Origin: Alphaproteobacteria bacterium
GTDB lineage: Bacteria; Pseudomonadota; Alphaproteobacteria; UBA7887
Direction: 5' to 3'
Length of the DNA stretch: 64,000 bases
NCBI GenBank assembly: GCA_030739735.1
Contig: JASLYQ010000018.1
Coordinates: 1-64,000 of the forward strand
In this document: positions 1-64,000 of the stretch, piece after piece
How positions within the stretch are numbered: the first letter of the stretch is position 1
Layout of the letters: every line of letters starts with the position of its first letter
The notes under the pieces: generated by a model
The model's database searches: none
Told to the model about the DNA's origin: nothing
Seen by the model: only the letters and a program-made list of their open reading frames with translations
Program-made: the position numbers and the translations under genes

Positions 1-635
1 ATTCCCGCTACTGGCAAACCTGCCCCGCTATCTTCGCCTGCGGCACGCCACTCGAAAGCGATGTCGCCGCCGAGGCCTTGATGAGCCAGGATCTGGACAA
101 GGCGCGCGCCTTGATCACCGAAGCAGGCTATGACGGCACGCCTGTGGTGATCTTGCAGCCCACCGATATCGCCATCCTCAACGCCGCCTCGCTTGTGACG
201 GCCCAGCTGTTGCGCGAAGCGGGCATGGCCGTCGAACTGCAGGCGATGGACTGGAGCACGCTGACCTCGCGGCGCGCCATCAGCAAGCCGGTCGACGAAG
301 GCGGCTGGAACTTGTTCCACACCTGGGCCATCACCGGCAACGTGATGGATCCGATCAGCAATGCGGTCATCGGCGCCGGCTGTCTCGACCGCGCCTGGTT
401 CGGCTGGCCCTGCGATGCCGAGGTAGAGCGCTTGCGCGATGCCTTCGCGCGCGAGGGCGACGCAGGCGAGCGCATGCGCCTAGCAGAGATAATCCAGGAG
501 CGCGCTTTCGAGATCGTCACTCACGCCACCATTGGCCAATGGCGCAACCCTGTCGCCTATCGCGATCACCTCCGAGGCCTGATCAAGGCGCCGGTGCAAT
601 TGTTCTGGAACATCGAGAGCGCGCGAAAACGTTGA
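1..635 (+). CDS. ABC transporter substrate-binding protein, family 5 (C-terminal part)
   Basis: This is the C-terminal part of a periplasmic solute-binding protein of the peptide/nickel (SBP_bac_5) type, which delivers oligopeptides or similar solutes to an ABC importer. The reading frame is open from base 3, upstream of the first internal ATG at 78, so the gene begins outside the window. The visible part contains a CGTPLESD stretch, a DLDKARALITEAGYDGTPV segment typical of the family just before the last domain, and the late GWNLFHTW region. No permease or ATPase gene follows on this side, so any partners lie upstream or elsewhere. The substrate cannot be told from sequence. Family assignment is fairly sure. 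Confidence 0.8.
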   Translation, partial: SRYWQTCPAIFACGTPLESDVAAEALMSQDLDKARALITEAGYDGTPVVILQPTDIAILNAASLVTAQLLREAGMAVELQAMDWSTLTSRRAISKPVDEGGWNLFHTWAITGNVMDPISNAVIGAGCLDRAWFGWPCDAEVERLRDAFAREGDAGERMRLAEIIQERAFEIVTHATIGQWRNPVAYRDHLRGLIKAPVQLFWNIESARKR

Positions 636-982
636 GCCGCTGCGGTTGCTGCTGCCAGACAAACAAGCTCGGTACAGTCGATACTACCTACAATCTGCCA
701 CAAAAATCATATGGCGGCTCGCTACCGGACTCTGCCCAGCGATTATAAGCGCTACCTCCTCGGCACTAGCTGAGGATCTGCTCGACCCGCATGAGCGGTG
801 CCTATTAGCGTCGCCGCCGCATTTAAAGGTTTCCCTGGAGCGACGAAACGCGCGCGGGAGGCACGTGCCAGACGCATGGCACTGCCCAAGCAAGGACTAT
901 GGCCGCACCGCGCCCTGTTGACTACACTCCGCCGCGGAGACAACAAGGCGGCAGTCCGCCACCTAGGGCAGAGAACCGAGAT
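636..982. other. Intergenic region before the IOR operon
   Basis: This stretch lies between the binding-protein tail and the indolepyruvate oxidoreductase start. I see no conserved coding sequence. Short open frames here have no recognisable domains. It presumably holds the promoter of the downstream four-gene cluster, but no convincing -35/-10 pair stands out. A GGGAGG at about 865 is not followed by a well-spaced long reading frame. Confidence 0.4.
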
Positions 983-3900
983 ATGGATGGCAACGGTCTT
1001 GCCAAAGTAAGCCTGGAAGACAAGTACACGGCTGCCAGTGGGCGAGTGTTCCTGTCGGGCGTACAGGCTATGGTACGTCTGCCGATCATGCAGCGCGAGC
1101 GCGACCGCGCCCAAGGGCTCAACACTGCCGGGTTCATCTCCGGCTATCGCGGCTCGCCACTGGGTGGTTATGATGGCGCGCTGTGGCAGGCCGCCGCGCA
1201 CTTGCGCGAGCACGATATTCTCTTCCAACCCGGTCTCAACGAGGATTTGGCGGCAACCGCGGTGTGGGGAACGCAACAGCTCGATTTTGTGCCGGGCCGT
1301 AAGGTCGATGGTGTGTTCGGCATCTGGTACGGCAAGGGCCCCGGCGTCGACCGCTCTGGCGATCCCTTCAAACACGCCAACTATGCCGGCACACACCCAA
1401 ATGGCGGCGTGCTGTTGGTTTATGGCGACGACCACCCCGGCAAGTCCTCAACCATCGCCCACCAGTCCGACCAGGCGTTGGCGGCTAACAACATTCCCGT
1501 GCTCTACCCGGCCAATGTGCAGGAGTTGCTCGACCTCGGGCTCCACGGCATCGCCATGTCGCGCTTTGCCGGCACATTAACAGGCTTCAAGACCGTCAAC
1601 GAGACCATCATCGCCACCGAGACCGCATCAGTCGATCCGGACCGCGTGAGTATTACCTTGCCCGACGATGCGCCGATGCCGGAAGGCGGTGTGCACATCC
1701 GCATGGAATACGATCCAATCGGTCAAGACCAGCGCCTGGCACGTTTCAAGCTGCCGCGTGCCCAGGCCTATGCGCGCGCTAACAAGCTCGACGGCGTGCG
1801 TTTCGGCGCGGACCGACCGACGCGCCTTGGCATCGTCACCGCCGGCAAGGCCTACCTCGATACCGTTGCCGGCTTGCGCTCCCTGGGCATCGATGACGCG
1901 GCGGCCAAGGCGCGCGGCATCGGCGTTTACAAGGTGGCCATGATCTGGCCGCTCGAGCCGGCAGGACTGAGGACTTTCGCCGCCGAGTGCGACGAACTCA
2001 TGTTCGTTGAGGAGAAGCGGTCCTTCATGGAAGAGCAGGCGCGCGCCATACTCTACGACATGCCCGATCACCCGCGCATTACGGGCAAGACCGACAGCGC
2101 GGGCAATCCGCTGCTGCCCATCGACAATCAAATCGAGGCCGCGACGGTCGCAGACAAGGTCGCCGAGCGCATGCAGGCCTGCGATCTGATGGACGACGAC
2201 TGCGAGGCCCGTTGGACGCGTCTGCGCAGCCGCATCGGGCGCAATCTTCCCGGCATTGGCGACAGTGCCGTACGCTCACCCTATTTCTGCTCCGGTTGTC
2301 CGCACAACACGTCGACGAAAACCCCAGATGGCTCGATGGCCATGGGCGGCATCGGCTGCCACGGCATGGCCGTGCTGGTGCCCGAACGTCGCACCATGCT
2401 GGGCACACACATGGGTGGTGAGGGCATCACCTGGACCGGCATGGCCCCGTTTACGGAGACCGGGCACATTTTCCAAAATCTGGGTGACGGTACCTACACC
2501 CATTCGGGTTCGCTAGCCGTGCGGGCGGCGGTTCAGTCCGGTGCCAACATCACCTACAAGATCCTCTACAACGATGCCGCCGCGATGACCGGCGGCCAGC
2601 CCGTCGAGGGCGGGCTCAGCGTCGTAGAGATTGCCGGGCAGATGCACGCGGAGGGGATCAAGGCTCTTGCCATCGTCTCAGACCAGCCAGAGAAGTTCCG
2701 CGGGCTTTGCGATCTGCCTGCCGGCGCACGCGTCTATCACCGCGACGAACTCGATGCCGTGCAGCGGCGCATGCGCGACATTGCCGGCACTACGGTCATC
2801 GTTTATGAGCAGACCTGCGCGGCGGAGAAGCGGCGTCGGCGCAAGCGAGGCGCTTTCCCCGACCCAAATAAGCGCGCCTTCATCAATACCCTGATATGCG
2901 AAGGTTGTGGTGACTGTTCAAGCAAGGCCAATTGCGTCTCGATCCATCCTGTCGAAACAACGTTCGGTCGCAAGCGCAAGATCGATCAGTCCAGCTGTAA
3001 CAAGGATTATTCCTGTATCAAAGGCTTCTGCCCGGCTTTCGTCACGGTCGAGGGCGGTGATTTACGACGGCCCAATGTCGCCGAGCTGCCTGCCGGCGTG
3101 TTCGATGATCTGCCCGAGCCGGGCGGGTCAGCTCTCGATAAGGAGTGGGCTATGCTGGTCGCCGGCATAGGCGGTACCGGTGTGGTTACCATCTCGGCCG
3201 TTCTCGGCATGGCAGCTCATCTGGAAGGCAAAGGCGTCTCGATTTTCGACATGACCGGCCTCAGCCAAAAGAACGGGGCGGTTTACAGCCACCTGAAGAT
3301 CGCCGCCGCGCCAGGCGTCGAAATCTCGCATGGGGTCGGTCTCGGCGAGGCCGACCTTCTGCTCGGCTGCGACTTGGTGGCAGCGGTCGCGCCTTCGGCC
3401 TTGCATGTGGTCGAGCCCGATCAGACCCAGGCCGTGGTAAATGCCAACGTGACACCCACACCCGCATTTCAACTTGCCCGTGATTTGTCGGTCGATGGCA
3501 GCCTTCTCGTGCAAGCCCTCACCGATCACGTCGGCGCCGGTCACGCCCACACGGTAGATGCCACGCGTATTGCGCTGGCGCTAACGGGCGATACCATCGG
3601 AGCCAATAGCTTCATGATCGGTTTTGCCTTGCAGCGCGGCTGTCTGCCGCTTTCCGTCGCAGCCATCGAGGAGGCCATTGCGGTGAATGGGGTTGCGGTG
3701 CCGTTCAACTTACTGGCCTTCCGCCTAGGGCGTCTGACCGCCGCCGAGCCCGAAGCTGTCACCGCCTTGATGGCGGACGCAACGGAGAATTCGGTTGCAG
3801 AAACCTTCGAAGAGACCGTTGCCAGACGCGTAGACTATCTGACGGACTATCAGGACGCCGGTTACGCTTCCCGCTATCGCGACCTGGTCGAAATGGCACA

Positions 3901-4459
3901 GCACGCGGAGTCGAAGCTTGGCAGTGACAGGACGGATTTTGCTGCCGCCGTAGCGCGATATGCCTTCAAGCTTATGGCCTATAAGGACGAATATGAGGTG
4001 GCTAGGCTGCATCGTGATCGCGGCTTTGCCGAGCAGTTAAAGCAGACATTCAGCGGCGACTACAGTATTCGCTACCACTTGGCCCCGCCCTTTTTCTCGC
4101 GCCGCAACCCGCATACTGGCTTGCAACGCAAGAGTGACTACGGCCCCTGGATGGCAGGCCTGATGAAGCTGTTGGCTGGCATGAAAGGATTGCGAGGTGG
4201 CCGCTTCGATCCCTTCGGCTGGACGGCGGAGCGTCGCACCGAGCGCCGTTTGCGAGATCAATACATCACGGACATCGAAACGATCTCGGCAATGCTATCC
4301 GTGGATTCACTTGCCACGGCAATTTCCCTAGCCGAGATCCCCGAACACATTCGCGGTTTCGGCTACGTCAAGGATGAGGCTATAAACACGGCGGCTAGCG
4401 AGCGCGAGCGCCTTCTCGCCGAGCTTGAAAAGACGTCATCACACGCACGCGCCGCGTAG
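983..4459 (+). CDS. Fused indolepyruvate ferredoxin oxidoreductase (alpha-gamma fusion)
   Basis: This protein of about 1158 residues combines the ThDP-binding alpha part and the gamma part of an indolepyruvate/2-oxoacid:ferredoxin oxidoreductase, which oxidatively decarboxylates aryl- or branched-chain 2-oxoacids to acyl-CoA. The N-terminal half has the family SGYRGSPLGGYD motif, FCSGCPHNTSTKTP near residue 434 and the ThDP site GDGTYTHSG near 500 with NDAAAMTGGQ after it. A cysteine cluster beginning CEGCGDC near 639 fits an iron-sulfur region. The gamma-type domain starts near 728 with AGIGGTGVVT. I chose the ATG at 983 because the frame upstream (from 899) reads like non-coding sequence rich in P and R and the family resemblance starts here. 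The gene is followed after 26 bases by a second ThDP enzyme. Family assignment is secure; the exact substrate is not. Confidence 0.9.
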   Translation: MDGNGLAKVSLEDKYTAASGRVFLSGVQAMVRLPIMQRERDRAQGLNTAGFISGYRGSPLGGYDGALWQAAAHLREHDILFQPGLNEDLAATAVWGTQQLDFVPGRKVDGVFGIWYGKGPGVDRSGDPFKHANYAGTHPNGGVLLVYGDDHPGKSSTIAHQSDQALAANNIPVLYPANVQELLDLGLHGIAMSRFAGTLTGFKTVNETIIATETASVDPDRVSITLPDDAPMPEGGVHIRMEYDPIGQDQRLARFKLPRAQAYARANKLDGVRFGADRPTRLGIVTAGKAYLDTVAGLRSLGIDDAAAKARGIGVYKVAMIWPLEPAGLRTFAAECDELMFVEEKRSFMEEQARAILYDMPDHPRITGKTDSAGNPLLPIDNQIEAATVADKVAERMQACDLMDDDCEARWTRLRSRIGRNLPGIGDSAVRSPYFCSGCPHNTSTKTPDGSMAMGGIGCHGMAVLVPERRTMLGTHMGGEGITWTGMAPFTETGHIFQNLGDGTYTHSGSLAVRAAVQSGANITYKILYNDAAAMTGGQPVEGGLSVVEIAGQMHAEGIKALAIVSDQPEKFRGLCDLPAGARVYHRDELDAVQRRMRDIAGTTVIVYEQTCAAEKRRRRKRGAFPDPNKRAFINTLICEGCGDCSSKANCVSIHPVETTFGRKRKIDQSSCNKDYSCIKGFCPAFVTVEGGDLRRPNVAELPAGVFDDLPEPGGSALDKEWAMLVAGIGGTGVVTISAVLGMAAHLEGKGVSIFDMTGLSQKNGAVYSHLKIAAAPGVEISHGVGLGEADLLLGCDLVAAVAPSALHVVEPDQTQAVVNANVTPTPAFQLARDLSVDGSLLVQALTDHVGAGHAHTVDATRIALALTGDTIGANSFMIGFALQRGCLPLSVAAIEEAIAVNGVAVPFNLLAFRLGRLTAAEPEAVTALMADATENSVAETFEETVARRVDYLTDYQDAGYASRYRDLVEMAQHAESKLGSDRTDFAAAVARYAFKLMAYKDEYEVARLHRDRGFAEQLKQTFSGDYSIRYHLAPPFFSRRNPHTGLQRKSDYGPWMAGLMKLLAGMKGLRGGRFDPFGWTAERRTERRLRDQYITDIETISAMLSVDSLATAISLAEIPEHIRGFGYVKDEAINTAASERERLLAELEKTSSHARAA

Positions 4460-4485
4460 ACCACACACTAATCGGGGAGGATTAC

Positions 4486-6150
4486 ATGAAAGTCGGTGAC
4501 GCCTTAGTGAGTATGCTGCGTATGGAGGGCATTACGCAGTGCTTTTGCTTTCCCTTCAGCCCGGTGATGGAGCCGATGTCCCGCGCGGGACTGCCAAGCA
4601 TCGTCACGCGCCAGGAGCGCGTGGCCGGAAATATGGCCGACGGCGTCTCTCGCTCGACCAACGGGCAACAGATCGGCACCCTGACTGTCCAGGGGATGGC
4701 CGGATCGGAAAACGCATTTGCTGGCATCGCCCATGCCTATACGGATTCCGTGCCGATCCTTTTCCTTCCCGGCCATCCGGGGTTGCGCTATCTCGACACA
4801 CCGACAATTTTTGACAGTGCAAGAAACTACGCGGCGACCGTCAAGATGTCGCAAAAGCTAATCGTGCCGGACCAATTACCCAACTATGTGCGGCGCTCGT
4901 TCACAGCCTTGCGCTCGGGACGGCCCGGCCCGGTAATGCTGGAGGTACCGAGCGACGTCTGCAACAGGGACTGGGAAGGTGAGATCGACTACACGCCCGT
5001 GCCGCGCCTACGCTCAGCCGCCGACCAGGGCGCCGTGGAGGAGGCTGCTGAACGCCTGCTAGCGAGCGACAGACCTTTGATCTGGGTCGGACAGGGCGTC
5101 CATTTTTCTGAAGCCTACGAAGCTTTGCAGGATGTGACCGAACTACTCGGCACGCCTGTAATGACGACGTTGCAAGGCAAGAGCGCATTCCCTGAGACCC
5201 ACCCGTTGTCGGCCGGTATGGGCGGCCACACGGCCACAGCGATGGTGGTGGAAGAGCTCGACGCCTGCGACGCCCTACTCGCCGTCGGCACCAGCCTGAG
5301 CCACGCGCCTTTTACCCGGGTGGTACCGGACAACAAGACTATCGTCCATGCCACCGTGGACCCCAGCGACATTAACAAGGACTATGCCGCGACCACGGGT
5401 GTGATTGCTGACGCGAAGCTGTTCCTTGAGCAACTGGCGGTGGAGCTGCGCAAGCGCATTGGTGACGATGGGCTTGGCGAGAAGCGGGCTGCTACCGAGG
5501 CACGGCTCGCCAAGACGCGCACCGCCTGGCTAGCAGAGTTCGAGCCGCTATTCAGCGACGACTCAGAGCCCATCAATGGCTATCGCATGTTTCGCGAGCT
5601 GTGGGCGGGACTTGATCCCGACACAACCATGATCACCCATGAAGCAGGCGCCTCGCGCGATATCCAAAGCGTCTTCTATCAATCCACCACACCACGCTCC
5701 TATCTGGGCTGGGGGCAGTCGTCGCAACTCGGTTTCTCGCTCGGCCTCGCCATGGGTGCCAAGATCGCCAACCCGGATAAGACAGTGGTGAACGTCATGG
5801 GCGACGGCTCCATCGGCATGACGGGTATGGACCTCGAGACCGCGGCGCGCAACAACATCGGTACGCTGACGATAATCAAGCATGATTCCATCTTCAGCGG
5901 CTACGACCAGAACATTCCGGAATCCATCAAGCGTTTTGATTCCGCGACCCAGCACGGCGATTATGCGGAGTTGGCACGCGCTCTCGGCTGCCATGCTGAG
6001 ACGGTCACCAAGCCGGCGGAAATCCGTCCCGCCCTGCAAAGGGCCTTAAATGCGACCGGCGAAGGCCAGCCCGCCGTACTCGACGTCATCACCGCTGAAA
6101 CGCGCAAGCTATCCCACAAGAAGATACCGCCGGAGAGAAAACGCGGATGA
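4486..6150 (+). CDS. ThDP-dependent enzyme, acetolactate synthase-like
   Basis: A 554-residue member of the acetolactate synthase/benzoylformate decarboxylase superfamily. Visible features are the conserved glutamate that activates ThDP (E44 in TRQERVAGNMADG), a central domain and the C-terminal ThDP/Mg motif GDGSIGMTGMDLETAARNN near residue 438. It lacks the clear features of a housekeeping IlvB and has no small subunit beside it, so it more likely decarboxylates or ligates a 2-oxoacid in a catabolic route. The start has a good ribosome site (GGGGAGG, about 6 bases upstream). Its stop overlaps the following amidase start in an ATGA, which implies translational coupling. It shares an operon with the upstream indolepyruvate oxidoreductase. 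Substrate unknown. Confidence 0.85.
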   Translation: MKVGDALVSMLRMEGITQCFCFPFSPVMEPMSRAGLPSIVTRQERVAGNMADGVSRSTNGQQIGTLTVQGMAGSENAFAGIAHAYTDSVPILFLPGHPGLRYLDTPTIFDSARNYAATVKMSQKLIVPDQLPNYVRRSFTALRSGRPGPVMLEVPSDVCNRDWEGEIDYTPVPRLRSAADQGAVEEAAERLLASDRPLIWVGQGVHFSEAYEALQDVTELLGTPVMTTLQGKSAFPETHPLSAGMGGHTATAMVVEELDACDALLAVGTSLSHAPFTRVVPDNKTIVHATVDPSDINKDYAATTGVIADAKLFLEQLAVELRKRIGDDGLGEKRAATEARLAKTRTAWLAEFEPLFSDDSEPINGYRMFRELWAGLDPDTTMITHEAGASRDIQSVFYQSTTPRSYLGWGQSSQLGFSLGLAMGAKIANPDKTVVNVMGDGSIGMTGMDLETAARNNIGTLTIIKHDSIFSGYDQNIPESIKRFDSATQHGDYAELARALGCHAETVTKPAEIRPALQRALNATGEGQPAVLDVITAETRKLSHKKIPPERKRG

Positions 6151-7556
6151 GTGACACCGATCTTTGCTACACCTCTGCGACTGATCTTGCAGCGCTGATC
6201 CGCGATAAGAAGCTCTCCCCCGTCGAGTTGATGGAGGCGGTGCTCGCCCGCATTGAAGCGCATGAGCCAGCAATTAACGCCTTTGCGACGCTCACGGCAG
6301 ACGCCGCCATGGAGGCGGCACGCAAGGCCGAGGCGGACGTGGCGAACGGAGTAGCCCTGGGGCCGTTACATGGTATCCCGGTAACCATCAAAGACCTTGT
6401 AGTCACCGAAGGCATCGCCACGGAGCGCGGCTCGTTCTCCCAAAAAGGCGTGGTCCCGGAAGTGGATGCGCCCTGTGTGACGCGCCTCAAGCAGGCCGGC
6501 AGCATAGTGCTCGGCAAGACCACCACGTCAGAATTTGGCTGGAAGGGGGTGAGCCAAAGCCCGTTGACAGGCATCACGTCGAATCCCTGGAAGATAGGTT
6601 ACAACGCGGGCGCATCGTCAGCCGGTGCCGGAGCGGGGGCAGCAGCAGGTTTCGGTCCCTTGCACCAAGGCTCGGACGGTGCCGGGTCGATCCGCATGCC
6701 CTCTCACTTTTCCGGCATTTTTGGCCTCAAGCCGACCTATGGCCGCGTGCCGAACTGGCCCGTGCCCAACAACGACCAGACCACGCATATCGGTCCCATG
6801 ACGCGCACCGTCGCCGATTCGGCCCTGATGCTGGAAGTCATGTCCGGTCCACATCCCTGGGACCACACCGCTCTGGAGTCTGCGCCTGAGCCCTATCTTC
6901 TGCGGCTCGACAGCGGCGTTACCAATCTCAGAGTGACATACAGTCCCGACCTCGGGCATGCGCGTGTAGACGACGAGGTTGCCGAGTTGGTAACCGCGGC
7001 CGTCAATGTCTTCGCCAACGATCTCGGTTGCCGGGTGGAGGAGGTGGAGCCGACTTTTGGACCTGATGGTCCTGAAATCATTCGCTTTCTTTGGTCGGCG
7101 CATGAGCAGGCCTTCGCGCCATTTCTTGATGCCCACAAAAACCGTATGGATCCTGGCTTGATCGGCTGCATCACGTCCGGCATGGGACACAGCATGGAAG
7201 ACTATCTCGACATGCGACAACGCAAGCTCAGTTACGTCGAGGAGGTCCATCGCGCCTTCGAGCAATGCGATCTCATGCTGACCCCATCGGTCTCCGTTGC
7301 CGCCTTCCCCGCCGACCGCCTGCAGCCCGAGCATTGGCCGCAACATCCCTGGGATTGGATCAACTGGGCTGAGTTCTCCTATCCCTTCAACTTCAGCGGC
7401 AATCCGGCGGCCTCGGTGCCGTGCGGCTTTACAAAGGACGGCCTTCCCGTAGGTCTGCAAATCGTCGGCCGACGATTTGCAGATCTCACCGTGCTCCAGG
7501 CCGCAGCCGCCTTCGAGAATACATGCCCCTGGGCTGACAAGCGTCCACCGCTCTAA
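6147..7556 (+). CDS. Amidase (amidase signature family)
   Basis: A 469-residue amidase-signature hydrolase that cleaves carboxamides to acid and ammonia or amine. The Ser-cisSer-Lys triad is visible: K82 in GIPVTIKDLV, S157/S158 in NAGASSAGAGAG, and S181 in SDGAGSIRMPS. The glycine-serine signature is somewhat alanine-rich (GASSAGAGAGAAAG) compared with the usual GGSSGG, but catalytic residues are kept. It is not GatA: no gatB or gatC is nearby and the context is catabolic. The start overlaps the previous stop by 4 bases (ATGA). With the ThDP enzyme and deformylase it suggests processing of an amide- or formamide-bearing amino-acid derivative, which is inference. Confidence 0.9.
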   Translation: MSDTDLCYTSATDLAALIRDKKLSPVELMEAVLARIEAHEPAINAFATLTADAAMEAARKAEADVANGVALGPLHGIPVTIKDLVVTEGIATERGSFSQKGVVPEVDAPCVTRLKQAGSIVLGKTTTSEFGWKGVSQSPLTGITSNPWKIGYNAGASSAGAGAGAAAGFGPLHQGSDGAGSIRMPSHFSGIFGLKPTYGRVPNWPVPNNDQTTHIGPMTRTVADSALMLEVMSGPHPWDHTALESAPEPYLLRLDSGVTNLRVTYSPDLGHARVDDEVAELVTAAVNVFANDLGCRVEEVEPTFGPDGPEIIRFLWSAHEQAFAPFLDAHKNRMDPGLIGCITSGMGHSMEDYLDMRQRKLSYVEEVHRAFEQCDLMLTPSVSVAAFPADRLQPEHWPQHPWDWINWAEFSYPFNFSGNPAASVPCGFTKDGLPVGLQIVGRRFADLTVLQAAAAFENTCPWADKRPPL

Positions 7557-7571
7557 GAAGGAGCTGAGACC

Positions 7572-8195
7572 ATGGCTATTCGCAGCATCGCCAAAATGGG
7601 GCATCCGATCTTGCGCCAAATCGCCGAGTCGGTCGAGGATCCGACCAGCCCGAAAATAGCCCGGCTTGCCGAGGATATGCGCGAGACCTTGGAGCATATC
7701 GGCGCCAGCGGCATAGCGGCGCCGCAAGTCTTCGTAAGTAAGCGCTTGGTTGTCTATAGAATGATCGCAGTGAGAATCCCGACCGGATCTAGCATAGAGC
7801 CCGTTGACTGGACCGTATTGGTGAACCCGATAATCACTCCATTAGCCGAAAAAACAGTTCCGGTATGGGAGCGCTGTCTCTCGATTCCGGGTCTGCATGG
7901 TAAGGTGCCACGCTATCCGCGCGTCTCCCTGTCCTACCAAACACTCTCTGGCAGCAGCGTGAGCGTGGAAGCACATAGCACCTGGGCAGCCTTGTTGCAG
8001 CATGAGTGCGATCACCTCGACGGACGGCTTTATCCATCGCGCATGGACGACATGTCTTTGTTGTGCTTCAACGATTCTCCGGGCGCGTTGGCGGAGGATG
8101 CGGCGACCCAACCTGATCAATTGGACCCGCTTTTTCTCGATCTCGTGACGCACTGGCCCGATCGCGAGCGCTGGCTCGCAACCGTAGCCAATTAA
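7572..8195 (+). CDS. Peptide deformylase-like metallohydrolase (second-type paralogue)
   Basis: A 207-residue peptide deformylase family protein. All three family motifs are present: GIAAPQ (residues 47-52), ERCLSIPG (100-107, metal ligand C102; the usual EGCLS glycine is an arginine here) and QHECDHLDG (143-151, with H144, E145 and H148). The spacing is expanded relative to housekeeping Def, and no fmt gene sits nearby. The gene follows an amidase by 15 bases with a GAAGGAG ribosome site, so it is part of the catabolic cluster. It may remove formyl groups from a small molecule rather than nascent proteins; that role is inference. It is convergent with and abuts the PncC gene. Confidence 0.85.
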   Translation: MAIRSIAKMGHPILRQIAESVEDPTSPKIARLAEDMRETLEHIGASGIAAPQVFVSKRLVVYRMIAVRIPTGSSIEPVDWTVLVNPIITPLAEKTVPVWERCLSIPGLHGKVPRYPRVSLSYQTLSGSSVSVEAHSTWAALLQHECDHLDGRLYPSRMDDMSLLCFNDSPGALAEDAATQPDQLDPLFLDLVTHWPDRERWLATVAN

Positions 8196-8690
8196 TCAAG
8201 CGCCATCTTCCATGACTGTCACCAATAAGGAGAGAGCGGCCTCGGTGAACGCCCACATATTTACCTGGCGATCTGATTTTCCGGTCTCGATGGTAATCAC
8301 CTTTTCGCTCGGACCGGACACGGCAATGCAGGCATAACCGGGTGCGTCGCCATAGCGACTGCCGGTCGGACCCGAGACACCCGTCTCGGCCAGGCCCCAG
8401 GTACTGCCAAGATGCTCGCGCATGGTCTGGGCAAGCCACAGAGCATAGGGCTCGGAAGCGCTTCTTACGCCATCCAGTGCCGAGCCCGGGTCCGGCAACA
8501 AGGCACCTCTCGCTGCCAACGTATAGACCACGCCGCCACCGAGAAAGTAAGCAGAGGCCCCCGGTATCGCCAGAAGCGAGCTGGAGATCAAGCCGCCGCT
8601 GGACGACTCGCTCACCGCGACGGTCTGTTCCGCGGCGATCAGCCGCGCCGCAACGGGCGCAGCGTAAGTAGTCAAGTCTATCATTCCCAA
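8196..8690 (-). CDS. CinA C-terminal domain protein (nicotinamide-nucleotide amidase type)
   Basis: This 164-residue stand-alone CinA C-terminal (PncC) domain protein belongs to the family that deamidates nicotinamide mononucleotide in pyridine nucleotide recycling. The signature lies in the ESSSGGLISSSLLAIPGAS stretch near residue 27, followed by YFLGGGVVYT, and further conserved GVSGPTGSRYG residues appear near 105. Length fits the single-domain form without the N-terminal MoaB-like domain. Its 3' end directly abuts the convergent deformylase gene. Whether it works on NMN or is a divergent paralogue cannot be told from sequence. Confidence 0.8.
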   Translation of the reverse strand: MGMIDLTTYAAPVAARLIAAEQTVAVSESSSGGLISSSLLAIPGASAYFLGGGVVYTLAARGALLPDPGSALDGVRSASEPYALWLAQTMREHLGSTWGLAETGVSGPTGSRYGDAPGYACIAVSGPSEKVITIETGKSDRQVNMWAFTEAALSLLVTVMEDGA

Positions 8691-8740
8691 CCCCTAGCGT
8701 TTCTCCGGCGAATGGTCAATTGTTCCATCGGGTCAATGCC

Positions 8741-9916
8741 ATGAAACAGGTCGCCGGACCGCTAGCGGCGACCATGCTGGTACAGGCCATGGTCGCGATG
8801 GCGGTAAGTGTGTTGCCGGTGCTGTCGCCCGTGCTTGCCGACGCCTATGGCATTCGCTCCAGCTTGATCGGCATATACGCCTCGCTAGTCTTCACCGGTG
8901 CCATATTCTGCACCGCGCTCGGCGGTACACTGGTACGGCGCATCGGCCCGATCCGCTGCAGCCAAGCCTCCCTCATTGTCGCAGGAACGGCGCTGGCGAT
9001 GAGCGCCAGCGGCCCGCTCATGGCAATCCTTGTCTTTGGCGTGGTGACCGGCATGGGCTATGGCCTAGCAACGCCGGCGGCGAGTCATATTCTTGCCCGC
9101 GTGACACCCGCTGAGCGACGTGGCATCGTATTCTCGGCAAAACAAAGTGCGGTTCCTATCGGCGGCCTACTCGCGGGTCTGCTCGCGCCCGTTCTCGCGA
9201 CATTATTCGGATGGCAGACGTCCATTATCATACTTGCTACTATTGTTACAATATTTTCGTTAGTCATATATCCCTTACGCGCACAACTTGATGACGACCG
9301 CGACCCCACTGTGGCCATATCCCTGCGATCACCGTTGTCGACCATCATAGAGGCAGCACGAGAACCGGCGCTACGCGGGTTGACCTTGGCTGCTTTCACG
9401 TTCGCCGCGCTGCAATCGTCCATTTTTGCTATATTCACTGCTTATCTCGTTGATCGTGGCGGCCTCGATCTGATTACGGCAGGCTAGGCCTTTGCGACCT
9501 TGCAGACGGCCGGCGTAGTTGCCCGTTTGGCTTTGGGTTGGGTCAGTGACCATTGGCTCTTAGCACGTCGGCTGCTAGCCATTGTTGGCATCGGCATGAC
9601 CGCCGTTTGCCTACTCGCAGCTCAGCTCAGCCCCTCTTGGCCGTTGCTAGGTGTTTTTGCGATGTCTGCCCTGGTGGGGTTCGTCGCAGCAGGCTGGCCA
9701 GGTGTCTACTTAGCCGAGATCGTGCGCTCCGTGCCCGCCGAGCGTGTCAGTGTGGCCACCGGCGGCACAGTAGCGTTCAGCTTTCTTGGCGTTGTCGTCG
9801 GCCCGGCGCTGTTTAGCACAATCGTCACTCTTTCAGGCAGTTACGGCCTCGCATTTGTGGCTTTCGGCATGGTGACCGCGGGCGTCGGTATCTGGCTTTG
9901 GCGGGGAGCGCGCTAA
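8741..9916 (+). pseudogene. MFS transporter interrupted by an in-frame TAG
   Basis: A major facilitator superfamily permease of about 390 codons in one continuous frame, except for a TAG codon at 9485-9487. The N-terminal part encodes roughly seven hydrophobic segments and ends DLITAG. The same frame continues immediately after the stop with AFATLQTAGVVARLALGWVSD, a typical loop/helix of the C-terminal half, and runs to 9916. There is no frameshift; only one codon separates the halves. It could be a nonsense mutation (CAG, TGG, GAG or another single-step change), a sequencing error or a readthrough site. I place the start at the ATG at 8741. Transport substrate is unknown. Confidence 0.8.
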
Positions 9917-10028
9917 AGCGAAAGCGTCTCGCCCCTGGCAAGGCTCTCACGATATCGCCATTGATTGTAGTGGGCGAAAGAAGGCGTCGGTCTAGAGTTT
10001 CGAGGTTCGTGCTGACCGCTAAAAATGC

Positions 10029-10868
10029 TTACCAGAACTTTTCAGCTGCCGAATCGCGCATGCGGGCCTGGCGCCATTGTTGCCGCATGGTTTCTGCCGC
10101 ACGAGCCTTGTCGCGCACAAGATCTACCATCTCCTGCGCCTCTTCCGCCGACATGTCGCGCTGAGAGCCGTCGGGATCAGCCTGGGCACCCTGGTCGTCC
10201 GGCGGCTGGCCTTGCGGGGCGGCTTTGCCTTGCTCGCCGGCTACATCACTATTCGCCTCGGCCTGTTCATCCTGGCTTTCCGATGGCTTGTCCCCCGCCT
10301 CTTCGTTGAAAAACTGGCCTTGACTTGCCGAAGTTGACTGGTTGCGTATCTCGGGATTGAGCTGTCTCAAGGCTCGTTGCTTCGATAGTTCGTCGAACAA
10401 GCGATCCGCAAGCTCGAGATTGTACATCGCATCAACCAGATCCGGATCGAGCGTCAGCGCATCTCGATAGCTCTGCATGGCCTCACGCACCGGTGCAACC
10501 GTGTCGCGAAAGGTTCGCATAGCATTTATAGCACGCTGATAATGCACATTACCCAAATTGTAGTAGATGCGAGCTGCCAACGGGTGTGAATCCGTTTCTA
10601 GCGCCCGCATGTATTCGGCAGTCGCCTGAGCCAAATCTCCCAGCTTGAAATAGGCATTGCCCTGGTTGAAGTGCAGCTCTGGCGAGCCCGGAAGATCCGC
10701 CAGAGCTATGGCATAGAGATCCGCCGCGTCACGATATCTCTCCTCCTCGAATGCCTGATTGGCCAACGGCACGGCATCATAGGGCGACTCGATGTCGACC
10801 CCTTGCGCAAACACAGATACCGGCAGCCATGACAGACCAAATATGACAGCGATAATCGCCACGCGCAT
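10029..10868 (-). CDS. TPR protein of the Bat operon (BatC-like)
   Basis: A 279-residue exported tetratricopeptide protein. It has an N-terminal signal peptide (hydrophobic IIAVIFGLSWLPVSVFAQ), then TPR units between about residues 35 and 160 (for example PELHFNQGNAYFKLGDLAQA), and a long low-complexity tail rich in Q, D, E and A near 190-250. BatC-type proteins occur in moxR-bat operons and are thought to assist VWA proteins in the envelope. It is the last gene of the operon, 3 bases after the upstream VWA gene. The precise role in this organism is unknown. Confidence 0.8.
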   Translation of the reverse strand: MRVAIIAVIFGLSWLPVSVFAQGVDIESPYDAVPLANQAFEEERYRDAADLYAIALADLPGSPELHFNQGNAYFKLGDLAQATAEYMRALETDSHPLAARIYYNLGNVHYQRAINAMRTFRDTVAPVREAMQSYRDALTLDPDLVDAMYNLELADRLFDELSKQRALRQLNPEIRNQSTSASQGQFFNEEAGDKPSESQDEQAEANSDVAGEQGKAAPQGQPPDDQGAQADPDGSQRDMSAEEAQEMVDLVRDKARAAETMRQQWRQARMRDSAAEKFW

Positions 10869-10871
10869 TGA

Positions 10872-11894
10872 TCAAGCCTCCCCGACAGGCGTCGGTCTTT
10901 CCCTAATTATCATTTCCAATGCCAGACACATGACCGCCACGATTACAAACCAGTGATAGCGATGGATCAAGGCCTCACTTGCCGAGGTCTCCAAATCGCG
11001 CTGCGCCTTACTGGAGATATGATCCATATAAAGACTGATGAAATCTACCGGGCCCGTGCGCACCCGCACATAAGCGCCGTCGCCCAACCGAGCTATATCC
11101 CGCAGCACCATCTCTTTCATCACGGATACCACGTCCTCACCTTCGAAGCGCAAATAGCTGCGCTGACCACTACTGCTCTCTATCGGGATGCGGGCGCCCC
11201 CACTGGCATCACCCACACCGACGGTATACACGCTGACCCCTTCATCCACAGCTGTTCTGGCAGCATCGATGGGACCGCTACCATGATCCTCACCGTCGCT
11301 GACGATAATGATATCCGTGTATGTAGGATCAATTGCACCAAAGCCATACAAGGTCTTCTGTATGGCGCTGCCAAGGGAACTGCCACGTCGATCGACGCTC
11401 TCAGGGCTCACCATATACAAACGATTGAGAAAGAAATCGTAATCGAGGGTAAGAGGACTCTGCAGACTAGCACGACCCGCGAAGGTAACTAGCGCGAGCC
11501 TGTTGCCGCCAAATTGGCGCATGGAATCGACAAAGGCCGTGACCCCGGCTTTGGCCGCCTCTAGGCGGTTGGGCTCCGAATCCTCCGCCAACATGCTCAA
11601 GCTAACATCGAGCAGTATGAAAATATCGCGACCGCGGCGCGACGTATCCTCAAGGTCTCGGCCCCATTGCGGCTGCATGAGAGCGGCGGCGAGAAAGCCA
11701 ACAGCTGCAACGAAACAACTCGCCTTCGCAATGCGCCTTGACCAACTGTAGCTACCCACCAGACGCGACGCCAGGTTCAAAGTCACAAAGGTCGACATTG
11801 CTTGCCGCCTGCGTCGAAAGCCCCATAGATAGAGCCCTGCCAGGGTCGGTACCAACAATAATAAGGCAGCGAATTCTGCACGCGCGAGTATCAT
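10872..11894 (-). CDS. VWA-domain membrane protein (BatB-like)
   Basis: A 340-residue von Willebrand factor A protein anchored by two N-terminal transmembrane segments and one near the C-terminus (residues about 312-330). The VWA metal-ion site begins ILLDVSLSMLAEDS near residue 92, matching the DxSxS MIDAS motif, with VSDGEDHG near 200 providing the later acidic residue. Such proteins pair with BatA and with a MoxR ATPase, which is thought to act as a chaperone that loads metal or assembles complexes. It lies between batA-like and TPR genes with gaps of only 7 and 3 bases, so it is co-transcribed. Confidence 0.87.
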   Translation of the reverse strand: MILARAEFAALLLLVPTLAGLYLWGFRRRRQAMSTFVTLNLASRLVGSYSWSRRIAKASCFVAAVGFLAAALMQPQWGRDLEDTSRRGRDIFILLDVSLSMLAEDSEPNRLEAAKAGVTAFVDSMRQFGGNRLALVTFAGRASLQSPLTLDYDFFLNRLYMVSPESVDRRGSSLGSAIQKTLYGFGAIDPTYTDIIIVSDGEDHGSGPIDAARTAVDEGVSVYTVGVGDASGGARIPIESSSGQRSYLRFEGEDVVSVMKEMVLRDIARLGDGAYVRVRTGPVDFISLYMDHISSKAQRDLETSASEALIHRYHWFVIVAVMCLALEMIIRERPTPVGEA

Positions 11895-11901
11895 GCGCGC
11901 C

Positions 11902-12951
11902 TCACGGTAGGGCCCGCAAGCGTGTGTTTACCAGGACGCCCTCGAACACCAACAGGGCCAAAGCCGCAAAGAGCAATAAAGGATAGCCCTCTATGTAGCG
12001 TTGGTATTGCTCTGCAATGTTGGTGGATTTCTCTAGCCGATCGATCTCGGCATAGATCTCTTGCAAGGCCTTGCCGTCCGTCGCTCGGAAATATTGCCCG
12101 CCCGTCGTTGTCGCCATCTGGGTCAGCGTATGCTCGTCGATGAACACCTGAACAGGCGCCAATCTCGGCTCGGCGCCGTCACTATCACGGATAGGCGTCA
12201 TGGCGGTACCACGCGTTCCCGTGCCTATGGTATAGACTTTGACGCCCAATGCGCTGGCCGCCACCGCCGCTTGGATCGGGTCGGTATTGCCGGCGTTGTT
12301 GCTGCCGTCCGTCAACAGCAGCAACACCTTGCTCTTTCCCCCGGCACGTTGCAGAACTTCCGCGCCCATGATGACGGCATCACCGATGGCGGTGCCATCC
12401 TCTTCGGGCAATTGCACGATGGTGACCTCTTCCAGAGCACCAAGCAAAGCGTCATGGTCGAGCGTAAGAGGACTCAAATTATCGCTGAAGCGAGCGAAAG
12501 TGACCATGCCGATCATGTCGCCCTCGCGGCCATGTGGGGTGTCGTCGTCATTAACTACGGCGCCGGCCTCTTCTCCCATGACAAAAGCACGAAAGGTCTC
12601 CTTTACCACATCAAGACGGTTGGCTGGCTCGTCGCCGATCTGAAGATCTAGCGCGGCCATGCTGCTGGAAATATCAACCACTATGACGATGCCGATACCA
12701 TCACGATAGATACGCGTGACCTGCTGTCCCCATTGCGGGCGGGCCAACGCGACAATGCAGAAAATAAGCGCGAGCAGCCTGAGATAGGGTAGTGCCACGC
12801 GCACCCGCATCATGAATGTCGGGGGCAGTGCGGCGAGTTCGCCCACCGCCGGATAATCGACCGTCGCTTGACGTCCAAATCGCCGCCAGGAATAGAAGAG
12901 CAACGGCACCAGGAGCAAAAGCAACAGCATGAATGGGCTCTCCAGCCTCAT
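11902..12951 (-). CDS. VWA-domain membrane protein (BatA-like)
   Basis: A 349-residue BatA-type protein with an N-terminal membrane anchor (SPFMLLLLLLVPLLFYSWRRF), a second transmembrane segment near 50-70, a VWA domain with MIDAS VVDISSSMAAL near residue 92 and TDGSNNAGNTD near 215, and a C-terminal membrane segment. The ATG at 12951 is preferred over an upstream ATG at 12999 because GAGGAG lies just before it and it avoids overlap with the DUF58 gene. It is the third gene of the moxR operon. Function in substrate chaperoning or envelope stress is known only in outline for the family. Confidence 0.88.
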   Translation of the reverse strand: MRLESPFMLLLLLLVPLLFYSWRRFGRQATVDYPAVGELAALPPTFMMRVRVALPYLRLLALIFCIVALARPQWGQQVTRIYRDGIGIVIVVDISSSMAALDLQIGDEPANRLDVVKETFRAFVMGEEAGAVVNDDDTPHGREGDMIGMVTFARFSDNLSPLTLDHDALLGALEEVTIVQLPEEDGTAIGDAVIMGAEVLQRAGGKSKVLLLLTDGSNNAGNTDPIQAAVAASALGVKVYTIGTGTRGTAMTPIRDSDGAEPRLAPVQVFIDEHTLTQMATTTGGQYFRATDGKALQEIYAEIDRLEKSTNIAEQYQRYIEGYPLLLFAALALLVFEGVLVNTRLRALP

Positions 12952-12982
12952 GCTGATCGGTTCTCCTCGGCTCCTTGCCCGG

Positions 12983-13870
12983 TCATCGCCCTTCTCCAAG
13001 GCGGCGCTCGCGCCGGCGAAAGAATCGCATCAACGGGCGGATATAGGTCTCGTCCGTATGCACGTCAATCGAATCGAGACCCATCGAGCGGAACATGCGC
13101 CGTCTGTCCTCAGCGGCCTTGCGGCGGGACCCGTTGAAATGGGCGCGCACCGCGGCGCTATCGGTATCTACCAGAACTTCCTGGCCGCTTTCCAGGTCAT
13201 GTAGGCGCATGAATCCGACAGCGGGAAGCTCCATATCACGACGATCGACCAGGCATACGGGAATCACGTCGTGCCGCTTATGTAGTAGGCGCAATGGCTT
13301 GTCGAAGGAGTCGCCAAAGAAGTCAGAAATGACGAAGACTACGGCGCGCCGGTGGGTCACCGTATGGAGATATTCCATGGCCCCGCCAATATCGGTACCC
13401 TTGCTCTCAGGCTTAAACGTTAATAGCTCTCGAATCAGTCGAAGTGCCCGATTCTTGCCCTTCTGTGGCGCAATGAAGCGCTCTACCTTGTCGGTAAATA
13501 GGGCCAACCCTACCTTATCGTTATTGGTGATGGCACTGAGCGCGATCACAGCGCTTAGCTCAGTCGCGATCTCGCTCTTGAGACGAGACACCGTGCCGAA
13601 TTGTCCAGATGCGCTCATGTCGACGAGCAACATGACCGTTAGCTCTCGTTCCTCGACATATTGCTTGACGAAAGGTTGGCCGACACGTGCGGTTACGTTC
13701 CAGTCTATCGTGCGGATATCGTCGCCTGGCATATATTCGCGCACCTCGGCGAACTCGATCCCGCAACCCTTGAACACACTGTGGTATTCGCCAGCAAATA
13801 TGCCGTCGACTAGCCGCCGCGTGCGGATGTGGACCTGGCGAACCTGCCTGAAAACCTCGACCGGCAACAT
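12983..13870 (-). CDS. DUF58 protein of the MoxR operon
   Basis: A 295-residue soluble DUF58 protein. The family core GDDIRTIDWNVTARVG lies near residues 49-64, followed by a VWA-like fold with MLLVDMSASGQFG near 82. DUF58 proteins accompany MoxR ATPases in nearly all such operons and probably bind the ATPase or its VWA clients. It sits 23 bases after moxR and 31 bases before the batA-like start. No transmembrane segment is evident, as expected for the short DUF58 class. Confidence 0.9.
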   Translation of the reverse strand: MLPVEVFRQVRQVHIRTRRLVDGIFAGEYHSVFKGCGIEFAEVREYMPGDDIRTIDWNVTARVGQPFVKQYVEERELTVMLLVDMSASGQFGTVSRLKSEIATELSAVIALSAITNNDKVGLALFTDKVERFIAPQKGKNRALRLIRELLTFKPESKGTDIGGAMEYLHTVTHRRAVVFVISDFFGDSFDKPLRLLHKRHDVIPVCLVDRRDMELPAVGFMRLHDLESGQEVLVDTDSAAVRAHFNGSRRKAAEDRRRMFRSMGLDSIDVHTDETYIRPLMRFFRRRERRLGEGR

Positions 13871-13893
13871 GGCGGATTAACCCGGATTGTGGC

Positions 13894-14883
13894 CTAAGGG
13901 ACGGGCAAACGATCGAAGATCTGCTGAATCAAGTCCTCGCCGGTAATATCGGCAGCTTCCGCCTCGTATGTGATCAGGACACGGTGACGCAAAATGTCGG
14001 CGCCGATCGACTTGATGTCCTGGGGTGTCACATAGCCACGCCCATTGATGAAGGCATAGGCCTTGCTGGCCAGGGCCAAATAAATCGAGGCACGCGGCGA
14101 AGCACCGAAATCGATATAGGGGCCAATATCCAGCCCGTGGGCGCTTGGCTCGCGCGTCGCATGAACCACATCGACGATATAGCTCTTAATCTTGTCATCG
14201 ATGTAAACCTGATCGACTACCTTGCGCGCCTCAATGATGGCCTCAGTTTCGACAACAGGCTCAAGCGGGGCCTCCTTCGCCGTTGTCGCCATGCGCTCAA
14301 GGATCTCCAACTCCTCGTCGCGCGCCGGATATCCAATTTTCAGCTTGAGCATAAAGCGATCGACCTGCGCTTCCGGCAGCGGATAAGTTCCCTCCTGCTC
14401 GAGTGGGTTCTGCGTCGCCAAGACCAGGAACGGCTGCGGCAGCGCAAACGTATCCTCGCCGATAGTCACCTGATTCTCCTGCATTGCCTCGAGCAGAGCG
14501 CTCTGCACCTTGGCAGGTGCGCGGTTGATCTCATCAGCCAACACCAGATTGGCGAAGACCGGTCCCTTGCGCACGGTGAACTCACCCGACTGCGGTTGAT
14601 AAATCAGCGTGCCCATCAAATCCGCCGGCAGCAGATCAGGCGTAAACTGTATGCGCTGATAGTCCGCGTGAAGCGCCTGAGCCAAGGCCACGGCGGCCCG
14701 CGTCTTGGCGAGGCCCGGCGCACCCTCTATGAGAACGTGACCATTGGCCAGCAGGCCCACCACAAGGCGTTCCAGCATATATTTTTGTCCGACGATCGAG
14801 CGCTCAAGCGCCTGCATAACATCGTCGACGAACCCGCCCTGACTTTCCACGAGGGCGTTGATTTCGTGCACATCCAACGGCAT
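13894..14883 (-). CDS. MoxR-family AAA ATPase
   Basis: A 329-residue MoxR AAA+ ATPase, first gene of the five-gene operon. Walker A is GAPGLAKT (residues 54-61, the usual MoxR variant), Walker B is LVLADEINRAP near 116 and sensor 1 is VLATQNPLEQEGTYPLPEAQ near 148-167, a hallmark of the family. MoxR proteins hydrolyse ATP to help VWA-domain partners mature other proteins or insert metals. A good sigma70-like promoter precedes it (14927-14954). A ribosome site AAAGG lies upstream of the ATG. Confidence 0.93.
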   Translation of the reverse strand: MPLDVHEINALVESQGGFVDDVMQALERSIVGQKYMLERLVVGLLANGHVLIEGAPGLAKTRAAVALAQALHADYQRIQFTPDLLPADLMGTLIYQPQSGEFTVRKGPVFANLVLADEINRAPAKVQSALLEAMQENQVTIGEDTFALPQPFLVLATQNPLEQEGTYPLPEAQVDRFMLKLKIGYPARDEELEILERMATTAKEAPLEPVVETEAIIEARKVVDQVYIDDKIKSYIVDVVHATREPSAHGLDIGPYIDFGASPRASIYLALASKAYAFINGRGYVTPQDIKSIGADILRHRVLITYEAEAADITGEDLIQQIFDRLPVP

Positions 14884-14926
14884 CTTTGCTTTCGAGCCTT
14901 TCTAGATCCGACCTACAGCGCGTGCA

Positions 14927-14954
14927 CATATAGCACAGCGACTAGCAGTCTCAA
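14927..14954 (-). promoter_or_regulatory. Predicted sigma70-type promoter of the moxR operon
   Basis: On the minus strand a TTGAGA box (14954-14949) and a TATATG box (14932-14927) are separated by 16 bases, with an extended TGC directly before the -10. The transcript would begin near 14920 and give a leader of about 37 bases. Found by eye; moderate support. Confidence 0.4.
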
Positions 14955-15294
14955 CAGCGCAGGTGAATATTGGTCTACCCGTCCTTGCCGATCACCGGGT
15001 CGATACGTTGAGGTAGCATCAGCAACCACGGTGCTCCCACGGACGAGGCACGAAAATGTTTTCCAGCAGCGGGAATAACACTCCTGTCATGATCGCACCT
15101 TCGCCGGCTGTTCTCGCGCAGCCAATCAACCGCGACTGTGACGATGTGATTGCGCCACTGCGCCTTAATGCTGATGTTGCTAGCAGCAACCTAGGCCTCG
15201 GCCAGCAACGCAGTTACCAGCGCGATAGGAGAAAGGAAGATCCATAATATAAGTGGCAGGTTAGCCATGGATCATGGCCGAAACTCAGGAGAAA
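14955..15294. other. Intergenic region between phnE and the moxR promoter
   Basis: This stretch lies downstream of the phn operon and upstream of moxR. It contains a 6-bp hairpin at 15176-15190 without a T-tract and one very short hydrophobic open frame (15191-15268, minus; 25 codons, beginning MANLPLILWIFLSP and ending LLAEA), 27 bases after the last phnE. The short frame may be a tiny membrane peptide or the remnant of a lost membrane gene. I see no clear terminator, tRNA or other gene. Confidence 0.35.
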
Positions 15295-16077
15295 TTAGCG
15301 CACTTTTCGACGCGCCCATGCCGACAGGTAGTCAATGGCAAGAATCGTCGTGCCAACCACCAGGACCAACGCCGCCGCCTGATCGTATTGGAACAACCCC
15401 ATGGTGGTCTTTATCTCGAAGCCTATACCACCGGCACCAACTAGGCCAAGGATTGCCGCCATGCGCACATTACGGTCAAGAATGAATATCGTATAGCCGA
15501 CCGTCTCCTGCAGCACCGAAGGCCAGCCGGCCCACATCACGGTTTGCAGAAAACCGGCGCCGCTGGCACGCACTGCCTCATAGGCCCCGGGATCGACGCG
15601 CTCGAGATTCTCGGCGAAGACCTTACCCAGAAATCCGGTTACATGCATGCCAATAGCCAAGACGCCCGGCAAGGGACCAAGCCCCATAGCCGCCACGAAC
15701 AGCATCGCAAACAAGAGATCCGGCATAGCGCGAAGGAAGTTCAGCAACTCGCGGGCAACGCGGTATATCAGCGGATGGGGAGACAAATTGCGGGCGGCGA
15801 ACGGTGCGATGACGAAGGCGCCGAGAAAAGCGAGTGCCGTCCCCCACAGCCCCATAGCTACCGTTTCACCCATCAACATCAGATAGCGGCTAAGACGGCT
15901 AAAATCCGGTGTTTCGAAACGCCCAAGAAACTCGCCCATGTCCGCGGCTCCCCAGGCAAGCGCGCGAAAATCAATCTCAAGATCACGAGTGACCACAACG
16001 AACAACGCAGCGAGCGCCGCCAACCATAATGGAAAGGCGTTGACGCGCTTGCGCGGTAGGGGTGACAGGTCTCTCAT
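15295..16077 (-). CDS. phnE: Phosphonate-type ABC transporter permease PhnE (second)
   Basis: A 260-residue inner-membrane permease of the PhnE family with about five or six transmembrane segments. The binding-protein-dependent transport signature appears around LGLVGAGGIGFEIKTTM (near residue 213), matching the EAA loop region used to contact PhnC. It starts within the stop of the upstream phnE (4-base ATGA overlap). Two different PhnE proteins in one operon imply a heterodimeric membrane channel, which is common for phosphonate/phosphite importers. It is the last gene of phnM-phnD-phnC-phnE-phnE. Confidence 0.88.
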   Translation of the reverse strand: MRDLSPLPRKRVNAFPLWLAALAALFVVVTRDLEIDFRALAWGAADMGEFLGRFETPDFSRLSRYLMLMGETVAMGLWGTALAFLGAFVIAPFAARNLSPHPLIYRVARELLNFLRAMPDLLFAMLFVAAMGLGPLPGVLAIGMHVTGFLGKVFAENLERVDPGAYEAVRASGAGFLQTVMWAGWPSVLQETVGYTIFILDRNVRMAAILGLVGAGGIGFEIKTTMGLFQYDQAAALVLVVGTTILAIDYLSAWARRKVR

Positions 16078-16865
16078 ATCACTCTCGCTCGTATGCGGTC
16101 GGAGAGTCGGTCTAGGATCGTGACCGCCAAGTAAATGGCGAGCAAGATAAGCGCCAGCCGGTCATAGCGAAACAGCCGCATGGCCATGGTCATGTCATAG
16201 CCAATGCCACCGGCACCCACGATCCCAAGCACGGTGGCGGCACGCACATTGTGCTCGAATACGTAGAACGTGACCGCAATGAAATCTGGCCAAGCCTGCG
16301 GCATCAAGGCATAGAAGCGCACTTGCATGCGATTTGCGCCATGCACCACGACACCCTCCACCGCCGCATCTGGCACGGCCTCTATGGCCTCGGCTAGAAA
16401 TTTACCGAGGTAACCGATGCTGACCAAAGCAATAGCGGCCACGCCCGGCAGGGGTCCCAAGCCGACCGCCGTCACGAAGAACAGTGCCCACATCAACTCT
16501 GGTAATGAGCGAATGGTTGTCATTATTGCCCGTATCGTGTGGGAAACCGCCGGGTGCGGTGCCGAGTTGCGTGCGGCCAGCAAGCCGAGAGGCAAACTCA
16601 TCACAACAGCAAGCGCGGTACCGAGAAAAGCCATCTCGACCGTCTCAAGCATCTTCGAGGCCACGGTGGGCGCATATTCCCAATCGGGGGTGGCGATGAT
16701 ATTGCCGACATACTCGAACAAACGCCCGAGGGAGGCCAAGAACCCACCTCTACCCAACTCCAGCATCGACAGTGCAGCGGTCAGCACGACGCAGATGCCG
16801 ACGGCCCCCAGCACCACGGCGCGCGACGGCAAACCGCTAGCCGTGGGCCAAGCCATTGCTGCCAT
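16074..16865 (-). CDS. phnE: Phosphonate-type ABC transporter permease PhnE (first)
   Basis: A permease of about 263 residues with five to six transmembrane segments and the motif LGIVGAGGIGYDMTMAM near the C-terminus, equivalent to that of its neighbour. The open frame extends to 16943, but most of that extension lies inside phnC, so I prefer the ATG at 16865 (or 16856), giving about 29 bases of overlap with the phnC end. Together with the second PhnE it should form the translocation pore. The two permeases are clearly diverged, not a recent tandem duplication. Confidence 0.87.
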   Translation of the reverse strand: MAAMAWPTASGLPSRAVVLGAVGICVVLTAALSMLELGRGGFLASLGRLFEYVGNIIATPDWEYAPTVASKMLETVEMAFLGTALAVVMSLPLGLLAARNSAPHPAVSHTIRAIMTTIRSLPELMWALFFVTAVGLGPLPGVAAIALVSIGYLGKFLAEAIEAVPDAAVEGVVVHGANRMQVRFYALMPQAWPDFIAVTFYVFEHNVRAATVLGIVGAGGIGYDMTMAMRLFRYDRLALILLAIYLAVTILDRLSDRIRARVI

Positions 16866-17625
16866 TCCGGCGTCCGTAAATGGTCTCGAGGACTGCATCG
16901 GATAGCGCCTCTGGCGTACCATCGAAGACGACACGGCCATCATTCAGCCCGATGATCCGCTCAGCATAGCGTCGCGCGTAGTCGACCTGGTGCAAGCTAA
17001 CGACCATGGTGATCCCCTGTTTCTGAATTTCGCTCAGTAAATCCAGAATCTCCTCGCTGATCGCCGGGTCGAGGCTAGCGACGGGCTCGTCCGCCAGCAT
17101 GATGGAGGGCTCCTGGGCGAGCGCACGGGCTATACCCACCCGCTGCTGCTGCCCCCCGGAAAGGCGATCGGCGCGGTCCCATGCCCGATCAGTCAGGCCC
17201 ACCCTGTCAAGTGCCCGCCTAGCCACGCCCAGATCGTCCTTGCGCATCAGGTAGATTAGGCTAGCCAAGGTGGACCTCTTACCGAGGCGCCCACACAGCA
17301 CGTTCGTCATGACGTTGAGCCGGCCAACCAAATTGAAGTGCTGGAAGACCATGGCAACGTGTGAGCGAATGGAGCGCAAGCTACGCTTCTCAACAGACCG
17401 ACCCTCAACGATGGTTCTGCCCGCACTCGGTGTCTCGAGCCCGTTAATGCAACGCAGCAGTGTCGACTTGCCGGCGCCACTGGGTCCCAGCACGACGACG
17501 AAGCTGCCCGCCTCTATGACAAGATCGACCCCAGCCAGTGCCTCAACGCCGTTGGCAAAGCGCTTAGCCAGCCCGGCGATCTCGATCGCCGGCTCAGTCG
17601 AGGAGTTGCTCGTCGGCAATGCCAA
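16837..17625 (-). CDS. phnC: Phosphonate-type ABC transporter ATP-binding protein PhnC
   Basis: A 262-residue ABC ATPase. Walker A GPSGAGKST lies at about residues 47-55, the signature LSGGQQQRVGIARAL near 155, Walker B IMLADEPVASLDP follows, and the switch histidine is in VVSLHQVDYA. Length and sequence fit PhnC of the phosphonate importer group. The start overlaps the 3' end of phnD by about 32 bases; a shorter start is possible. It energises transport by the two PhnE permeases. Confidence 0.9.
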   Translation of the reverse strand: MALPTSNSSTEPAIEIAGLAKRFANGVEALAGVDLVIEAGSFVVVLGPSGAGKSTLLRCINGLETPSAGRTIVEGRSVEKRSLRSIRSHVAMVFQHFNLVGRLNVMTNVLCGRLGKRSTLASLIYLMRKDDLGVARRALDRVGLTDRAWDRADRLSGGQQQRVGIARALAQEPSIMLADEPVASLDPAISEEILDLLSEIQKQGITMVVSLHQVDYARRYAERIIGLNDGRVVFDGTPEALSDAVLETIYGRRNGSNGLAHG

Positions 17626-18457
17626 GCTCGATCACCATATCGCGTATCACAGAATAATCGGCCGGGTCCGCACGCTCGAAATGCGCCGAGCCTACAAGCC
17701 CCGAAATGTCCGTATGATTATGAGCATCGAGGAAGGCCTCGACGAGCCAGGCCTTCTTCGCGTCGGACAGGTCACCGCGATAGGCCAAGGGTGCACCAGG
17801 CAAGGCGTCCGAGGTGAGCAGAATTCGGTTGCTCTCGGCCGTGATCAAGCCGGCGTCGAGCATGCGCTCATAGATCATGTCGGCGCCCGCAGCAGCATCG
17901 ACTGTACCGTTTTTCACGGCGAGTTGAGCGGCATCATGGGTTCCGGCCCAGATGACGCGGTCGAAGAACTCTTCCGGCATCAGGCCTGTCAGACTCTTTA
18001 CTACGAAGGTCGGCATCAAGCCGCCACTGGTCGAAGCGGGATCGACGAAGGCGATGGTGCCGCCACGCAGATCCTCCAGGCTTTTCGCCGTCGAATCTTC
18101 GGGCACGGTGATGATACTGTGATACTTGGCACTGCCACCGGGACGAACGCCAATGGCAAAGGCCTCAGCCCCTGCCTCGCGCTCAGCTAGATAGTAGGAC
18201 ATGGGCCCGTACCAGGCTATGTCGATACGGGACTTCCGCATGGCCTCGATAATGCCGGTGTAATCGGTCGCAGTGTAAACTCGCACTTTGGAGCCCAGAC
18301 GGCGCTCCAGATAAGCGCGCATGGGTTCGAACGCCTCGACCATCTCCTCATTATTCTCAGCCGGAATAAGGCCGATCGAGAGGCTATCTGCGCGCGCTTC
18401 GACGGCAGCAATCATGGCTAGCATCAGCCCGACAAGCCGTATCATTCGCATCACCAT
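17594..18457 (-). CDS. phnD: Phosphonate/phosphite-type periplasmic binding protein PhnD
   Basis: A binding protein of about 287 residues with an N-terminal signal peptide (IRLVGLMLAMIAAVEARA) and the PhnD-type core: SIGLIPAENNEEMVEAFEPM, then DIAWYGPMSYYLA near residue 75 and AFVDPASTSGGLMPT near 130, the latter forming the phosphonate-binding loop of the family. The annotated start is the ATG at 18457, which has GGAG just upstream; a TTG at 18472 is the longest option. The ligand (phosphonate, phosphite, methylphosphonate or other) cannot be decided. Confidence 0.87.
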   Translation of the reverse strand: MVMRMIRLVGLMLAMIAAVEARADSLSIGLIPAENNEEMVEAFEPMRAYLERRLGSKVRVYTATDYTGIIEAMRKSRIDIAWYGPMSYYLAEREAGAEAFAIGVRPGGSAKYHSIITVPEDSTAKSLEDLRGGTIAFVDPASTSGGLMPTFVVKSLTGLMPEEFFDRVIWAGTHDAAQLAVKNGTVDAAAGADMIYERMLDAGLITAESNRILLTSDALPGAPLAYRGDLSDAKKAWLVEAFLDAHNHTDISGLVGSAHFERADPADYSVIRDMVIELGIADEQLLD

Positions 18458-18478
18458 CTTTCTCCGCAGCAATCCTTA

Positions 18479-19621
18479 TTACGCGACCCGCACGCCACGC
18501 CGCCAGACACTGCGCACCACAGGCACATCGCCGACCAGACGCACACGCACCAGATCGGCCGCCAGCCGTGGTGCGATCTCGCCCCGATCGTCCAGGCCCA
18601 CAGCACGCGCCGGCGTGCGGCTCACTGTGGCCACGGCACTGGCCAAGTCCACGCCGAGTTCGCTATGCAGCACGAAGGCGCCATAGAGCAGGCTCGACGG
18701 CATATAATCGGAAGAGAGAATATCAATCAGGCCCTGGCGACCCAAGTCTCTCGCGGAAACATTGCCCGAGTGCGATTCCCCGCGTACCAAATTGGGGGCA
18801 CCAACGATCACGTTGATCCCCGCCTCGGACGCCGCCATCGCAGCTACCCGCGTGGTTGGAAACTCGGCTAGGCAAACGCCAAGCACCTTCGCCTCAGCAA
18901 CATGTTCGGAGGTCGCATCGTCATGGCTCGCGAGCGGCAGCTCGTGCTCACGACAGTGGGCGGCAATACGTTCCCGGTTGGGCCAGGCTACCTGGCCGGC
19001 CACCGCATCTTGGTGCGCGATGAAGGCATCGATCTCCGCGTCGCTCACATGCCACTTCTCTTTGTAATACGCCCGGTAATGCGCGATATTCTGGAATTGC
19101 CGTTGACCGGGCGTATGGTCCATAAGCGAGATCAGCCCCACTAGCGCGTGGCTCTCAAACGGCTCGAAAAGATCAGTCAACGTCTCACAGGCAACCTCGC
19201 AGCGTACATGCAGGCGATGCTCTGCCCGCAACATGCCACCGTCCTGCGCCTGGCCCAGCGTATTCGCCATGTCTGTCAGGTCTCGGCGGCGGGTACTGTC
19301 CACGTGGATATCACCGACAAAGAGGGCGTCGAAAACGGTCGTAATACCGGCCGCGGTTACCTGGTTATCGTGTGAGAGCGTCGCGGCCAGAGACGGCCAG
19401 CGAACGCCGGGGCGTGGCACGAAGTGGTGCTCCAGATTGTCTGTGTGCAGTTCCACCAGACCCGGCAGTAAAAAGTCACCTTCGAGATCGAACGCCGAGG
19501 ACAACGCACTTTTGCCTTCGTCGACCGACGCAAGCGTTCCGCCGCACAGCGCGACGCTACCGGCTATCACATCATCGCGAGCGACCACGCGGGCATTAGT
19601 CAATACGGTTTCAACAGTCAT
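18479..19621 (-). CDS. phnM: PhnM-like alpha-D-ribose 1-methylphosphonate 5-triphosphate diphosphatase
   Basis: A 380-residue amidohydrolase of the PhnM type, which in the C-P lyase route removes diphosphate from ribose 1-phosphonate 5-triphosphate. The metal site begins ELHTDNLEHH (residues 58-66), with further ligand regions PLASHDDATSEHVAEAK near 215 and LSSDYMPSSLLYG near 310. The start at 19621 fits the family; upstream codons to 19663 do not look conserved. It is first in an operon with phnDCEE, yet phnGHIJKL are absent from the window, so either the core lies elsewhere or the enzyme serves another step. Confidence 0.85.
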   Translation of the reverse strand: MTVETVLTNARVVARDDVIAGSVALCGGTLASVDEGKSALSSAFDLEGDFLLPGLVELHTDNLEHHFVPRPGVRWPSLAATLSHDNQVTAAGITTVFDALFVGDIHVDSTRRRDLTDMANTLGQAQDGGMLRAEHRLHVRCEVACETLTDLFEPFESHALVGLISLMDHTPGQRQFQNIAHYRAYYKEKWHVSDAEIDAFIAHQDAVAGQVAWPNRERIAAHCREHELPLASHDDATSEHVAEAKVLGVCLAEFPTTRVAAMAASEAGINVIVGAPNLVRGESHSGNVSARDLGRQGLIDILSSDYMPSSLLYGAFVLHSELGVDLASAVATVSRTPARAVGLDDRGEIAPRLAADLVRVRLVGDVPVVRSVWRRGVRVA

Positions 19622-19799
19622 GGGCGCAATGCAAGGATTTCCGCTATGCCGCGGGAGTAACACAGGATGCGGAGTATACAGCGCCGCGGCGCAAGTTTGT
19701 CGTGTTCAGCTGCTATCAGCTTACAATGATGATGCCCCACCTCAAGATATGCAAGCAACAGCGGCATAGAGATCACGGCCAGCCAGTGGTGTAGTCGGC
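19622..19799. other. Upstream region of the phn operon
   Basis: This gap separates the phnM start from the end of the metallo-hydrolase gene; both genes are on the minus strand. A TATACT box at 19678-19673 (minus strand) could be a -10 for phnM, but no good -35 or Pho box accompanies it. Nothing else is recognised. Confidence 0.35.
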
Positions 19800-20603
19800 T
19801 TATCCCTTAGCCGCCACATCGAGGCGCACTACCACACCATCAAGGTCCGTCTTGGGCGCCGGGTAGCGCTCCATCACCGCCGGATCATGGCCGGGTATGA
19901 TATGCTGCATGGACTCCGCGAGCCCGCGCATTTTATCGAAACCGTCGATCATTTCCCTTACATTGAAAACGATCGGAAACGGCGAGTTGGTTTCGAAGTT
20001 TTCGTAAAAATGTGTAGCATCGGACGCCAGGACGAGCCAGCCCCGCGCCGTACGCACGCGCACGCATTGTATACCCATCGTATGGCCACCTATATGATGT
20101 ACCGAGATGCCCGGCGCCAGCTCGTCATCGCCATCGTGGAAGGCAACACGACCTTCATAGACACGCTGAATCATGTCGGTCACATGATGCACGGAATAGG
20201 GCTTTCCGAAGAACGGATTCCGCATGTAGCGACCAGTGGCATAAGCCATTTCTAGATCCTGAAGATGGAACCTGGCATTGGGAAAATCGCCGCAGGTTCC
20301 GGCATGATCATAGTGTAAATGCGTTACCACCACGTCCTCGACTGCCGCCGAGTCTATACCCAGCATGGCCAGCCCCTCGCGCGGCAACCGAATCACCTTG
20401 CGCCCGCGTAGCGCCGCTTCCTTGGGGTCGAATCCCGTATCTACGATAATGGTGCGGTCCTGATTGGTGATGGCCCAGACGAAATAATCGAGCGGCATGT
20501 CACAATCATGCTTGTCGGTCATGATGAAGTTCTCGCGGCGCGACCGCCCGTCGTGACAGCCATAGCGCACTGCAAAAACTTCATAGGTATCGGACTCGCT
20601 CAT
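19800..20603 (-). CDS. Metallo-beta-lactamase-fold hydrolase, N-acyl homoserine lactonase-like
   Basis: A 267-residue metallo-beta-lactamase-fold protein of the group that includes lactonases such as AiiA/AttM. The dinuclear zinc motif is THLHYDHAG (H95, H97, D99, H100), followed by HHIGGHTMG near 170, LASDATHFYEN near 195 and PGHDPAVM near 240. Many relatives are annotated as lactonases, but activity ranges widely. It lies 15 bases downstream of the TRAP permease gene dctM on the same strand, so it is probably co-transcribed and may open a lactone taken up by the transporter. Confidence 0.8.
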   Translation of the reverse strand: MSESDTYEVFAVRYGCHDGRSRRENFIMTDKHDCDMPLDYFVWAITNQDRTIIVDTGFDPKEAALRGRKVIRLPREGLAMLGIDSAAVEDVVVTHLHYDHAGTCGDFPNARFHLQDLEMAYATGRYMRNPFFGKPYSVHHVTDMIQRVYEGRVAFHDGDDELAPGISVHHIGGHTMGIQCVRVRTARGWLVLASDATHFYENFETNSPFPIVFNVREMIDGFDKMRGLAESMQHIIPGHDPAVMERYPAPKTDLDGVVVRLDVAAKG

Positions 20604-20618
20604 CCGCCCACTCCTCTG

Positions 20619-21950
20619 TTATTGGCCGCCATAGACTTGGCCGGGCAACCAGGTGATCAGCCCGGGGAAGATCATGCACAACGTCAGGCCGATCATCTGG
20701 ATGGCAAGGAACGGCAGTGCCGCCATGTAGATGTTGGCCATGGGAATGCGTGGCGGCGCAACACCCCGCAGATAGAACAGCGCATAGCCGAAGGGCGGCG
20801 ACAAAAATGACATCTGCATGTTCACCAGATAGAGCACTCCGAACCACAACGGATCGAAGCCCAGACCCTTGATAATCGGCACGAAAATGGGAACGCAAAG
20901 AAGCAGGATACCAACCCAGTCGAGAAACATACCGAGCAGAATCAATATGATCTGCATGAGGATGAGGACACCCCAGCGACCAAGCCCGGTGCCTTCCAGC
21001 GCCGAGGTGACGAACTCCTGCCCGCCTTGGAGCACGTAGAGACCGACGAAGACCGTCGCGCCGAACATGATCCAAAGCACCATCGAGGTTGCCTTGAGGG
21101 TCGTCAGGCAGGCCTCGCGTACGGTCAACCAGTCGAGCCGGCGATGCAGTGCCGCAACAACGAAGGAGCCGAAGGTGCCGAGCCCTGCCGCCTCAACCGG
21201 TGTCGCCACGCCGGTGAATATTACGCCGAGCACCAGCACGATCAGCACCACAGGTGCGGTCATGGTGCTGGCCAGCCTGAGCTTCTCGCGGAAATCGAGG
21301 CGCTCCTCTACCGGGATTGCAGGCCCCAGTTCGGGCTGCAGCCAGCAGCGCAGCGAAACGTAGCCGATATACATGCCCGACAGCATCAGGCCTGGGATGA
21401 CCGAACCGACGAACAGCTCGCCCACCGACTGCTCCGCCACCACCGCGTAGATGATGGCGAGAATGCTTGGTGGGATAAGAATACCTAACGTCCCGCCCGC
21501 CATGATCGCGCCCATTGCGATCTTGTCGTCGTAATTACGCTGCAACATCGCCGGCAAGGCGATTATGCCCATGGTGACGACCGCGGCACCGATGATGCCA
21601 ACCATCGCCGCCAACAAGGTCGAGGCGAAGATGGTGGCGCTAGCGAGACCTCCGCGAACACCGCCGAGCAGCTTGTAAATGACGTCGAACATCTCGCCGA
21701 TAAGTCCAGCGCGTTCGAGCATTGCTGCCATGAAGATGAATAAGGGGATGGCGGACAATTGATAATCCGTCATCAAGGGAAAAACGCGCGAGGGCACCAT
21801 ATTGAGCATGCGCGCGTCGTTGAGCAGAAACAGGAAAATGCAGGCGAGGCCGCCGGTGACGAAGGAGAGCGGCAAGCCCGCCATCAACAAAACGAGCAGG
21901 CTGCCAAACATGAGCAACGTCAGCCAGCCAATGGGAATCTCCAGGCCCAT
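20619..21950 (-). CDS. dctM: TRAP transporter large permease (DctM)
   Basis: A 443-residue polytopic membrane protein of the DctM family, the main translocation subunit of tripartite ATP-independent periplasmic transporters driven by the sodium gradient. About twelve hydrophobic segments are visible. Typical stretches are AGGTLGILIPPSILAIIYAV near residue 151 and LGMFLDWVGILLLCVPIFVP near 335. It starts 3 bases after the dctQ stop. With dctQ and dctP it forms a complete DctP-type system for an organic acid. Confidence 0.92.
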   Translation of the reverse strand: MGLEIPIGWLTLLMFGSLLVLLMAGLPLSFVTGGLACIFLFLLNDARMLNMVPSRVFPLMTDYQLSAIPLFIFMAAMLERAGLIGEMFDVIYKLLGGVRGGLASATIFASTLLAAMVGIIGAAVVTMGIIALPAMLQRNYDDKIAMGAIMAGGTLGILIPPSILAIIYAVVAEQSVGELFVGSVIPGLMLSGMYIGYVSLRCWLQPELGPAIPVEERLDFREKLRLASTMTAPVVLIVLVLGVIFTGVATPVEAAGLGTFGSFVVAALHRRLDWLTVREACLTTLKATSMVLWIMFGATVFVGLYVLQGGQEFVTSALEGTGLGRWGVLILMQIILILLGMFLDWVGILLLCVPIFVPIIKGLGFDPLWFGVLYLVNMQMSFLSPPFGYALFYLRGVAPPRIPMANIYMAALPFLAIQMIGLTLCMIFPGLITWLPGQVYGGQ

Positions 21951-21953
21951 GGC

Positions 21954-23045
21954 TCAGGCCTCCGCCCGCATGGCGAGCTGCAGGTCGGCCAGCATTTTAG
22001 CTAGTCCCTGTAGCAGGATTAGTGCCGCACCGAGAACGATGGTGATCTTGACCGGCCAATACTGGATCGCCCATTCGGTAAACGAGACCTCGCCCACCTC
22101 GAACGAGTCCATCATGAAGGTCCAGCCGGTGACCAGAAGCGTACCGGCAAAGACAAAAAAGAAAACCGAGGTCATGAGATCCGTGATCGCTTTTCCGCGT
22201 ACGGATAAGCGGGCATAAAATACATCCACACGGACATGGGAATCGGCCATGTAGGCATAGGCGCCGGAGATGAGATATTGCATACCAAACATTAGGAACA
22301 TACCCTCATGCACCCAGTTGGTCGGCGAATTGAAGATGTAGCGGGCGATGACTTCGTAGTAATAGGCGAAGACCGCGATTACCGACCAATAGGCCACGAA
22401 CTCCCCCGACAGTCGGGTAACTGCCTCCAATATTCCAGCCAGCCCGTGGTGGGAATTGGGTGGCAGTCCTTCGTCGGTCACCTCGCCGGGAGGTGCGACC
22501 TCGCCCTCGACAGCACGGCAGCGCCGCACCATGCCCGGCAGCAGCACCGCATCGAGCAACAGAAACAAGGCGACAGCGATCGCAACATAGAGCGCAGCTG
22601 TCGACCATAGCCGCATCCCAGCCTCGGCTGCCGCAAGGCTCTCCTGCGCCTCGACGAGGCCCTCCCGCGCCGAGACGAGCGCCACCTCAGCGCCCTCGCG
22701 GCCATCGGCGACATCGAGCTCTCCATATTCCACGTCATATTGGGCAACCTGCACATCGGAATCGGCGATGGAGCGCAGCTCTCGAGCATCACGGATCTCG
22801 CCGTTGGCGTAGATGATGGCAGCAAGCAACGGCAGGAACATCACCCCGCGCCAGTCGCGCACGTAGAAGCGATGGGCACCAATAAAGCCCGCCGTGACCA
22901 GCAACAGATAGCCTATCGGCAGCGAGACATGCGTGAGTGGACCGCGCGCACCCTGCCACTTGACCAGCGCCATCGCAGAGAGCGGAAAGACGATCAGGCC
23001 CGCCCAATAGAGCCAGTGGGGCAGGACAAATTGCAGGTCAGGCAT
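21954..23045 (-). CDS. dctQ: TRAP small permease (DctQ) with TM2-like N-terminal extension
   Basis: A protein of about 363 residues, roughly twice the usual DctQ length. The C-terminal half (about 205-355) is DctQ-like with four membrane segments (for example VIARYIFNSPTNWVHEGMF). The N-terminal part has a membrane segment, then a TM2-like region with FIGAHRFYVRDWRG at residues 54-67, then a predicted coiled or acidic stretch (about 85-145) and another membrane helix near 150. The start at 23045 is the first ATG; a GTG at 23063 is also possible. The extension must add a module to the TRAP membrane complex, but its role is unknown. Confidence 0.85.
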   Translation of the reverse strand: MPDLQFVLPHWLYWAGLIVFPLSAMALVKWQGARGPLTHVSLPIGYLLLVTAGFIGAHRFYVRDWRGVMFLPLLAAIIYANGEIRDARELRSIADSDVQVAQYDVEYGELDVADGREGAEVALVSAREGLVEAQESLAAAEAGMRLWSTAALYVAIAVALFLLLDAVLLPGMVRRCRAVEGEVAPPGEVTDEGLPPNSHHGLAGILEAVTRLSGEFVAYWSVIAVFAYYYEVIARYIFNSPTNWVHEGMFLMFGMQYLISGAYAYMADSHVRVDVFYARLSVRGKAITDLMTSVFFFVFAGTLLVTGWTFMMDSFEVGEVSFTEWAIQYWPVKITIVLGAALILLQGLAKMLADLQLAMRAEA

Positions 23046-23063
23046 TCTTGTTGATCCGAGCAC

Positions 23064-24215
23064 CTAGCTCCACTTGAGCTCCTGGCCTGCCACAGCGTCT
23101 GGCGTAACGTAGCCGAGGCTGCCAGACATCATGTAGTCAAGCTGGATCTTGAACACCCGTGCCGCACTCTCGTCTTTGTTGGCCCAGTTGAACCAGCGCG
23201 GGATCGCGACCTTGGTGAAGGCCTCGACATCGCGTTCGGACAGGCGCGTGACGCGTGTGCCGGCCTCGGCGAACTTGCCCCAGGCCTCCTGGTCTGCCTT
23301 CTGGATGGCGGCGTGGTGGAGATCGGAATAGACGTGCACCTCCATCTCCACGAACTGCTTCATCTCGGGCGACAAGGCTTGCCAGGAGCGATCACCAACA
23401 GTCAGGTCCATCAAATCGACGGGCTGGTAGAGCGACATGAAACCGGGTGGGCCCATGGAGATAAAGCGCGTGACCTGGTGGAAACCGAGCGCATAGTTGA
23501 CCGCCGGGCCAACATAGTCGGCAACGTCAATAGTGCCCTTCTCCAACGCTGGGAAAATGTCCGAGCCTGGCATCAACGTGGTCTTGGCGCCGATATCCTG
23601 GAAGATTTCCGCCACCATGCCGCCGGGCAAGCGCATCTTGCGCCCCTTGAAATCCTCGATCGAGCGGATCGGCACTTTGGAGTGAATGATATTAGGGCCG
23701 TGATGGATGGGCCCAACATAGTACATGCCCTGTTTAGCGAACAGCTCACGAGCCATCTCCAGCCCGCCAAGGCCGTAGTAAAACACGTCCCATTCGTGCG
23801 GGTTGCGCAGACCCGCAGGATACGAGGTCAGAAACACGGAAGCCGGCATGCGCCCGGCCCAGTAAATGGTGAATGGGTTCATGGCATCGAGCACGCCGTT
23901 CTTCACCGCATCGAAGAGCTGGAAATCGCCAACCACGTCCTTGGCGCCAAAGCCCTGGAACGCCAGCTCGCCACCGGTCTTCTCGACAATGGTGGCGCAC
24001 CAGTCCTTGAAAATCTGCAGGCCGATGCCGCCGGGCCAGGAGGTCTGCACCTTCCACGTCGAGCCCTCCGCCTTGGCAGTGCCGATATACGGCGCGCCGA
24101 GCTGGCTCGTCGCCGCCAGGACTGCCGCACTGCCGCCGGTGACTAGCGCTGCCTGTAGCATGCGTCGGCGCGTGGTCGCCGCGGCCTTGGCCGCGCGTTG
24201 GCTGCGATTGCTCAT
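23064..24215 (-). CDS. dctP: TRAP transporter substrate-binding protein (DctP)
   Basis: A 383-residue DctP-family periplasmic receptor. The N-terminus carries a Tat-like signal (TTRRRMLQAALVTGG) followed by a hydrophobic segment and an alanine-rich cleavage zone near AKA. The mature part begins WKVQTSWPGGIGLQIFKDW; conserved GRKMRLPGGMVAEIFQDIG near residue 180 includes the arginine that binds a substrate carboxylate. The ATG at 24215 is chosen because GGGAGG sits 7 bases upstream. It is the first gene of a dctP-dctQ-dctM-hydrolase operon divergent from an acyl-CoA synthetase. Confidence 0.92.
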   Translation of the reverse strand: MSNRSQRAAKAAATTRRRMLQAALVTGGSAAVLAATSQLGAPYIGTAKAEGSTWKVQTSWPGGIGLQIFKDWCATIVEKTGGELAFQGFGAKDVVGDFQLFDAVKNGVLDAMNPFTIYWAGRMPASVFLTSYPAGLRNPHEWDVFYYGLGGLEMARELFAKQGMYYVGPIHHGPNIIHSKVPIRSIEDFKGRKMRLPGGMVAEIFQDIGAKTTLMPGSDIFPALEKGTIDVADYVGPAVNYALGFHQVTRFISMGPPGFMSLYQPVDLMDLTVGDRSWQALSPEMKQFVEMEVHVYSDLHHAAIQKADQEAWGKFAEAGTRVTRLSERDVEAFTKVAIPRWFNWANKDESAARVFKIQLDYMMSGSLGYVTPDAVAGQELKWS

Positions 24216-24286
24216 TTTGATCCCTCCCGTTTTGCTCCAAGCGACATGGTATATCATCGGCAGCGTTGACACACGAAAGGCCAACC

Positions 24287-25798
24287 ATGCATCCGGGCAT
24301 ACATGCCGAGAGCGATCCCGACAAGCCGGCGTTGATCATGGCAGGGACGGGGCACACCGTGACTTTCGGCGATTTCGAGGCACTGTCACGGCGCTGCGCC
24401 CAACTTTTTCGTAGCCGCGGTTTGCGTCCTGGCAACGCCATCGCAATGTGTTTGGAGAACCAGCCCTGGTTTCTCCCGCTCTGCTGGGGCGCCCACCGCG
24501 CCGGGCTGACCTATACCTGCCTCGCCACGCATCTCGGCAGCGACGAAGCGGCGTATATCGTCAGCGATTGCGGCGCCAGTCTGTATGTCGGGTCCGCCGC
24601 CAAGGCCGATGTTGCGAAGGCCCTTCACGCCACCTCACCAGGACCCCGGTACTGGCTGATGCTTGACGGCGCAAGCGACGGGTTCGAGTCACTCGAGGCG
24701 GCGGTCGAGGGACAGTCCGCCGAGCCCCTCGCCGATGAGAGCGAGGGCGCCGACATGCTCTACTCGTCGGGCACAACGGGGCGGCCCAAAGGAGTGGAGG
24801 TGATGCTCTCGGGCGATCCTCTTGGTACCGTCGATCCGCGCTGGGAGGCTCTTGGTGCGCTTTACGGCATGGCGCCGGAATCGGTTTATCTCTCACCGGC
24901 ACCGCTCTATCACGCAGCGCCGTTGCGCTTTTGTCTCGGCTTCCTGCGCCGTGGCGCGACGCTGGTGATCATGGAGCGCTTCGATGCGGAAGAGGCGCTT
25001 GCCACCATCGCCCGCTACAAGGTCAGCCACAGCCAGTGGGTGCCAACCATGTTCGTGCGCATGCTTAAGCTCCCTCCGGAAACGCGCGCGGCCTACGACC
25101 TCTCAAGCCTCAAGATCGCCATTCATGCCGCCGCCCCCTGCCCGATCCCCGTGAAGGAGCAGATGATCGACTGGTGGGGGCCGATCCTGCACGAATATTA
25201 TGCCGGCACCGAGGGCAACGGCATCACCGTCATCGACAGCGCCGCCTGGCTCGAGCACAAGGGTTCGGTCGGGCGCTCGGCGGCCGGTGAGGTACACATC
25301 TGCGACGAGGACGGCAACGAGCTGTCGGCAGGCGAGACGGGCGTGGTTTATTTCGGCGGCGGCAATGACTTCGCCTATCACAACGACCCCGAGAAGACCG
25401 CCCGCGCCCACCATGCCGAGGGCTGGACGACGCTCGGCGATGTCGGGCATGTGGATGACGAGGGTTATCTCTATCTCACTGACCGCCTTGCCCACACCAT
25501 CATCTCAGGCGGCGTCAACATTTACCCTCAGGAGGTAGAGAACCTGCTGGTGACCCACCCGTCGGTGCTGGATGCCGCGGTCTTCGGCATTCCCCATGCC
25601 GAGCTCGGCGAGCAGGTGCATGCGGTGGTGCAGCTCGTGTCCGGTGCCACGGCATCCAAGGCCGAGTTGCTAGCCTTCTGCCGCGATCATCTCTCGCATG
25701 TGAAATGTCCGCATAGCCTAGACTTCAGCAAGGAATTGCCGCGTCAGCCCAACGGCAAGCTATACAAGCGCCTGCTCAAAGAGCCTTACTGGCGCTAG
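24287..25798 (+). CDS. AMP-dependent acyl-CoA synthetase
   Basis: A 503-residue ANL-superfamily ligase that activates a carboxylate with ATP and CoA. Motifs seen: DMLYSSGTTGRPKGVEVM (about residues 158-175, P-loop A3), YYAGTEGNG near 305 (A5), GWTTLGDVGHVDDEGYLYL near 385 (A7), DRLAHTIISGGVNIYPQEVE near 405 (A8), and the C-terminal catalytic lysine in PRQPNGKLYKR. The ATG at 24287 with AAAGG before it is preferred over an upstream TTG at 24266. The gene is divergent from a DctP TRAP operon with only 71 bases between the starts, so uptake and CoA activation of the same acid is likely. Confidence 0.92.
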   Translation: MHPGIHAESDPDKPALIMAGTGHTVTFGDFEALSRRCAQLFRSRGLRPGNAIAMCLENQPWFLPLCWGAHRAGLTYTCLATHLGSDEAAYIVSDCGASLYVGSAAKADVAKALHATSPGPRYWLMLDGASDGFESLEAAVEGQSAEPLADESEGADMLYSSGTTGRPKGVEVMLSGDPLGTVDPRWEALGALYGMAPESVYLSPAPLYHAAPLRFCLGFLRRGATLVIMERFDAEEALATIARYKVSHSQWVPTMFVRMLKLPPETRAAYDLSSLKIAIHAAAPCPIPVKEQMIDWWGPILHEYYAGTEGNGITVIDSAAWLEHKGSVGRSAAGEVHICDEDGNELSAGETGVVYFGGGNDFAYHNDPEKTARAHHAEGWTTLGDVGHVDDEGYLYLTDRLAHTIISGGVNIYPQEVENLLVTHPSVLDAAVFGIPHAELGEQVHAVVQLVSGATASKAELLAFCRDHLSHVKCPHSLDFSKELPRQPNGKLYKRLLKEPYWR

Positions 25799-26004
25799 GA
25801 CACCTTCCGACCATACGCGATCCATTTGACCGGGATGATGTTTACCCTTGGTTAAGAGTGCACCACGCCATCGTGTGACCCCACGTCAGGCGGCGTGCAA
25901 CGCGACCGACGGTAAAAAGCACCAAACCTGCGGTGGAGCGCCTTGTCGCGTTGGATGCGTTGGGTCGCCTGCCCGATGTTCCCGCATCACGCGGTGCAGA
26001 GCGC
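25799..26004. other. Intergenic region, nothing recognised
   Basis: This lies between two convergent genes. Short open frames on both strands show no domains and are rich in R, T and S, as expected of non-coding GC-rich DNA. No clear terminator hairpin with a T-tract was found. Confidence 0.35.
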
Positions 26005-26565
26005 CTACCCAGCATGGCGATCCGGGCCATCAAATGATCGCGTTTGGTCGAAAAGTGCCCCAGCACCGTGCAGGATGCCGATCCGCCGGGCGCCCCAGGC
26101 GGATAGTAACACGCCGCCGGTAAAGGCCACGACGCCGACATGAATGTCGGCGCTATCGAGCAGACGACCGTCAACCACCAGTACCATTAGCGCAATCACG
26201 AACACATCCAGCATCGACCATTTCGACAGGCTGGCGAGAGTGCCCGCGAACTTTACCGAGCGCTGGCTACCACGCGGGCTCAGAAACCACAGGGCTAAGC
26301 AGACACCGACCTTACTGATGGGAAAAACGATGGTGAAGGCAAAAGTGACGAGAAACAGGAACCAGTCCCCGGCCACAAGAAAGCTGTAGACGCCCTCGGC
26401 CAGCGAATATTCCTCGGACAGGAACAGCCGGCGCACGGTCACGGCCGGCAGGAATAGCCCGGCACAGACCAACAGCGCCGACAGCCCAAGCCACACACCC
26501 ATCCAGCGATCGGCGCCCGTGCTGCTGCTCGCCAAGGTCTCCAGCTTATTCTCGCCCGCTTCCAT
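26005..26565 (-). CDS. PqiA-family membrane protein
   Basis: A 186-residue inner-membrane protein with four hydrophobic segments. The stretch SLSKWSMLDVFVIALMVLV (near residue 115) matches the conserved W-S-M-xx-V-F core of the paraquat-inducible protein A family, and FPISKVGVCLALW precedes it. Length matches single-domain PqiA relatives rather than the two-domain E. coli protein. PqiA partners with MCE proteins (PqiB) in lipid transport in enteric bacteria; no MCE gene is near here. The C-terminal 25 residues look unrelated to the family. The ATG at 26565 is preferred over one at 26595. Confidence 0.75.
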   Translation of the reverse strand: MEAGENKLETLASSSTGADRWMGVWLGLSALLVCAGLFLPAVTVRRLFLSEEYSLAEGVYSFLVAGDWFLFLVTFAFTIVFPISKVGVCLALWFLSPRGSQRSVKFAGTLASLSKWSMLDVFVIALMVLVVDGRLLDSADIHVGVVAFTGGVLLSAWGARRIGILHGAGALFDQTRSFDGPDRHAG

Positions 26566-26701
26566 GCCTCGCAGTGTAGCGCAATCCGCCGCCACAAAGA
26601 TAAAGGGTCCGCGAGAGTATCGCCGTTACGGCGCCGTACCGATTTTCGCGAAGGTGAAGCAATCTATGCCAACAGCCTTAAGCTGCATGCATAACACCAC
26701 C

Positions 26702-28189
26702 TTACAACGAATTTAGAAAGGCGAGCACAGCATCCCGCTCACGTTTTGGCATTGCCGCGAAAGCATCTCGCGCCACCTGTCCTTCGCCACCATGCCAAAG
26801 AATGGCCTCCGTCAGATCGCGCGCCCGACCATCGTGCAGAAAAAACGTGTGGCCACTGACCGCTTCGGTGAGACCTATGCCCCACAGCGGTGGTGTGCGC
26901 CATTCCCTCCCGCTCGCCTCACCCTCGGGCCGTCCGTCCGCCAGGCCGTCACCCATATCGTGCAGCAGAAGGTCGCTGTAAGGCCAGATAAGCTGGCCGC
27001 CAAGCGCGGGCACCGCGTAGTCATTGCGAGTGGCAAACTTCGGGGTATGACAACCAGTACAGCCAGCAACATAGAAAAGCCGCTTGCCCGCGAGCACATT
27101 AGTCGCATCGACATCGCGTCGGGCGGGCACTGCGAGATTGCGGGCGTAGAACAAGACGAACTCCATGATCTCGGACGGGGCTTCAAAACCACCATGCTTT
27201 GGAGAGTCGCCGTGCGGGCCTGTACGGCAATCCGTCTGTACCTCCGTGCAGTCGCCCCAGGGGTCCTGCACCAAGGGGTTGGAGATGCCTATATCCCCCG
27301 CAAACGCACTCGCTCCCTGCTCGGCAAGGCTTGGCTGGCCGGCCTTCCAGCCGAAGCGGCCCAGAACGAACTTACCCTGCTCGGCGCTCCACACCCGGTT
27401 GGGCCGACCGCTGATGCCGTCCCCATCGACATCGTCGGGGTCAGTGTGGGCAAGGATGTCAACTTCCGCGATGGCTTCAAGGAGCCCTAGGCCAATCATC
27501 GGCGGCGCCACACGCGGGCTCAGCATGACGTCAGGATGCATCGGACCATAGGCAAGATCTGCCACGCTGTAGGTGGGCTTGCGCAGGACAATAGCTTTCC
27601 CGCCGTCCAGCACGACGCGGACGTCCTGATAGGAAATAACCATTCGCCCCTCCGCCCGGTACCCGGGTAGGGCTAGATCCTGCAACTGCCCGCCATAGGT
27701 GGGCTCCGGGACCACGGTCAGCTTTTCATTACCCGAAGTCTGCTGTGGTATTGAAAGACGCAGAAACATCGAAACCGCGGTGTCGTCGGGACCGGCAGGC
27801 GGGTGGCCGCGACCGTCCTTCAGGTGACAACGCTGACAAGCTCTGGCGTTATAGAGCGGCCCTAAACCGTCAGCCGTTTTGACTGACGCCGGGGCCGTGA
27901 CCCAGACACGGCGAAACACGCCGTCGCCAACAAAAAAGTTCGCTTGCTCTTCGAAAGGCAAGTTGGCGGAGTGCTGCGAAAAAGCATCATGGCCAAAGCG
28001 CCTGCGATTGGTCGCCGAGCCGCCCGATAACGTCTCCCATTTCTCGGCTTGCGAGAAGTGGTTGGTCGGAGCCAGTATCGCCGCCCTTTGATCTGCAGTG
28101 GCGCCAGCGAGCACGCTCACCGGCAGCACAAATATCAGCAAGACAAAAGCAAGCCAGCGCAGCGTTCCAATCCCTTTCTCAAGACACAA
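26702..28189 (-). CDS. Di-haem c-type cytochrome, DUF1111 (thiol oxidoreductase-like)
   Basis: A periplasmic cytochrome of about 495 residues with a signal peptide (LRWLAFVLLIFVLPVSVLAGA) and two CxxCH haem-binding motifs: CQRCHLKDGRG near residue 125 and CTGCHTPKF near 370. It belongs to the di-haem DUF1111 family, regularly found beside imelysin genes and iron-regulated. The start is uncertain: the frame is open to an ATG at 28273, but this would overlap imelysin; I prefer the TTG at 28189, 25 bases after the imelysin stop. It is the third gene of the OprB-imelysin-DUF1111 operon and probably transfers electrons during metal handling. Confidence 0.85.
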   Translation of the reverse strand: MCLEKGIGTLRWLAFVLLIFVLPVSVLAGATADQRAAILAPTNHFSQAEKWETLSGGSATNRRRFGHDAFSQHSANLPFEEQANFFVGDGVFRRVWVTAPASVKTADGLGPLYNARACQRCHLKDGRGHPPAGPDDTAVSMFLRLSIPQQTSGNEKLTVVPEPTYGGQLQDLALPGYRAEGRMVISYQDVRVVLDGGKAIVLRKPTYSVADLAYGPMHPDVMLSPRVAPPMIGLGLLEAIAEVDILAHTDPDDVDGDGISGRPNRVWSAEQGKFVLGRFGWKAGQPSLAEQGASAFAGDIGISNPLVQDPWGDCTEVQTDCRTGPHGDSPKHGGFEAPSEIMEFVLFYARNLAVPARRDVDATNVLAGKRLFYVAGCTGCHTPKFATRNDYAVPALGGQLIWPYSDLLLHDMGDGLADGRPEGEASGREWRTPPLWGIGLTEAVSGHTFFLHDGRARDLTEAILWHGGEGQVARDAFAAMPKRERDAVLAFLNSL

Positions 28190-28214
28190 GGCCCGTATAT
28201 TACTGGAAAACCTC

Positions 28215-29474
28215 TTATTGGAAAACCGCCTCCGGGTTTTCCAGGCTATCCGAGCCCTCGAATGCCACGTCACCTAATGCTAGTACGGCCACGACTTTCT
28301 TAATCGTCGTGGTCTGATCGAGAAGCGCGTCGACGGCAGCTTGGACCACGGCATTACCCGCCGTATTCCCATCTGCGATAAGCTGATCGTAGGCCACACC
28401 ATTCTCCGCCGACTGCCGCATAGCCTCCATAGCAGCAATGGTGGCGTCCAGTTTACCGCGCATCTCGACATCGACCTCGGGTGCAGTCGCTTTGACAAGA
28501 TCGCTTAGGGCCGGCCCCTCAACAACCCGTCCGTCGATGCGCTGGTAGCGACCAAGATATACATTTTGGATGCCAACCTCATCAAAATAATGGGAATTGT
28601 GGGTGTTGTCCGAGAAGCAGTCATGTTCTTCCTCGGGATCGTGGAGCAAAAGACCCAGCTTTATACGCTCTCCGGCTAACTCGCCGAAAGACAGACTGCC
28701 CATGCCCGTGATGATTGTTGCCAGGCCATCTTGCATGGTGCTAGCGCTCAACCCGACCCGTGCTTTACCGCCCGTACCCCACGCGACAACCATTTCTCGC
28801 AGATCCGCAACGAGCAGGTCGGTCGCAGTGGTCAGATAGGCCGCTCGACGCAGGCAGTTTCCGCCAGTGCAACCGGTAAGTGAATAGTCGGTCCAGGGTC
28901 GCTCACCGGCGCCTGGGCCGGTGCCGTTCAGGTCCTGTCCCCAAATCAGAAACTCGATAGCGTGATAGCCGCTGGCGACGTTGGCTTCAACCGCATCGAC
29001 CTCGTGCAAGGCGTGGATAAGGTCTTGATCGATCGTCGTAGCATCGACGGTATGACCCCCAAACACCAGGTCGGGGTTGGCAATAACATTGGCGGTGTAA
29101 AAGGCGTTTTCCTCATTGTTCGCGCCATACCCCCTGTGAACGTAGTCGATCAAACCTTCGTCTAATGGCCAGGCGTTTACCTTGCCTTCCCATTCATCGA
29201 CGAGAACATTCCCGAAGCGGTAGACTTCGGTTTGTTGGTAGGGGACACGTGCCGAAATCCAGGCCGTCTTCGTCGCCTTTAAACTCGCCTCGCTCGGCTC
29301 CGTCAAAAAGGCGCGGACGGCCGACTGTAGTTCCAGCGCGGTTGTATGGGAATCCTCGTATTTCGCCAATGCGATATCTGCGTAGGTTTCCAGGATATCG
29401 CTAACCTCCATCGACGCCACTGCCTGAACGGGTAACGCAAATGCAATGGCGGCGGCTACAACAGCGTATTTCAT
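28215..29474 (-). CDS. Imelysin-family periplasmic iron-associated protein
   Basis: A 419-residue imelysin (peptidase M75 family) protein with an N-terminal signal peptide (VVAAAIAFALPVQAVA). The GxHxxE motif typical of the family is present in GYHAIEFLIWGQDLNGTG around residue 165-180. Members such as IrpA, EfeO/EfeM relatives and ICMP bind iron at or outside the membrane; peptidase activity is doubted. A paralogous helical repeat is expected for the family. It is located between oprB-like and DUF1111 genes with the same orientation, an association widely known for iron-responsive loci. Confidence 0.9.
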   Translation of the reverse strand: MKYAVVAAAIAFALPVQAVASMEVSDILETYADIALAKYEDSHTTALELQSAVRAFLTEPSEASLKATKTAWISARVPYQQTEVYRFGNVLVDEWEGKVNAWPLDEGLIDYVHRGYGANNEENAFYTANVIANPDLVFGGHTVDATTIDQDLIHALHEVDAVEANVASGYHAIEFLIWGQDLNGTGPGAGERPWTDYSLTGCTGGNCLRRAAYLTTATDLLVADLREMVVAWGTGGKARVGLSASTMQDGLATIITGMGSLSFGELAGERIKLGLLLHDPEEEHDCFSDNTHNSHYFDEVGIQNVYLGRYQRIDGRVVEGPALSDLVKATAPEVDVEMRGKLDATIAAMEAMRQSAENGVAYDQLIADGNTAGNAVVQAAVDALLDQTTTIKKVVAVLALGDVAFEGSDSLENPEAVFQ

Positions 29475-29554
29475 CTCTTAAATCTCTCCATTCTTCTTGG
29501 CAAAGAACGTAACTTCCATGGTTGCGGACAGATCAGTCCTGACGGCTCATAGAA

Positions 29555-30844
29555 CTATTGGAAGGGTGTAATCTCGAAACGCAATCCCACAACCAATGCA
29601 TTGTCGAGAGCACCGTTAGCGCCCGCACCGGGATTGACTACGTATTGAACGTCCGGCTGCAAAGCTAGCCACGGCGTGATTTGGGCGCGATACGTCAACT
29701 CAAAATCGATTTCCTCATCTTCCGTGACAGCATTGGCAGTCTTGAACGGGTCACCGTTGATTCCCACGCCGACACCGAAGCCCGCTTGGTCCTCGTCGCG
29801 CCCATCGAATAGTCCTGTGTAGACTAAGCCCGCACCTACATAGTGTTTGAACTGGTTGATATCTTCATTCGCAAAGCCGTAACGGGCGAATAGGCGGAGA
29901 CCCTCATCCGTATCGCTGGTTTCGCGATAAGCGAGCGTTTCGCCAAGAAGATAAAACCCTGTATTGTCACTGCGCCTGACTGCGGCTCCGTCAGCGTTCG
30001 TGTCGACTTGGTCGTCGAATCCGTCGGTGTAATGGAAGACTCCCACACCCAACTTCAGGCCATCATCACCCTCATAGTCGATTTCGTTGGTAATGAGTGC
30101 GCCATCGCCATTGTCGAAACTGATGTGGGTTTTGTGCGTGTTGGCTTGATCGCCGGGCACGCCATCCAGAACAACACTCAGCCACGAGACCTCGTCGGTG
30201 AGGTTGACCCGCAGACGACCGCCGAACGCCGTATTGGGAAAGAGCGATGGGCCACCCTGGCCAGTTTGCGAAAAGGCCAAACCGATACCGTGCGCACCGT
30301 TGATGAACAGGCTGGCGGTCTCCAGCGCGTCAAACTCGGAATTAAGGTCATAGAGCCCCACCTTTAGCGAAATAAGATCCTGCCAAAAAGCTTGCTCATA
30401 CCAACCCTCATACAGACGCAGCGCTGTTTCCGCTTCAATGTTGCTAACGGTCTGAGCATCACCAACGAGGTCTCCTGTGAGGGCGGCGCCATTGTTGCCC
30501 ACCACGTGTAGAAGAAGTGTACCGCCCTCGATGCCGAGGGTTTCATTCGCGTCGACCTCAACGTTTATACCGAGATTGTCGATGTATTCCTCGCCGCGCG
30601 CCAACCCTCCACGCGTATTTGCCCACAACTCTCCCGTGTAGGCGGCATCAAACGTTAAACCCGCACAGTCGGCGGAGTCTGCGAAACATCCAGCCAGCGC
30701 GTGCGGCATGGAGAATGCTGCGAGGACCAGACCAGTCACGGCAATCCGTAATCCGGAAACGTTCGTGAGTCGCAAAAAGACGGTAGAAGGTTTAGTCGGG
30801 ATTTTGCGCGAGCAAAACGATGCGTGGGATGGTTTCTGGGGCAT
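29555..30844 (-). CDS. OprB-type outer-membrane porin
   Basis: A 429-residue beta-barrel protein of the carbohydrate-selective OprB family. A long N-terminal signal region (hydrophobic core LRIAVTGLVLAAFSMPHALA) is followed by CAGLTFDAAYTGELWANTRGG and alternating beta-strand sequence to a terminal phenylalanine-containing end (GLRFEITPFQ), as expected for assembly by the Bam machinery. It is first in the operon with imelysin and the di-haem cytochrome, so it may admit a metal chelate rather than sugar; this is inference. The start at 30844 has GGAG about 11 bases upstream; an internal start is possible. Confidence 0.85.
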   Translation of the reverse strand: MPQKPSHASFCSRKIPTKPSTVFLRLTNVSGLRIAVTGLVLAAFSMPHALAGCFADSADCAGLTFDAAYTGELWANTRGGLARGEEYIDNLGINVEVDANETLGIEGGTLLLHVVGNNGAALTGDLVGDAQTVSNIEAETALRLYEGWYEQAFWQDLISLKVGLYDLNSEFDALETASLFINGAHGIGLAFSQTGQGGPSLFPNTAFGGRLRVNLTDEVSWLSVVLDGVPGDQANTHKTHISFDNGDGALITNEIDYEGDDGLKLGVGVFHYTDGFDDQVDTNADGAAVRRSDNTGFYLLGETLAYRETSDTDEGLRLFARYGFANEDINQFKHYVGAGLVYTGLFDGRDEDQAGFGVGVGINGDPFKTANAVTEDEEIDFELTYRAQITPWLALQPDVQYVVNPGAGANGALDNALVVGLRFEITPFQ

Positions 30845-30892
30845 CTTTTACGGATCTCCATTCCATTAGACAGATTGTTACTGTCAAACAAA

Positions 30893-30921
30893 CATATAGC
30901 GCTAATGCGTCTTATTCGCAA
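30893..30921 (-). promoter_or_regulatory. Predicted promoter of the OprB-imelysin-DUF1111 operon
   Basis: On the minus strand a TTGCGA box (30921-30916) and a TATATG box (30898-30893) are spaced by exactly 17 bases, about 50 bases before the oprB-like start. The -35 overlaps a long palindrome, which suggests repression. Confidence 0.4.
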
Positions 30922-30947
30922 TGAGAATGTGTTGCATTCCTATTGCG
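30917..30947. promoter_or_regulatory. Palindromic operator candidate, Fur-like
   Basis: An imperfect inverted repeat with half-sites GCAATGAGAATG and GCATTCCTATTGC around a 4-base centre. Eleven of about thirteen positions pair, and the left arm contains AATGAGAAT, a familiar Fur-box hexamer combination. It covers the predicted -35 of an operon whose gene families are known to be iron-regulated. The regulator identity (Fur, Irr or other) is inference. Confidence 0.45.
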
Positions 30948-31002
30948 TAATGTCAATAACCAGAATGTTAGGCTTGGCCGTTTAAAAGGGGGTCGGGATG
31001 CT

Positions 31003-31140
31003 ATGGAAGGCTCATCGCAGCCATCAAGAAGCCAGATGAGACAGGGATCCATGAGCACGAAAGACGCCGCCGAGAAGACCGTCCGCAATGTCCGGCGCAA
31101 GGCGCTGACGATAGCGGCAGACGATAGCGGTGCACCCTGA
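31003..31140 (+). pseudogene. Truncated transposase N-terminus (IS3-type orfA remnant)
   Basis: A short frame starting MEGSSQPSRSQMRQGS and continuing STKDAAEKTVRNVRRK resembles, from memory, the beginning of IS3-family orfA transposases that usually go on with a QYSAEEK-type stretch. Here the similarity ends after about 35 codons (near 31105) and the frame runs into unrelated sequence and a TGA at 31138. No terminal inverted repeats or other transposase part were seen. It is probably the scar of an old insertion between the imelysin operon and the MFS gene. Confidence 0.5.
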
Positions 31141-31155
31141 GATATAGTGCGGACC

Positions 31156-32400
31156 ATGATCGGAATGAGCGGGTTTGCCGCAATCGCCGCCACATTGAGC
31201 GAATCAAACTACCGCCGCTACGTGCTCGGCAACGCCGTCTCGCTGACCGGGACCTGGGTGCAGCGGCTCGCCATAGGCTGGTTGACCTGGGAGTTGACGG
31301 GCTCGGGCGCCTGGCTTGGCATCATCGCCTTCGCGGATCTTGCGCCGGCAATGCTGGTTGGCCCGCTCGGCGGCGCGCTCGCAGACCGCGGCAACCGACT
31401 TGGCCTGCTACGCCTCGGCCAATCGCTGCTGATGTTGCAGGCGCTTATGCTCTGCGGCTTGACCGCAACCGGCATTATCGATCGCTGGTCGCTGCTGGTC
31501 GTGGTCCTGCTCGGCGGGGCGGTGATCGGTATCAACCAGCCGGCCAGGCTGGCCCTGGTATCCAGCCTGGTCTCGCGGCAGAACTTATCGACGGCTATCG
31601 CCATCAACTCGGTTGTTTTCAACTTGGCACGCTTTCTCGGGCCTGCCATCGCCGGAGCGCTGATCGTGGCCGGCGGAACGGCGGTCGCCTTCGCTGCCAA
31701 TGCGGTAAGCTTCCTCGCCTTTCTCGTGGCTCTACACGGCTTGCGGGCAGTCCTTCCTGAATCGCCACCCCGGCGCAGCAGTGGCGGCCTGCTCGGGAAC
31801 GTCGCCGACGGCTTCCGCTATGCCGCCGGGCATCGCGGCATCGCCATGCTGCTCATCATGATGGCAATCCTATCGATAGCCGTTCGCCCCTTCATCGAGC
31901 TGATGCCAGGCTTCGCCGCCGCCGTCCTGGAGGGTGGGGCCGGGACCCTAGCCCTGCTCAGCTCGACGATAGGGATCGGCGCCGTCGCGGGCGGGATTTG
32001 GCTTGCCCAGCGGGGCGGCTCGGAAGGTCTTACGCGGATCGTACTCGTTGGCACCACCATGGCCGGCGTCACCGTGCTTGGCTTTGCCCTCAGTCGCAGC
32101 CTATGGACCGCACTGCCTTGCGTGGCACTGACCGGCTTCTTCTTGGTCACCTGTGGCGTCGGTGTGCAGACGCTGCTGCAAACCGCCGTGGACGGCAGTA
32201 TGCGTGGGCGCGTGCTCAGCCTCTACGGTCTACTTTTCCGTGGCGGTCCGGCGCTCGGTGCGTTGGCCATGGGCGCAGCGTCCGAGATAGCCGGCCTGGC
32301 AGCGCCGCTAGTCGCCGGCTGCCTCGCCTCCACCGCCATCACGCTTCTGGCCTGGCGGCGCCTGGCCCACGCTTCGCTCACCCTGGAGGGAAGCGGATAG
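31156..32400 (+). CDS. MFS transporter (MFS_3/EntS-like)
   Basis: A permease of about 414 residues with twelve predicted membrane segments. The N-terminal YRRYVLGNAVSLTGTWVQRL and the loop LGGALADRGNRLGLLRLGQ are typical of the MFS_3 branch that includes enterobactin exporter EntS and related efflux proteins. The ATG at 31156 is preferred to a GTG at 31147. Its last 93 bases overlap the 3' end of the convergent TRAP permease gene. Substrate unknown; an exporter of a small metabolite is the usual role. Confidence 0.85.
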   Translation: MIGMSGFAAIAATLSESNYRRYVLGNAVSLTGTWVQRLAIGWLTWELTGSGAWLGIIAFADLAPAMLVGPLGGALADRGNRLGLLRLGQSLLMLQALMLCGLTATGIIDRWSLLVVVLLGGAVIGINQPARLALVSSLVSRQNLSTAIAINSVVFNLARFLGPAIAGALIVAGGTAVAFAANAVSFLAFLVALHGLRAVLPESPPRRSSGGLLGNVADGFRYAAGHRGIAMLLIMMAILSIAVRPFIELMPGFAAAVLEGGAGTLALLSSTIGIGAVAGGIWLAQRGGSEGLTRIVLVGTTMAGVTVLGFALSRSLWTALPCVALTGFFLVTCGVGVQTLLQTAVDGSMRGRVLSLYGLLFRGGPALGALAMGAASEIAGLAAPLVAGCLASTAITLLAWRRLAHASLTLEGSG

Positions 32401-34278
32401 ATCCGACCTTGCGCGCACGGCCTGCGCCAGCACCACCAAGGCCAGCAGCCCGGCACCTACCAGATCGCTGCGCCACCCGCCGGCAAGCAGTGCAACCGCT
32501 GCCGCGCCCGCCAGCAAACGCTCAGGGATTCCCATCGGTCGCAGGAGATAGCCCTGGACACAGGCTGCGAGCGCCACGATGCCGACCAGCGCAGTTACTA
32601 AGGCCTGGATGACATCGAGGCCGTCGCCAATCAACAACAGCGAAGGGCTGTAAGCTATGACGAAGGGCACAAGATAAACCGCCGCGCCAAGCTTCATCGC
32701 CGCAAAGCCAGTCGACTGTAGCGGCGTCTGTGCAATAGTCGCCGCCGCATACGCGGCGATGGCGACGGGCGGCGTAATAGCCGAGATGATGGCGTAATAG
32801 AAGATGAAGAAATGCGCCGCTAGCGGCATCACGCCAAGCTTGATCAGCGCCGGCGCCCCGAAGATAGCCACCACCATATAAGCCGCCGCCGTCGGCAGCC
32901 CCATTCCAAGAATGATGCAGCAAAGCATCACCAGCACCATGGTGAGGAAGAGATTCTCCCCGGTGATACTGAGCAGAATAGAAGTGAAGCGCAGGCCGAG
33001 ATTCGATTGCTCGATGACGCCCACGACCAAGGCCGCGACGAACAACGCGGCAGCTATCGGTGCGATGCGCCGCGCGCCTGCCTCCAAACCATCGAACAGC
33101 GTCTTGGCATCGACGCGCGTATGCGCGCGAAGCCAAGACAGCACGACCGTCGCCACCACGCCGACATAAGCCGCAAAGAACGGCGTATAACGATTAGCCA
33201 GCAAAACCACGACGACAACCAGTACCAGCAGCATGTGGATATCGAGCCGGATCGCCCGCCGCGCGGTTGCCACCATATCGGGAGCCATGGCCGGCAAATC
33301 GCTCCGCTTTGCTTCCAGGGTGACCATGAAATAGACGGCGAAGAGGTAAAGGAAGGCCGGCAGCGCCGCCCCCAGCGCAACATCCGTATATTCGGTGTTG
33401 GTGAAGTCAGCGATGAGAAAGGCCGCCGAGCCCATGATCGGCGGCACCAATTGCCCGCTAGCCGATGCCACCGCCTCCACGGCGGCCGCGAACTTGCGCC
33501 GGAAGCCGGTACGGATCATCAACGGAATGGTGAACGTGCCCGTCGCATAGACATTCGCCGTAGCGGCGCCGGAGATGGAACCAAACAGAGCACTTGCCAG
33601 CACCGCGGCCTTGGCCGGCCCGCCCTTGACCTTGCCCATGACAGTAATCGCGATGTTCATGAACAGCTCACCGCCGCGGGCCTTCTCCAGCACAGCGCCA
33701 AGTAGCACGAACATGAGGACATAGGTGCCGGAGATATTGGTGATGGTCCCGTAGAGTCCGTCGGTGGTCATGAACAGGTGATCGACCAGCAGCATCGGCG
33801 CCACCGCACCAGTGTCAAACGGAGCGGGAAAATAGGGGCCGTACAGAGCGTGAAGCACAAATACTGCCAGCAGCACAACAAGTGTCCAGCCAACGGTACG
33901 CCTACATGCCTCTACGACGAGAATGATAGCGAGCAAGGCTGCAGCCCAATCCCAGATCTCGAGCGGCATGACATAGGGGTAGCGCTCTTCCGCGATATAG
34001 CTGAAATTCGCGTAGATATAAGCCATTGGCAGCCAGGCCAGAGCGAACAGTAGCCAGTCCCACCACGGAATTTTTACGCTCCGGTCATCCCTACACCAAC
34101 CGTATGCCACAAAGGTGAGCGCGCAATACATCGCCACGTGCATAGGGCGAAACATGCGCGCCTCTGGCAAGCCGAACTGCGCGCCGTAGAGATGATAGGC
34201 AACGATGGCGACACTGCCCCAGCGCAGCAGCAGTCCGCCGAAGCCGGAGAGTCGGCGCTGGCCGGCGATCTCGATCAT
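32308..34278 (-). CDS. TRAP transporter fused permease (DctQM type)
   Basis: A 656-residue polytopic protein that joins the small and large TRAP permease subunits, as usual for TAXI-type systems. About sixteen hydrophobic segments are seen; LGMGLPTAAAYMVVAIFGAPALIK (a conserved gate-region segment) lies near residue 460 and FIFYYAIISAITPPVAIAAY near 490 (positions approximate). It starts 3 bases after the TAXI receptor stop. The final 30 residues are hydrophilic and glycine-rich and lie in the overlap with the convergent MFS gene, so they may have arisen by loss of an earlier stop. Confidence 0.9.
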   Translation of the reverse strand: MIEIAGQRRLSGFGGLLLRWGSVAIVAYHLYGAQFGLPEARMFRPMHVAMYCALTFVAYGWCRDDRSVKIPWWDWLLFALAWLPMAYIYANFSYIAEERYPYVMPLEIWDWAAALLAIILVVEACRRTVGWTLVVLLAVFVLHALYGPYFPAPFDTGAVAPMLLVDHLFMTTDGLYGTITNISGTYVLMFVLLGAVLEKARGGELFMNIAITVMGKVKGGPAKAAVLASALFGSISGAATANVYATGTFTIPLMIRTGFRRKFAAAVEAVASASGQLVPPIMGSAAFLIADFTNTEYTDVALGAALPAFLYLFAVYFMVTLEAKRSDLPAMAPDMVATARRAIRLDIHMLLVLVVVVVLLANRYTPFFAAYVGVVATVVLSWLRAHTRVDAKTLFDGLEAGARRIAPIAAALFVAALVVGVIEQSNLGLRFTSILLSITGENLFLTMVLVMLCCIILGMGLPTAAAYMVVAIFGAPALIKLGVMPLAAHFFIFYYAIISAITPPVAIAAYAAATIAQTPLQSTGFAAMKLGAAVYLVPFVIAYSPSLLLIGDGLDVIQALVTALVGIVALAACVQGYLLRPMGIPERLLAGAAAVALLAGGWRSDLVGAGLLALVVLAQAVRARSDLSASLQGERSVGQAPPGQKRDGGGGEAAGD

Positions 34279-34281
34279 GCG

Positions 34282-35277
34282 CTAGTTCAGCAATCCCATC
34301 TCGCGGTAATAGCGCTCTGCGCCGGGATGCAGAGAGATTGGAAAGTCGCGCGGGCCAACCGCAGGATCAAGCGCTTCGAAGAGGCTGTGCGCAGCCACCA
34401 GATCGTCCCTGTTCTCAAAGGTCAGGCGCGTCATGGCATAAACTAGGTCGTCTGGTGCATCCTTATGCGTGAAGAAGACAAAATGCTGCGCGGTCGAGGG
34501 CACGTCCTCAGTCTGGCCAGCGTAGGTCCCAGCCGGAATCATTGCACGGCGATAGCCATATTTTTTAACCATCTGCTCGCGAATATCCTCGTCCATAGGC
34601 AGAAACAGGACGTCGCGGGCATGAGCGATATCGGTGAAGACTGGATTGCCGATGATGTCGTCGTTGAGAAAAGCCTCAATGTGGCCGTCTTTCATGCGGC
34701 CCAGAGCCTCGCGATACGAGGAATGTGTGATCGAGCCGCCCCAGTCGCGAATATTGTCATAGTCTGCGCCATAGAGCTCGAGCAAACGGCTGGCCGCCAG
34801 CTCGCCGCCAGTGCCACGCGGGCCGGTGTCGATGGTCAGCGGATATTCCTTCGTGGCGATGTCGGCGAGTGATGTTATGCGCGAGCTCTCGAGCACGATC
34901 GGGTGCACGACACCGGCCACATTAAGATTAAGGATACCGCGAAAATCGGCCATTACCTTGCGGTAGGGTGGCTCGCCCCGGCTTGCCGCATGCAGCAGCG
35001 AGTTATAGCCGAGCGCCGACGTAGCCAGACCCTGCTCGACCGCCATCGGATTAGCGACTGCGCCGCCCGGGGTGACCGTATAGCGCAGTCCCTCGATATT
35101 GCGCTGGAAAAGGTCGTACATGGCTGTGGTGATAACGAACCAGGAACCACCGATGGAGCCCGCAGCCACCACCTGCTCGCCCGCATCGGTCGAATAGGGC
35201 TTGTCCTGTGCCTCTGCCGCCGGCATGGGCAGCAGTACCAATAGCGCCGCAAGCCGTCGCACCCACCGTATTGTCAT
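34282..35277 (-). CDS. TAXI-family TRAP solute receptor
   Basis: A 331-residue periplasmic receptor of the TAXI (TRAP-associated extracytoplasmic immunogenic) family. It has a signal peptide (LAALLVLLPMPAAEA), the family start VVAAGSIGGSWFVITTAMYD, and DTGPRGTGGELAASRLLELYG near residue 150. The ATG at 35277 is preferred over 35298 since it follows a purine-rich AGGGGGG. With the fused permease it forms a full transporter. Some TAXI systems take up glutamate or 2-oxoacids, but the ligand here is unknown. It is preceded by a NosR-like gene in the same direction, 68 bases away. Confidence 0.9.
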   Translation of the reverse strand: MTIRWVRRLAALLVLLPMPAAEAQDKPYSTDAGEQVVAAGSIGGSWFVITTAMYDLFQRNIEGLRYTVTPGGAVANPMAVEQGLATSALGYNSLLHAASRGEPPYRKVMADFRGILNLNVAGVVHPIVLESSRITSLADIATKEYPLTIDTGPRGTGGELAASRLLELYGADYDNIRDWGGSITHSSYREALGRMKDGHIEAFLNDDIIGNPVFTDIAHARDVLFLPMDEDIREQMVKKYGYRRAMIPAGTYAGQTEDVPSTAQHFVFFTHKDAPDDLVYAMTRLTFENRDDLVAAHSLFEALDPAVGPRDFPISLHPGAERYYREMGLLN

Positions 35278-35345
35278 GGCGCCCCCCCTGCTGTGCAATT
35301 GTCGAGCCTATGCTCACCCGCCAATCCAGGCAACGGCGATGCGCC

Positions 35346-37496
35346 CTATTGCGCGGTCACCGGCTCGATAAGCGTGTCGCGCTCGCGCTGCTTGCGCTGC
35401 TGAGCCAGCGGCGGACATTGATGGGCATCGTTGTAAAGCACCTGGCAATCGAGGCAGTAGAAACATTCGTCCATGACGATATGCCCGTCCGGTGCGATCG
35501 CCTGGATCGGGCAGCGCCGGGTGCACAGCTGACACGGGCTGCCGCACTCCGCATAACGCTTAAGGAAGACGAGCGGTCGCAGCCGCAGCTTGCCGCCGAG
35601 CACCATGGCGGCCCCCACAGGGCAGAGAAAGCGGCAGAAAAAACGCTCAGTGAACAGGCCTATGGCGAGCAGCGTCACAGCGTATATGACATAGGGCCAA
35701 TCGCGCGCGAATCGCAGCGATATCGCTGTCTTGAAGGGCTCAACCTCAGCCGCCGTGCCAGCCGTCGTCATGGAATAGAAGGACAGCCCGACAAGGACGG
35801 CCAAAATCACGTATTTGACCGGCCAAAGCAGCTGGTGAGCACGATAGGACAGGCCGACTTCCCGGATGCCCAGCCTGCGGGCCGCCTTGGCCAACAACTC
35901 CTGCATGACACCGAAGGGACAGAGCCAGCCGCAGAACACGCCGCGGCCCCAGATGACGAAACTGACCACCACGAAAGCCATCAGGACGGCGATCAACGGA
36001 TCCGACAGCACCACTTCGGGACTGCCGCCACCGATGATCGTCTGCAGCCAGGTCAGCAGGTTGATGATGGTGACCTGAGCGCCGACCTGCCAGCCGAGCC
36101 AAGCAACGACGACAGCCAGATAGGCAATCCGCACAGCACTGAAGAGTTGTGGCCGCCGGGTCAGCCACTGCATCCCGAACAAGATCGCTGTCAGGGCGAG
36201 CAGCAGCACGCACAGAATAGCGATATTACTGCCTTGCATCCGCCACGTCGCAAGCCAGGCGGGGCCACTGTCCCCGCTCGCCACAGCAACACCCGTCGGC
36301 TCGACGATGTAGCGGGCGTCCAGCGTATAATCAACAGCGAAGGTCACGCGATCCTCTCCATTGCGCGCGACCACGTCGAGCTCGACCATGAACGGCTCGA
36401 GCGGGTTGATACCCTGCTCGTGCTTGATCCAAAACAGACCCATCTGAGAAAATTTTGGCCCGGACCTGTCCGGCAGAAAATTGATGTAGCGATACTGGCC
36501 GCGGTCGAGGGCGAATACCTGGCCTCCTTGGACAACGCGCGCACGATCCAGAACACCGTCCGCGCGCAGCTTTTGCGGATCAAACAGATAGGGGCCTGCA
36601 CCCATGAGCAGTAATGTCAGGTCGCGCGGGTCGCGACCGCTGACGAAAAGATTGTAGCGGCCCTGCCCGAGCAGGTTTCGCCCGATGGTCGGCGGATGCA
36701 CTGGTGCCACCAACAGCTCGATCACAGTGGTATCGTCGAGGTGCTCACCACCGACTTGGTCGGAAAGCGGCGCTAGCGCCGGATAACCTACGGTGGTCTC
36801 GGCGAGATCTGACTTATTTATTGTCAGACGCGCGATCGAGCCATCGGCAATCAACTCAGACAACGTCGCCGGATCGTAAGCGATTAGATCGACGGCCGGC
36901 TCGTCGTTGAGCCGCAAGCCCCTCGCCCGAGCCACCTTGCGCGCGCTGTCAAGCACAGCCTCGTTAAACAGCACAGCGCTGATCGTAGCGGAGCTGATGC
37001 CGTCCAGAGTGCCCTCTTCCTCGACTCGCGTCAGCGCCACACGCCACGGCCGTCGAATGTCCAGGCCCGCATATTGCGCCGTAAAGGGGGTAACCAGCTT
37101 GTGCAGCAAGATCAGGTCGATGATCGGCTCATGCTGCTCGACAACATCAATGCCGGTGAGAACCCCGTCAAGACCAAGGCCGATTGCAATATTGAAAGGC
37201 TGGAGCGAGAAGCCGAGAGAGCGGCTCTTGTCAGCGGTGTCGAAAACGTAGCCGAGCGGCGTGCCGTCTTTCATGACCACGGCCGAAAGGACCTCACCTT
37301 CCAACGGCATGATCTTGGTCGCCTCGGGAAACAGCCGCTGCACCCGCTCCATGGTCAGCCACTCGGCTCCAAGGTCGGGATTGTACCAGTTCGCAACGTC
37401 TGGCGGAATCGGGTCTTCGCCGAGCGCGGACGCGACAAGGCCGGCTATGATGCCGGCCGCAAGGACTAGAGACGCAAGCGCTCGTTCGATTCCCAT
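35346..37496 (-). CDS. NosR-like FMN-binding polyferredoxin membrane protein
   Basis: A 716-residue membrane flavo-iron-sulfur protein of the NosR/NirI family. Order: signal/anchor helix (ALASLVLAAGIIAGLVASAL), periplasmic FMN-binding domain with DGISSATISA (covalent-flavin threonine at about T171; usual SGAT is SSAT here), several transmembrane helices from about 410, two CxxxCP membrane motifs (CGWLCPFG, CRFLCPVG), and C-terminal 4Fe-4S clusters in CQLCTRRCP and CFYCLDCQ. NosR feeds electrons to nitrous oxide reductase; no nos genes are present in this window, and the downstream genes are TAXI-TRAP. The ATG at 37496 has GAAGG upstream. Confidence 0.88.
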   Translation of the reverse strand: MGIERALASLVLAAGIIAGLVASALGEDPIPPDVANWYNPDLGAEWLTMERVQRLFPEATKIMPLEGEVLSAVVMKDGTPLGYVFDTADKSRSLGFSLQPFNIAIGLGLDGVLTGIDVVEQHEPIIDLILLHKLVTPFTAQYAGLDIRRPWRVALTRVEEEGTLDGISSATISAVLFNEAVLDSARKVARARGLRLNDEPAVDLIAYDPATLSELIADGSIARLTINKSDLAETTVGYPALAPLSDQVGGEHLDDTTVIELLVAPVHPPTIGRNLLGQGRYNLFVSGRDPRDLTLLLMGAGPYLFDPQKLRADGVLDRARVVQGGQVFALDRGQYRYINFLPDRSGPKFSQMGLFWIKHEQGINPLEPFMVELDVVARNGEDRVTFAVDYTLDARYIVEPTGVAVASGDSGPAWLATWRMQGSNIAILCVLLLALTAILFGMQWLTRRPQLFSAVRIAYLAVVVAWLGWQVGAQVTIINLLTWLQTIIGGGSPEVVLSDPLIAVLMAFVVVSFVIWGRGVFCGWLCPFGVMQELLAKAARRLGIREVGLSYRAHQLLWPVKYVILAVLVGLSFYSMTTAGTAAEVEPFKTAISLRFARDWPYVIYAVTLLAIGLFTERFFCRFLCPVGAAMVLGGKLRLRPLVFLKRYAECGSPCQLCTRRCPIQAIAPDGHIVMDECFYCLDCQVLYNDAHQCPPLAQQRKQRERDTLIEPVTAQ

Positions 37497-37603
37497 TACG
37501 CACCCTTCTTTGTGTGGCGAAAAACTAACCAATTCCCGTGAGTGGCGCTAGTCGTTGCTGAGGGTTATTCTGCAACGGAACGGTGATATCCAGGGGAACA
37601 TCT

Positions 37604-38653
37604 ATGAGAAGCGAACAAATCGTAGCCTATGGCGAACCGCTCGCCAGCGACACGGCCGATGCACCGACGCCCGATGGCCGCGAAGTGCTCGTTCGGGTGC
37701 GCAATTGTGGCGTCTGCCACAGCGACGTGCACTTGCACGACGGCCATTTCGAGCTCGGCGACGATAAGCGTCTCGACCTCTCGAGCGGCCGTAGCCTACC
37801 GTTTACCATGGGCCACGAAGTCGAGGGCGAGGTCATTGCTCTTGGTGATCAGGCTAATGGCGTTGCGATCGGCGACCGGGTCGTGGTCTATCCCTGGATC
37901 GGCTGCGACAATTGCGACATCTGCACCGCCGGTGACGGCCACGTCTGCAATCAGCCGCGTGCGATCGGCGTTAATATCGACGGTGGCTATTCCGACCATT
38001 GTCTAGTGCCGGACGCCAAGTATCTGGTCCCCTATGGAGATCTGTCATCCGCGCTTGCCGCGACCTATGCCTGCTCAGGAATCACCGCTTACGGGGCCTT
38101 GGAAAAGGCGGGAGTGCGGACACTTGCCGGACCGCTCCTGATCGTCGGTCTCGGCGGGGTCGGCATGATGGGGCTCGCCTTCGCCAAAGCGCTGACACAA
38201 GGCCCCGTGCTGGTCGCCGATATCGATGCTGGCAAGCGCGAGGCGGCACTCGCCGCCGGCGCAGCCGGGGCGTTTGACAGCGCCGACAAGGCCGCGATCA
38301 AGGCTCTCCGAGGCACCACGGGCGGCGGAGCGGCTGCAGTGATCGATTTCGTGGGTTCGGAAGCCTCATTCACTTTCGCCGACAGGTGCCTAGGCAAGGG
38401 CGGGCATCTGGTTGTGATTGGGCTTTTCGGCGGGCGCATGAGCATGCCGATCCCGATGTTGCCGCTGCGCAACATCTCCATCTCCGGATCCTACGTCGGC
38501 TCGCTGGCTCAATTTCGCGAGATGATGGCCTTAGTACGGGCGGGCGCAGTGGCGCCGATCCCGCTCACCGAGAAGCCTTTGGGCGACGCGGGCGCAACCC
38601 TCGACGCCTTGCGCGCCGGCCAGGTGCTCGGCCGGGTAGTTCTGACACCGTGA
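37604..38653 (+). CDS. Zinc-dependent alcohol dehydrogenase
   Basis: A 349-residue medium-chain dehydrogenase. The catalytic zinc site is CGVCHSDVHLHDGHF near residue 35 with GHEVEGEV near 70; structural zinc cysteines appear in CDNCDICTAGDGHVC near 100-114. The nucleotide-binding GLGGVGMMG lies near 183. The ATG at 37604 follows AGGGGA closely and is preferred to 37583. Its TGA overlaps the GTG start of the next SDR gene, so the pair acts together, probably oxidising an alcohol and a related hydroxy compound. Substrate unknown. Confidence 0.9.
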   Translation: MRSEQIVAYGEPLASDTADAPTPDGREVLVRVRNCGVCHSDVHLHDGHFELGDDKRLDLSSGRSLPFTMGHEVEGEVIALGDQANGVAIGDRVVVYPWIGCDNCDICTAGDGHVCNQPRAIGVNIDGGYSDHCLVPDAKYLVPYGDLSSALAATYACSGITAYGALEKAGVRTLAGPLLIVGLGGVGMMGLAFAKALTQGPVLVADIDAGKREAALAAGAAGAFDSADKAAIKALRGTTGGGAAAVIDFVGSEASFTFADRCLGKGGHLVVIGLFGGRMSMPIPMLPLRNISISGSYVGSLAQFREMMALVRAGAVAPIPLTEKPLGDAGATLDALRAGQVLGRVVLTP

Positions 38654-39453
38654 GCGGGCGTGTGGCGCTGGTGACGGGCGGCGCACGCGGGATCGGCGCA
38701 GCCATCGCCGAGGGTCTTGCCGCAGCAGGTGTCAGCGTTGCCGTAAGCGATATCGATCGGGAGGCCCTGGCTGCATCTCCCCTCGATATGCCTAAGCTCC
38801 AGCACGATGTCTCGGAGCCCGATTCGTGCCAGCGTGTTGTGACGGAGGTCGAAGCCACTCTTGGTCCGATCGATATCCTCATCAACAACGCCGCCGTGGG
38901 CATGGGTATGATCCGTGAGGAGCACTTCACGCATCGAGTCGGCATCGCCGATATCGCGCCCGAGCAATGGCGTGCTTTTTTTATAGTTAACACCATGGGC
39001 CCGTTCCTGATGACCCGCCTTCTGGCACCCACCATGGCGGCACGCGGCTGGGGTCGAGTGATAAATATCACCACTAGCTTTTTCACCATGCTCAACGAGG
39101 GCTTCGCACCCTACGGCCCGACCAAGGCAGCACTGGAGGCGGCAACGGCAATCTGGGCCAAAGAATTTGCGGATACCGGCGTCGGCATCAATATCGTCGT
39201 GCCGGGCGGCCCGACAAACACTCGCCTGGTCCCCCTCTCGTTCAGCGAAACCCGGGACGTGTTGATCCAGGTTTCGGCCATGGTCGCGCCGGTGCAATGG
39301 CTTTCCAGTGACCATTCCAATGGCGTCACGGGCCGACGCTTTATCGCTGCGCTGTGGGATGCCGATCTGGCGCCCGCCGAGGCCGCGAAAGCGGCCGGCG
39401 CACCCGCCGCCTGGCCCGACCTCACCGCCAATGTGGTCTGGCCAGAGGCTTAA
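38650..39453 (+). CDS. Short-chain dehydrogenase/reductase (SDR)
   Basis: A 267-residue SDR with Rossmann motif TGGARGIG at residues 9-16, LINNAAVG near 79, and catalytic region ITTSFF followed by YGPTK near 155. The start is the GTG at 38650, overlapping the stop of the alcohol dehydrogenase (GTGA). The open frame extends further upstream, but inside the preceding gene. A late stretch VVPGGPTNTRLVP fits the family. The C-terminus is slightly extended with an alanine-rich tail. Substrate unknown. Confidence 0.9.
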   Translation: MSGRVALVTGGARGIGAAIAEGLAAAGVSVAVSDIDREALAASPLDMPKLQHDVSEPDSCQRVVTEVEATLGPIDILINNAAVGMGMIREEHFTHRVGIADIAPEQWRAFFIVNTMGPFLMTRLLAPTMAARGWGRVINITTSFFTMLNEGFAPYGPTKAALEAATAIWAKEFADTGVGINIVVPGGPTNTRLVPLSFSETRDVLIQVSAMVAPVQWLSSDHSNGVTGRRFIAALWDADLAPAEAAKAAGAPAAWPDLTANVVWPEA

Positions 39454-39636
39454 AGAAGCATTGCGGCTCGTGTATAGACGCATTGCAGCCATCGACGGTG
39501 TCGGCACCGAATAATCCCGCCCCAATTTTGCCACCGTATTTCCCCCTGACGGCCACCATCCGCCCATAGTGTCGCCCACATTGTCGGGCACCGTCTTCGT
39601 CTCGGTCAGCTGCGACCGTCCACGAAGGGGAAAATC

Positions 39637-41814
39637 ATGCCCACCTATACCAAGCTGTTCCCTGCGGCAGGCCGTGCTTGCGCCACTATCCTGTTTAGCC
39701 TTGCTCTCGCTCCACCCCTGGCCACCGCGCCCTTGGCGGAGTTGCCCCTCGCCGACCAGAAGACGCCCGGCAACGGCAGCCTGGTGCTGCACAGCAACGG
39801 CGTCGAGACCACAGGCCCATTCCACTTGGCGCCACTTCTAGCGACCGAAGCGACCATTGAGGTGAGCGGCCTAGTCGCCAGGGCCACCGTGCGCCAGCAC
39901 TTCCACAATCCGAGCGACGACTGGGTCGAGGGGCTCTATATTTTTCCCGTGCCCGAGAACGCGGCTGTCGATTCCCTTCGCATGCGCATCGGTGCCCGCG
40001 TCATCCAGGGCCGCGTTCACAAGCGCCAGCAGGCCCGCCGTCTCTACGAAAAAGCCCGTCAGCAGGGTCGCAAGGCCAACCTGGTCGAATCCGAGCGTCC
40101 CAACATCTTCACTACGTCCGTGGCCAATATCGGTCCCGACGAGAGCATCGTTGTCGAGATAGAGTACCAGCAGGTGCTGCGCTATGAGGCCGGCGCCTTC
40201 GAGTTGCGCTTTCCCATGGTCGTCGGCCCGCGTTACGTGCCTACACCGGTGACCACTGTCAGTCTTAACAGTGATGGCTGGGCGATGCGATCGCAGGCTC
40301 CAGACGACGACCGCGTCAAGACCCCGGTGCTACGGCCCGACGAAGGCAAGATCAACCCCGTCAGCCTAATACTAACCTTGGTGCCGGGCTTCCCCGTCAC
40401 GGACTTCCAAAGCCTCTATCATGCAGTCGATATCGCCGGCAGCAACGATGGTGTCACAGTTATCACCCTGGCCGACAGCGTGGTGCCCACCGATCGTGAT
40501 TTCGTGCTGAGTTGGCGCCCGGATGTCGGCAATGCCCCGCGCGCGGGACTGTTCGCAGAAACCATTGGTGAAGACACCTATCTCCTGGCTATGCTGCTGC
40601 CAGCCGACCCGGATATGGCTGAGGCGCTACCGCCGGCACCGCCGCGCGAGCTTATCGTGGTGCTCGACATATCCGGCTCCATGGCCGGCACCTCGATCCA
40701 CCAGGCCAAGGCCGCCGCCGTACTAGCCATCGAACGGCTCGGTGCCGACGACCACCTGAATGTGATCGTCTTCAACAATCAGGCCCGCGGCCTCTTCTCC
40801 ACACCCCTTATCGCCTCGCCAGAGAACAAGACCATCGCCCAAGGCTTTATCCAGAGCCTGCGAGCCGAGGGGGGTACGGAGATGGCACCGGCGCTCGATA
40901 TGGCGCTTCGTGGCAATGCTGCAGCTGGGGCATTACGGCAGGTCGTCTTTCTCACCGACGGCGGTGTCGGCAACGAAAGCGATCTGTTCAATATCATCGA
41001 TCGCGAGCTCGGAACGGCACGGCTTTTCACGGTTGGGATCGGATCCGCACCCAACAGCTACTTCATGGTCAAAGCCTCTGAGACCGGCCGCGGCACCTAC
41101 ACCCATATCGCCAACACAAGCGAAGTCGATGAGCGCATGGCGGCACTCTTCGTCAAGCTCGAGTCGACTGTGATGACGGACATAACCCTGCTCTGGCCAG
41201 ATGGGGCGGCGCCGGACCTGTCACGCCTGACCATGCCTGATCTGTACGCGAGCGAACCGATAGTGCTGACAGCGCGGCTAACCAGAGCAGACGGTGAGTT
41301 GGTTGTCGCCGGGCGTTACGCGGGCCTGGAATGGCGCGCCGGTCTCGACCTGGCACAAGCCACACCGGCGAAAGGCATCGGCAAGCTATGGGCACGCGAT
41401 CGCATCGACACGTTATCGCACCGCGCTGGTCGCTATCTCGACCCCACCGTTGCGCGCGAGACTATCGTCACCCTGGCCTTGCAACATCATCTGGTCACCG
41501 AGCACACAAGCCTAGTGGCGGTCGATGTGACCCCGACGCGCCCGGACGGCACGCCTTTGCTAAGCGGCAAGCTACCACTAAATCTGCCCGCTGGCTGGGA
41601 CTACGACAAGGTGTTTGGCGAACGACCCACAGCGCCGCAAGAAGAAGCGGCAAGCGGTGGCATCACCCTGACCTCGGCCGGTGCACCAGTCACCATAGGC
41701 AGCAACCGCGGGCTCAGCCTGCCGCAAAGCGCGACGTCGGCGCAACTCAACCTGCTGCTGGGGGCGATGCTGCTGCTCGCCGGACTGTGGCTATGGCGCC
41801 GCCGCGTCGCATAG
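39637..41814 (+). CDS. Marine proteobacterial sortase target protein (VIT-VWA)
   Basis: A 725-residue exported protein with a signal peptide, a VIT domain (about residues 60-190, with SGLVARATVRQHFHN and FPVPENAAVDSLRM), a VWA domain whose MIDAS is VVLDISGSMAGTS near 340, and a C-terminal sorting signal LPQSA at 695-699, followed by a hydrophobic stretch and RRR tail. This is the layout of the TIGR03788-type target of class GN sortases. The sortase gene overlaps its end by 22 bases. It should be cleaved and joined or anchored at the cell surface; its biological task is unknown. Confidence 0.92.
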   Translation: MPTYTKLFPAAGRACATILFSLALAPPLATAPLAELPLADQKTPGNGSLVLHSNGVETTGPFHLAPLLATEATIEVSGLVARATVRQHFHNPSDDWVEGLYIFPVPENAAVDSLRMRIGARVIQGRVHKRQQARRLYEKARQQGRKANLVESERPNIFTTSVANIGPDESIVVEIEYQQVLRYEAGAFELRFPMVVGPRYVPTPVTTVSLNSDGWAMRSQAPDDDRVKTPVLRPDEGKINPVSLILTLVPGFPVTDFQSLYHAVDIAGSNDGVTVITLADSVVPTDRDFVLSWRPDVGNAPRAGLFAETIGEDTYLLAMLLPADPDMAEALPPAPPRELIVVLDISGSMAGTSIHQAKAAAVLAIERLGADDHLNVIVFNNQARGLFSTPLIASPENKTIAQGFIQSLRAEGGTEMAPALDMALRGNAAAGALRQVVFLTDGGVGNESDLFNIIDRELGTARLFTVGIGSAPNSYFMVKASETGRGTYTHIANTSEVDERMAALFVKLESTVMTDITLLWPDGAAPDLSRLTMPDLYASEPIVLTARLTRADGELVVAGRYAGLEWRAGLDLAQATPAKGIGKLWARDRIDTLSHRAGRYLDPTVARETIVTLALQHHLVTEHTSLVAVDVTPTRPDGTPLLSGKLPLNLPAGWDYDKVFGERPTAPQEEAASGGITLTSAGAPVTIGSNRGLSLPQSATSAQLNLLLGAMLLLAGLWLWRRRVA

Positions 41815-42374
41815 GTCACGCTGCTCTTGTCTGCCTGCTGCTCGTCATCGGCGGCTGGCTGGTGAGCACAGCTGGCTGGATTCATGCCAAAGCCTGGCTC
41901 GCCCAACGCCTGCTCGCATCGGCCTGGCAGGAGACGATGGCAAACGGCAATGCGGCCAAGCCCTGGGCCTGGGCCGACACCCACCCGCTGGCGCGGCTGC
42001 GCGTGCCAGCGCACGGTATCGATCAGATCGTGTTGGCCGGCAGTAGCGGCTCTAGCCTAGCTTTCGCCCCGGGGCACGTGGACGGCTCACCGGCACCCGG
42101 CGAACCCGGCCTGAGCCTGATCGGTGGCCACCGCGACACCCATTTCGCGTTCCTGGAGAACGTCGTCTCAGGCGACTGGCTGACAATCGAGACCAGCGAC
42201 GGGCTCATACAGCCCTTTCGTGTTACCGATTCCCGTATCGTTGATTCCCGTGAGACTCGGCTCGATCCAACGGGTGAGAGCCCGGCTTTGGCCTTGGTGA
42301 CCTGTTATCCCTTCAATGCCGTAATGCCCGGCGGACCGCTGCGTTACGTCGTATTCGCGGAAGCCTTCGAGTAG
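41793..42374 (+). CDS. Class GN sortase
   Basis: A 193-residue sortase of the class found in marine Gram-negative proteobacteria (TIGR03784 type). An N-terminal membrane anchor (ALVCLLLVIGGWLVSTAGWI) precedes the catalytic domain. Catalytic residues: H113 in LIGGHRDTHF, C171 in ALVTCYPFN and R184 in GGPLRYVVF. I chose the ATG at 41793, which lies in the last 22 bases of the target gene and gives a protein of family length. Its only clear substrate in the window is the adjacent VIT-VWA protein. Confidence 0.93.
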   Translation: MAPPRRIGHAALVCLLLVIGGWLVSTAGWIHAKAWLAQRLLASAWQETMANGNAAKPWAWADTHPLARLRVPAHGIDQIVLAGSSGSSLAFAPGHVDGSPAPGEPGLSLIGGHRDTHFAFLENVVSGDWLTIETSDGLIQPFRVTDSRIVDSRETRLDPTGESPALALVTCYPFNAVMPGGPLRYVVFAEAFE

Positions 42375-42395
42375 ATCAGACGTAGCGCGCCTGGC

Positions 42396-43754
42396 TCAGA
42401 ACTCCCACTGCAGGCGAACACCGATCGCGTCGATGACGTCGCCCTCGCTCAGGCCCGTGTTCGACTGATTGTCAATATCCGCATGCACGTAATTGATCGC
42501 GACCTTGGTCAGTGCCGTCGGATACCAATTGAGCCCGAGCGTGATGTTATCCGCGCTACCGCCACGAATGCCGCCATGGGTGAGGTCGTCAGCACCATCG
42601 TCAAGATCGATATGGCTATAGCGTAGCGCCACCTCAAACGCACCCCAGCCACCGGTCGCCAGATCAAATTCATCGAAGGGCTGCACCCGCCACAGCGTGG
42701 CAAAGCGAGAATAATAGTTCGGAGATTCTCCTGTCAGATAATAGCTAGCTTGCACATAATAGCCATCGAATACAAGATCTTGAAATGCAGTATCATGCGG
42801 ACCGTTGTAGCGGTCTGCAGCCAGACGCTGATATTCGCCCTGTAGAGCCAGCGAGTCGTAGACGCTGAGGAATTCGAAGGAGGTGTAGTAGAAGTCGTTA
42901 ATGCGCAAAATCGTGCCAGTATCAAGAAAATTGGCGTCGTCGATGCTCATTTCCGGGCGTGCGCTGAAACTCTCGCTACCACCAACCTCGCCGCGTGTCA
43001 CGGTCGGCACGCGCCAATAGCCCGCTAGGCCAAAATGCAGGGCGCGGGTGCGCTCGGCGATCGGCGCCCAGGCAACACGGCCATGGAGGCCATAACCCTC
43101 GCTGTCGCCTCCGACCTCCTTGGCGGGTACGCCGAAGACACCAAGGCGAATATAGTTGTGCTTGGTCCGGCGCATCACGGACGCACCCAGCGACGGCGTG
43201 CCCGGGGCATAACCAAAGGCGCCCGAGCCCATGCTCTCCTCCATGAAGGCACGGCGGCTGGAGAAGGTGGCAGCATCGAGCGGTGAGGCGATGTTCTGCT
43301 GGCCGACCATGAACCAGACCGGATCAAAACCGCGATAGGCAAGCACCGCCGAACGCAGCCCGTCCATGGTCGTATCACCAGTATGGAACGCATCATAGGC
43401 GGCAAAGACGATGAAGTCGTTGTGGATCAGGCCGCTTGCGAGCAGGATACCGCGGCGCGCCTTCCGCCCGTCATCAAGGTTCGGATCAATCGATTGACGC
43501 GCATTGCCCTGGTCGTTCTGGCTGTAAGTTCCGGCATCGACTTGCATCATCATGCCGCCGCCGAAATTGTAATTGCCGTCCTCACTGCGCCAGCGCGGCA
43601 ACGGCCCGAAGACTGCCGTCTCTGGATTGTATTGCTTCTTCTCGGGCGTGCCCGCGTAAACGTCTTCCTCTTCACCCTGCTGCTGCGCCGCGAGCGGGTC
43701 GGCGAGGAGCAAGGCAAAGAGAAAAGCTGAGAAGCGAAGTAGGACTCTAGGCAT
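42396..43754 (-). CDS. Phosphate-selective porin O/P-like outer-membrane protein
   Basis: An outer-membrane protein of about 452 residues with a signal peptide (LRFSAFLFALLLADPLAAQ) and a beta-rich body with OprO/OprP family traits: AVLAYRGFDPVWFMVGQQNIA and SRRAFMEESMGSGAFGYAPG. The last residues (GVRLQWEF) end in phenylalanine as in beta barrels. The ATG at 43754 gives a normal signal peptide; the open frame upstream does not. It is convergent with the sortase gene. Despite the name of the family, ligand selectivity cannot be inferred. Confidence 0.85.
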   Translation of the reverse strand: MPRVLLRFSAFLFALLLADPLAAQQQGEEEDVYAGTPEKKQYNPETAVFGPLPRWRSEDGNYNFGGGMMMQVDAGTYSQNDQGNARQSIDPNLDDGRKARRGILLASGLIHNDFIVFAAYDAFHTGDTTMDGLRSAVLAYRGFDPVWFMVGQQNIASPLDAATFSSRRAFMEESMGSGAFGYAPGTPSLGASVMRRTKHNYIRLGVFGVPAKEVGGDSEGYGLHGRVAWAPIAERTRALHFGLAGYWRVPTVTRGEVGGSESFSARPEMSIDDANFLDTGTILRINDFYYTSFEFLSVYDSLALQGEYQRLAADRYNGPHDTAFQDLVFDGYYVQASYYLTGESPNYYSRFATLWRVQPFDEFDLATGGWGAFEVALRYSHIDLDDGADDLTHGGIRGGSADNITLGLNWYPTALTKVAINYVHADIDNQSNTGLSEGDVIDAIGVRLQWEF

Positions 43755-43982
43755 GCGGCGCGGCCTGTCGGTTAATGCGTGGGCGTGTGGCTGAACGAGG
43801 AATGGTGTGGCGAGCGTTGTCGTCACACGCGTACCCGACAGGCGTATGACGGTCAAGAGATGCGCCTTGCAGGCACGTTGAAGCTGCTATGCTCCAGACT
43901 GGATTCTAAATGGAATACCCATGCCCGTTGTGTGCAATGCCCGCCCGGACGCCGAGCCAAGAGCCGCGCTATCGTCCGAGCT

Positions 43983-44684
43983 ATGATCAAAGCCCTCAGC
44001 TTCGACTGCTACGGCACACTAATCGACTGGGAGACCGGCATTCTGGTAGCGCTGGCGCCCTGCCGGGCACGCTTTGATGTCGAGTCCGAAGCGCTGTTGG
44101 CCGCCTTTGCGCAGCATGAAAGTGCCGTCGAGGCGGAGCAGCCCGACCGCCTCTACCCACAGGTGCTGGAAGAAGTGATGCGACGGCTCGGCAAGGAGTT
44201 CGATGCTGAAGTCAGCGACGACGAGGCTCGAGCTTTCGGCGTCTCGGTCGGCGATTGGCCTGCTTTTCCCGACACGGCTGCAGCGCTCGCCTGCCTCAAG
44301 CAGCGCTTCCAGCTCGCGATCCTGTCCAATGTCGACCGCGCCAGCTTTGCGCGTAGCAATATGCACCTTGGTGTTGCATTCGACCTCATCTGCACGGCCG
44401 AGGATATCGGCAGCTACAAGCCCGCACAGGAGAACTTTGCGTATCTACTGGCGCGGCTCAAAGAACGTGGTATCGGGCCGCGTGAGCTACTGCACGTGGC
44501 GCAAAGTCTTTATCACGACCATGCGCCGGCACTAGCCATGGGCTTGGAAACGGTCTGGATCGACCGCCGCACCGGCAAATCCGGTGGCGGCGCCACCCTC
44601 GCCGCCAACCCGAACCTGCGCATCAGTAACCGCTTTGAAAGCATGGCCAAGCTGGCGGCTGCATATTCCCCCGGGCAGGGTTGA
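43983..44684 (+). CDS. HAD-superfamily type II haloacid dehalogenase-like hydrolase
   Basis: A 233-residue HAD hydrolase. Motif I is SFDCYGTLIDWE (nucleophile D8), motif II is LSNVDRASF near 118, and a lysine in SYKPAQENF near 152 is motif III. Motif IV is HVAQSLYHDHAPA, a form seen in 2-haloacid dehalogenase relatives. The ATG at 43983 is the sensible start; upstream codons are not conserved. It lies upstream of the 2-oxoacid dehydrogenase genes with a 75-base gap, so shared transcription is possible but not shown. True dehalogenase activity is uncertain. Confidence 0.87.
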   Translation: MIKALSFDCYGTLIDWETGILVALAPCRARFDVESEALLAAFAQHESAVEAEQPDRLYPQVLEEVMRRLGKEFDAEVSDDEARAFGVSVGDWPAFPDTAAALACLKQRFQLAILSNVDRASFARSNMHLGVAFDLICTAEDIGSYKPAQENFAYLLARLKERGIGPRELLHVAQSLYHDHAPALAMGLETVWIDRRTGKSGGGATLAANPNLRISNRFESMAKLAAAYSPGQG

Positions 44685-44759
44685 ATCAGCACCATTCCAA
44701 CCCGAATGAGCCCGTGATAGGGTCCGACGCAACAAAACACGAGCCCACCAGGAGGCACC

Positions 44760-45848
44760 ATGCCTGGCGATTTCGCCCCCCAATATCAACCCAAACCCAA
44801 GGCCGTAGCGCCGTTGTCGATGCTCGGCGGAAACGGCAAGCTCAAGCGCGGTGTCAAACCCGAACTATCTGACGAGCAAGCCCTCGAAGGCCTGCGTCTG
44901 ATGATGCTGGGCCGCGCCTTCGACGAAAAATGTTTGAGCCAGCAGCGCCAGGGCCGTCTCGGCACCTTCGCGCCGATTTTTGGCCAGGAAGCGACCTTGG
45001 TCGGAACTGCGCTGGCCATGGATCCGGCACGCGACTGGGCGGTGCCGCAGTATCGCGAGTTTCCCGTGCAGTACAGTCAGGGCATTCCGATGCTGTCGCT
45101 GATTCTCTACCGTCGCGGCCATCCCGACGGAGGCATCATCCCGGACGGGGTCAACGTCATGGCAACTCAGGTCTCTCTGGCGGCACAAATTCCGCACGCC
45201 GTCGGCCTCGGCTGGGGCATGAAGCTGAAGAATCAGGACGGCGTCTCAGTGGTTTTTTTCGGTGACGGCGCCTCATCCGAAGGCGACTTCCATGAATCCT
45301 GCAACCTCGCCGGCATCGTCGATGCACCGGTAATCTTCCTTTTGCAGAACAACCAATGGGCCATCTCGACGCCGCGTGCCATTCAGACAAGCGGGTTGGA
45401 TTTCGCCTCGCGGGCGCCGTCTTATGGTTTTCCCGGCGTCTCGGTCGACGGCAATGACATGTTCGCCGTGCACAAGGTGGTGGCCGATGCCGTGCGCCGC
45501 GGCCGCGAAGGCAAAGGTGCTACCCTGGTCGAGGCGGTGACCTATCGCATGGGCATGCATACCACCGCTGACGATCCAACACGGTATGTTGATCCGGCAG
45601 AGCGCGAGCACTGGCGCAAAAAGGACCCCATCGACCGAGTGCAGAAGTATCTCGCGGCCAAGGGCTTATGGGACGACATCAAGGCTGGTGAATGCGAGGC
45701 GGGAATCCGCGATGAGGTGGAAGGGGCGTTTGCCGAGGCCGATGCCTACGTCGCGCCAGGCGCGGAAGCGATCTACGAACATGTCTTCGCCGAAACGACC
45801 CAAACACTGCGCCGCCAACGCGCAGAACACTTGGGCGTGGAGGGCTGA
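44760..45848 (+). CDS. 2-oxoacid dehydrogenase E1 component, alpha subunit
   Basis: A 362-residue ThDP-dependent E1 alpha subunit of the heterotetrameric type (pyruvate or branched-chain 2-oxoacid dehydrogenase). The ThDP-binding motif is GDGASSEGDFHESCNLAG at about 168-185, ending with LLQNNQWAIS, and the phosphorylation-loop-like region MGMHTTADDPTRY appears near 265. The start follows a strong AGGAGG ribosome site. First gene in E1 alpha-E1 beta-E2-E3. The PQYREFP segment near residue 95 and the long N-terminus resemble Gram-positive-type PdhA. Substrate is unresolved: pyruvate, branched-chain or acetoin. Confidence 0.92.
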   Translation: MPGDFAPQYQPKPKAVAPLSMLGGNGKLKRGVKPELSDEQALEGLRLMMLGRAFDEKCLSQQRQGRLGTFAPIFGQEATLVGTALAMDPARDWAVPQYREFPVQYSQGIPMLSLILYRRGHPDGGIIPDGVNVMATQVSLAAQIPHAVGLGWGMKLKNQDGVSVVFFGDGASSEGDFHESCNLAGIVDAPVIFLLQNNQWAISTPRAIQTSGLDFASRAPSYGFPGVSVDGNDMFAVHKVVADAVRRGREGKGATLVEAVTYRMGMHTTADDPTRYVDPAEREHWRKKDPIDRVQKYLAAKGLWDDIKAGECEAGIRDEVEGAFAEADAYVAPGAEAIYEHVFAETTQTLRRQRAEHLGVEG

Positions 45849-45852
45849 GGCG

Positions 45853-46833
45853 GTGGCGAAGATGAATATGGTCGAGGCCATCCGCGAAGGCCTCAAGCAG
45901 GAAATGGCGCGCGACGAAAGCGTGATGCTGATGGGTGAGGACGTGGGCCACCTCGGCGGCGTTTTTCGAGTCACTGACGGTTTACAACAGCTTTACAGCT
46001 CGCGACGCGTCGTCGATACGCCACTTGCTGAGAGCGTTATCACTGGCTCGGCGCTCGGCTTGGCACTAACCGGTTGGCGGCCAGTGGTGGAAATCCAGTT
46101 CCTCGGCTTCACTCAGCAATGCTTCCATCAGATCAACCAGCAGATTTCGCGTGTCCGCTTCCGCACCCGCTCGAGCCAATGCGCCCCGATCACCATCCGC
46201 TCACCTTTCGGAGGCCGCGTGCGCACGCCCGAGTTCCATAGCGACTCGATGGAGCAGACATTCGCCCAATCCTCTGGCCTCAAAGTGGTGATTCCCGCCA
46301 ACCCCTATGACGCCAAGGGGCTGTTAGCGCAAGCCATTCGCGACGATGACCCGGTACTATTTCTAGAACCGTTGCGCGGCTATCGGTTGATCACGGGCGA
46401 GGTACCGCTAGAGGAATACACCATCCCCTTTGGCGAGCTAGCAACATTACGCGAGGGTAGCGATATTACGCTTGTCGCCTGGAGTGCCGCGGTTCCCGTT
46501 GCAGAAAAGGCCGCGGAGATGGCGGCGGGAAAAGGCATTAGCGCCCATGTTGTCGATCTTCGCACCCTGGTGCCACTCGACGAGGAGGGCCTGGTTGCGG
46601 CGGTTGAGCGCACTGGGCGCTGTGTTGTCGTGCACGAGTCCCAAGCTACCGCGGGCTTCGGCGCCGAAGTGCTCACTCTGCTGCAGGAGCAGGCATTCTA
46701 TTCCCTGGAGGCGCCGATGCGCCGTGTCACCGCGCCGGACGCACCCTACCCCATGCCGGCCATCGAGGATCATTTCATTCCCGACGCGGCCCGCGTACTT
46801 TCTGTAATCGAAGAGGTGATGGCCGACCAATGA
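45853..46833 (+). CDS. 2-oxoacid dehydrogenase E1 component, beta subunit
   Basis: A 326-residue E1 beta subunit (transketolase-like pyrimidine domain plus C-terminal domain). It begins AKMNMVEAIREGLKQEM, as is normal for the family, then GEDVGHLGGVFRVTDGLQ near 32, DTPLAESVITGSALGLAL near 57, and a C-terminal domain with VVHESQATAGFG near 260. The GTG at 45853 gives the conventional start; ATG at 45862 is an alternative. It is 4 bases after E1 alpha and its stop overlaps the E2 start (ATGA). Confidence 0.92.
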   Translation: MAKMNMVEAIREGLKQEMARDESVMLMGEDVGHLGGVFRVTDGLQQLYSSRRVVDTPLAESVITGSALGLALTGWRPVVEIQFLGFTQQCFHQINQQISRVRFRTRSSQCAPITIRSPFGGRVRTPEFHSDSMEQTFAQSSGLKVVIPANPYDAKGLLAQAIRDDDPVLFLEPLRGYRLITGEVPLEEYTIPFGELATLREGSDITLVAWSAAVPVAEKAAEMAAGKGISAHVVDLRTLVPLDEEGLVAAVERTGRCVVVHESQATAGFGAEVLTLLQEQAFYSLEAPMRRVTAPDAPYPMPAIEDHFIPDAARVLSVIEEVMADQ

Positions 46834-48053
46834 GCGATTTCACCTACAACCTACCCGATGTGGGCGAAGGCCTGAGCGAGGGCGAAATCGTGCATTGGCA
46901 TGTCGCGCCCGGCGACACAGTGGCTGCGGACCAGATCATCGTCGATGTGCAGACCGACAAGGCGGTGGTCGAAATTCCGGCACCTATCGCGGGGGTTATG
47001 AAGTCGATAGGCGGCGACCCTGGCGACATGGTCCCAGTCGGTGCCATGCTGGCGGTGATCGAGACCGAAGGCACAGCACCGGCAGCGGCAGCGCCTGCGC
47101 CCGATGCGGAAGCGCCTAAGTCGGCGGTAGCACCCGCACCACAGGCGAAGGGCAAGCGGCCCTTGGCTAGCCCCACCACGCGCAAACTCGCCGCCGAGCT
47201 CGGGGTCACGCTCAGCAATGTAGCCGGCAGTGGCCCTAACGGCCGCATCACCAGGGACGACGTACAGCGGGCAGCCGAAGGTGGCACCCCGGTATCGCTA
47301 CCAGCGGCGGCTCCGGCCCCAGCTGCGCCGGCCATCGCTTCACCAACAGGTGAAGATCGAGTTGAGCCGCTGCGCGGCCTGCGCCGGCAAATCGCCAACT
47401 CCATGACCACCGCCTGGCGCGAGATCCCACACATCCTCACGACGCACGAGATCGACGCCACCAACCTCGTCGCCGCCCGCGCGGCACTAAACGAAGAGCT
47501 GGCAACAGACGGCATCAAACTCAGCTATCTGCCGCTTTTCGTCAAAGCCTGCGTTGGCGCACTGAAGCGCTTTCCCGCCTTCAACGCCAGCCTCGACATG
47601 ACGCGCCAGGAGATCATCTACCGCCACCGCTACAATGTCGGTATCGCCACAGCCACGCCCGACGGGCTAATCGTGCCCGTGGTGCATGACGCCGATCGCA
47701 AGTCGGTCATCGACATCGCCCGCGAGATTGAAGCGCTGGCAGAAGTGGCGCGGACACGCAAAGTAACCGTCGAGCAGCTTCGGGGCGGCACCTTCACCAT
47801 CTCCAATTACGGCAGCTATGGGGGCACCTTCGGCACGCCGATCATCCGGCCGCCGGAAGTAGCGATCGCCGGCTTTGGCGCCATCCGCGACCAAGTAATA
47901 CCGGTCGACGGCGCGCCAGCCGTACGTCCCAACTTGACACTTGTCGTTTCGTGCGACCATCGGCTCAATGATGGCGAGCATCTCGGCGCCTTTAGCGGCG
48001 CTATTGCCGCCTATCTCGCCGATCCCGTGCGCCTGTTCTTCGGCCAAACTTAA
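46830..48053 (+). CDS. 2-oxoacid dehydrogenase E2 component (dihydrolipoamide acyltransferase)
   Basis: A 407-residue E2. It has one N-terminal lipoyl domain (lipoylated lysine K44 in QTDKAVVEIP), an Ala/Pro-rich linker, a peripheral subunit-binding domain (about 112-148, ASPTTRKLAAELGV then GRITRDDV), a second linker and the acyltransferase core ending with SCDHRLNDG, where H and D are catalytic (about residue 377). It forms the cubic or dodecahedral core that shuttles acyl groups to CoA. Starts in the ATGA overlap with E1 beta. One lipoyl domain is more usual for branched-chain or acetoin complexes, but does not decide the substrate. Confidence 0.93.
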   Translation: MSDFTYNLPDVGEGLSEGEIVHWHVAPGDTVAADQIIVDVQTDKAVVEIPAPIAGVMKSIGGDPGDMVPVGAMLAVIETEGTAPAAAAPAPDAEAPKSAVAPAPQAKGKRPLASPTTRKLAAELGVTLSNVAGSGPNGRITRDDVQRAAEGGTPVSLPAAAPAPAAPAIASPTGEDRVEPLRGLRRQIANSMTTAWREIPHILTTHEIDATNLVAARAALNEELATDGIKLSYLPLFVKACVGALKRFPAFNASLDMTRQEIIYRHRYNVGIATATPDGLIVPVVHDADRKSVIDIAREIEALAEVARTRKVTVEQLRGGTFTISNYGSYGGTFGTPIIRPPEVAIAGFGAIRDQVIPVDGAPAVRPNLTLVVSCDHRLNDGEHLGAFSGAIAAYLADPVRLFFGQT

Positions 48054-49489
48054 TGGTCGTCGGCCAGATCGAAGACCCGCTCGATTTTGTCGTTGTCGGT
48101 GCCGGTCCAGGCGGCTACGCGACAGCGCTTCGCGCGGCCCAACTCGGCCGCAAAGTCACGCTGATCGACCGCGACGGGGCGGACGGTATCGGCGGTGTCT
48201 GTCTGCGCGTTGGCTGCATTCCCTCGAAAGCACTGATCGAGGCCGCCGAGCTTGCACAGCGCACACGCGATGCCGCGAATATGGGAATAGATGCCACACT
48301 AAACGCTATCGACATGCCGCGCATTCAAAAATGGAAGGGCGAGATCGTATCCGGCCTGACCGACGGCGTGCGCATGCTGCTCAAGCAGGCCGACGTCGAA
48401 ATCGCAGCTGGAGACTTCCATTTCACAGGCGCCAAAGCCGGCGTGATCGCTACGAAGGACGGCCAGCCGCGCTTCGTGCGCTTTGAGGATCTGGTATTGG
48501 CTACGGGCTCCCGTCCCGTGACCCTCGCCGACTTGCCTGTCAACGACAAAACCATCTGTGATTCCACCGGCGCACTGGCGCTCGATCACGTGCCGAAGAC
48601 CATGGCAGTGATCGGCGGCGGCTATATTGGGCTCGAGATCGGCACAGCCTTCACCAAGCTCGGTGCGGCAGTCACGATTGTCGAAGCGGAAAGCCGTGTC
48701 CTGCCGACCATGGACGCGCATCTGACGCGCCCCGTCGCGCGGCGTCTCAAGGCGCTCGGCGTCGAGGTTAAGCTCGGCACCCGGGCACTCGCCCATTCCC
48801 GTGGAAAACTGGCCATCTCGAACGGCAAGAACGAAACTAAGATCCCCGCTGAGGTCGTGGTGATCGCGATCGGCCGGCGGCCCAATACGGACAACTTGGG
48901 CCTGGACCTGACCAACCTGCGCAGCGATGAAACCGGCCTGCTTACGGTCGCCGATGACCGCCGCGTGGCACGGCATATCGCCGCCATCGGCGACATTACA
49001 CCGGGCCGCGCGCTCGCCCACAAGGCAACAGCCGAGGCGCAAGTGGCTGCAGAGGCGCTTTGCGGCCGCAACACGGCGTTCGTGGCTGGGAGCGTACCGG
49101 CGGTGGTGTTCTCCGACCCTGAAATTGCCACGGTGGGCTTGAGCGAGGCGGAAGCAAAGGCGGAGGGAATGGAGCCGCTGGCTGCTAGGTTCCCGCTTGC
49201 AGCCTCGGGGCGCGGCCGCACGATCAACGCGAGCGAGGGCTTCGTCGAGATCATTTCCGACAAGGCAGATGAGCGCGTGCTCGGCGTACATATCGTCGGC
49301 CCACACGCCTCGGAACTCATCGCCGAAGGCGCGGTCGCCGTCGAGATGGGAGCGAGCCTTGAAGATGTGGCGCTTACCATCCACCCGCATCCGACACTTA
49401 GCGAGCAGATAGCCGAGGCTGCGCATATTGCGCTGGGACACCCCATCCACATCAGCACGCCCAAGAACCGGAAGAGGAGCAAGTCATAA
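48053..49489 (+). CDS. lpdA: Dihydrolipoyl dehydrogenase (E3)
   Basis: A 478-residue FAD-dependent disulfide oxidoreductase that reoxidises lipoamide. The FAD motif GAGPGGYATALRAA starts at residue 16, the redox disulfide is GGVCLRVGCIPSK (C50 and C55), NAD motif GGGYIGLEIG lies near 190, and the C-terminal interface bears the catalytic HPHPTLSE near 444. Its ATG shares the last base of the E2 stop (TAATG). It closes the complex. The stop codon TAA overlaps an ATA-initiated frame for the next gene. Confidence 0.94.
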   Translation: MVVGQIEDPLDFVVVGAGPGGYATALRAAQLGRKVTLIDRDGADGIGGVCLRVGCIPSKALIEAAELAQRTRDAANMGIDATLNAIDMPRIQKWKGEIVSGLTDGVRMLLKQADVEIAAGDFHFTGAKAGVIATKDGQPRFVRFEDLVLATGSRPVTLADLPVNDKTICDSTGALALDHVPKTMAVIGGGYIGLEIGTAFTKLGAAVTIVEAESRVLPTMDAHLTRPVARRLKALGVEVKLGTRALAHSRGKLAISNGKNETKIPAEVVVIAIGRRPNTDNLGLDLTNLRSDETGLLTVADDRRVARHIAAIGDITPGRALAHKATAEAQVAAEALCGRNTAFVAGSVPAVVFSDPEIATVGLSEAEAKAEGMEPLAARFPLAASGRGRTINASEGFVEIISDKADERVLGVHIVGPHASELIAEGAVAVEMGASLEDVALTIHPHPTLSEQIAEAAHIALGHPIHISTPKNRKRSKS

Positions 49490-50382
49490 AAATATTTGTG
49501 ACCGGCGCGACCGGCTTCATCGGCGGCTCGGTAGCTGCTCACCTGATAGCCGCCGGACATAGCGTGACGGGCCTGGTGCGTTCGCAGGCAAAGGCCGATG
49601 CGCTTGGCATGCCATCGGTCATCGGCACTCTCGAAGACCGCGATGTGTTGAGCGGCGCGGCATCACAGGCGGACGCCGTGGTCAATGCGGCAAATACCAG
49701 CCACCGCGGTGTCGTGGAAATTTTCCTCGAAGCCATGTCGGGTAGCGGCAAGACCTTTGTCCAGACCAGCGGCTCTAGCATCGTCGGCGACATGGCGCGC
49801 GGCGAGGCGGGAGACGCAGTCTATGACGAGGGCAGCAAGATCACGCCCCTACCCGGGCGCGCCGATCGCGTCATCATCGACGACATGGTGCGTGCTGCCG
49901 GCAACGACGAACTCCGTACCGCCATCGTCTGCCCGACCCTGATTTACGGCGAAGGCCTGGGTCTGAACAAGCACAGCATGCAGGTGCCCTGGCTATTCGC
50001 GCTGGCCGAAAAGCATGGCGGCGTGCCGCGCCATATCGGCAGCGGCGGCAATATCTGGTCGAACGTCCACATCACGGACCTGGTGGAGCTTTATCGCCTC
50101 GTCCTCGAAGGCGCGCCAACCGGGAGCTTCTATTTTGCCGAGAACGGCGAGGCCTCGATGCGCGAGCTTTGCGAAGCAATCAGCCGCACTTTGGATCAAG
50201 GCGGCAGAACCGCACACATGAATCTTGAAGAAGGCATCGCCGAATGGGGTGAAGGCGCTGCCAACTACACCATGGGCTCAAACAGCCGCGTCCGCGGCAA
50301 GCGTGCCCGCAGCGAACTCGGCTGGTCGCCAAGCGGGCCGAGCGTGCTCGAAGAGATAGAGCACGGCTGCTACGCGCGTTAA
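49486..50382 (+). CDS. NAD-dependent epimerase/dehydratase family protein (apparent ATA start)
   Basis: A protein of about 298 residues of the extended SDR family (NAD-dependent epimerase). The Rossmann motif is VTGATGFIGGSV near residues 5-16, and NAANTSHRG, QTSGSSIVGD and SNVHITDLVELYRL fit the family. The N-terminal KIFVTGATGF pattern normally follows an ATG, but here the codon in that place is ATA (49486-49488), overlapping the E3 stop. GAGGAG lies 6 bases ahead of it. The first standard start in frame is GTG at 49498, which removes the first beta-strand. So the gene may use ATA, start late, or be mutated. It overlaps its convergent neighbour by 4 bases. Confidence 0.8.
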   Translation: MKIFVTGATGFIGGSVAAHLIAAGHSVTGLVRSQAKADALGMPSVIGTLEDRDVLSGAASQADAVVNAANTSHRGVVEIFLEAMSGSGKTFVQTSGSSIVGDMARGEAGDAVYDEGSKITPLPGRADRVIIDDMVRAAGNDELRTAIVCPTLIYGEGLGLNKHSMQVPWLFALAEKHGGVPRHIGSGGNIWSNVHITDLVELYRLVLEGAPTGSFYFAENGEASMRELCEAISRTLDQGGRTAHMNLEEGIAEWGEGAANYTMGSNSRVRGKRARSELGWSPSGPSVLEEIEHGCYAR

Positions 50383-51938
50383 TAAGGGCTCGACAACCAA
50401 ACGATCTGGCCGCCTTGGACGAGGCTGTACTCCTCGATGGCGCCGCCGCGAAGGCTATGCGCCTGCACGGTCGCGAGCAGTAGAGTTTCGCCCGGACCCG
50501 CGTCGAATAGGGCCGTTACGTCGAGCACGCCGGAGGACTCCCAGTTGCCGATATCGTCGGGCTTGGGATCGTCATCAACCACTGAGCGGTTCATTTCGGC
50601 AATTCGCTCAGCCTCACCGGTCTCAGGATCCAGCCGCCATATAGAAGCCTCGTGGCCCGAGATGCGGCCGAACGACCCCATTTTCTCGGCCCGGTCTTCC
50701 TGCACGGTGATGACACCATCGTCACCCCAATCCAGATTGTCCGGGTTGCGCAAGCCGTGGTCTGGGCCGGGTTGCGACTGGTCGCCATCGTAGAGCACGG
50801 TCACGTCGGCAGGCACGGCCAACCAACCTGAGCCGAAATCGATATCGACAAGATAGGTGGTGCCCCAGCGATCCGAAGAGAAAGCGCCGCCGCCGGTAGA
50901 TGCGAGCACCGCGCGGCTACCGTCATGTGGGTCGGTGGCTACATCCTCCTGGCGCGAGAAACGAAAGGCGCCGAGCTCCTTGGCCCTTGTGCGCCGCTCG
51001 CGAGCGGTAGCGCTCTCGGCAACCGGAACAAACTGTCCTGTCATATGCGCTCCAGCGCCTGAAAAGTCGTCCGGCGTCAGCACGCCGTCGTCGGCAACCC
51101 AGGCATAGAGCCGACCGTGAGCGAGGCCGTTGCGCGCAAGGAAGCCACTATCGGCAGCGCCCTTCTCGCCGATATAGAGCATCAACGGTGCTGCGCCGAT
51201 GTCGTCGCCAAGTAGGAAGGCCACGCGCGCAGGATCGCCCGTCTCGAGTGGCGTCACGTTCTCCCAGACGCCGCGGCCCATCGCCGGCACCGCCCACAAA
51301 GTGCCACCGGCCACATTGAGCGCCCAGATAGAGCCGCCATGAGGGTGCGCGCCCTGCTTCACTTCCTCGGCGGCAAAATAGATATCGTCGCGCAGGCCAT
51401 ATGTGCCCGCGGGTACGCCCTGGCCCGAGCAAAAACGGCTAAAGCCAACACCCGGCATATCGGTCTGCTCGCTGATCTGGGTCGATGTGGTGGCGAGCCT
51501 GCCTTCGTGATCGTACACGCGGTCATAAGCGACCCCAGCGGAGCGAATCCCGCGGGACTTACGATCAATGTCAAAGACACTGATTCGCGCACCAACCACC
51601 TTCAAATCGCCGATGCTATAGCTGGGGCCAGCATCGCGCCAGAGCTCGTGATTAACGAACACGCGCACGGTCTCGGCATCAACGGCAAAAGCGCCGATGC
51701 CGTCGGGAACGCCCGGCGGCCGGTAGCCCGCCACCTCGTCACCTATTGTGACCAGCGGCGAAACGGACCAGCCGCCAAGACCACGCAGCATGGCGTCAGG
51801 CACCTCCGCCTGCGCCAGGCTCACAGTATCAGCGATCTTAGCCTTGGCCATGTCTGTGTTGAGCAGGAACGGCAATGCCAGCGCAGCTGCAACAATCAGG
51901 ACCGCCAAGAGGCCGAGAAGCCTGAGCAGCATCCGCAT
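50379..51938 (-). CDS. PhoX/DUF839-family protein, membrane anchored
   Basis: A protein of about 519 residues with an N-terminal hydrophobic anchor (LLRLLGLLAVLIVAAALALPFLL trimmed start) and a DUF839 (PhoX-like) beta-propeller body. Visible motifs are FVNHELWRD near residue 95, FSRFCSGQG near 175 and DIYFAAEEVKQGAHPHGG near 200, in the place of metal-binding residues of PhoX alkaline phosphatases. PhoX proteins are Ca/Fe phosphatases, but many DUF839 proteins are uncharacterised. The ATG at 51938 has GGGAG upstream. Ends 4 bases inside the epimerase gene; divergent from the acetamidase-like gene. Confidence 0.75.
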   Translation of the reverse strand: MRMLLRLLGLLAVLIVAAALALPFLLNTDMAKAKIADTVSLAQAEVPDAMLRGLGGWSVSPLVTIGDEVAGYRPPGVPDGIGAFAVDAETVRVFVNHELWRDAGPSYSIGDLKVVGARISVFDIDRKSRGIRSAGVAYDRVYDHEGRLATTSTQISEQTDMPGVGFSRFCSGQGVPAGTYGLRDDIYFAAEEVKQGAHPHGGSIWALNVAGGTLWAVPAMGRGVWENVTPLETGDPARVAFLLGDDIGAAPLMLYIGEKGAADSGFLARNGLAHGRLYAWVADDGVLTPDDFSGAGAHMTGQFVPVAESATARERRTRAKELGAFRFSRQEDVATDPHDGSRAVLASTGGGAFSSDRWGTTYLVDIDFGSGWLAVPADVTVLYDGDQSQPGPDHGLRNPDNLDWGDDGVITVQEDRAEKMGSFGRISGHEASIWRLDPETGEAERIAEMNRSVVDDDPKPDDIGNWESSGVLDVTALFDAGPGETLLLATVQAHSLRGGAIEEYSLVQGGQIVWLSSPY

Positions 51939-52187
51939 AACGTAAACTCCCAAAATCGGATAAGGACGCCATGGCGTCGCCCGATAACTGTGGCATGATT
52001 CCAGTGCCAATCAAGCCACCTGAACTTCGCATGATTCCAATAAGCGATTGATCGCGTGACCGGGGAGAGGTAGCGTTCTTCTGCGCTGGGACGAAATATG
52101 TCCGGCGAGGACCACGCAACGACAACCGAATGCTGACAGCGGAGGGCTGCCAGCATGTACTCAACAGTTTTCTGCGGAGGGGATCCC
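51939..52187. other. Divergent intergenic region
   Basis: Upstream region shared by the PhoX-like gene (minus) and the exported amidase-like gene (plus). It should hold promoters for both, but no strong -35/-10 pair is seen by eye. A near-palindrome GCTGACAGC...GCTGCCAGC sits at about 52134-52155. Confidence 0.35.
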
Positions 52188-53441
52188 ATGATGAAATCTA
52201 TCGCTTCGACGGTTGCGCTCGGCAGCGCGCTGCTCATGACTTCTCAAGCTGTCGCCGATACCACAGACGTCACCTGGCAAGATCGCGTTACCGTGCCCAA
52301 GAGCGGTGCCCATTGCGCCGACGACCCGAACTGCATCAATCGCTATCACCAGAATATCCCGCACGTGGTGAACGCCAATCCCGGCGATTACATCACTTTC
52401 GAGACCCGCGACGCGCTCGATAGCGACTTGACGCTGGATTCGACCGCCGACGACCTAAGCGCCGTCGACCTTAATCTCGTCCATCCCATGACCGGGCCGG
52501 TGCACATCAATGGTGCTAAGCGCGGCGATGCCATCGCGATCACGCTGGTGGACATCGAGCCTGACCAGTTCGGCTACACCCTGATCATTCCCGGGTTTGG
52601 CTTTTTGCGCGACCTCTATACCGAGCCATTTTTCGTCGGCTGGCGGACGGCGCGGGACGGCGCCACCTCCGCCCAGATGCCGGGAGTCCGCATTCCCATG
52701 GCCGCCTTCATGGGCTCCGTCGGCGTCATGCCCGGTGCCCCGGAAGTGGCTGCCTGGAAGGCGCGCGAAGGCGCCCTTGCCGCGGCAGGCGGCATCGCCT
52801 TGATGCCGCAACCGACCGGCGCCCAGCCGGCAGCGGTGTGCGGCCCTGAAGGCAGTGACGCAGCTGACTGCCTGCGCACCATTCCACCACGCGAAAATGG
52901 CGGTAATATGGACGTGCAGCAGATGCAGATCGGCACCACGCTCTTGTTGCCGTGCTACGTGGACGGCTGCGGCGTGTTTGTCGGCGACGTGCACTTTGCC
53001 CAAGGCGATGGCGAGGTGTCCGGCACGGCGATCGAGATCGGTGCCAAGGTGACCATACGCACCGAGATCCGTTCCGGCGCCGGTGCCCATATCACGGGCC
53101 CACAATTCGAGGGCGGCGCCCAGCTCAAAACCATCGCACCGAGCGAGTTCTACGCGACGGTCGGCTTTCCGCTCAAGAATAAGGGCGAGATTCCGCCCTT
53201 CCTCGCCTATCTCGACGGCGGCCAGATCGCCGATCTAGAAAACCTCAACGAGGACCTGACCTTGGCGGCCCGCGCCGCGCTGATCGAGTTGATCGCCTAT
53301 ATTCAGCGCGAACACGGCTTGAGCCGCGAGCAGGCCTATATCCTGACCAGCGTCGCCGCCGACTTGGTGGTGGGCCAGGTGGTCGATCTGCCCAACTATG
53401 CGGTATCGGCCATTCTCGACCTCAGCGTCTTCGAGGACTGA
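52188..53441 (+). CDS. Exported acetamidase/formamidase family protein
   Basis: A protein of about 417 residues with a signal peptide (STVALGSALLMTSQAVA) followed by an acetamidase/formamidase (FmdA_AmdA) domain: VNANPGDYITFETRDALDSD, LVHPMTGPVHINGAKRGDAI, and CGVFVGDVHFAQGDGEVSGTA near residue 270, the last being a hallmark of the family. Known family enzymes hydrolyse formamide or acetamide in the cytoplasm, so the signal peptide makes this a periplasmic form. The start ATG at 52188 follows GGAGGGG. It is 7 bases ahead of a small Tat-type gene. Confidence 0.88.
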   Translation: MMKSIASTVALGSALLMTSQAVADTTDVTWQDRVTVPKSGAHCADDPNCINRYHQNIPHVVNANPGDYITFETRDALDSDLTLDSTADDLSAVDLNLVHPMTGPVHINGAKRGDAIAITLVDIEPDQFGYTLIIPGFGFLRDLYTEPFFVGWRTARDGATSAQMPGVRIPMAAFMGSVGVMPGAPEVAAWKAREGALAAAGGIALMPQPTGAQPAAVCGPEGSDAADCLRTIPPRENGGNMDVQQMQIGTTLLLPCYVDGCGVFVGDVHFAQGDGEVSGTAIEIGAKVTIRTEIRSGAGAHITGPQFEGGAQLKTIAPSEFYATVGFPLKNKGEIPPFLAYLDGGQIADLENLNEDLTLAARAALIELIAYIQREHGLSREQAYILTSVAADLVVGQVVDLPNYAVSAILDLSVFED

Positions 53442-53448
53442 TACTAAA

Positions 53449-54042
53449 ATGCTCGACCGCCGCGCAGTCCTGCGTGGCACTCTGGCGGCGGCAAGCCTTG
53501 CCGCCGCCAGCGGGCATACGCCCTATCGCCAGTGGTCGGTCTATCGCCAAAAACATCTTCTGATCGGCTGCTGCCGTGCTGATGCTCCCACCTATCCGCT
53601 AGCCAAAAGCATCGCCGCGGTACTCGCCAAATGGCTTCCAGAAAGCCGCTCCCGGGTCAGCCGTGCGCCCGACCAGCAGCGCCTGGCAAGCCTGATCACC
53701 ACAGGCCAGCTTGAGGTGATACTGTTCTCGAAAGCGGATGCCAGGGCGCTAAATAATGGCCAAGACCCGTTCGCGAAATTCGGGCCATCACCACTCACCG
53801 CCCTCTTCCGCTTTGGCGAATACCTACTCGTCAGCCGCCCCGATTTCCCCGACCGCCACGCCTGGCTGGTCGCCAAGACGTTGAGCGAGCGCCTTGCCGA
53901 TTTCGAGGCCGCTGCCCCTGCGAACAACGTGACTTTGGTCAGACACCCCGGCGCCACCGCCTATGCCGCCGGAGCCCGCGAGCCCGCAGGCCCATCCACC
54001 ACCGACCAGACCGCCAGCGTGCCAGACGATCACAGTCATTAA
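53449..54042 (+). CDS. Small twin-arginine-type exported protein, unknown function
   Basis: A 197-residue protein starting MLDRRAVLRGTLAAASLAAA, an apparent twin-arginine signal. The mature part KHLLIGCCRADAPTYPLAKSI resembles the opening of TAXI/NMT1-like solute receptors (a small beta-alpha domain), but the protein is much shorter and only one lobe is apparent. The C-terminal 35 residues are low-complexity. It lies 7 bases after the exported amidase-like gene and is most likely co-transcribed with it. I do not recognise a defined family. Confidence 0.65.
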   Translation: MLDRRAVLRGTLAAASLAAASGHTPYRQWSVYRQKHLLIGCCRADAPTYPLAKSIAAVLAKWLPESRSRVSRAPDQQRLASLITTGQLEVILFSKADARALNNGQDPFAKFGPSPLTALFRFGEYLLVSRPDFPDRHAWLVAKTLSERLADFEAAAPANNVTLVRHPGATAYAAGAREPAGPSTTDQTASVPDDHSH

Positions 54043-54111
54043 GGCAAATGGAAGCTAGCTTTCATTCTCCGAACTGAATTGAAAAATTCTGGTCGAAAGT
54101 TTTCATTTGCC
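54043..54111. terminator. Inverted-repeat structure between convergent genes
   Basis: Arms GGCAAATGGAA (54043-54053) and TTTCATTTGCC (54101-54111) pair at 10 of 11 positions and enclose a 5-bp hairpin GAATT-GAAA-AATTC (54076-54089) and an AAGCTAGCTT palindrome at 54051-54060. It fills the gap between two convergent genes, so a bidirectional transcription stop is plausible, although it is AT-rich rather than GC-rich. Confidence 0.4.
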
Positions 54112-54112
54112 C

Positions 54113-54742
54113 TCAAGCCTGGACACTGGGGCGGACGGCGATGACGTCGAACCAGCGCTTTACGTTGATACGGTCCTCCGGCACCGCAATCTCGCCGCGT
54201 GCGGCCATAGCGGTGGCAACCCAGGCGGTGATGTCGGCGATGGTGAAACGCGGCCCAGCAAGGAACTCGCTATCACCGAGGCGCACATCGATGTGCTCGA
54301 AAAAGCGCGCGGCCGAGGCGCGGCCGCGTTCGACCAATGCCGGGATCTGCGGCACACCTCGGGTGCCCGGCAGAGCGCGGTCCTCGAACAGGGGCAAGAG
54401 ATTGCGCACAGTCTCGGCGACCGCCATCAGCCCATCATGCTCGGCGCGGCGGTTCCACATCTCGACGATCGCCTTATCCTTGGCATCGATGCCCATCAGC
54501 GGTGGCTCGGGGTGCATCTCCTCGACATAGCGGCAGATCGCCACCGACTCACCAATGCAGGTGCCGTCGTCAAGCTCCAGCACCGGCACCATCGCATAAG
54601 GATTTAACGCCTGAAACGTCGCTGCGAACTGTGCCATCTCGCGCACGTTCACCTGCTCGGTGGGAACCTTGATCCCCTTCTCCGCCAAAAACATACGCAC
54701 CCGTCTAGGGTTCGGCGCCTGGGTGAAATCGTAGAGCTTCAT
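54113..54742 (-). CDS. Glutathione S-transferase family protein
   Basis: A 209-residue cytosolic GST. The thioredoxin-like N-terminal domain begins MKLYDFTQAPNPRRVRMFL, contains the cis-proline in YAMVPVLEL and the ESVAICRYVEE glutathione-binding segment at about 60-70. The C-terminal all-helical domain has FTIADITAWVA near 165. The ATG at 54742 is the family start; the frame upstream to 54775 is not conserved. It follows the enolase-superfamily gene by 10 bases and is likely co-transcribed with it. Confidence 0.9.
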   Translation of the reverse strand: MKLYDFTQAPNPRRVRMFLAEKGIKVPTEQVNVREMAQFAATFQALNPYAMVPVLELDDGTCIGESVAICRYVEEMHPEPPLMGIDAKDKAIVEMWNRRAEHDGLMAVAETVRNLLPLFEDRALPGTRGVPQIPALVERGRASAARFFEHIDVRLGDSEFLAGPRFTIADITAWVATAMAARGEIAVPEDRINVKRWFDVIAVRPSVQA

Positions 54743-54752
54743 ATGTGCGAAC

Positions 54753-55949
54753 TTACTGCCGCTCCAAGATTCCACCCGTGGGCCTGGGCGGATGCGCCGC
54801 TAGAGCCTCTTCGATGGGCTCGGTGCCCCAGCCGGGAGCTGTTGGAAGCTGCAAAATACCGTTCTCGATTTGCGGCACCACAGTGAACAGCTCGTCGCGC
54901 CAGGGTACCTGGTCGATGTCAATCTCCATGATGCGGAAGTTGGGCACGGCGGCGACAAAGTTGGCGTTCATCATGGTAGATAGGTGACCATAGAAGTTAT
55001 GTGGTGCGATATTGACCTCCCAAGCCTCGGCAGCGGCGGCAATCTTCATCGACTGCCAGATACCATTCCAGATAGCGTCGATGATGAACACATCCATCGA
55101 CTGGTGCCGCAGATAGGGCTTGAACTCACGGATGCCGAACAGCGTCTCGCCGCCGGAGATCGGCGTGTTGCAGTAACGCCTGACATCCGCCAGTGCCTCC
55201 GGGTCGTAGAGGTCGATCTCGATCCAGAACAGCCCTTGCGGATCGAGCGCGTGAGTAACCTTGCGCAAGCCCTCGGCCTTAAAATTAAAATTAAGATCCA
55301 AGAGGATATCCATCTCGGGCCCGGTGCCATCGCGGAAGGCCTCGAGCTCGGCGATCAACGCATTGATGGTATCGCGCTCCGCATTGAGGCCGATATGGCC
55401 CGGCGGCATGTTGAAGCCCGGTGCCCAGAGCGGCGGGTCCATGTCGAAATTGAAGATGTTGGTCTTGAGCGCGCTGAATCCCTTTTCGCGAACCTCCTGG
55501 CCTAGTGCCTTGCAGCCGTCCAGCGAGCGCAGCGGCTCGCAGCCATGCGCCTCGGGTCTCGATACCCGATAGGTGCCACAGTGGGACCAGTAAACGCGGA
55601 TGCTGTCCCGCACCGGCCCGCCGAGCAGCTCGTAGACCGGCACGCCGAGCGCCTTGGCCTTGACGTCGAGCAGAGCGTTTTCGATCGCCGCGATGCCCTG
55701 GGCGACAACACCGCCTGCTGCCGGGCGCGTCACCGCATACAGGTCGGCGTAGATTGCTTCCGTCGGCCGCGGGTCGCGACCGATAACCTGATGCGCCAGG
55801 CCCGCGATGACGGCGCTGACGCCCGGCGACCCAAAGCCTTCCTGGTATTCGCTCCAGCCGACCAGGTCTTCGTCCGTACTCAGCTTGACGAACGAGAAAT
55901 TACGCCACCCCGCATCGCAATGCAGGGTTTCGATATTGGTAACCTTCAT
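54753..55949 (-). CDS. Mandelate racemase/muconate lactonizing enzyme family protein
   Basis: A 398-residue enolase-superfamily enzyme. Metal ligands are found in DILLDLNFNF (D), WIEIDLYDP (E) and GGETLFG (E) at roughly residues 215-270. The lysine in ALKTNIFNF fits the acid/base residue after beta-strand 2, and the histidine in APHNFYGHL near 330 fits the mandelate racemase or sugar-acid dehydratase subgroup. Likely substrate: a sugar acid or hydroxy acid, not identified. The gene is divergent from the MscS gene. Confidence 0.87.
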   Translation of the reverse strand: MKVTNIETLHCDAGWRNFSFVKLSTDEDLVGWSEYQEGFGSPGVSAVIAGLAHQVIGRDPRPTEAIYADLYAVTRPAAGGVVAQGIAAIENALLDVKAKALGVPVYELLGGPVRDSIRVYWSHCGTYRVSRPEAHGCEPLRSLDGCKALGQEVREKGFSALKTNIFNFDMDPPLWAPGFNMPPGHIGLNAERDTINALIAELEAFRDGTGPEMDILLDLNFNFKAEGLRKVTHALDPQGLFWIEIDLYDPEALADVRRYCNTPISGGETLFGIREFKPYLRHQSMDVFIIDAIWNGIWQSMKIAAAAEAWEVNIAPHNFYGHLSTMMNANFVAAVPNFRIMEIDIDQVPWRDELFTVVPQIENGILQLPTAPGWGTEPIEEALAAHPPRPTGGILERQ

Positions 55950-56055
55950 TCTCGGGACCCTCGGCAGAAATACGGTTGCGACTCGGCCCGGAGTATGTGA
56001 CAGGACAACATCGTCTGGCTAGGCTGCTCTTGGAACGGAAGGGGACGGAGTCATC

Positions 56056-58230
56056 ATGCTACGCTGGCTGATGCTGATATTGCTGCTTCTTGCGGCACCG
56101 TCAGCGCTTGCACAAGAGAGCACGGGCGAGACCACAGATGTCGAGGCGCTGATAGCGACCCTCGAGGACGAGGCCGAGCGTGAAGCGCTGATAGAGACGC
56201 TCGAAACGCTTATCGCGGCCGATCAGCAGACCGAGGTGCAACCCGGTTTAAGCGGACGCATCCTGGATGCGCTGTCTGAGCGCGTAGAGCGCGTCGGCCA
56301 TCAACTTTCGCAAACCGCCGGCTTTCTCTCGAGTCTGCCAGCAGCAACCGATCGCCTGATCGCCGGGGCGGGGGACGCCGAGACCCGCGTGCGCTGGCTG
56401 CGCATAACGCTAAAAATCGTCTCCGTGATCACGCTGGCCTGGCTGTCACGCACCATGCTTCATCGCATGCTCAAGCCCGGGCGCGAGAAGCTGGCGAAAC
56501 GCACCGGCGACGGCGTCCTGGAAGCGGCAATCCTGTTCCTCGGCAGGGTCATATACGGCTACCTGCCGATCGCCGTGTTCGCCGCCGTGGCGCTGGTCTT
56601 CCTGCCCCTAACCGAACCCGTGCCAACGACCCGGGTGATCGGCTTAGCGTTGGTCTATGCAGTCATCTTCATTCAGGCGATCACCATCCTCACAGGCCTC
56701 GTGTTCGGGGCAGGGACTGGGCGCGCTGGGATTATGGGCGTGAGCGACGCCAGCGCCTATTACATACGGATCTGGGTCAGGCGCCTGGCGCTGGTCGGCG
56801 TGCTGGGAACAGTGATCGCGGAATCCGCGCTGCTGCTAGGGTTGCCGGCCGGTGCTCATGCTGTATTGCTAAAACTGGTGGGCCTCGCCGTCGCGGCGCT
56901 GCTGGTCATCCTGGTATTACAGAATCGCCGTCCCTTAGCGGATGCCATGCGGTCGCGTGAGGGGGTAGTGGCCCGCCTTGCCGACATATGGCACGTGCCG
57001 GCGCTGCTCTACATTGCCATTGCCTATGGCGCCTGGATGCTGCAGTCGAGCACGGACTTCACCTTTCTAGCACGGGCTACAGGCGCCACCGCGGTGCTCG
57101 TGACGGGTACGTTCCTGGTGCTGCGCGCGGTGCGCCTCGCTCTCGAGCGCGGCCTCAAGCTCTCGGACGAGCTGCGCCGGCTCTATCCACGCCTCGAGCA
57201 ACGCGCCAACCGCTATATGGGCGGGCTGCGCCGCGTGGTTGTCGGACTGATCTATATCGTTGCCACTTTACTCCTGATCGAGATTTGGTTCGGTGACACT
57301 TTGGCCTGGCTGGCCAGCGAACTCGGCCGCGCCCTGATCGCGCGTCTGGTGACCATCGTCTTCATTTTGGTTGCCGCGGCGACCGTGTGGGAACTGGTCA
57401 ACGCCACCGTCGAGCGCCTCTTGTCGGATACCCAGCCGGGTGCACCCGGCACACGCAGCGCGCGAATGCGAACTCTGCTGCCACTGGTGCGCAACGTGGC
57501 GCGCGTGGTGCTCGGTATCATCGTCACGCTGACTGTGCTTTCGGAGCTAGGTCTCGACATCGCACCGCTGCTGGCCGGCGCCGGTATCGCCGGGCTGGCC
57601 ATCGGTTTCGGTGCGCAAAGCCTGGTCAAGGACGTGATCACCGGCGTCTTCATCTTGCTCGAGGACTCGATCACGGTCGGCGACGTGGTCAACGTCGGCG
57701 GGCATTCTGGCGTGGTCGAAGGCATGACCGTGCGCACCGTGCGACTGCGGGATCTTTCGGGCAATGTCCACGTCGTGCCATTTGGCGAAGTACAAACCGT
57801 GCTCAACATGACCAAGGACTTCGCCTATGCCCTCATTGAGGCCGGCGTCGCCTACAAGGAAGACGTGGACGAGGTCATCGGCGTACTCAAGGAGATCGGC
57901 GACGAGATGTGTGAGGACGAGGAATTCGGACCGATGATCATGGCTCCGCTCGAAGTCATGGGGCTCGATTCCTTCGGCGATTCCTCGGTCAATATTCGCG
58001 TGCGCATGAAGACGCGCCCGATCAAGCAGTGGTCGGTTCGCCGCGAATATCACCGCCGCATGAAGCGTGTGTTCGATGAGCGTGGCATAGAAATTCCGTT
58101 CCCCCATCGCACCGTGCTGTTCCCCGAGGCGGAGCCACAAACCGCAGCGGCAACCGTGAAACGCGCACCTGCGGTAAGTAAGCGGCCGGAACGTCTGTCA
58201 GACGGCCTGCCTGACCAGGAGAGCGAGTAA
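56056..58230 (+). CDS. MscS-family mechanosensitive channel
   Basis: A 724-residue mechanosensitive channel. It has a signal peptide (LMLILLLLAAPSALAQ), a periplasmic acidic and helical region (about 25-120), numerous transmembrane segments, and the MscS pore/beta domain around 495-660: LLAGAGIAGLAIGFGAQSLV near 510, then DSITVGDVVNVGGHSG and FGEVQTVLNMTKDF. The cytoplasmic C-terminus ends hydrophilic. Such large MscS proteins release solutes on osmotic downshift. Its TAA shares a base with the ATG of the CoA-transferase gene, so the two are translationally coupled. Confidence 0.92.
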   Translation: MLRWLMLILLLLAAPSALAQESTGETTDVEALIATLEDEAEREALIETLETLIAADQQTEVQPGLSGRILDALSERVERVGHQLSQTAGFLSSLPAATDRLIAGAGDAETRVRWLRITLKIVSVITLAWLSRTMLHRMLKPGREKLAKRTGDGVLEAAILFLGRVIYGYLPIAVFAAVALVFLPLTEPVPTTRVIGLALVYAVIFIQAITILTGLVFGAGTGRAGIMGVSDASAYYIRIWVRRLALVGVLGTVIAESALLLGLPAGAHAVLLKLVGLAVAALLVILVLQNRRPLADAMRSREGVVARLADIWHVPALLYIAIAYGAWMLQSSTDFTFLARATGATAVLVTGTFLVLRAVRLALERGLKLSDELRRLYPRLEQRANRYMGGLRRVVVGLIYIVATLLLIEIWFGDTLAWLASELGRALIARLVTIVFILVAAATVWELVNATVERLLSDTQPGAPGTRSARMRTLLPLVRNVARVVLGIIVTLTVLSELGLDIAPLLAGAGIAGLAIGFGAQSLVKDVITGVFILLEDSITVGDVVNVGGHSGVVEGMTVRTVRLRDLSGNVHVVPFGEVQTVLNMTKDFAYALIEAGVAYKEDVDEVIGVLKEIGDEMCEDEEFGPMIMAPLEVMGLDSFGDSSVNIRVRMKTRPIKQWSVRREYHRRMKRVFDERGIEIPFPHRTVLFPEAEPQTAAATVKRAPAVSKRPERLSDGLPDQESE

Positions 58231-59414
58231 TGCCTGCAGTACTATCTGGAATTCGGGTACTCGATTTCGGGCGCTACATTGCCGGCCCCTATTGCGCGAC
58301 ACTGCTTGCCGAGCTTGGCGCCGATGTCATCCGTATCGAAAAAGTGGCCGGCAGCGAGGACCGCTATCTAACGCCGGTGCAGGACGGTGGGCCAGGGGCC
58401 CTGTTCCTGCAAATGGCGCGCAACAAACGCGGGCTGACCCTCAACCCGAAGACCGAGGAAGGGACCGAGATCGTGACCAAGCTGGTGGCCAGCGCCGATG
58501 TGGTAGTGGCCAACCTGCCGCCGCAGGCGCTTGCGAGCATGGGCATCGACTACGACAGCCTCAAGGCAATCAAACCCGATATTATCCTTGCCACCACGTC
58601 GGCCTTCGGACGCGGCGGGCCATTGAGTGCCAATGTCGGTTTTGACGGCATCGGCCAAGCCATGAACGGTGCCATGTATCTTTCCGGCACGATCGAGGCG
58701 CCGATGCGCGCTTTCCTGCCATACGTGGATTTCGGCACCGCGCTCTATTCGGCATTCGGCACCCTGGCTGCACTTTTCAACCGTGCCAACGGCGGCGGCG
58801 GGCAGATGGTCGAGACCTCACTCTTGGGTACCGCGCTCTCGTTCAACAATGCCACTTTGATCGAGCAGGCCATCGCCAAGCTGGATCGGGTAGCGACCGA
58901 AAGTCGCGGCCAGACTTCTGCCCCGACCGATGCCTTTCAGACCAAGGATGGCTGGATCTTGACGCAGGTCGTCGGCGATCCATTGTTCCGCCGCTGGGCT
59001 GGACTGATGGGCGAAAACCATTGGCTGGATGACCCGCGTTTCAATGGCGATGCGGCACGCGGTGACAATCGCGATATCATTTGCGAGCGCATGGCGGAAT
59101 GGACCGGGGAGCGCAGCAGCGACGAATGCCTGACAGCGCTCCAGGCCGCGAATATTCCAGGTGCGCCTGTGCTTTCGCCGCAGGAAGCCCTGGACCATCC
59201 CCATATCAACGCGTTGAAACTGATGATACCGCTTGCTTACCCAGGCGTCGAGGAGCCGGCGCCAATAGCGCCTGTGCCAATAAAGCTCTCGGCGACTCCA
59301 GGCGATATCCGGCGTCGCGCCCCGACGTTGGGTGAGCACACGGACAAGATTCTCGGCGAACTGGGCTACGATGGGAACGCGATCGACGTGTTGCGCCAGG
59401 CAGGCGTTGTCTAA
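58230..59414 (+). CDS. CaiB/BaiF (family III) CoA transferase
   Basis: A 394-residue family III CoA transferase, which moves CoA between organic acids. It begins LSGIRVLDFGRYIAGPYC, with VIRIEKVAGSEDRY near residue 33, NKRGLTLNPKTEEG near 65, and the catalytic aspartate D167 in LPYVDFGTALYSAFG. A later GAPVLSPQEALDHPH stretch fits the family. Placed directly after mscS (1-base overlap). Substrate unknown; dicarboxylates or carnitine-like acids are usual. Confidence 0.92.
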   Translation: MPAVLSGIRVLDFGRYIAGPYCATLLAELGADVIRIEKVAGSEDRYLTPVQDGGPGALFLQMARNKRGLTLNPKTEEGTEIVTKLVASADVVVANLPPQALASMGIDYDSLKAIKPDIILATTSAFGRGGPLSANVGFDGIGQAMNGAMYLSGTIEAPMRAFLPYVDFGTALYSAFGTLAALFNRANGGGGQMVETSLLGTALSFNNATLIEQAIAKLDRVATESRGQTSAPTDAFQTKDGWILTQVVGDPLFRRWAGLMGENHWLDDPRFNGDAARGDNRDIICERMAEWTGERSSDECLTALQAANIPGAPVLSPQEALDHPHINALKLMIPLAYPGVEEPAPIAPVPIKLSATPGDIRRRAPTLGEHTDKILGELGYDGNAIDVLRQAGVV

Positions 59415-59435
59415 ACGCGCCGGAGGAGACCGCTC

Positions 59436-59879
59436 TTGGACAAACGGGACATTGCACTCGACGTTTGGCAATTCGTTCGCATCATGGTGCAGCTTGAGGC
59501 GACCGCCAAGGGCGGAGCCGCCTGGTTTGCCTGGCACGAGGCCTGGGAGGAACTCGATGCCAAGCTCGAATCCCTGCGTCATCGCGATCCCCGCTCGTTC
59601 GGCGAACTGATGATGGACCAACAAGTGGTGGTGCCGTTAGAGCGCCGCGGACAGCTCGCCGAAGTCATCAGCGCGGCACAGGCCGTGATCGGCCATCTCG
59701 ACGCCGCCACCAACGATCGCAATCTCGACCGTCAGCGACGTGCAGATTTGCGCATGGAACGTTCTGAAATGAGCGCGCTGGTAGAGTCGTTACGACAACG
59801 CTCCAGTCTAAATGCCAGCGACGGTGGCCCCAAAAGATCATTGCAAAAGAAAAGAAAAAGCAATAAAAACAATATCTAA
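59436..59879 (+). CDS. Hypothetical protein with basic C-terminal tail
   Basis: A 147-residue mostly helical cytoplasmic protein starting at a TTG (59436) that has GGAGGAG about 8 bases upstream. The middle is charged, with WFAWHEAWEELDAKLESL near residue 30, and the last 15 residues are a lysine/asparagine-rich tail encoded by AT-rich DNA unlike the rest. I do not recognise a family. It follows the CoA-transferase gene by 21 bases and could be co-transcribed. Confidence 0.6.
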   Translation: MDKRDIALDVWQFVRIMVQLEATAKGGAAWFAWHEAWEELDAKLESLRHRDPRSFGELMMDQQVVVPLERRGQLAEVISAAQAVIGHLDAATNDRNLDRQRRADLRMERSEMSALVESLRQRSSLNASDGGPKRSLQKKRKSNKNNI

Positions 59880-59983
59880 ATAAAATTAATTCAGTTATCA
59901 CTTAATCTATATTATACTTAAGTCGAGTGACAAGCTAGGCATCCCAGCCGCGCGGTTCGCACGATCGAAAAATAACGTGAGGC
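59880..59983. other. AT-rich intergenic spacer
   Basis: The first 50 bases are strikingly AT-rich compared with the GC-rich surroundings. A TATACT at 59913-59918 with a weak TTCAGT at 59890-59895 (17-base spacer) could be a promoter for the small frame that follows. No terminator hairpin is clear. Confidence 0.35.
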
Positions 59984-60136
59984 ATGGAACTGATGATCTA
60001 CCGCTTCGGTAAATTCGAAACCGAGGTAACGCGAGAAAAGGATAGCGACATCGGCGTCGTGTTCGTCGAGAACCCCACAAACATCAAGCAGATCATCAGC
60101 CAATTGCTCTCGGTCAAGGCTCGCTCCATCTCCTGA
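59984..60136 (+). CDS. Possible small protein, unknown
   Basis: A 50-codon open frame (MELMIYRFGKFETEV, later VVFVENPTNIKQIISQ) with third positions rich in G/C, which fits coding use in this genome. A second in-frame ATG at 59993 has GAGG about 10 bases upstream and may be the real start. No signal, membrane segment or known family is seen. An overlapping minus-strand frame exists; only expression data or conservation would decide. Confidence 0.35.
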   Translation: MELMIYRFGKFETEVTREKDSDIGVVFVENPTNIKQIISQLLSVKARSIS

Positions 60137-60254
60137 TGCTAGGCGGCACCCCTGATTGCCGAGTGCTGACGAACTGCGCCGAGAAGCGATGCTTTTCGGT
60201 TGTCCAGGCCCTAAAGTGCTTTCCGGACCGGTGCATGACTGACGGAGTCCGACG

Positions 60255-61271
60255 ATGAAAGTTTTTGAGCTTCGTGACGCGTGGGGGCTTGACCATCTTC
60301 ACCTCGGCGAGCGCCCGCGCCCGGAACCGGGACCAGGCCAGGTGGTCGTGGCGATGGGCGCCGCCAGCCTGAATTATCGTGACACGGTCATGATGGACCG
60401 GGGCTATGGCCAACGCTCGGGCCAACTGCCCATCATTCCCATTTCGGATGGCGCTGGCGAAGTCGTTGCCATCGGCAACGGCGTGGATCGTGTTTTGGTC
60501 GGCGATCTAGTTTGCCCGAGCTTCTCACAGCTCTGGATCAGCGGCCCGCTGAAAGACGAGTATTGGCCCGGCATCCTTGGCGGTCCGCACGACGGTGTAA
60601 TGCAGGAATTCATGCTGCTCGACCAGAGCGGCGTGGTGCGGGGGCCAAAGGGATGGGACGCCGTGCACGCTGCCACCCTGCCCTGCGCGGCACTTACGGC
60701 CTGGAGTGCGGTCGCCGGTGAAGGCCGTGTTGAGGCGGGCCAGACCGTCTTGATCCAGGGCAGTGGTGGCGTTTCCGTCTTCGCGCTGCTATTTGCAAAG
60801 ATGCATGGCGCCAGGGTGATCGCCACCACCTCGGGACCGAAAAAAGCAGCGCGTCTACTAGAGCTTGGCGCCGACCATGTGATCAACTATCACGAGGAAG
60901 AGCGCTGGGGCCGGGTAGCGCGAGACATGGCCGGGGGCGGCGGCGTCGATCTCGTTGTCGAAGTAGGCGGCGCGGGGACCCTTGACCAATCCTTGCGCGC
61001 GGTTCGCGGCGGTGGCACGCTGGCGATGATAGGCATCGTCGCCGGCGGCACAGCTGAACTCTCCCTCGGCCAGGTGGTCACGCGTGCCATCCGCCTGCAA
61101 GGCATAACGGTTGGCAATCGCGACATGCTTGAAGCGATGATCGCCGCCATCGAGCAGAATCCCATCACACCGCCGATCGACGATCGCATCTATGCCTTTG
61201 ACGAGCTTCCGCAGGCGCTCGCGACACTGCCCGCAGGCAAGCATTTCGGCAAGATCGCGATCCGTTTTTGA
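60255..61271 (+). CDS. MDR-family NAD(P)-dependent alcohol dehydrogenase / quinone oxidoreductase
   Basis: A 338-residue medium-chain dehydrogenase/reductase. It lacks the clear zinc-binding cysteines of classical ADH, has the family start LNYRDTVMMDRGYG, nucleotide-binding LIQGSGGVSVFALLF near 165 and later DLVVEVGGAGTLDQSLRAV. Such zinc-free members usually reduce quinones or enoyl compounds with NADPH. A GGAG lies ahead of the ATG. It stands alone between the small frame and a frameshifted gene. Substrate unknown. Confidence 0.9.
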   Translation: MKVFELRDAWGLDHLHLGERPRPEPGPGQVVVAMGAASLNYRDTVMMDRGYGQRSGQLPIIPISDGAGEVVAIGNGVDRVLVGDLVCPSFSQLWISGPLKDEYWPGILGGPHDGVMQEFMLLDQSGVVRGPKGWDAVHAATLPCAALTAWSAVAGEGRVEAGQTVLIQGSGGVSVFALLFAKMHGARVIATTSGPKKAARLLELGADHVINYHEEERWGRVARDMAGGGGVDLVVEVGGAGTLDQSLRAVRGGGTLAMIGIVAGGTAELSLGQVVTRAIRLQGITVGNRDMLEAMIAAIEQNPITPPIDDRIYAFDELPQALATLPAGKHFGKIAIRF

Positions 61272-61322
61272 TCGTGCTGCGAGGTGCGTTACCATTACTC
61301 CTGGTAATCAAGAGAGCCCGGA

Positions 61323-61554
61323 ATGACGAGAATACCTGCTATTACCATTCTGAGTGCTGCTCTGCACGCCGGCACTCGCTGACGATGGCGATGTCTCGAA
61401 TGTGGATTCGGATCTGGAACGACCATCGGAGCTTATTGTGACGCTGCCGAAAATGAATGCTACAGAAGCCAGCGAGTTGGCCCATGCCTTCGCGTTCGTC
61501 CACGACGCCGGGGAGCACACCCAGTTCAACATTCCAGGGCGTGGTCCGCAGTAG
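61323..61554 (+). pseudogene. Small periplasmic protein gene with a frameshift
   Basis: From the ATG at 61323 the frame reads MTRIPAITIL and then ends in another frame at TGA 61380-61382. The +1 frame from 61354 continues LLCTPALADDGDVSNVD to a TAG at 61552-61554. Joining them by skipping one base at about 61353 gives a textbook signal peptide (hydrophobic TILVLLCTPALA) and a mature part of about 57 residues ending with HTQFNIPGRGPQ. So a single extra base, a sequencing error, or an alternative GTG start at 61354 is involved. The gene ends one base before the DUF3108 start. Family not recognised. Confidence 0.55.
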
Positions 61555-61555
61555 C

Positions 61556-62365
61556 ATGGCAAGTTTGCCCTTGCGGCATGGGCTGGCAGCAGGCCTGGCT
61601 CTTGCCGTGCTGGCGACGCCCTCGGTGAACGCGGAGCCGACGTCTGGCATATCGCTCGACTATCGCCTCTATATCGGTGGCCTGCATGCCTTGAGCATGA
61701 CGACGCGTCTTAGCGGCTTTGACGAGCCCGACCACTACGCAATGGCCGTCACGGCGCGAACCGACGGCTTTGTCGCCCGTATCATCGACGCCTCCTATGT
61801 CGCCAAAGCCCATGGCACGATGGCTAGCGGCATTGCGATGCCCAGCCGCTTTCGCGGCACGGCCAGTGACGAGGACGAAGGTGAGCGCAGCGTTACCCTG
61901 ACTTGGTCTGACGGTGTTCCGGAAGTGATTTTCGATCCGGTCCATGAAGCGCCGGACGCGCCACTCGCGGATGAGATAATAGACGGCACGGTGGATCCTT
62001 CCAGCGCCGTCCTAACAATCATGCAGACCGTCGCTACCAATGACACCTGCGAGGCCCGGATACGAGTCTTCGATGGCAAACGGCGCTATGACATGGTTTC
62101 TAGCCACGGCGGCGATTGGCTATTGAGGAAAACCGATCACAACGCCTATGGCGGGCCGGCCACGGAATGTATCGTCACCATCGAGCGCCTGGCAGGCTTC
62201 CGCAAACGACGCCTTGCCAAGCGCTATCCTTCGGAATTCTCCATCTATCTCGGGCGCCTACGCGATGACCTTCTGCCAGTGCCAGTGCGGCTGCACGCCA
62301 ACAACCTCTTTGGCGCCGTCCGGGTGCACTTGGTGGCCTGGCGCGAAGAGCACGCGGGGCCATAG
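61556..62365 (+). CDS. DUF3108 domain-containing exported protein
   Basis: A 269-residue DUF3108 protein with a signal peptide (GLAAGLALAVLATPSVNA). The beta-rich body contains ISLDYRLYIGGLHALSMTT and a late YPSEFSIYLGRLRDDLLPV stretch typical of the family, which is widespread in proteobacteria and of unknown function, possibly in cell-envelope processes. The ATG at 61556 lies directly after the TAG of the preceding small gene, implying coupling. Upstream frame extension to 61457 is not conserved. Confidence 0.8.
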   Translation: MASLPLRHGLAAGLALAVLATPSVNAEPTSGISLDYRLYIGGLHALSMTTRLSGFDEPDHYAMAVTARTDGFVARIIDASYVAKAHGTMASGIAMPSRFRGTASDEDEGERSVTLTWSDGVPEVIFDPVHEAPDAPLADEIIDGTVDPSSAVLTIMQTVATNDTCEARIRVFDGKRRYDMVSSHGGDWLLRKTDHNAYGGPATECIVTIERLAGFRKRRLAKRYPSEFSIYLGRLRDDLLPVPVRLHANNLFGAVRVHLVAWREEHAGP

Positions 62366-62542
62366 CCGCATTTACGCTTTGTTGAGGAACCGGACGTAGT
62401 CTGACCAGCATAGGTGAATAGAAATAGGCGATACTAACGACACTAACCTACCCAACCTCTACAATCTTCCAGAACAGTGTGCTATCCAAATGGAGAGCAA
62501 AAGACGGTTAATCGTCTAGACTTGCCATAGTCGCACGCATCT
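62366..62542. other. Intergenic region between convergent genes
   Basis: A lower-GC spacer between the DUF3108 gene (plus) and the CMD-like gene (minus). A short hairpin AGACG-GTTAAT-CGTCT at 62502-62517 has no T-tract. No gene is recognised. Confidence 0.35.
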
Positions 62543-62926
62543 TTAACTCTTCTCGTCTATTTCCTTTAGAATCTCGCCCGCCGCACGAAACGCGCTGATC
62601 GCGGCCGGCACGCCGCAATAAATAGCGACCTGTAGCAGAACCTCAGTGATCTCCTCACGGCTGACCCCATTGTTGATGGCGCCACGCACGTGCAACTTGA
62701 ACTCTTGCTCGCGATTTAGCGCCGACAGCATGGCAAGGTTGAGCATGCTGCGGGTCTTGCGGGACAAGCCCTCGCGCGCCCAGATCTCTCCCCAGCAATA
62801 GCCGGTGACAAGCTCCTGCATGGGTTTATTGAAGTCGGTCGCGTTGGCCACTGCCTTATCCACGTACTCTGCGCCGAGCACTTCGCGGCGAATTTCTAAG
62901 CCCTTCTCGTACATCGAATCCGTCAT
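62543..62926 (-). CDS. Carboxymuconolactone decarboxylase family protein
   Basis: A 127-residue small helical CMD-family protein. The start at 62926 has GGGAGGAAG a few bases upstream, and the frame before it is not conserved. Conserved pieces are VTGYCWGEIWAREGLS near residue 45, LHVRGAINNGVSREEI near 80 and AIYCGVPAAISAFR near 103, matching the PcaC-like branch. True PcaC decarboxylates 4-carboxymuconolactone in protocatechuate degradation, but no other pca gene is here, so the role may be different. It lies 13 bases downstream of the antiporter gene on the same strand. Confidence 0.85.
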   Translation of the reverse strand: MTDSMYEKGLEIRREVLGAEYVDKAVANATDFNKPMQELVTGYCWGEIWAREGLSRKTRSMLNLAMLSALNREQEFKLHVRGAINNGVSREEITEVLLQVAIYCGVPAAISAFRAAGEILKEIDEKS

Positions 62927-62939
62927 CGCTTCCTCCCCG

Positions 62940-64000
62940 CTATTCCTCGCGCACGAAACGCCGTGCCGTAGCGCCGACCGTCGTGCCCTGGACAACCACC
63001 GAAAACACTACCACCACGTAGGTAACGGCGACCACGACGTCCTTGACAGCCCCTTCGGGCAAAGACAGAGCCAGCGCGATTGATATGCCGCCGCGCAAGC
63101 CGCCCCACACCAACACCGGATAGGCGCCACGCGTGAAAGGCCGGATGCGGCCAAGAATTATAAACGGCACCCCAACAGCCGTGGCCCTCGCCACCAGCAC
63201 CAAAAGAATTGCGATTAGGCCGAGCGCGATCACTTCCGGGCGGGGCGAAACCGCCAGCACCTCGATGCCGATCAACAGGAAAAGGATCGAGTTCAGCACC
63301 TCGTCGAGCAGCGACCAGAAGGTATGCAGACGCTCGGCGGTGTCATCAGACATGGCGTATGCAGTGCCGTGATTACCTATCAGCAGCCCGGCGATGGCCA
63401 TTGCCAACGGCCCGCTAACATGCAGTTGATGGGCCGCCGCATAACCGCCCATGACCAGCGCTAGGGTGATAAGAAGCTCGAGATTGTGCTCGTCGATGGT
63501 GCGCATGGCCTGGAACGCGATCCAACCGATGATAAGGCCGAACAAGGCGCCACCCAGCGCCTCTATCACGAAAAGCTCCACCGCGTGCGTAACTGAGAAC
63601 GCCTCGCTGCCGGTCGCAATCGCCAGCAAAATGGAGAACACCACTACACCGACACCGTCGTTGAACAGGCTTTCGCCGGCGACCTTGCCTTCCAGGCTCG
63701 GCGGCACGTTGGCGGTCTTGAGAATGCCGAGCACGGCCACCGGGTCGGTCGGGCTGATCAGAGCGCCGAAGACCAGGCACCAGATCAGTGGCAGGGATAC
63801 ACCTAAAGCCATAGTCAGGGCATAGAAGCCGAAGCCCACCACGGCTGTCGATACTAACACTCCGATAGTGGCCATCGCCAGCACCGCCCAGCGCCGTGAC
63901 AGGAGTTGCTGCAGATCAACATGCAGCGCGCCAGCGAATAGTAGAAACGATAGCATGCCGTCCATAAGTGCCGCATGGAAATCGATATTAGCGAGAAAGC
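62940..64000 (-). CDS. CPA1-family Na+/H+ antiporter (N-terminus outside window)
   Basis: C-terminal part, about 353 residues, of a monovalent cation:proton antiporter of the CPA1 (NhaP) type. The frame stays open to the window edge and continues upstream of the internal ATG at 63965 with FLANIDFHAALMDG, so the true start is beyond 64000. Visible: ALISPTDPVAVLGILK (ion-binding D residues near residue 95 of the visible part), SLFNDGVGVVVFS, and WGGLRGGISIALALSLPEG near the C-terminus, all hallmarks of the family. It exchanges sodium or potassium for protons and so supports salt and pH homeostasis. Confidence 0.92.
   Translation of the reverse strand, partial: FLANIDFHAALMDGMLSFLLFAGALHVDLQQLLSRRWAVLAMATIGVLVSTAVVGFGFYALTMALGVSLPLIWCLVFGALISPTDPVAVLGILKTANVPPSLEGKVAGESLFNDGVGVVVFSILLAIATGSEAFSVTHAVELFVIEALGGALFGLIIGWIAFQAMRTIDEHNLELLITLALVMGGYAAAHQLHVSGPLAMAIAGLLIGNHGTAYAMSDDTAERLHTFWSLLDEVLNSILFLLIGIEVLAVSPRPEVIALGLIAILLVLVARATAVGVPFIILGRIRPFTRGAYPVLVWGGLRGGISIALALSLPEGAVKDVVVAVTYVVVVFSVVVQGTTVGATARRFVREE

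Follow-up and report, generated by a model that had tools for sequence, protein, structure and literature searches.

The window, by which we mean the whole stretch of 64,000 nucleotides analysed here, belongs to contig C18 of an alphaproteobacterial genome (G000; 2.64 Mb, 69 contigs, 98.8% complete). On its minus strand a gene for a NosR-type protein is followed after 68 bp by the gene of a TAXI receptor, and this after 3 bp by the gene of a fused TRAP permease (Table 1). The initial annotation had described a NosR-type gene preceding those for a TAXI receptor and a fused permease, and all three genes are present at the positions it gave. A zinc alcohol dehydrogenase gene begins 86 bp from the trio and runs in the opposite direction, and a plus-strand MFS gene overlaps the 3' end of the permease gene by 93 bp.

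No terminator-like site was found when the 68-bp gap was scanned, and no sigma-70-like promoter was found anywhere in the NosR/TAXI-TRAP region of the window. The gaps, the shared strand and the lack of a terminator-like site give the look of a real operon, so that the NosR-type gene and the TAXI-TRAP pair are likely co-expressed in this organism. Both transporter proteins are ordinary TAXI-family TRAP members, scoring above the curated cut-offs of 84.35 bits (TIGR02122) and 320.65 bits (TIGR02123); it is the NosR neighbour alone that is unusual. With 656 residues the permease is shorter at the C-terminus than its orthologs in relatives, whose open reading frames have 772-804 residues (L051-L056).

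Table 1. Positions in the window of the genes and motifs discussed in the text.
Feature	Position	Strand	Evidence
NosR-type gene, 716 residues	35346-37496	-	Open reading frame; NF046105, 572 bits; Fer4_5; AlphaFold2; Foldseek; tree
Predicted flavinylation motif, D165-G-I-S-S-A-T171, with T171 as the expected FMN site	36984-37004	-	Sequence; alignment with 101 relatives
First CxxxCP motif, C522 and C526	35919-35933	-	Both Cys in 102/102 aligned relatives
Second CxxxCP motif, C621 and C625	35622-35636	-	Both Cys in 102/102 aligned relatives
C-terminal ferredoxin-type Cys cluster, C651 to C694	35415-35546	-	Alignment of 102 relatives
TAXI-family TRAP solute-binding protein	34282-35277	-	NMT1_3, 169.6 bits; TIGR02122, 151.9 bits
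Fused TRAP permease, both subunits (small and large) in a single protein	32308-34278	-	TIGR02123, 604.2 bits
Imelysin	28215-29474
Di-haem oxidoreductase (DHOR)	26702-28273

Architecture of the NosR-type protein

From its N-terminus the protein consists of a signal, a periplasmic FMN-type domain, a second periplasmic domain, membrane helices with two CxxxCP motifs and a C-terminal ferredoxin-type region. It matches the NCBIfam NosR model NF046105 over residues 48-703 with 572.5 bits, which is under the curated cut-off of 1000, and models of the NapH family match it as well. In Pfam only Fer4_5 is found (67 bits, two stretches), and FMN_bind is not matched. In the ferredoxin-type cluster seven of the eight cysteines are invariant in the aligned relatives, while the eighth, C681, is present in 95% of the protein's own clade.

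An AlphaFold2 model was built from 37 aligned sequences (pLDDT 82.2, pTM 0.69). When this model is used in Foldseek the top solved structure is RnfG (E 1.6e-4, probability 1.00), and NqrC appears lower in the list. RnfG and NqrC are FMN-bearing subunits in which the FMN is covalently bound. Based on these matches a flavin-type domain is present although Pfam misses it, and as modelled an FMN-binding-type domain precedes the membrane part. Searching the PDB directly with the protein sequence gave no match.

The initial annotation had pointed out that the flavin-attachment motif reads SSAT instead of SGAT. The residues are correct; however, this is no oddity of one protein. Throughout the orthologous clade the Gly is replaced by Ser or Ala (27/27), while the Asp is kept in 26/27 and the Ala-Thr in 27/27 members. 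In contrast, all 45 sampled relatives linked to NosZ or NirS have Gly at this position, which makes the replacement a conserved trait of the clade. Elsewhere the position is Arg in a sister subgroup and Lys in a gammaproteobacterial/PQQ type, and in a second NosR copy located beside SoxC genes the flavinylation motif is gone. The idea of a covalent-flavin anomaly peculiar to the window protein was rejected, as the change is common to the whole clade.

The consensus of the ApbE motif is given in a review as Dxx[S/T]GA[S/T], and in one other protein changing the Gly to Ala brought flavinylation down to about 50% (PMC12052999). The replaced Gly, together with this effect in another protein, may weigh against reading the window protein as flavinylated.

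Relation to denitrification proteins and to paralogs

NosR is a membrane protein that supplies electrons to nitrous oxide reductase, and its presence in a genome is commonly taken to indicate that nitrous oxide is reduced. The window protein shares with NosR (NF046105, K19339) the FMN-type domain, the second periplasmic domain, the two CxxxCP motifs and the C-terminal Fe-S region, and is 32-38% identical to full-length NosR proteins linked to nosZ. It differs from them in having no nosZ, in its score below the cut-off, in belonging to another clade and in the Ser that takes the place of the motif Gly. It also has the architecture of NirI, the NosR paralog found beside nirS, and NirI is the closest denitrification group in the tree, with up to 41% identity. 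However, the loci of the clade have no nirS, and the Gly replaced in the window protein is kept in 18/18 nirS-linked proteins.

The genome check for nosZ and apbE proposed in the initial annotation found no NosZ in G000, by a search that did detect it in two positive-control genomes (G074 and G191), and a single copy of ApbE (C26:33936-34760, 218 bits). Nor was NosZ found in 15 other genomes carrying the branch of the window protein. The Pfam nos_propeller family matched no control genome, so the absence of NosZ rests on the search with working controls. NirS had no match in the window or in 26 ortholog loci, the search covering the loci that were fetched.

In the tree the window protein falls into a clade of 44 rows without nosZ or nirS neighbours (SH-aLRT 100), which is distinct from the groups linked to nosZ and nirS. 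After a second order was added it sits in an orthologous clade of 27 rows with support 100/100, drawn from two orders of one class. That a NosR-type electron-transfer protein exists here outside nitrous oxide reduction, as the initial annotation suggested, agrees with the lack of nosZ in this genome and in the other 15 of the branch. The NF046105 match would suit a conventional NosR or NirI, with its nosZ or nirS located elsewhere or overlooked. However, given a score far under the cut-off, a NosZ search that was negative with working controls and a tree position outside both the nosZ and the nirS groups, we find this reading hardly credible.

The window gene is one of six in the genome for nearly full-length NosR-type proteins, located in four places: the window, a tandem on contig C8, one gene on C5 and a tandem on C1. 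Besides these six copies there is a shorter NapH-like match on C13, where a NapA/NapG/NapH-like cluster is found (L012) with a large subunit under the NapA cut-off. NosR-type matches are present in all nine genomes of the same order.

The tandem pair on C1 (L011:6383-10649) adjoins a sulfite dehydrogenase of the SoxC type (534.7 bits, above the cut-off) and a cytochrome c. One copy of this pair is without the flavinylation motif, and both the gene order and the loss are repeated in G003, G004 and G005 (L049, L045 and L048). The pair on C8 (L009:7126-12398) is divergent from SCO1 and a small gene judged by eye to be cupredoxin-like. Further, in three genomes of family f76 (L069:5098-13244, L070 and L105) the order is SoxC, NosR, NosR, PQQ alcohol dehydrogenase and a MoxJ-like protein.

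The TAXI-TRAP neighbour

The initial annotation had proposed membrane electron transfer tied to solute uptake, and a count of how often the three genes occur together across genomes as a way to check it. For this, 102 NosR-type proteins were placed by context, a second order was then added, and 385 genomes made up the sample of the class. Neighbours were scored against single reference proteins. What is counted is genomes, which are often closely related and do not represent independent events. Further, most of the assemblies are drafts, in which contig ends cut off some neighbours.

Among the 102 NosR-type proteins, that of the window itself is the only one with a TAXI receptor no more than 4.5 kb away. 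In the orthologous clade the transporter is found beside 1/27 members and beside none of the 26 other orthologs. The permease has six orthologs within the family (61-68% identity), all of them at places without NosR. Judged by eye, these (L051-L056) adjoin genes resembling F420 biosynthesis genes, fabI and aroC. A single scan of genome contigs returned gammaproteobacterial NosR types only, without TAXI, and a literature search turned up no paper connecting NosR with TAXI-TRAP transporters. Co-occurrence is therefore not conserved, which the initial annotation had itself named as grounds for giving up a link to uptake, and that link finds no support either in the NosR orthologs or in those of the permease.

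The arrangement is still rare by chance. A rough count gives an expectation of about 0.008 for a TAXI-TRAP neighbour and 0.04 for any TRAP neighbour over five NosR sites; with the four sites that are actually there, the expectation is slightly lower. These low values mean that chance alone is not trivially accepted. Together with the operon-like spacing, they would fit a lineage-specific unit in which the NosR-type protein feeds a periplasmic redox enzyme, and what this enzyme consumes or produces is taken up by the transporter. However, the other orthologs do not have this arrangement, the permease orthologs keep a stable but different neighbourhood, and the operon itself is without any periplasmic redox enzyme. 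Such a unit is in our view unlikely, and the TAXI-TRAP pair next to the window NosR is probably incidental, a one-off.

Candidate partners and a proposed electron conduit

In 15 of the 27 members of the orthologous clade, from both orders, a gene for an amidohydrolase-like protein of about 505 residues lies divergent beside NosR. After it comes, in 15/27 loci, a small gene whose product begins with a signal-like stretch; of the remaining 12 loci two stop short of the amidohydrolase side of NosR. In five genomes (G003, G405, G407, G394 and G392) a second NosR type and ApbE are also part of the cluster. The protein has a weak Amidohydro_2 match (E 1e-7), and its twin-arginine stretch is preceded by a long N-terminal region. 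Its sequence suggests export of the Tat type and a function as an amidohydrolase-like enzyme. A PDB search with its profile found no solved relative, and an AlphaFold2 model was too poor for use (pLDDT 54).

The locus of the amidohydrolase-like and small secreted proteins is probably the ancestral partner of the NosR clade. The pairing is seen in both orders and in an early as well as a late branch of the clade, which makes an ancestral link followed by losses the simpler reading. Alternatively, the amidohydrolase/NosR cluster may have spread horizontally. A search of the readable 41% of G000 did not find the amidohydrolase-like gene, and in the lineage of the window the link would have been lost or moved.

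A different partner is suggested by the five PQQ alcohol dehydrogenases of the genome, four of which score above the cut-off: the window protein could accept electrons from these enzymes and pass them from periplasmic alcohol oxidation to quinone. A PQQ enzyme is present in all seven genomes of the class sample that carry the NosR subclade, compared with 92/385 overall; however, the seven come from two families only and are hence not independent. Related NosR types adjoin PQQ genes (L025, L026, L028, L030, L069, L070 and L105), and near an ortholog in G005 there is a candidate for a quinoprotein-associated SoxYZ-like protein, with 135.7 bits at a cut-off of 140. NapH-like systems with an ethanol oxidase are described in 172 genomes (PMC8238504). 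Against this, no PQQ dehydrogenase was seen beside the 27 orthologs or near the NosR genes of the genome itself, and we regard the role as rather unlikely.

A separate NosR type has the motif TKAT (L022-L030, L122 and L125; AKAT in L122). In several gammaproteobacteria it has a PQQ biosynthesis gene within 10 kb, and in G036 and G182 a PQQ alcohol dehydrogenase about 8-14 kb away.

Imelysin and DHOR genes lie 6-9 kb downstream of NosR in the window (Table 1), and a periplasmic role in iron or copper redox chemistry was considered for this reason. In two genomes of another order, G405 and G407, such a pair lies 1-4 kb from the ortholog (L151:14235-16943 and L154:4718-7427), and the imelysins are 52% identical. 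However, the relative orientation differs between the loci, other genes intervene in the window, and among the fetched loci the pair is near a NosR ortholog only in these. A metal role is thus very improbable, and the imelysin/DHOR pair was set aside as a partner, proximity being weak evidence.

Our preferred reading, to which we give a probability of about 0.6, is that the window protein is a flavinylated conduit between quinone and periplasm belonging to neither the nosZ nor the nirS branch, with its enzyme unlinked, an ancestral amidohydrolase locus and an incidental TAXI-TRAP pair. Proteins of the NosR class carry electrons between a quinone or cytoplasmic donor and a periplasmic FMN through Fe-S centres. 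Here the only ApbE of the genome, whose gene lies on another contig, would load FMN onto T171. Through the Fe-S clusters and the FMN domain in the periplasm, electrons would then be exchanged between a soluble periplasmic enzyme and either the quinone pool or a donor on the cytoplasmic side. This enzyme would be encoded away from the window NosR; ancestrally it may have been the amidohydrolase-like protein, or possibly the PQQ alcohol dehydrogenases serve as partners. In the window lineage the partner locus would have been lost or moved, and the TAXI-TRAP pair now lies 3' of NosR.

The protein fits a known class, the NapH-like flavinylated conduits: Fer4_5, the CxxxCP and Fe-S cysteines, an FMN-type domain and an ApbE in the genome were all found. 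Meheust et al. 2021 describe 2465 NapH-like flavinylated clusters, some beside nirS or an ethanol oxidase and the majority without an assigned reaction (PMC8238504). As in the window protein, these systems combine a Fer4_5 membrane protein with an extracytosolic FMN domain, and the partner varies; unlike in the window clade, an amidohydrolase-like partner is absent from the main text of that survey (PMC8238504).

A broader proposal is that a further NosR/NirI branch, outside denitrification, has radiated in at least two orders, with several paralogs in each genome, and, jointly, that one subgroup pairs NosR and ApbE with a Tat-exported protein of the amidohydrolase fold, from whose locus the window NosR has become detached. 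We hold this as a tentative possibility, short of probable. If true, a periplasmic redox system would have gone unrecognised so far, and its enzyme would come from a family that is not known to take part in redox reactions. The amidohydrolase-like protein is in any case a testable candidate partner for flavinylated conduits, most of which are without an assigned reaction. Finally, with six NosR-type copies in one genome without nosZ, NosR alone is a poor marker of nitrous oxide reduction.
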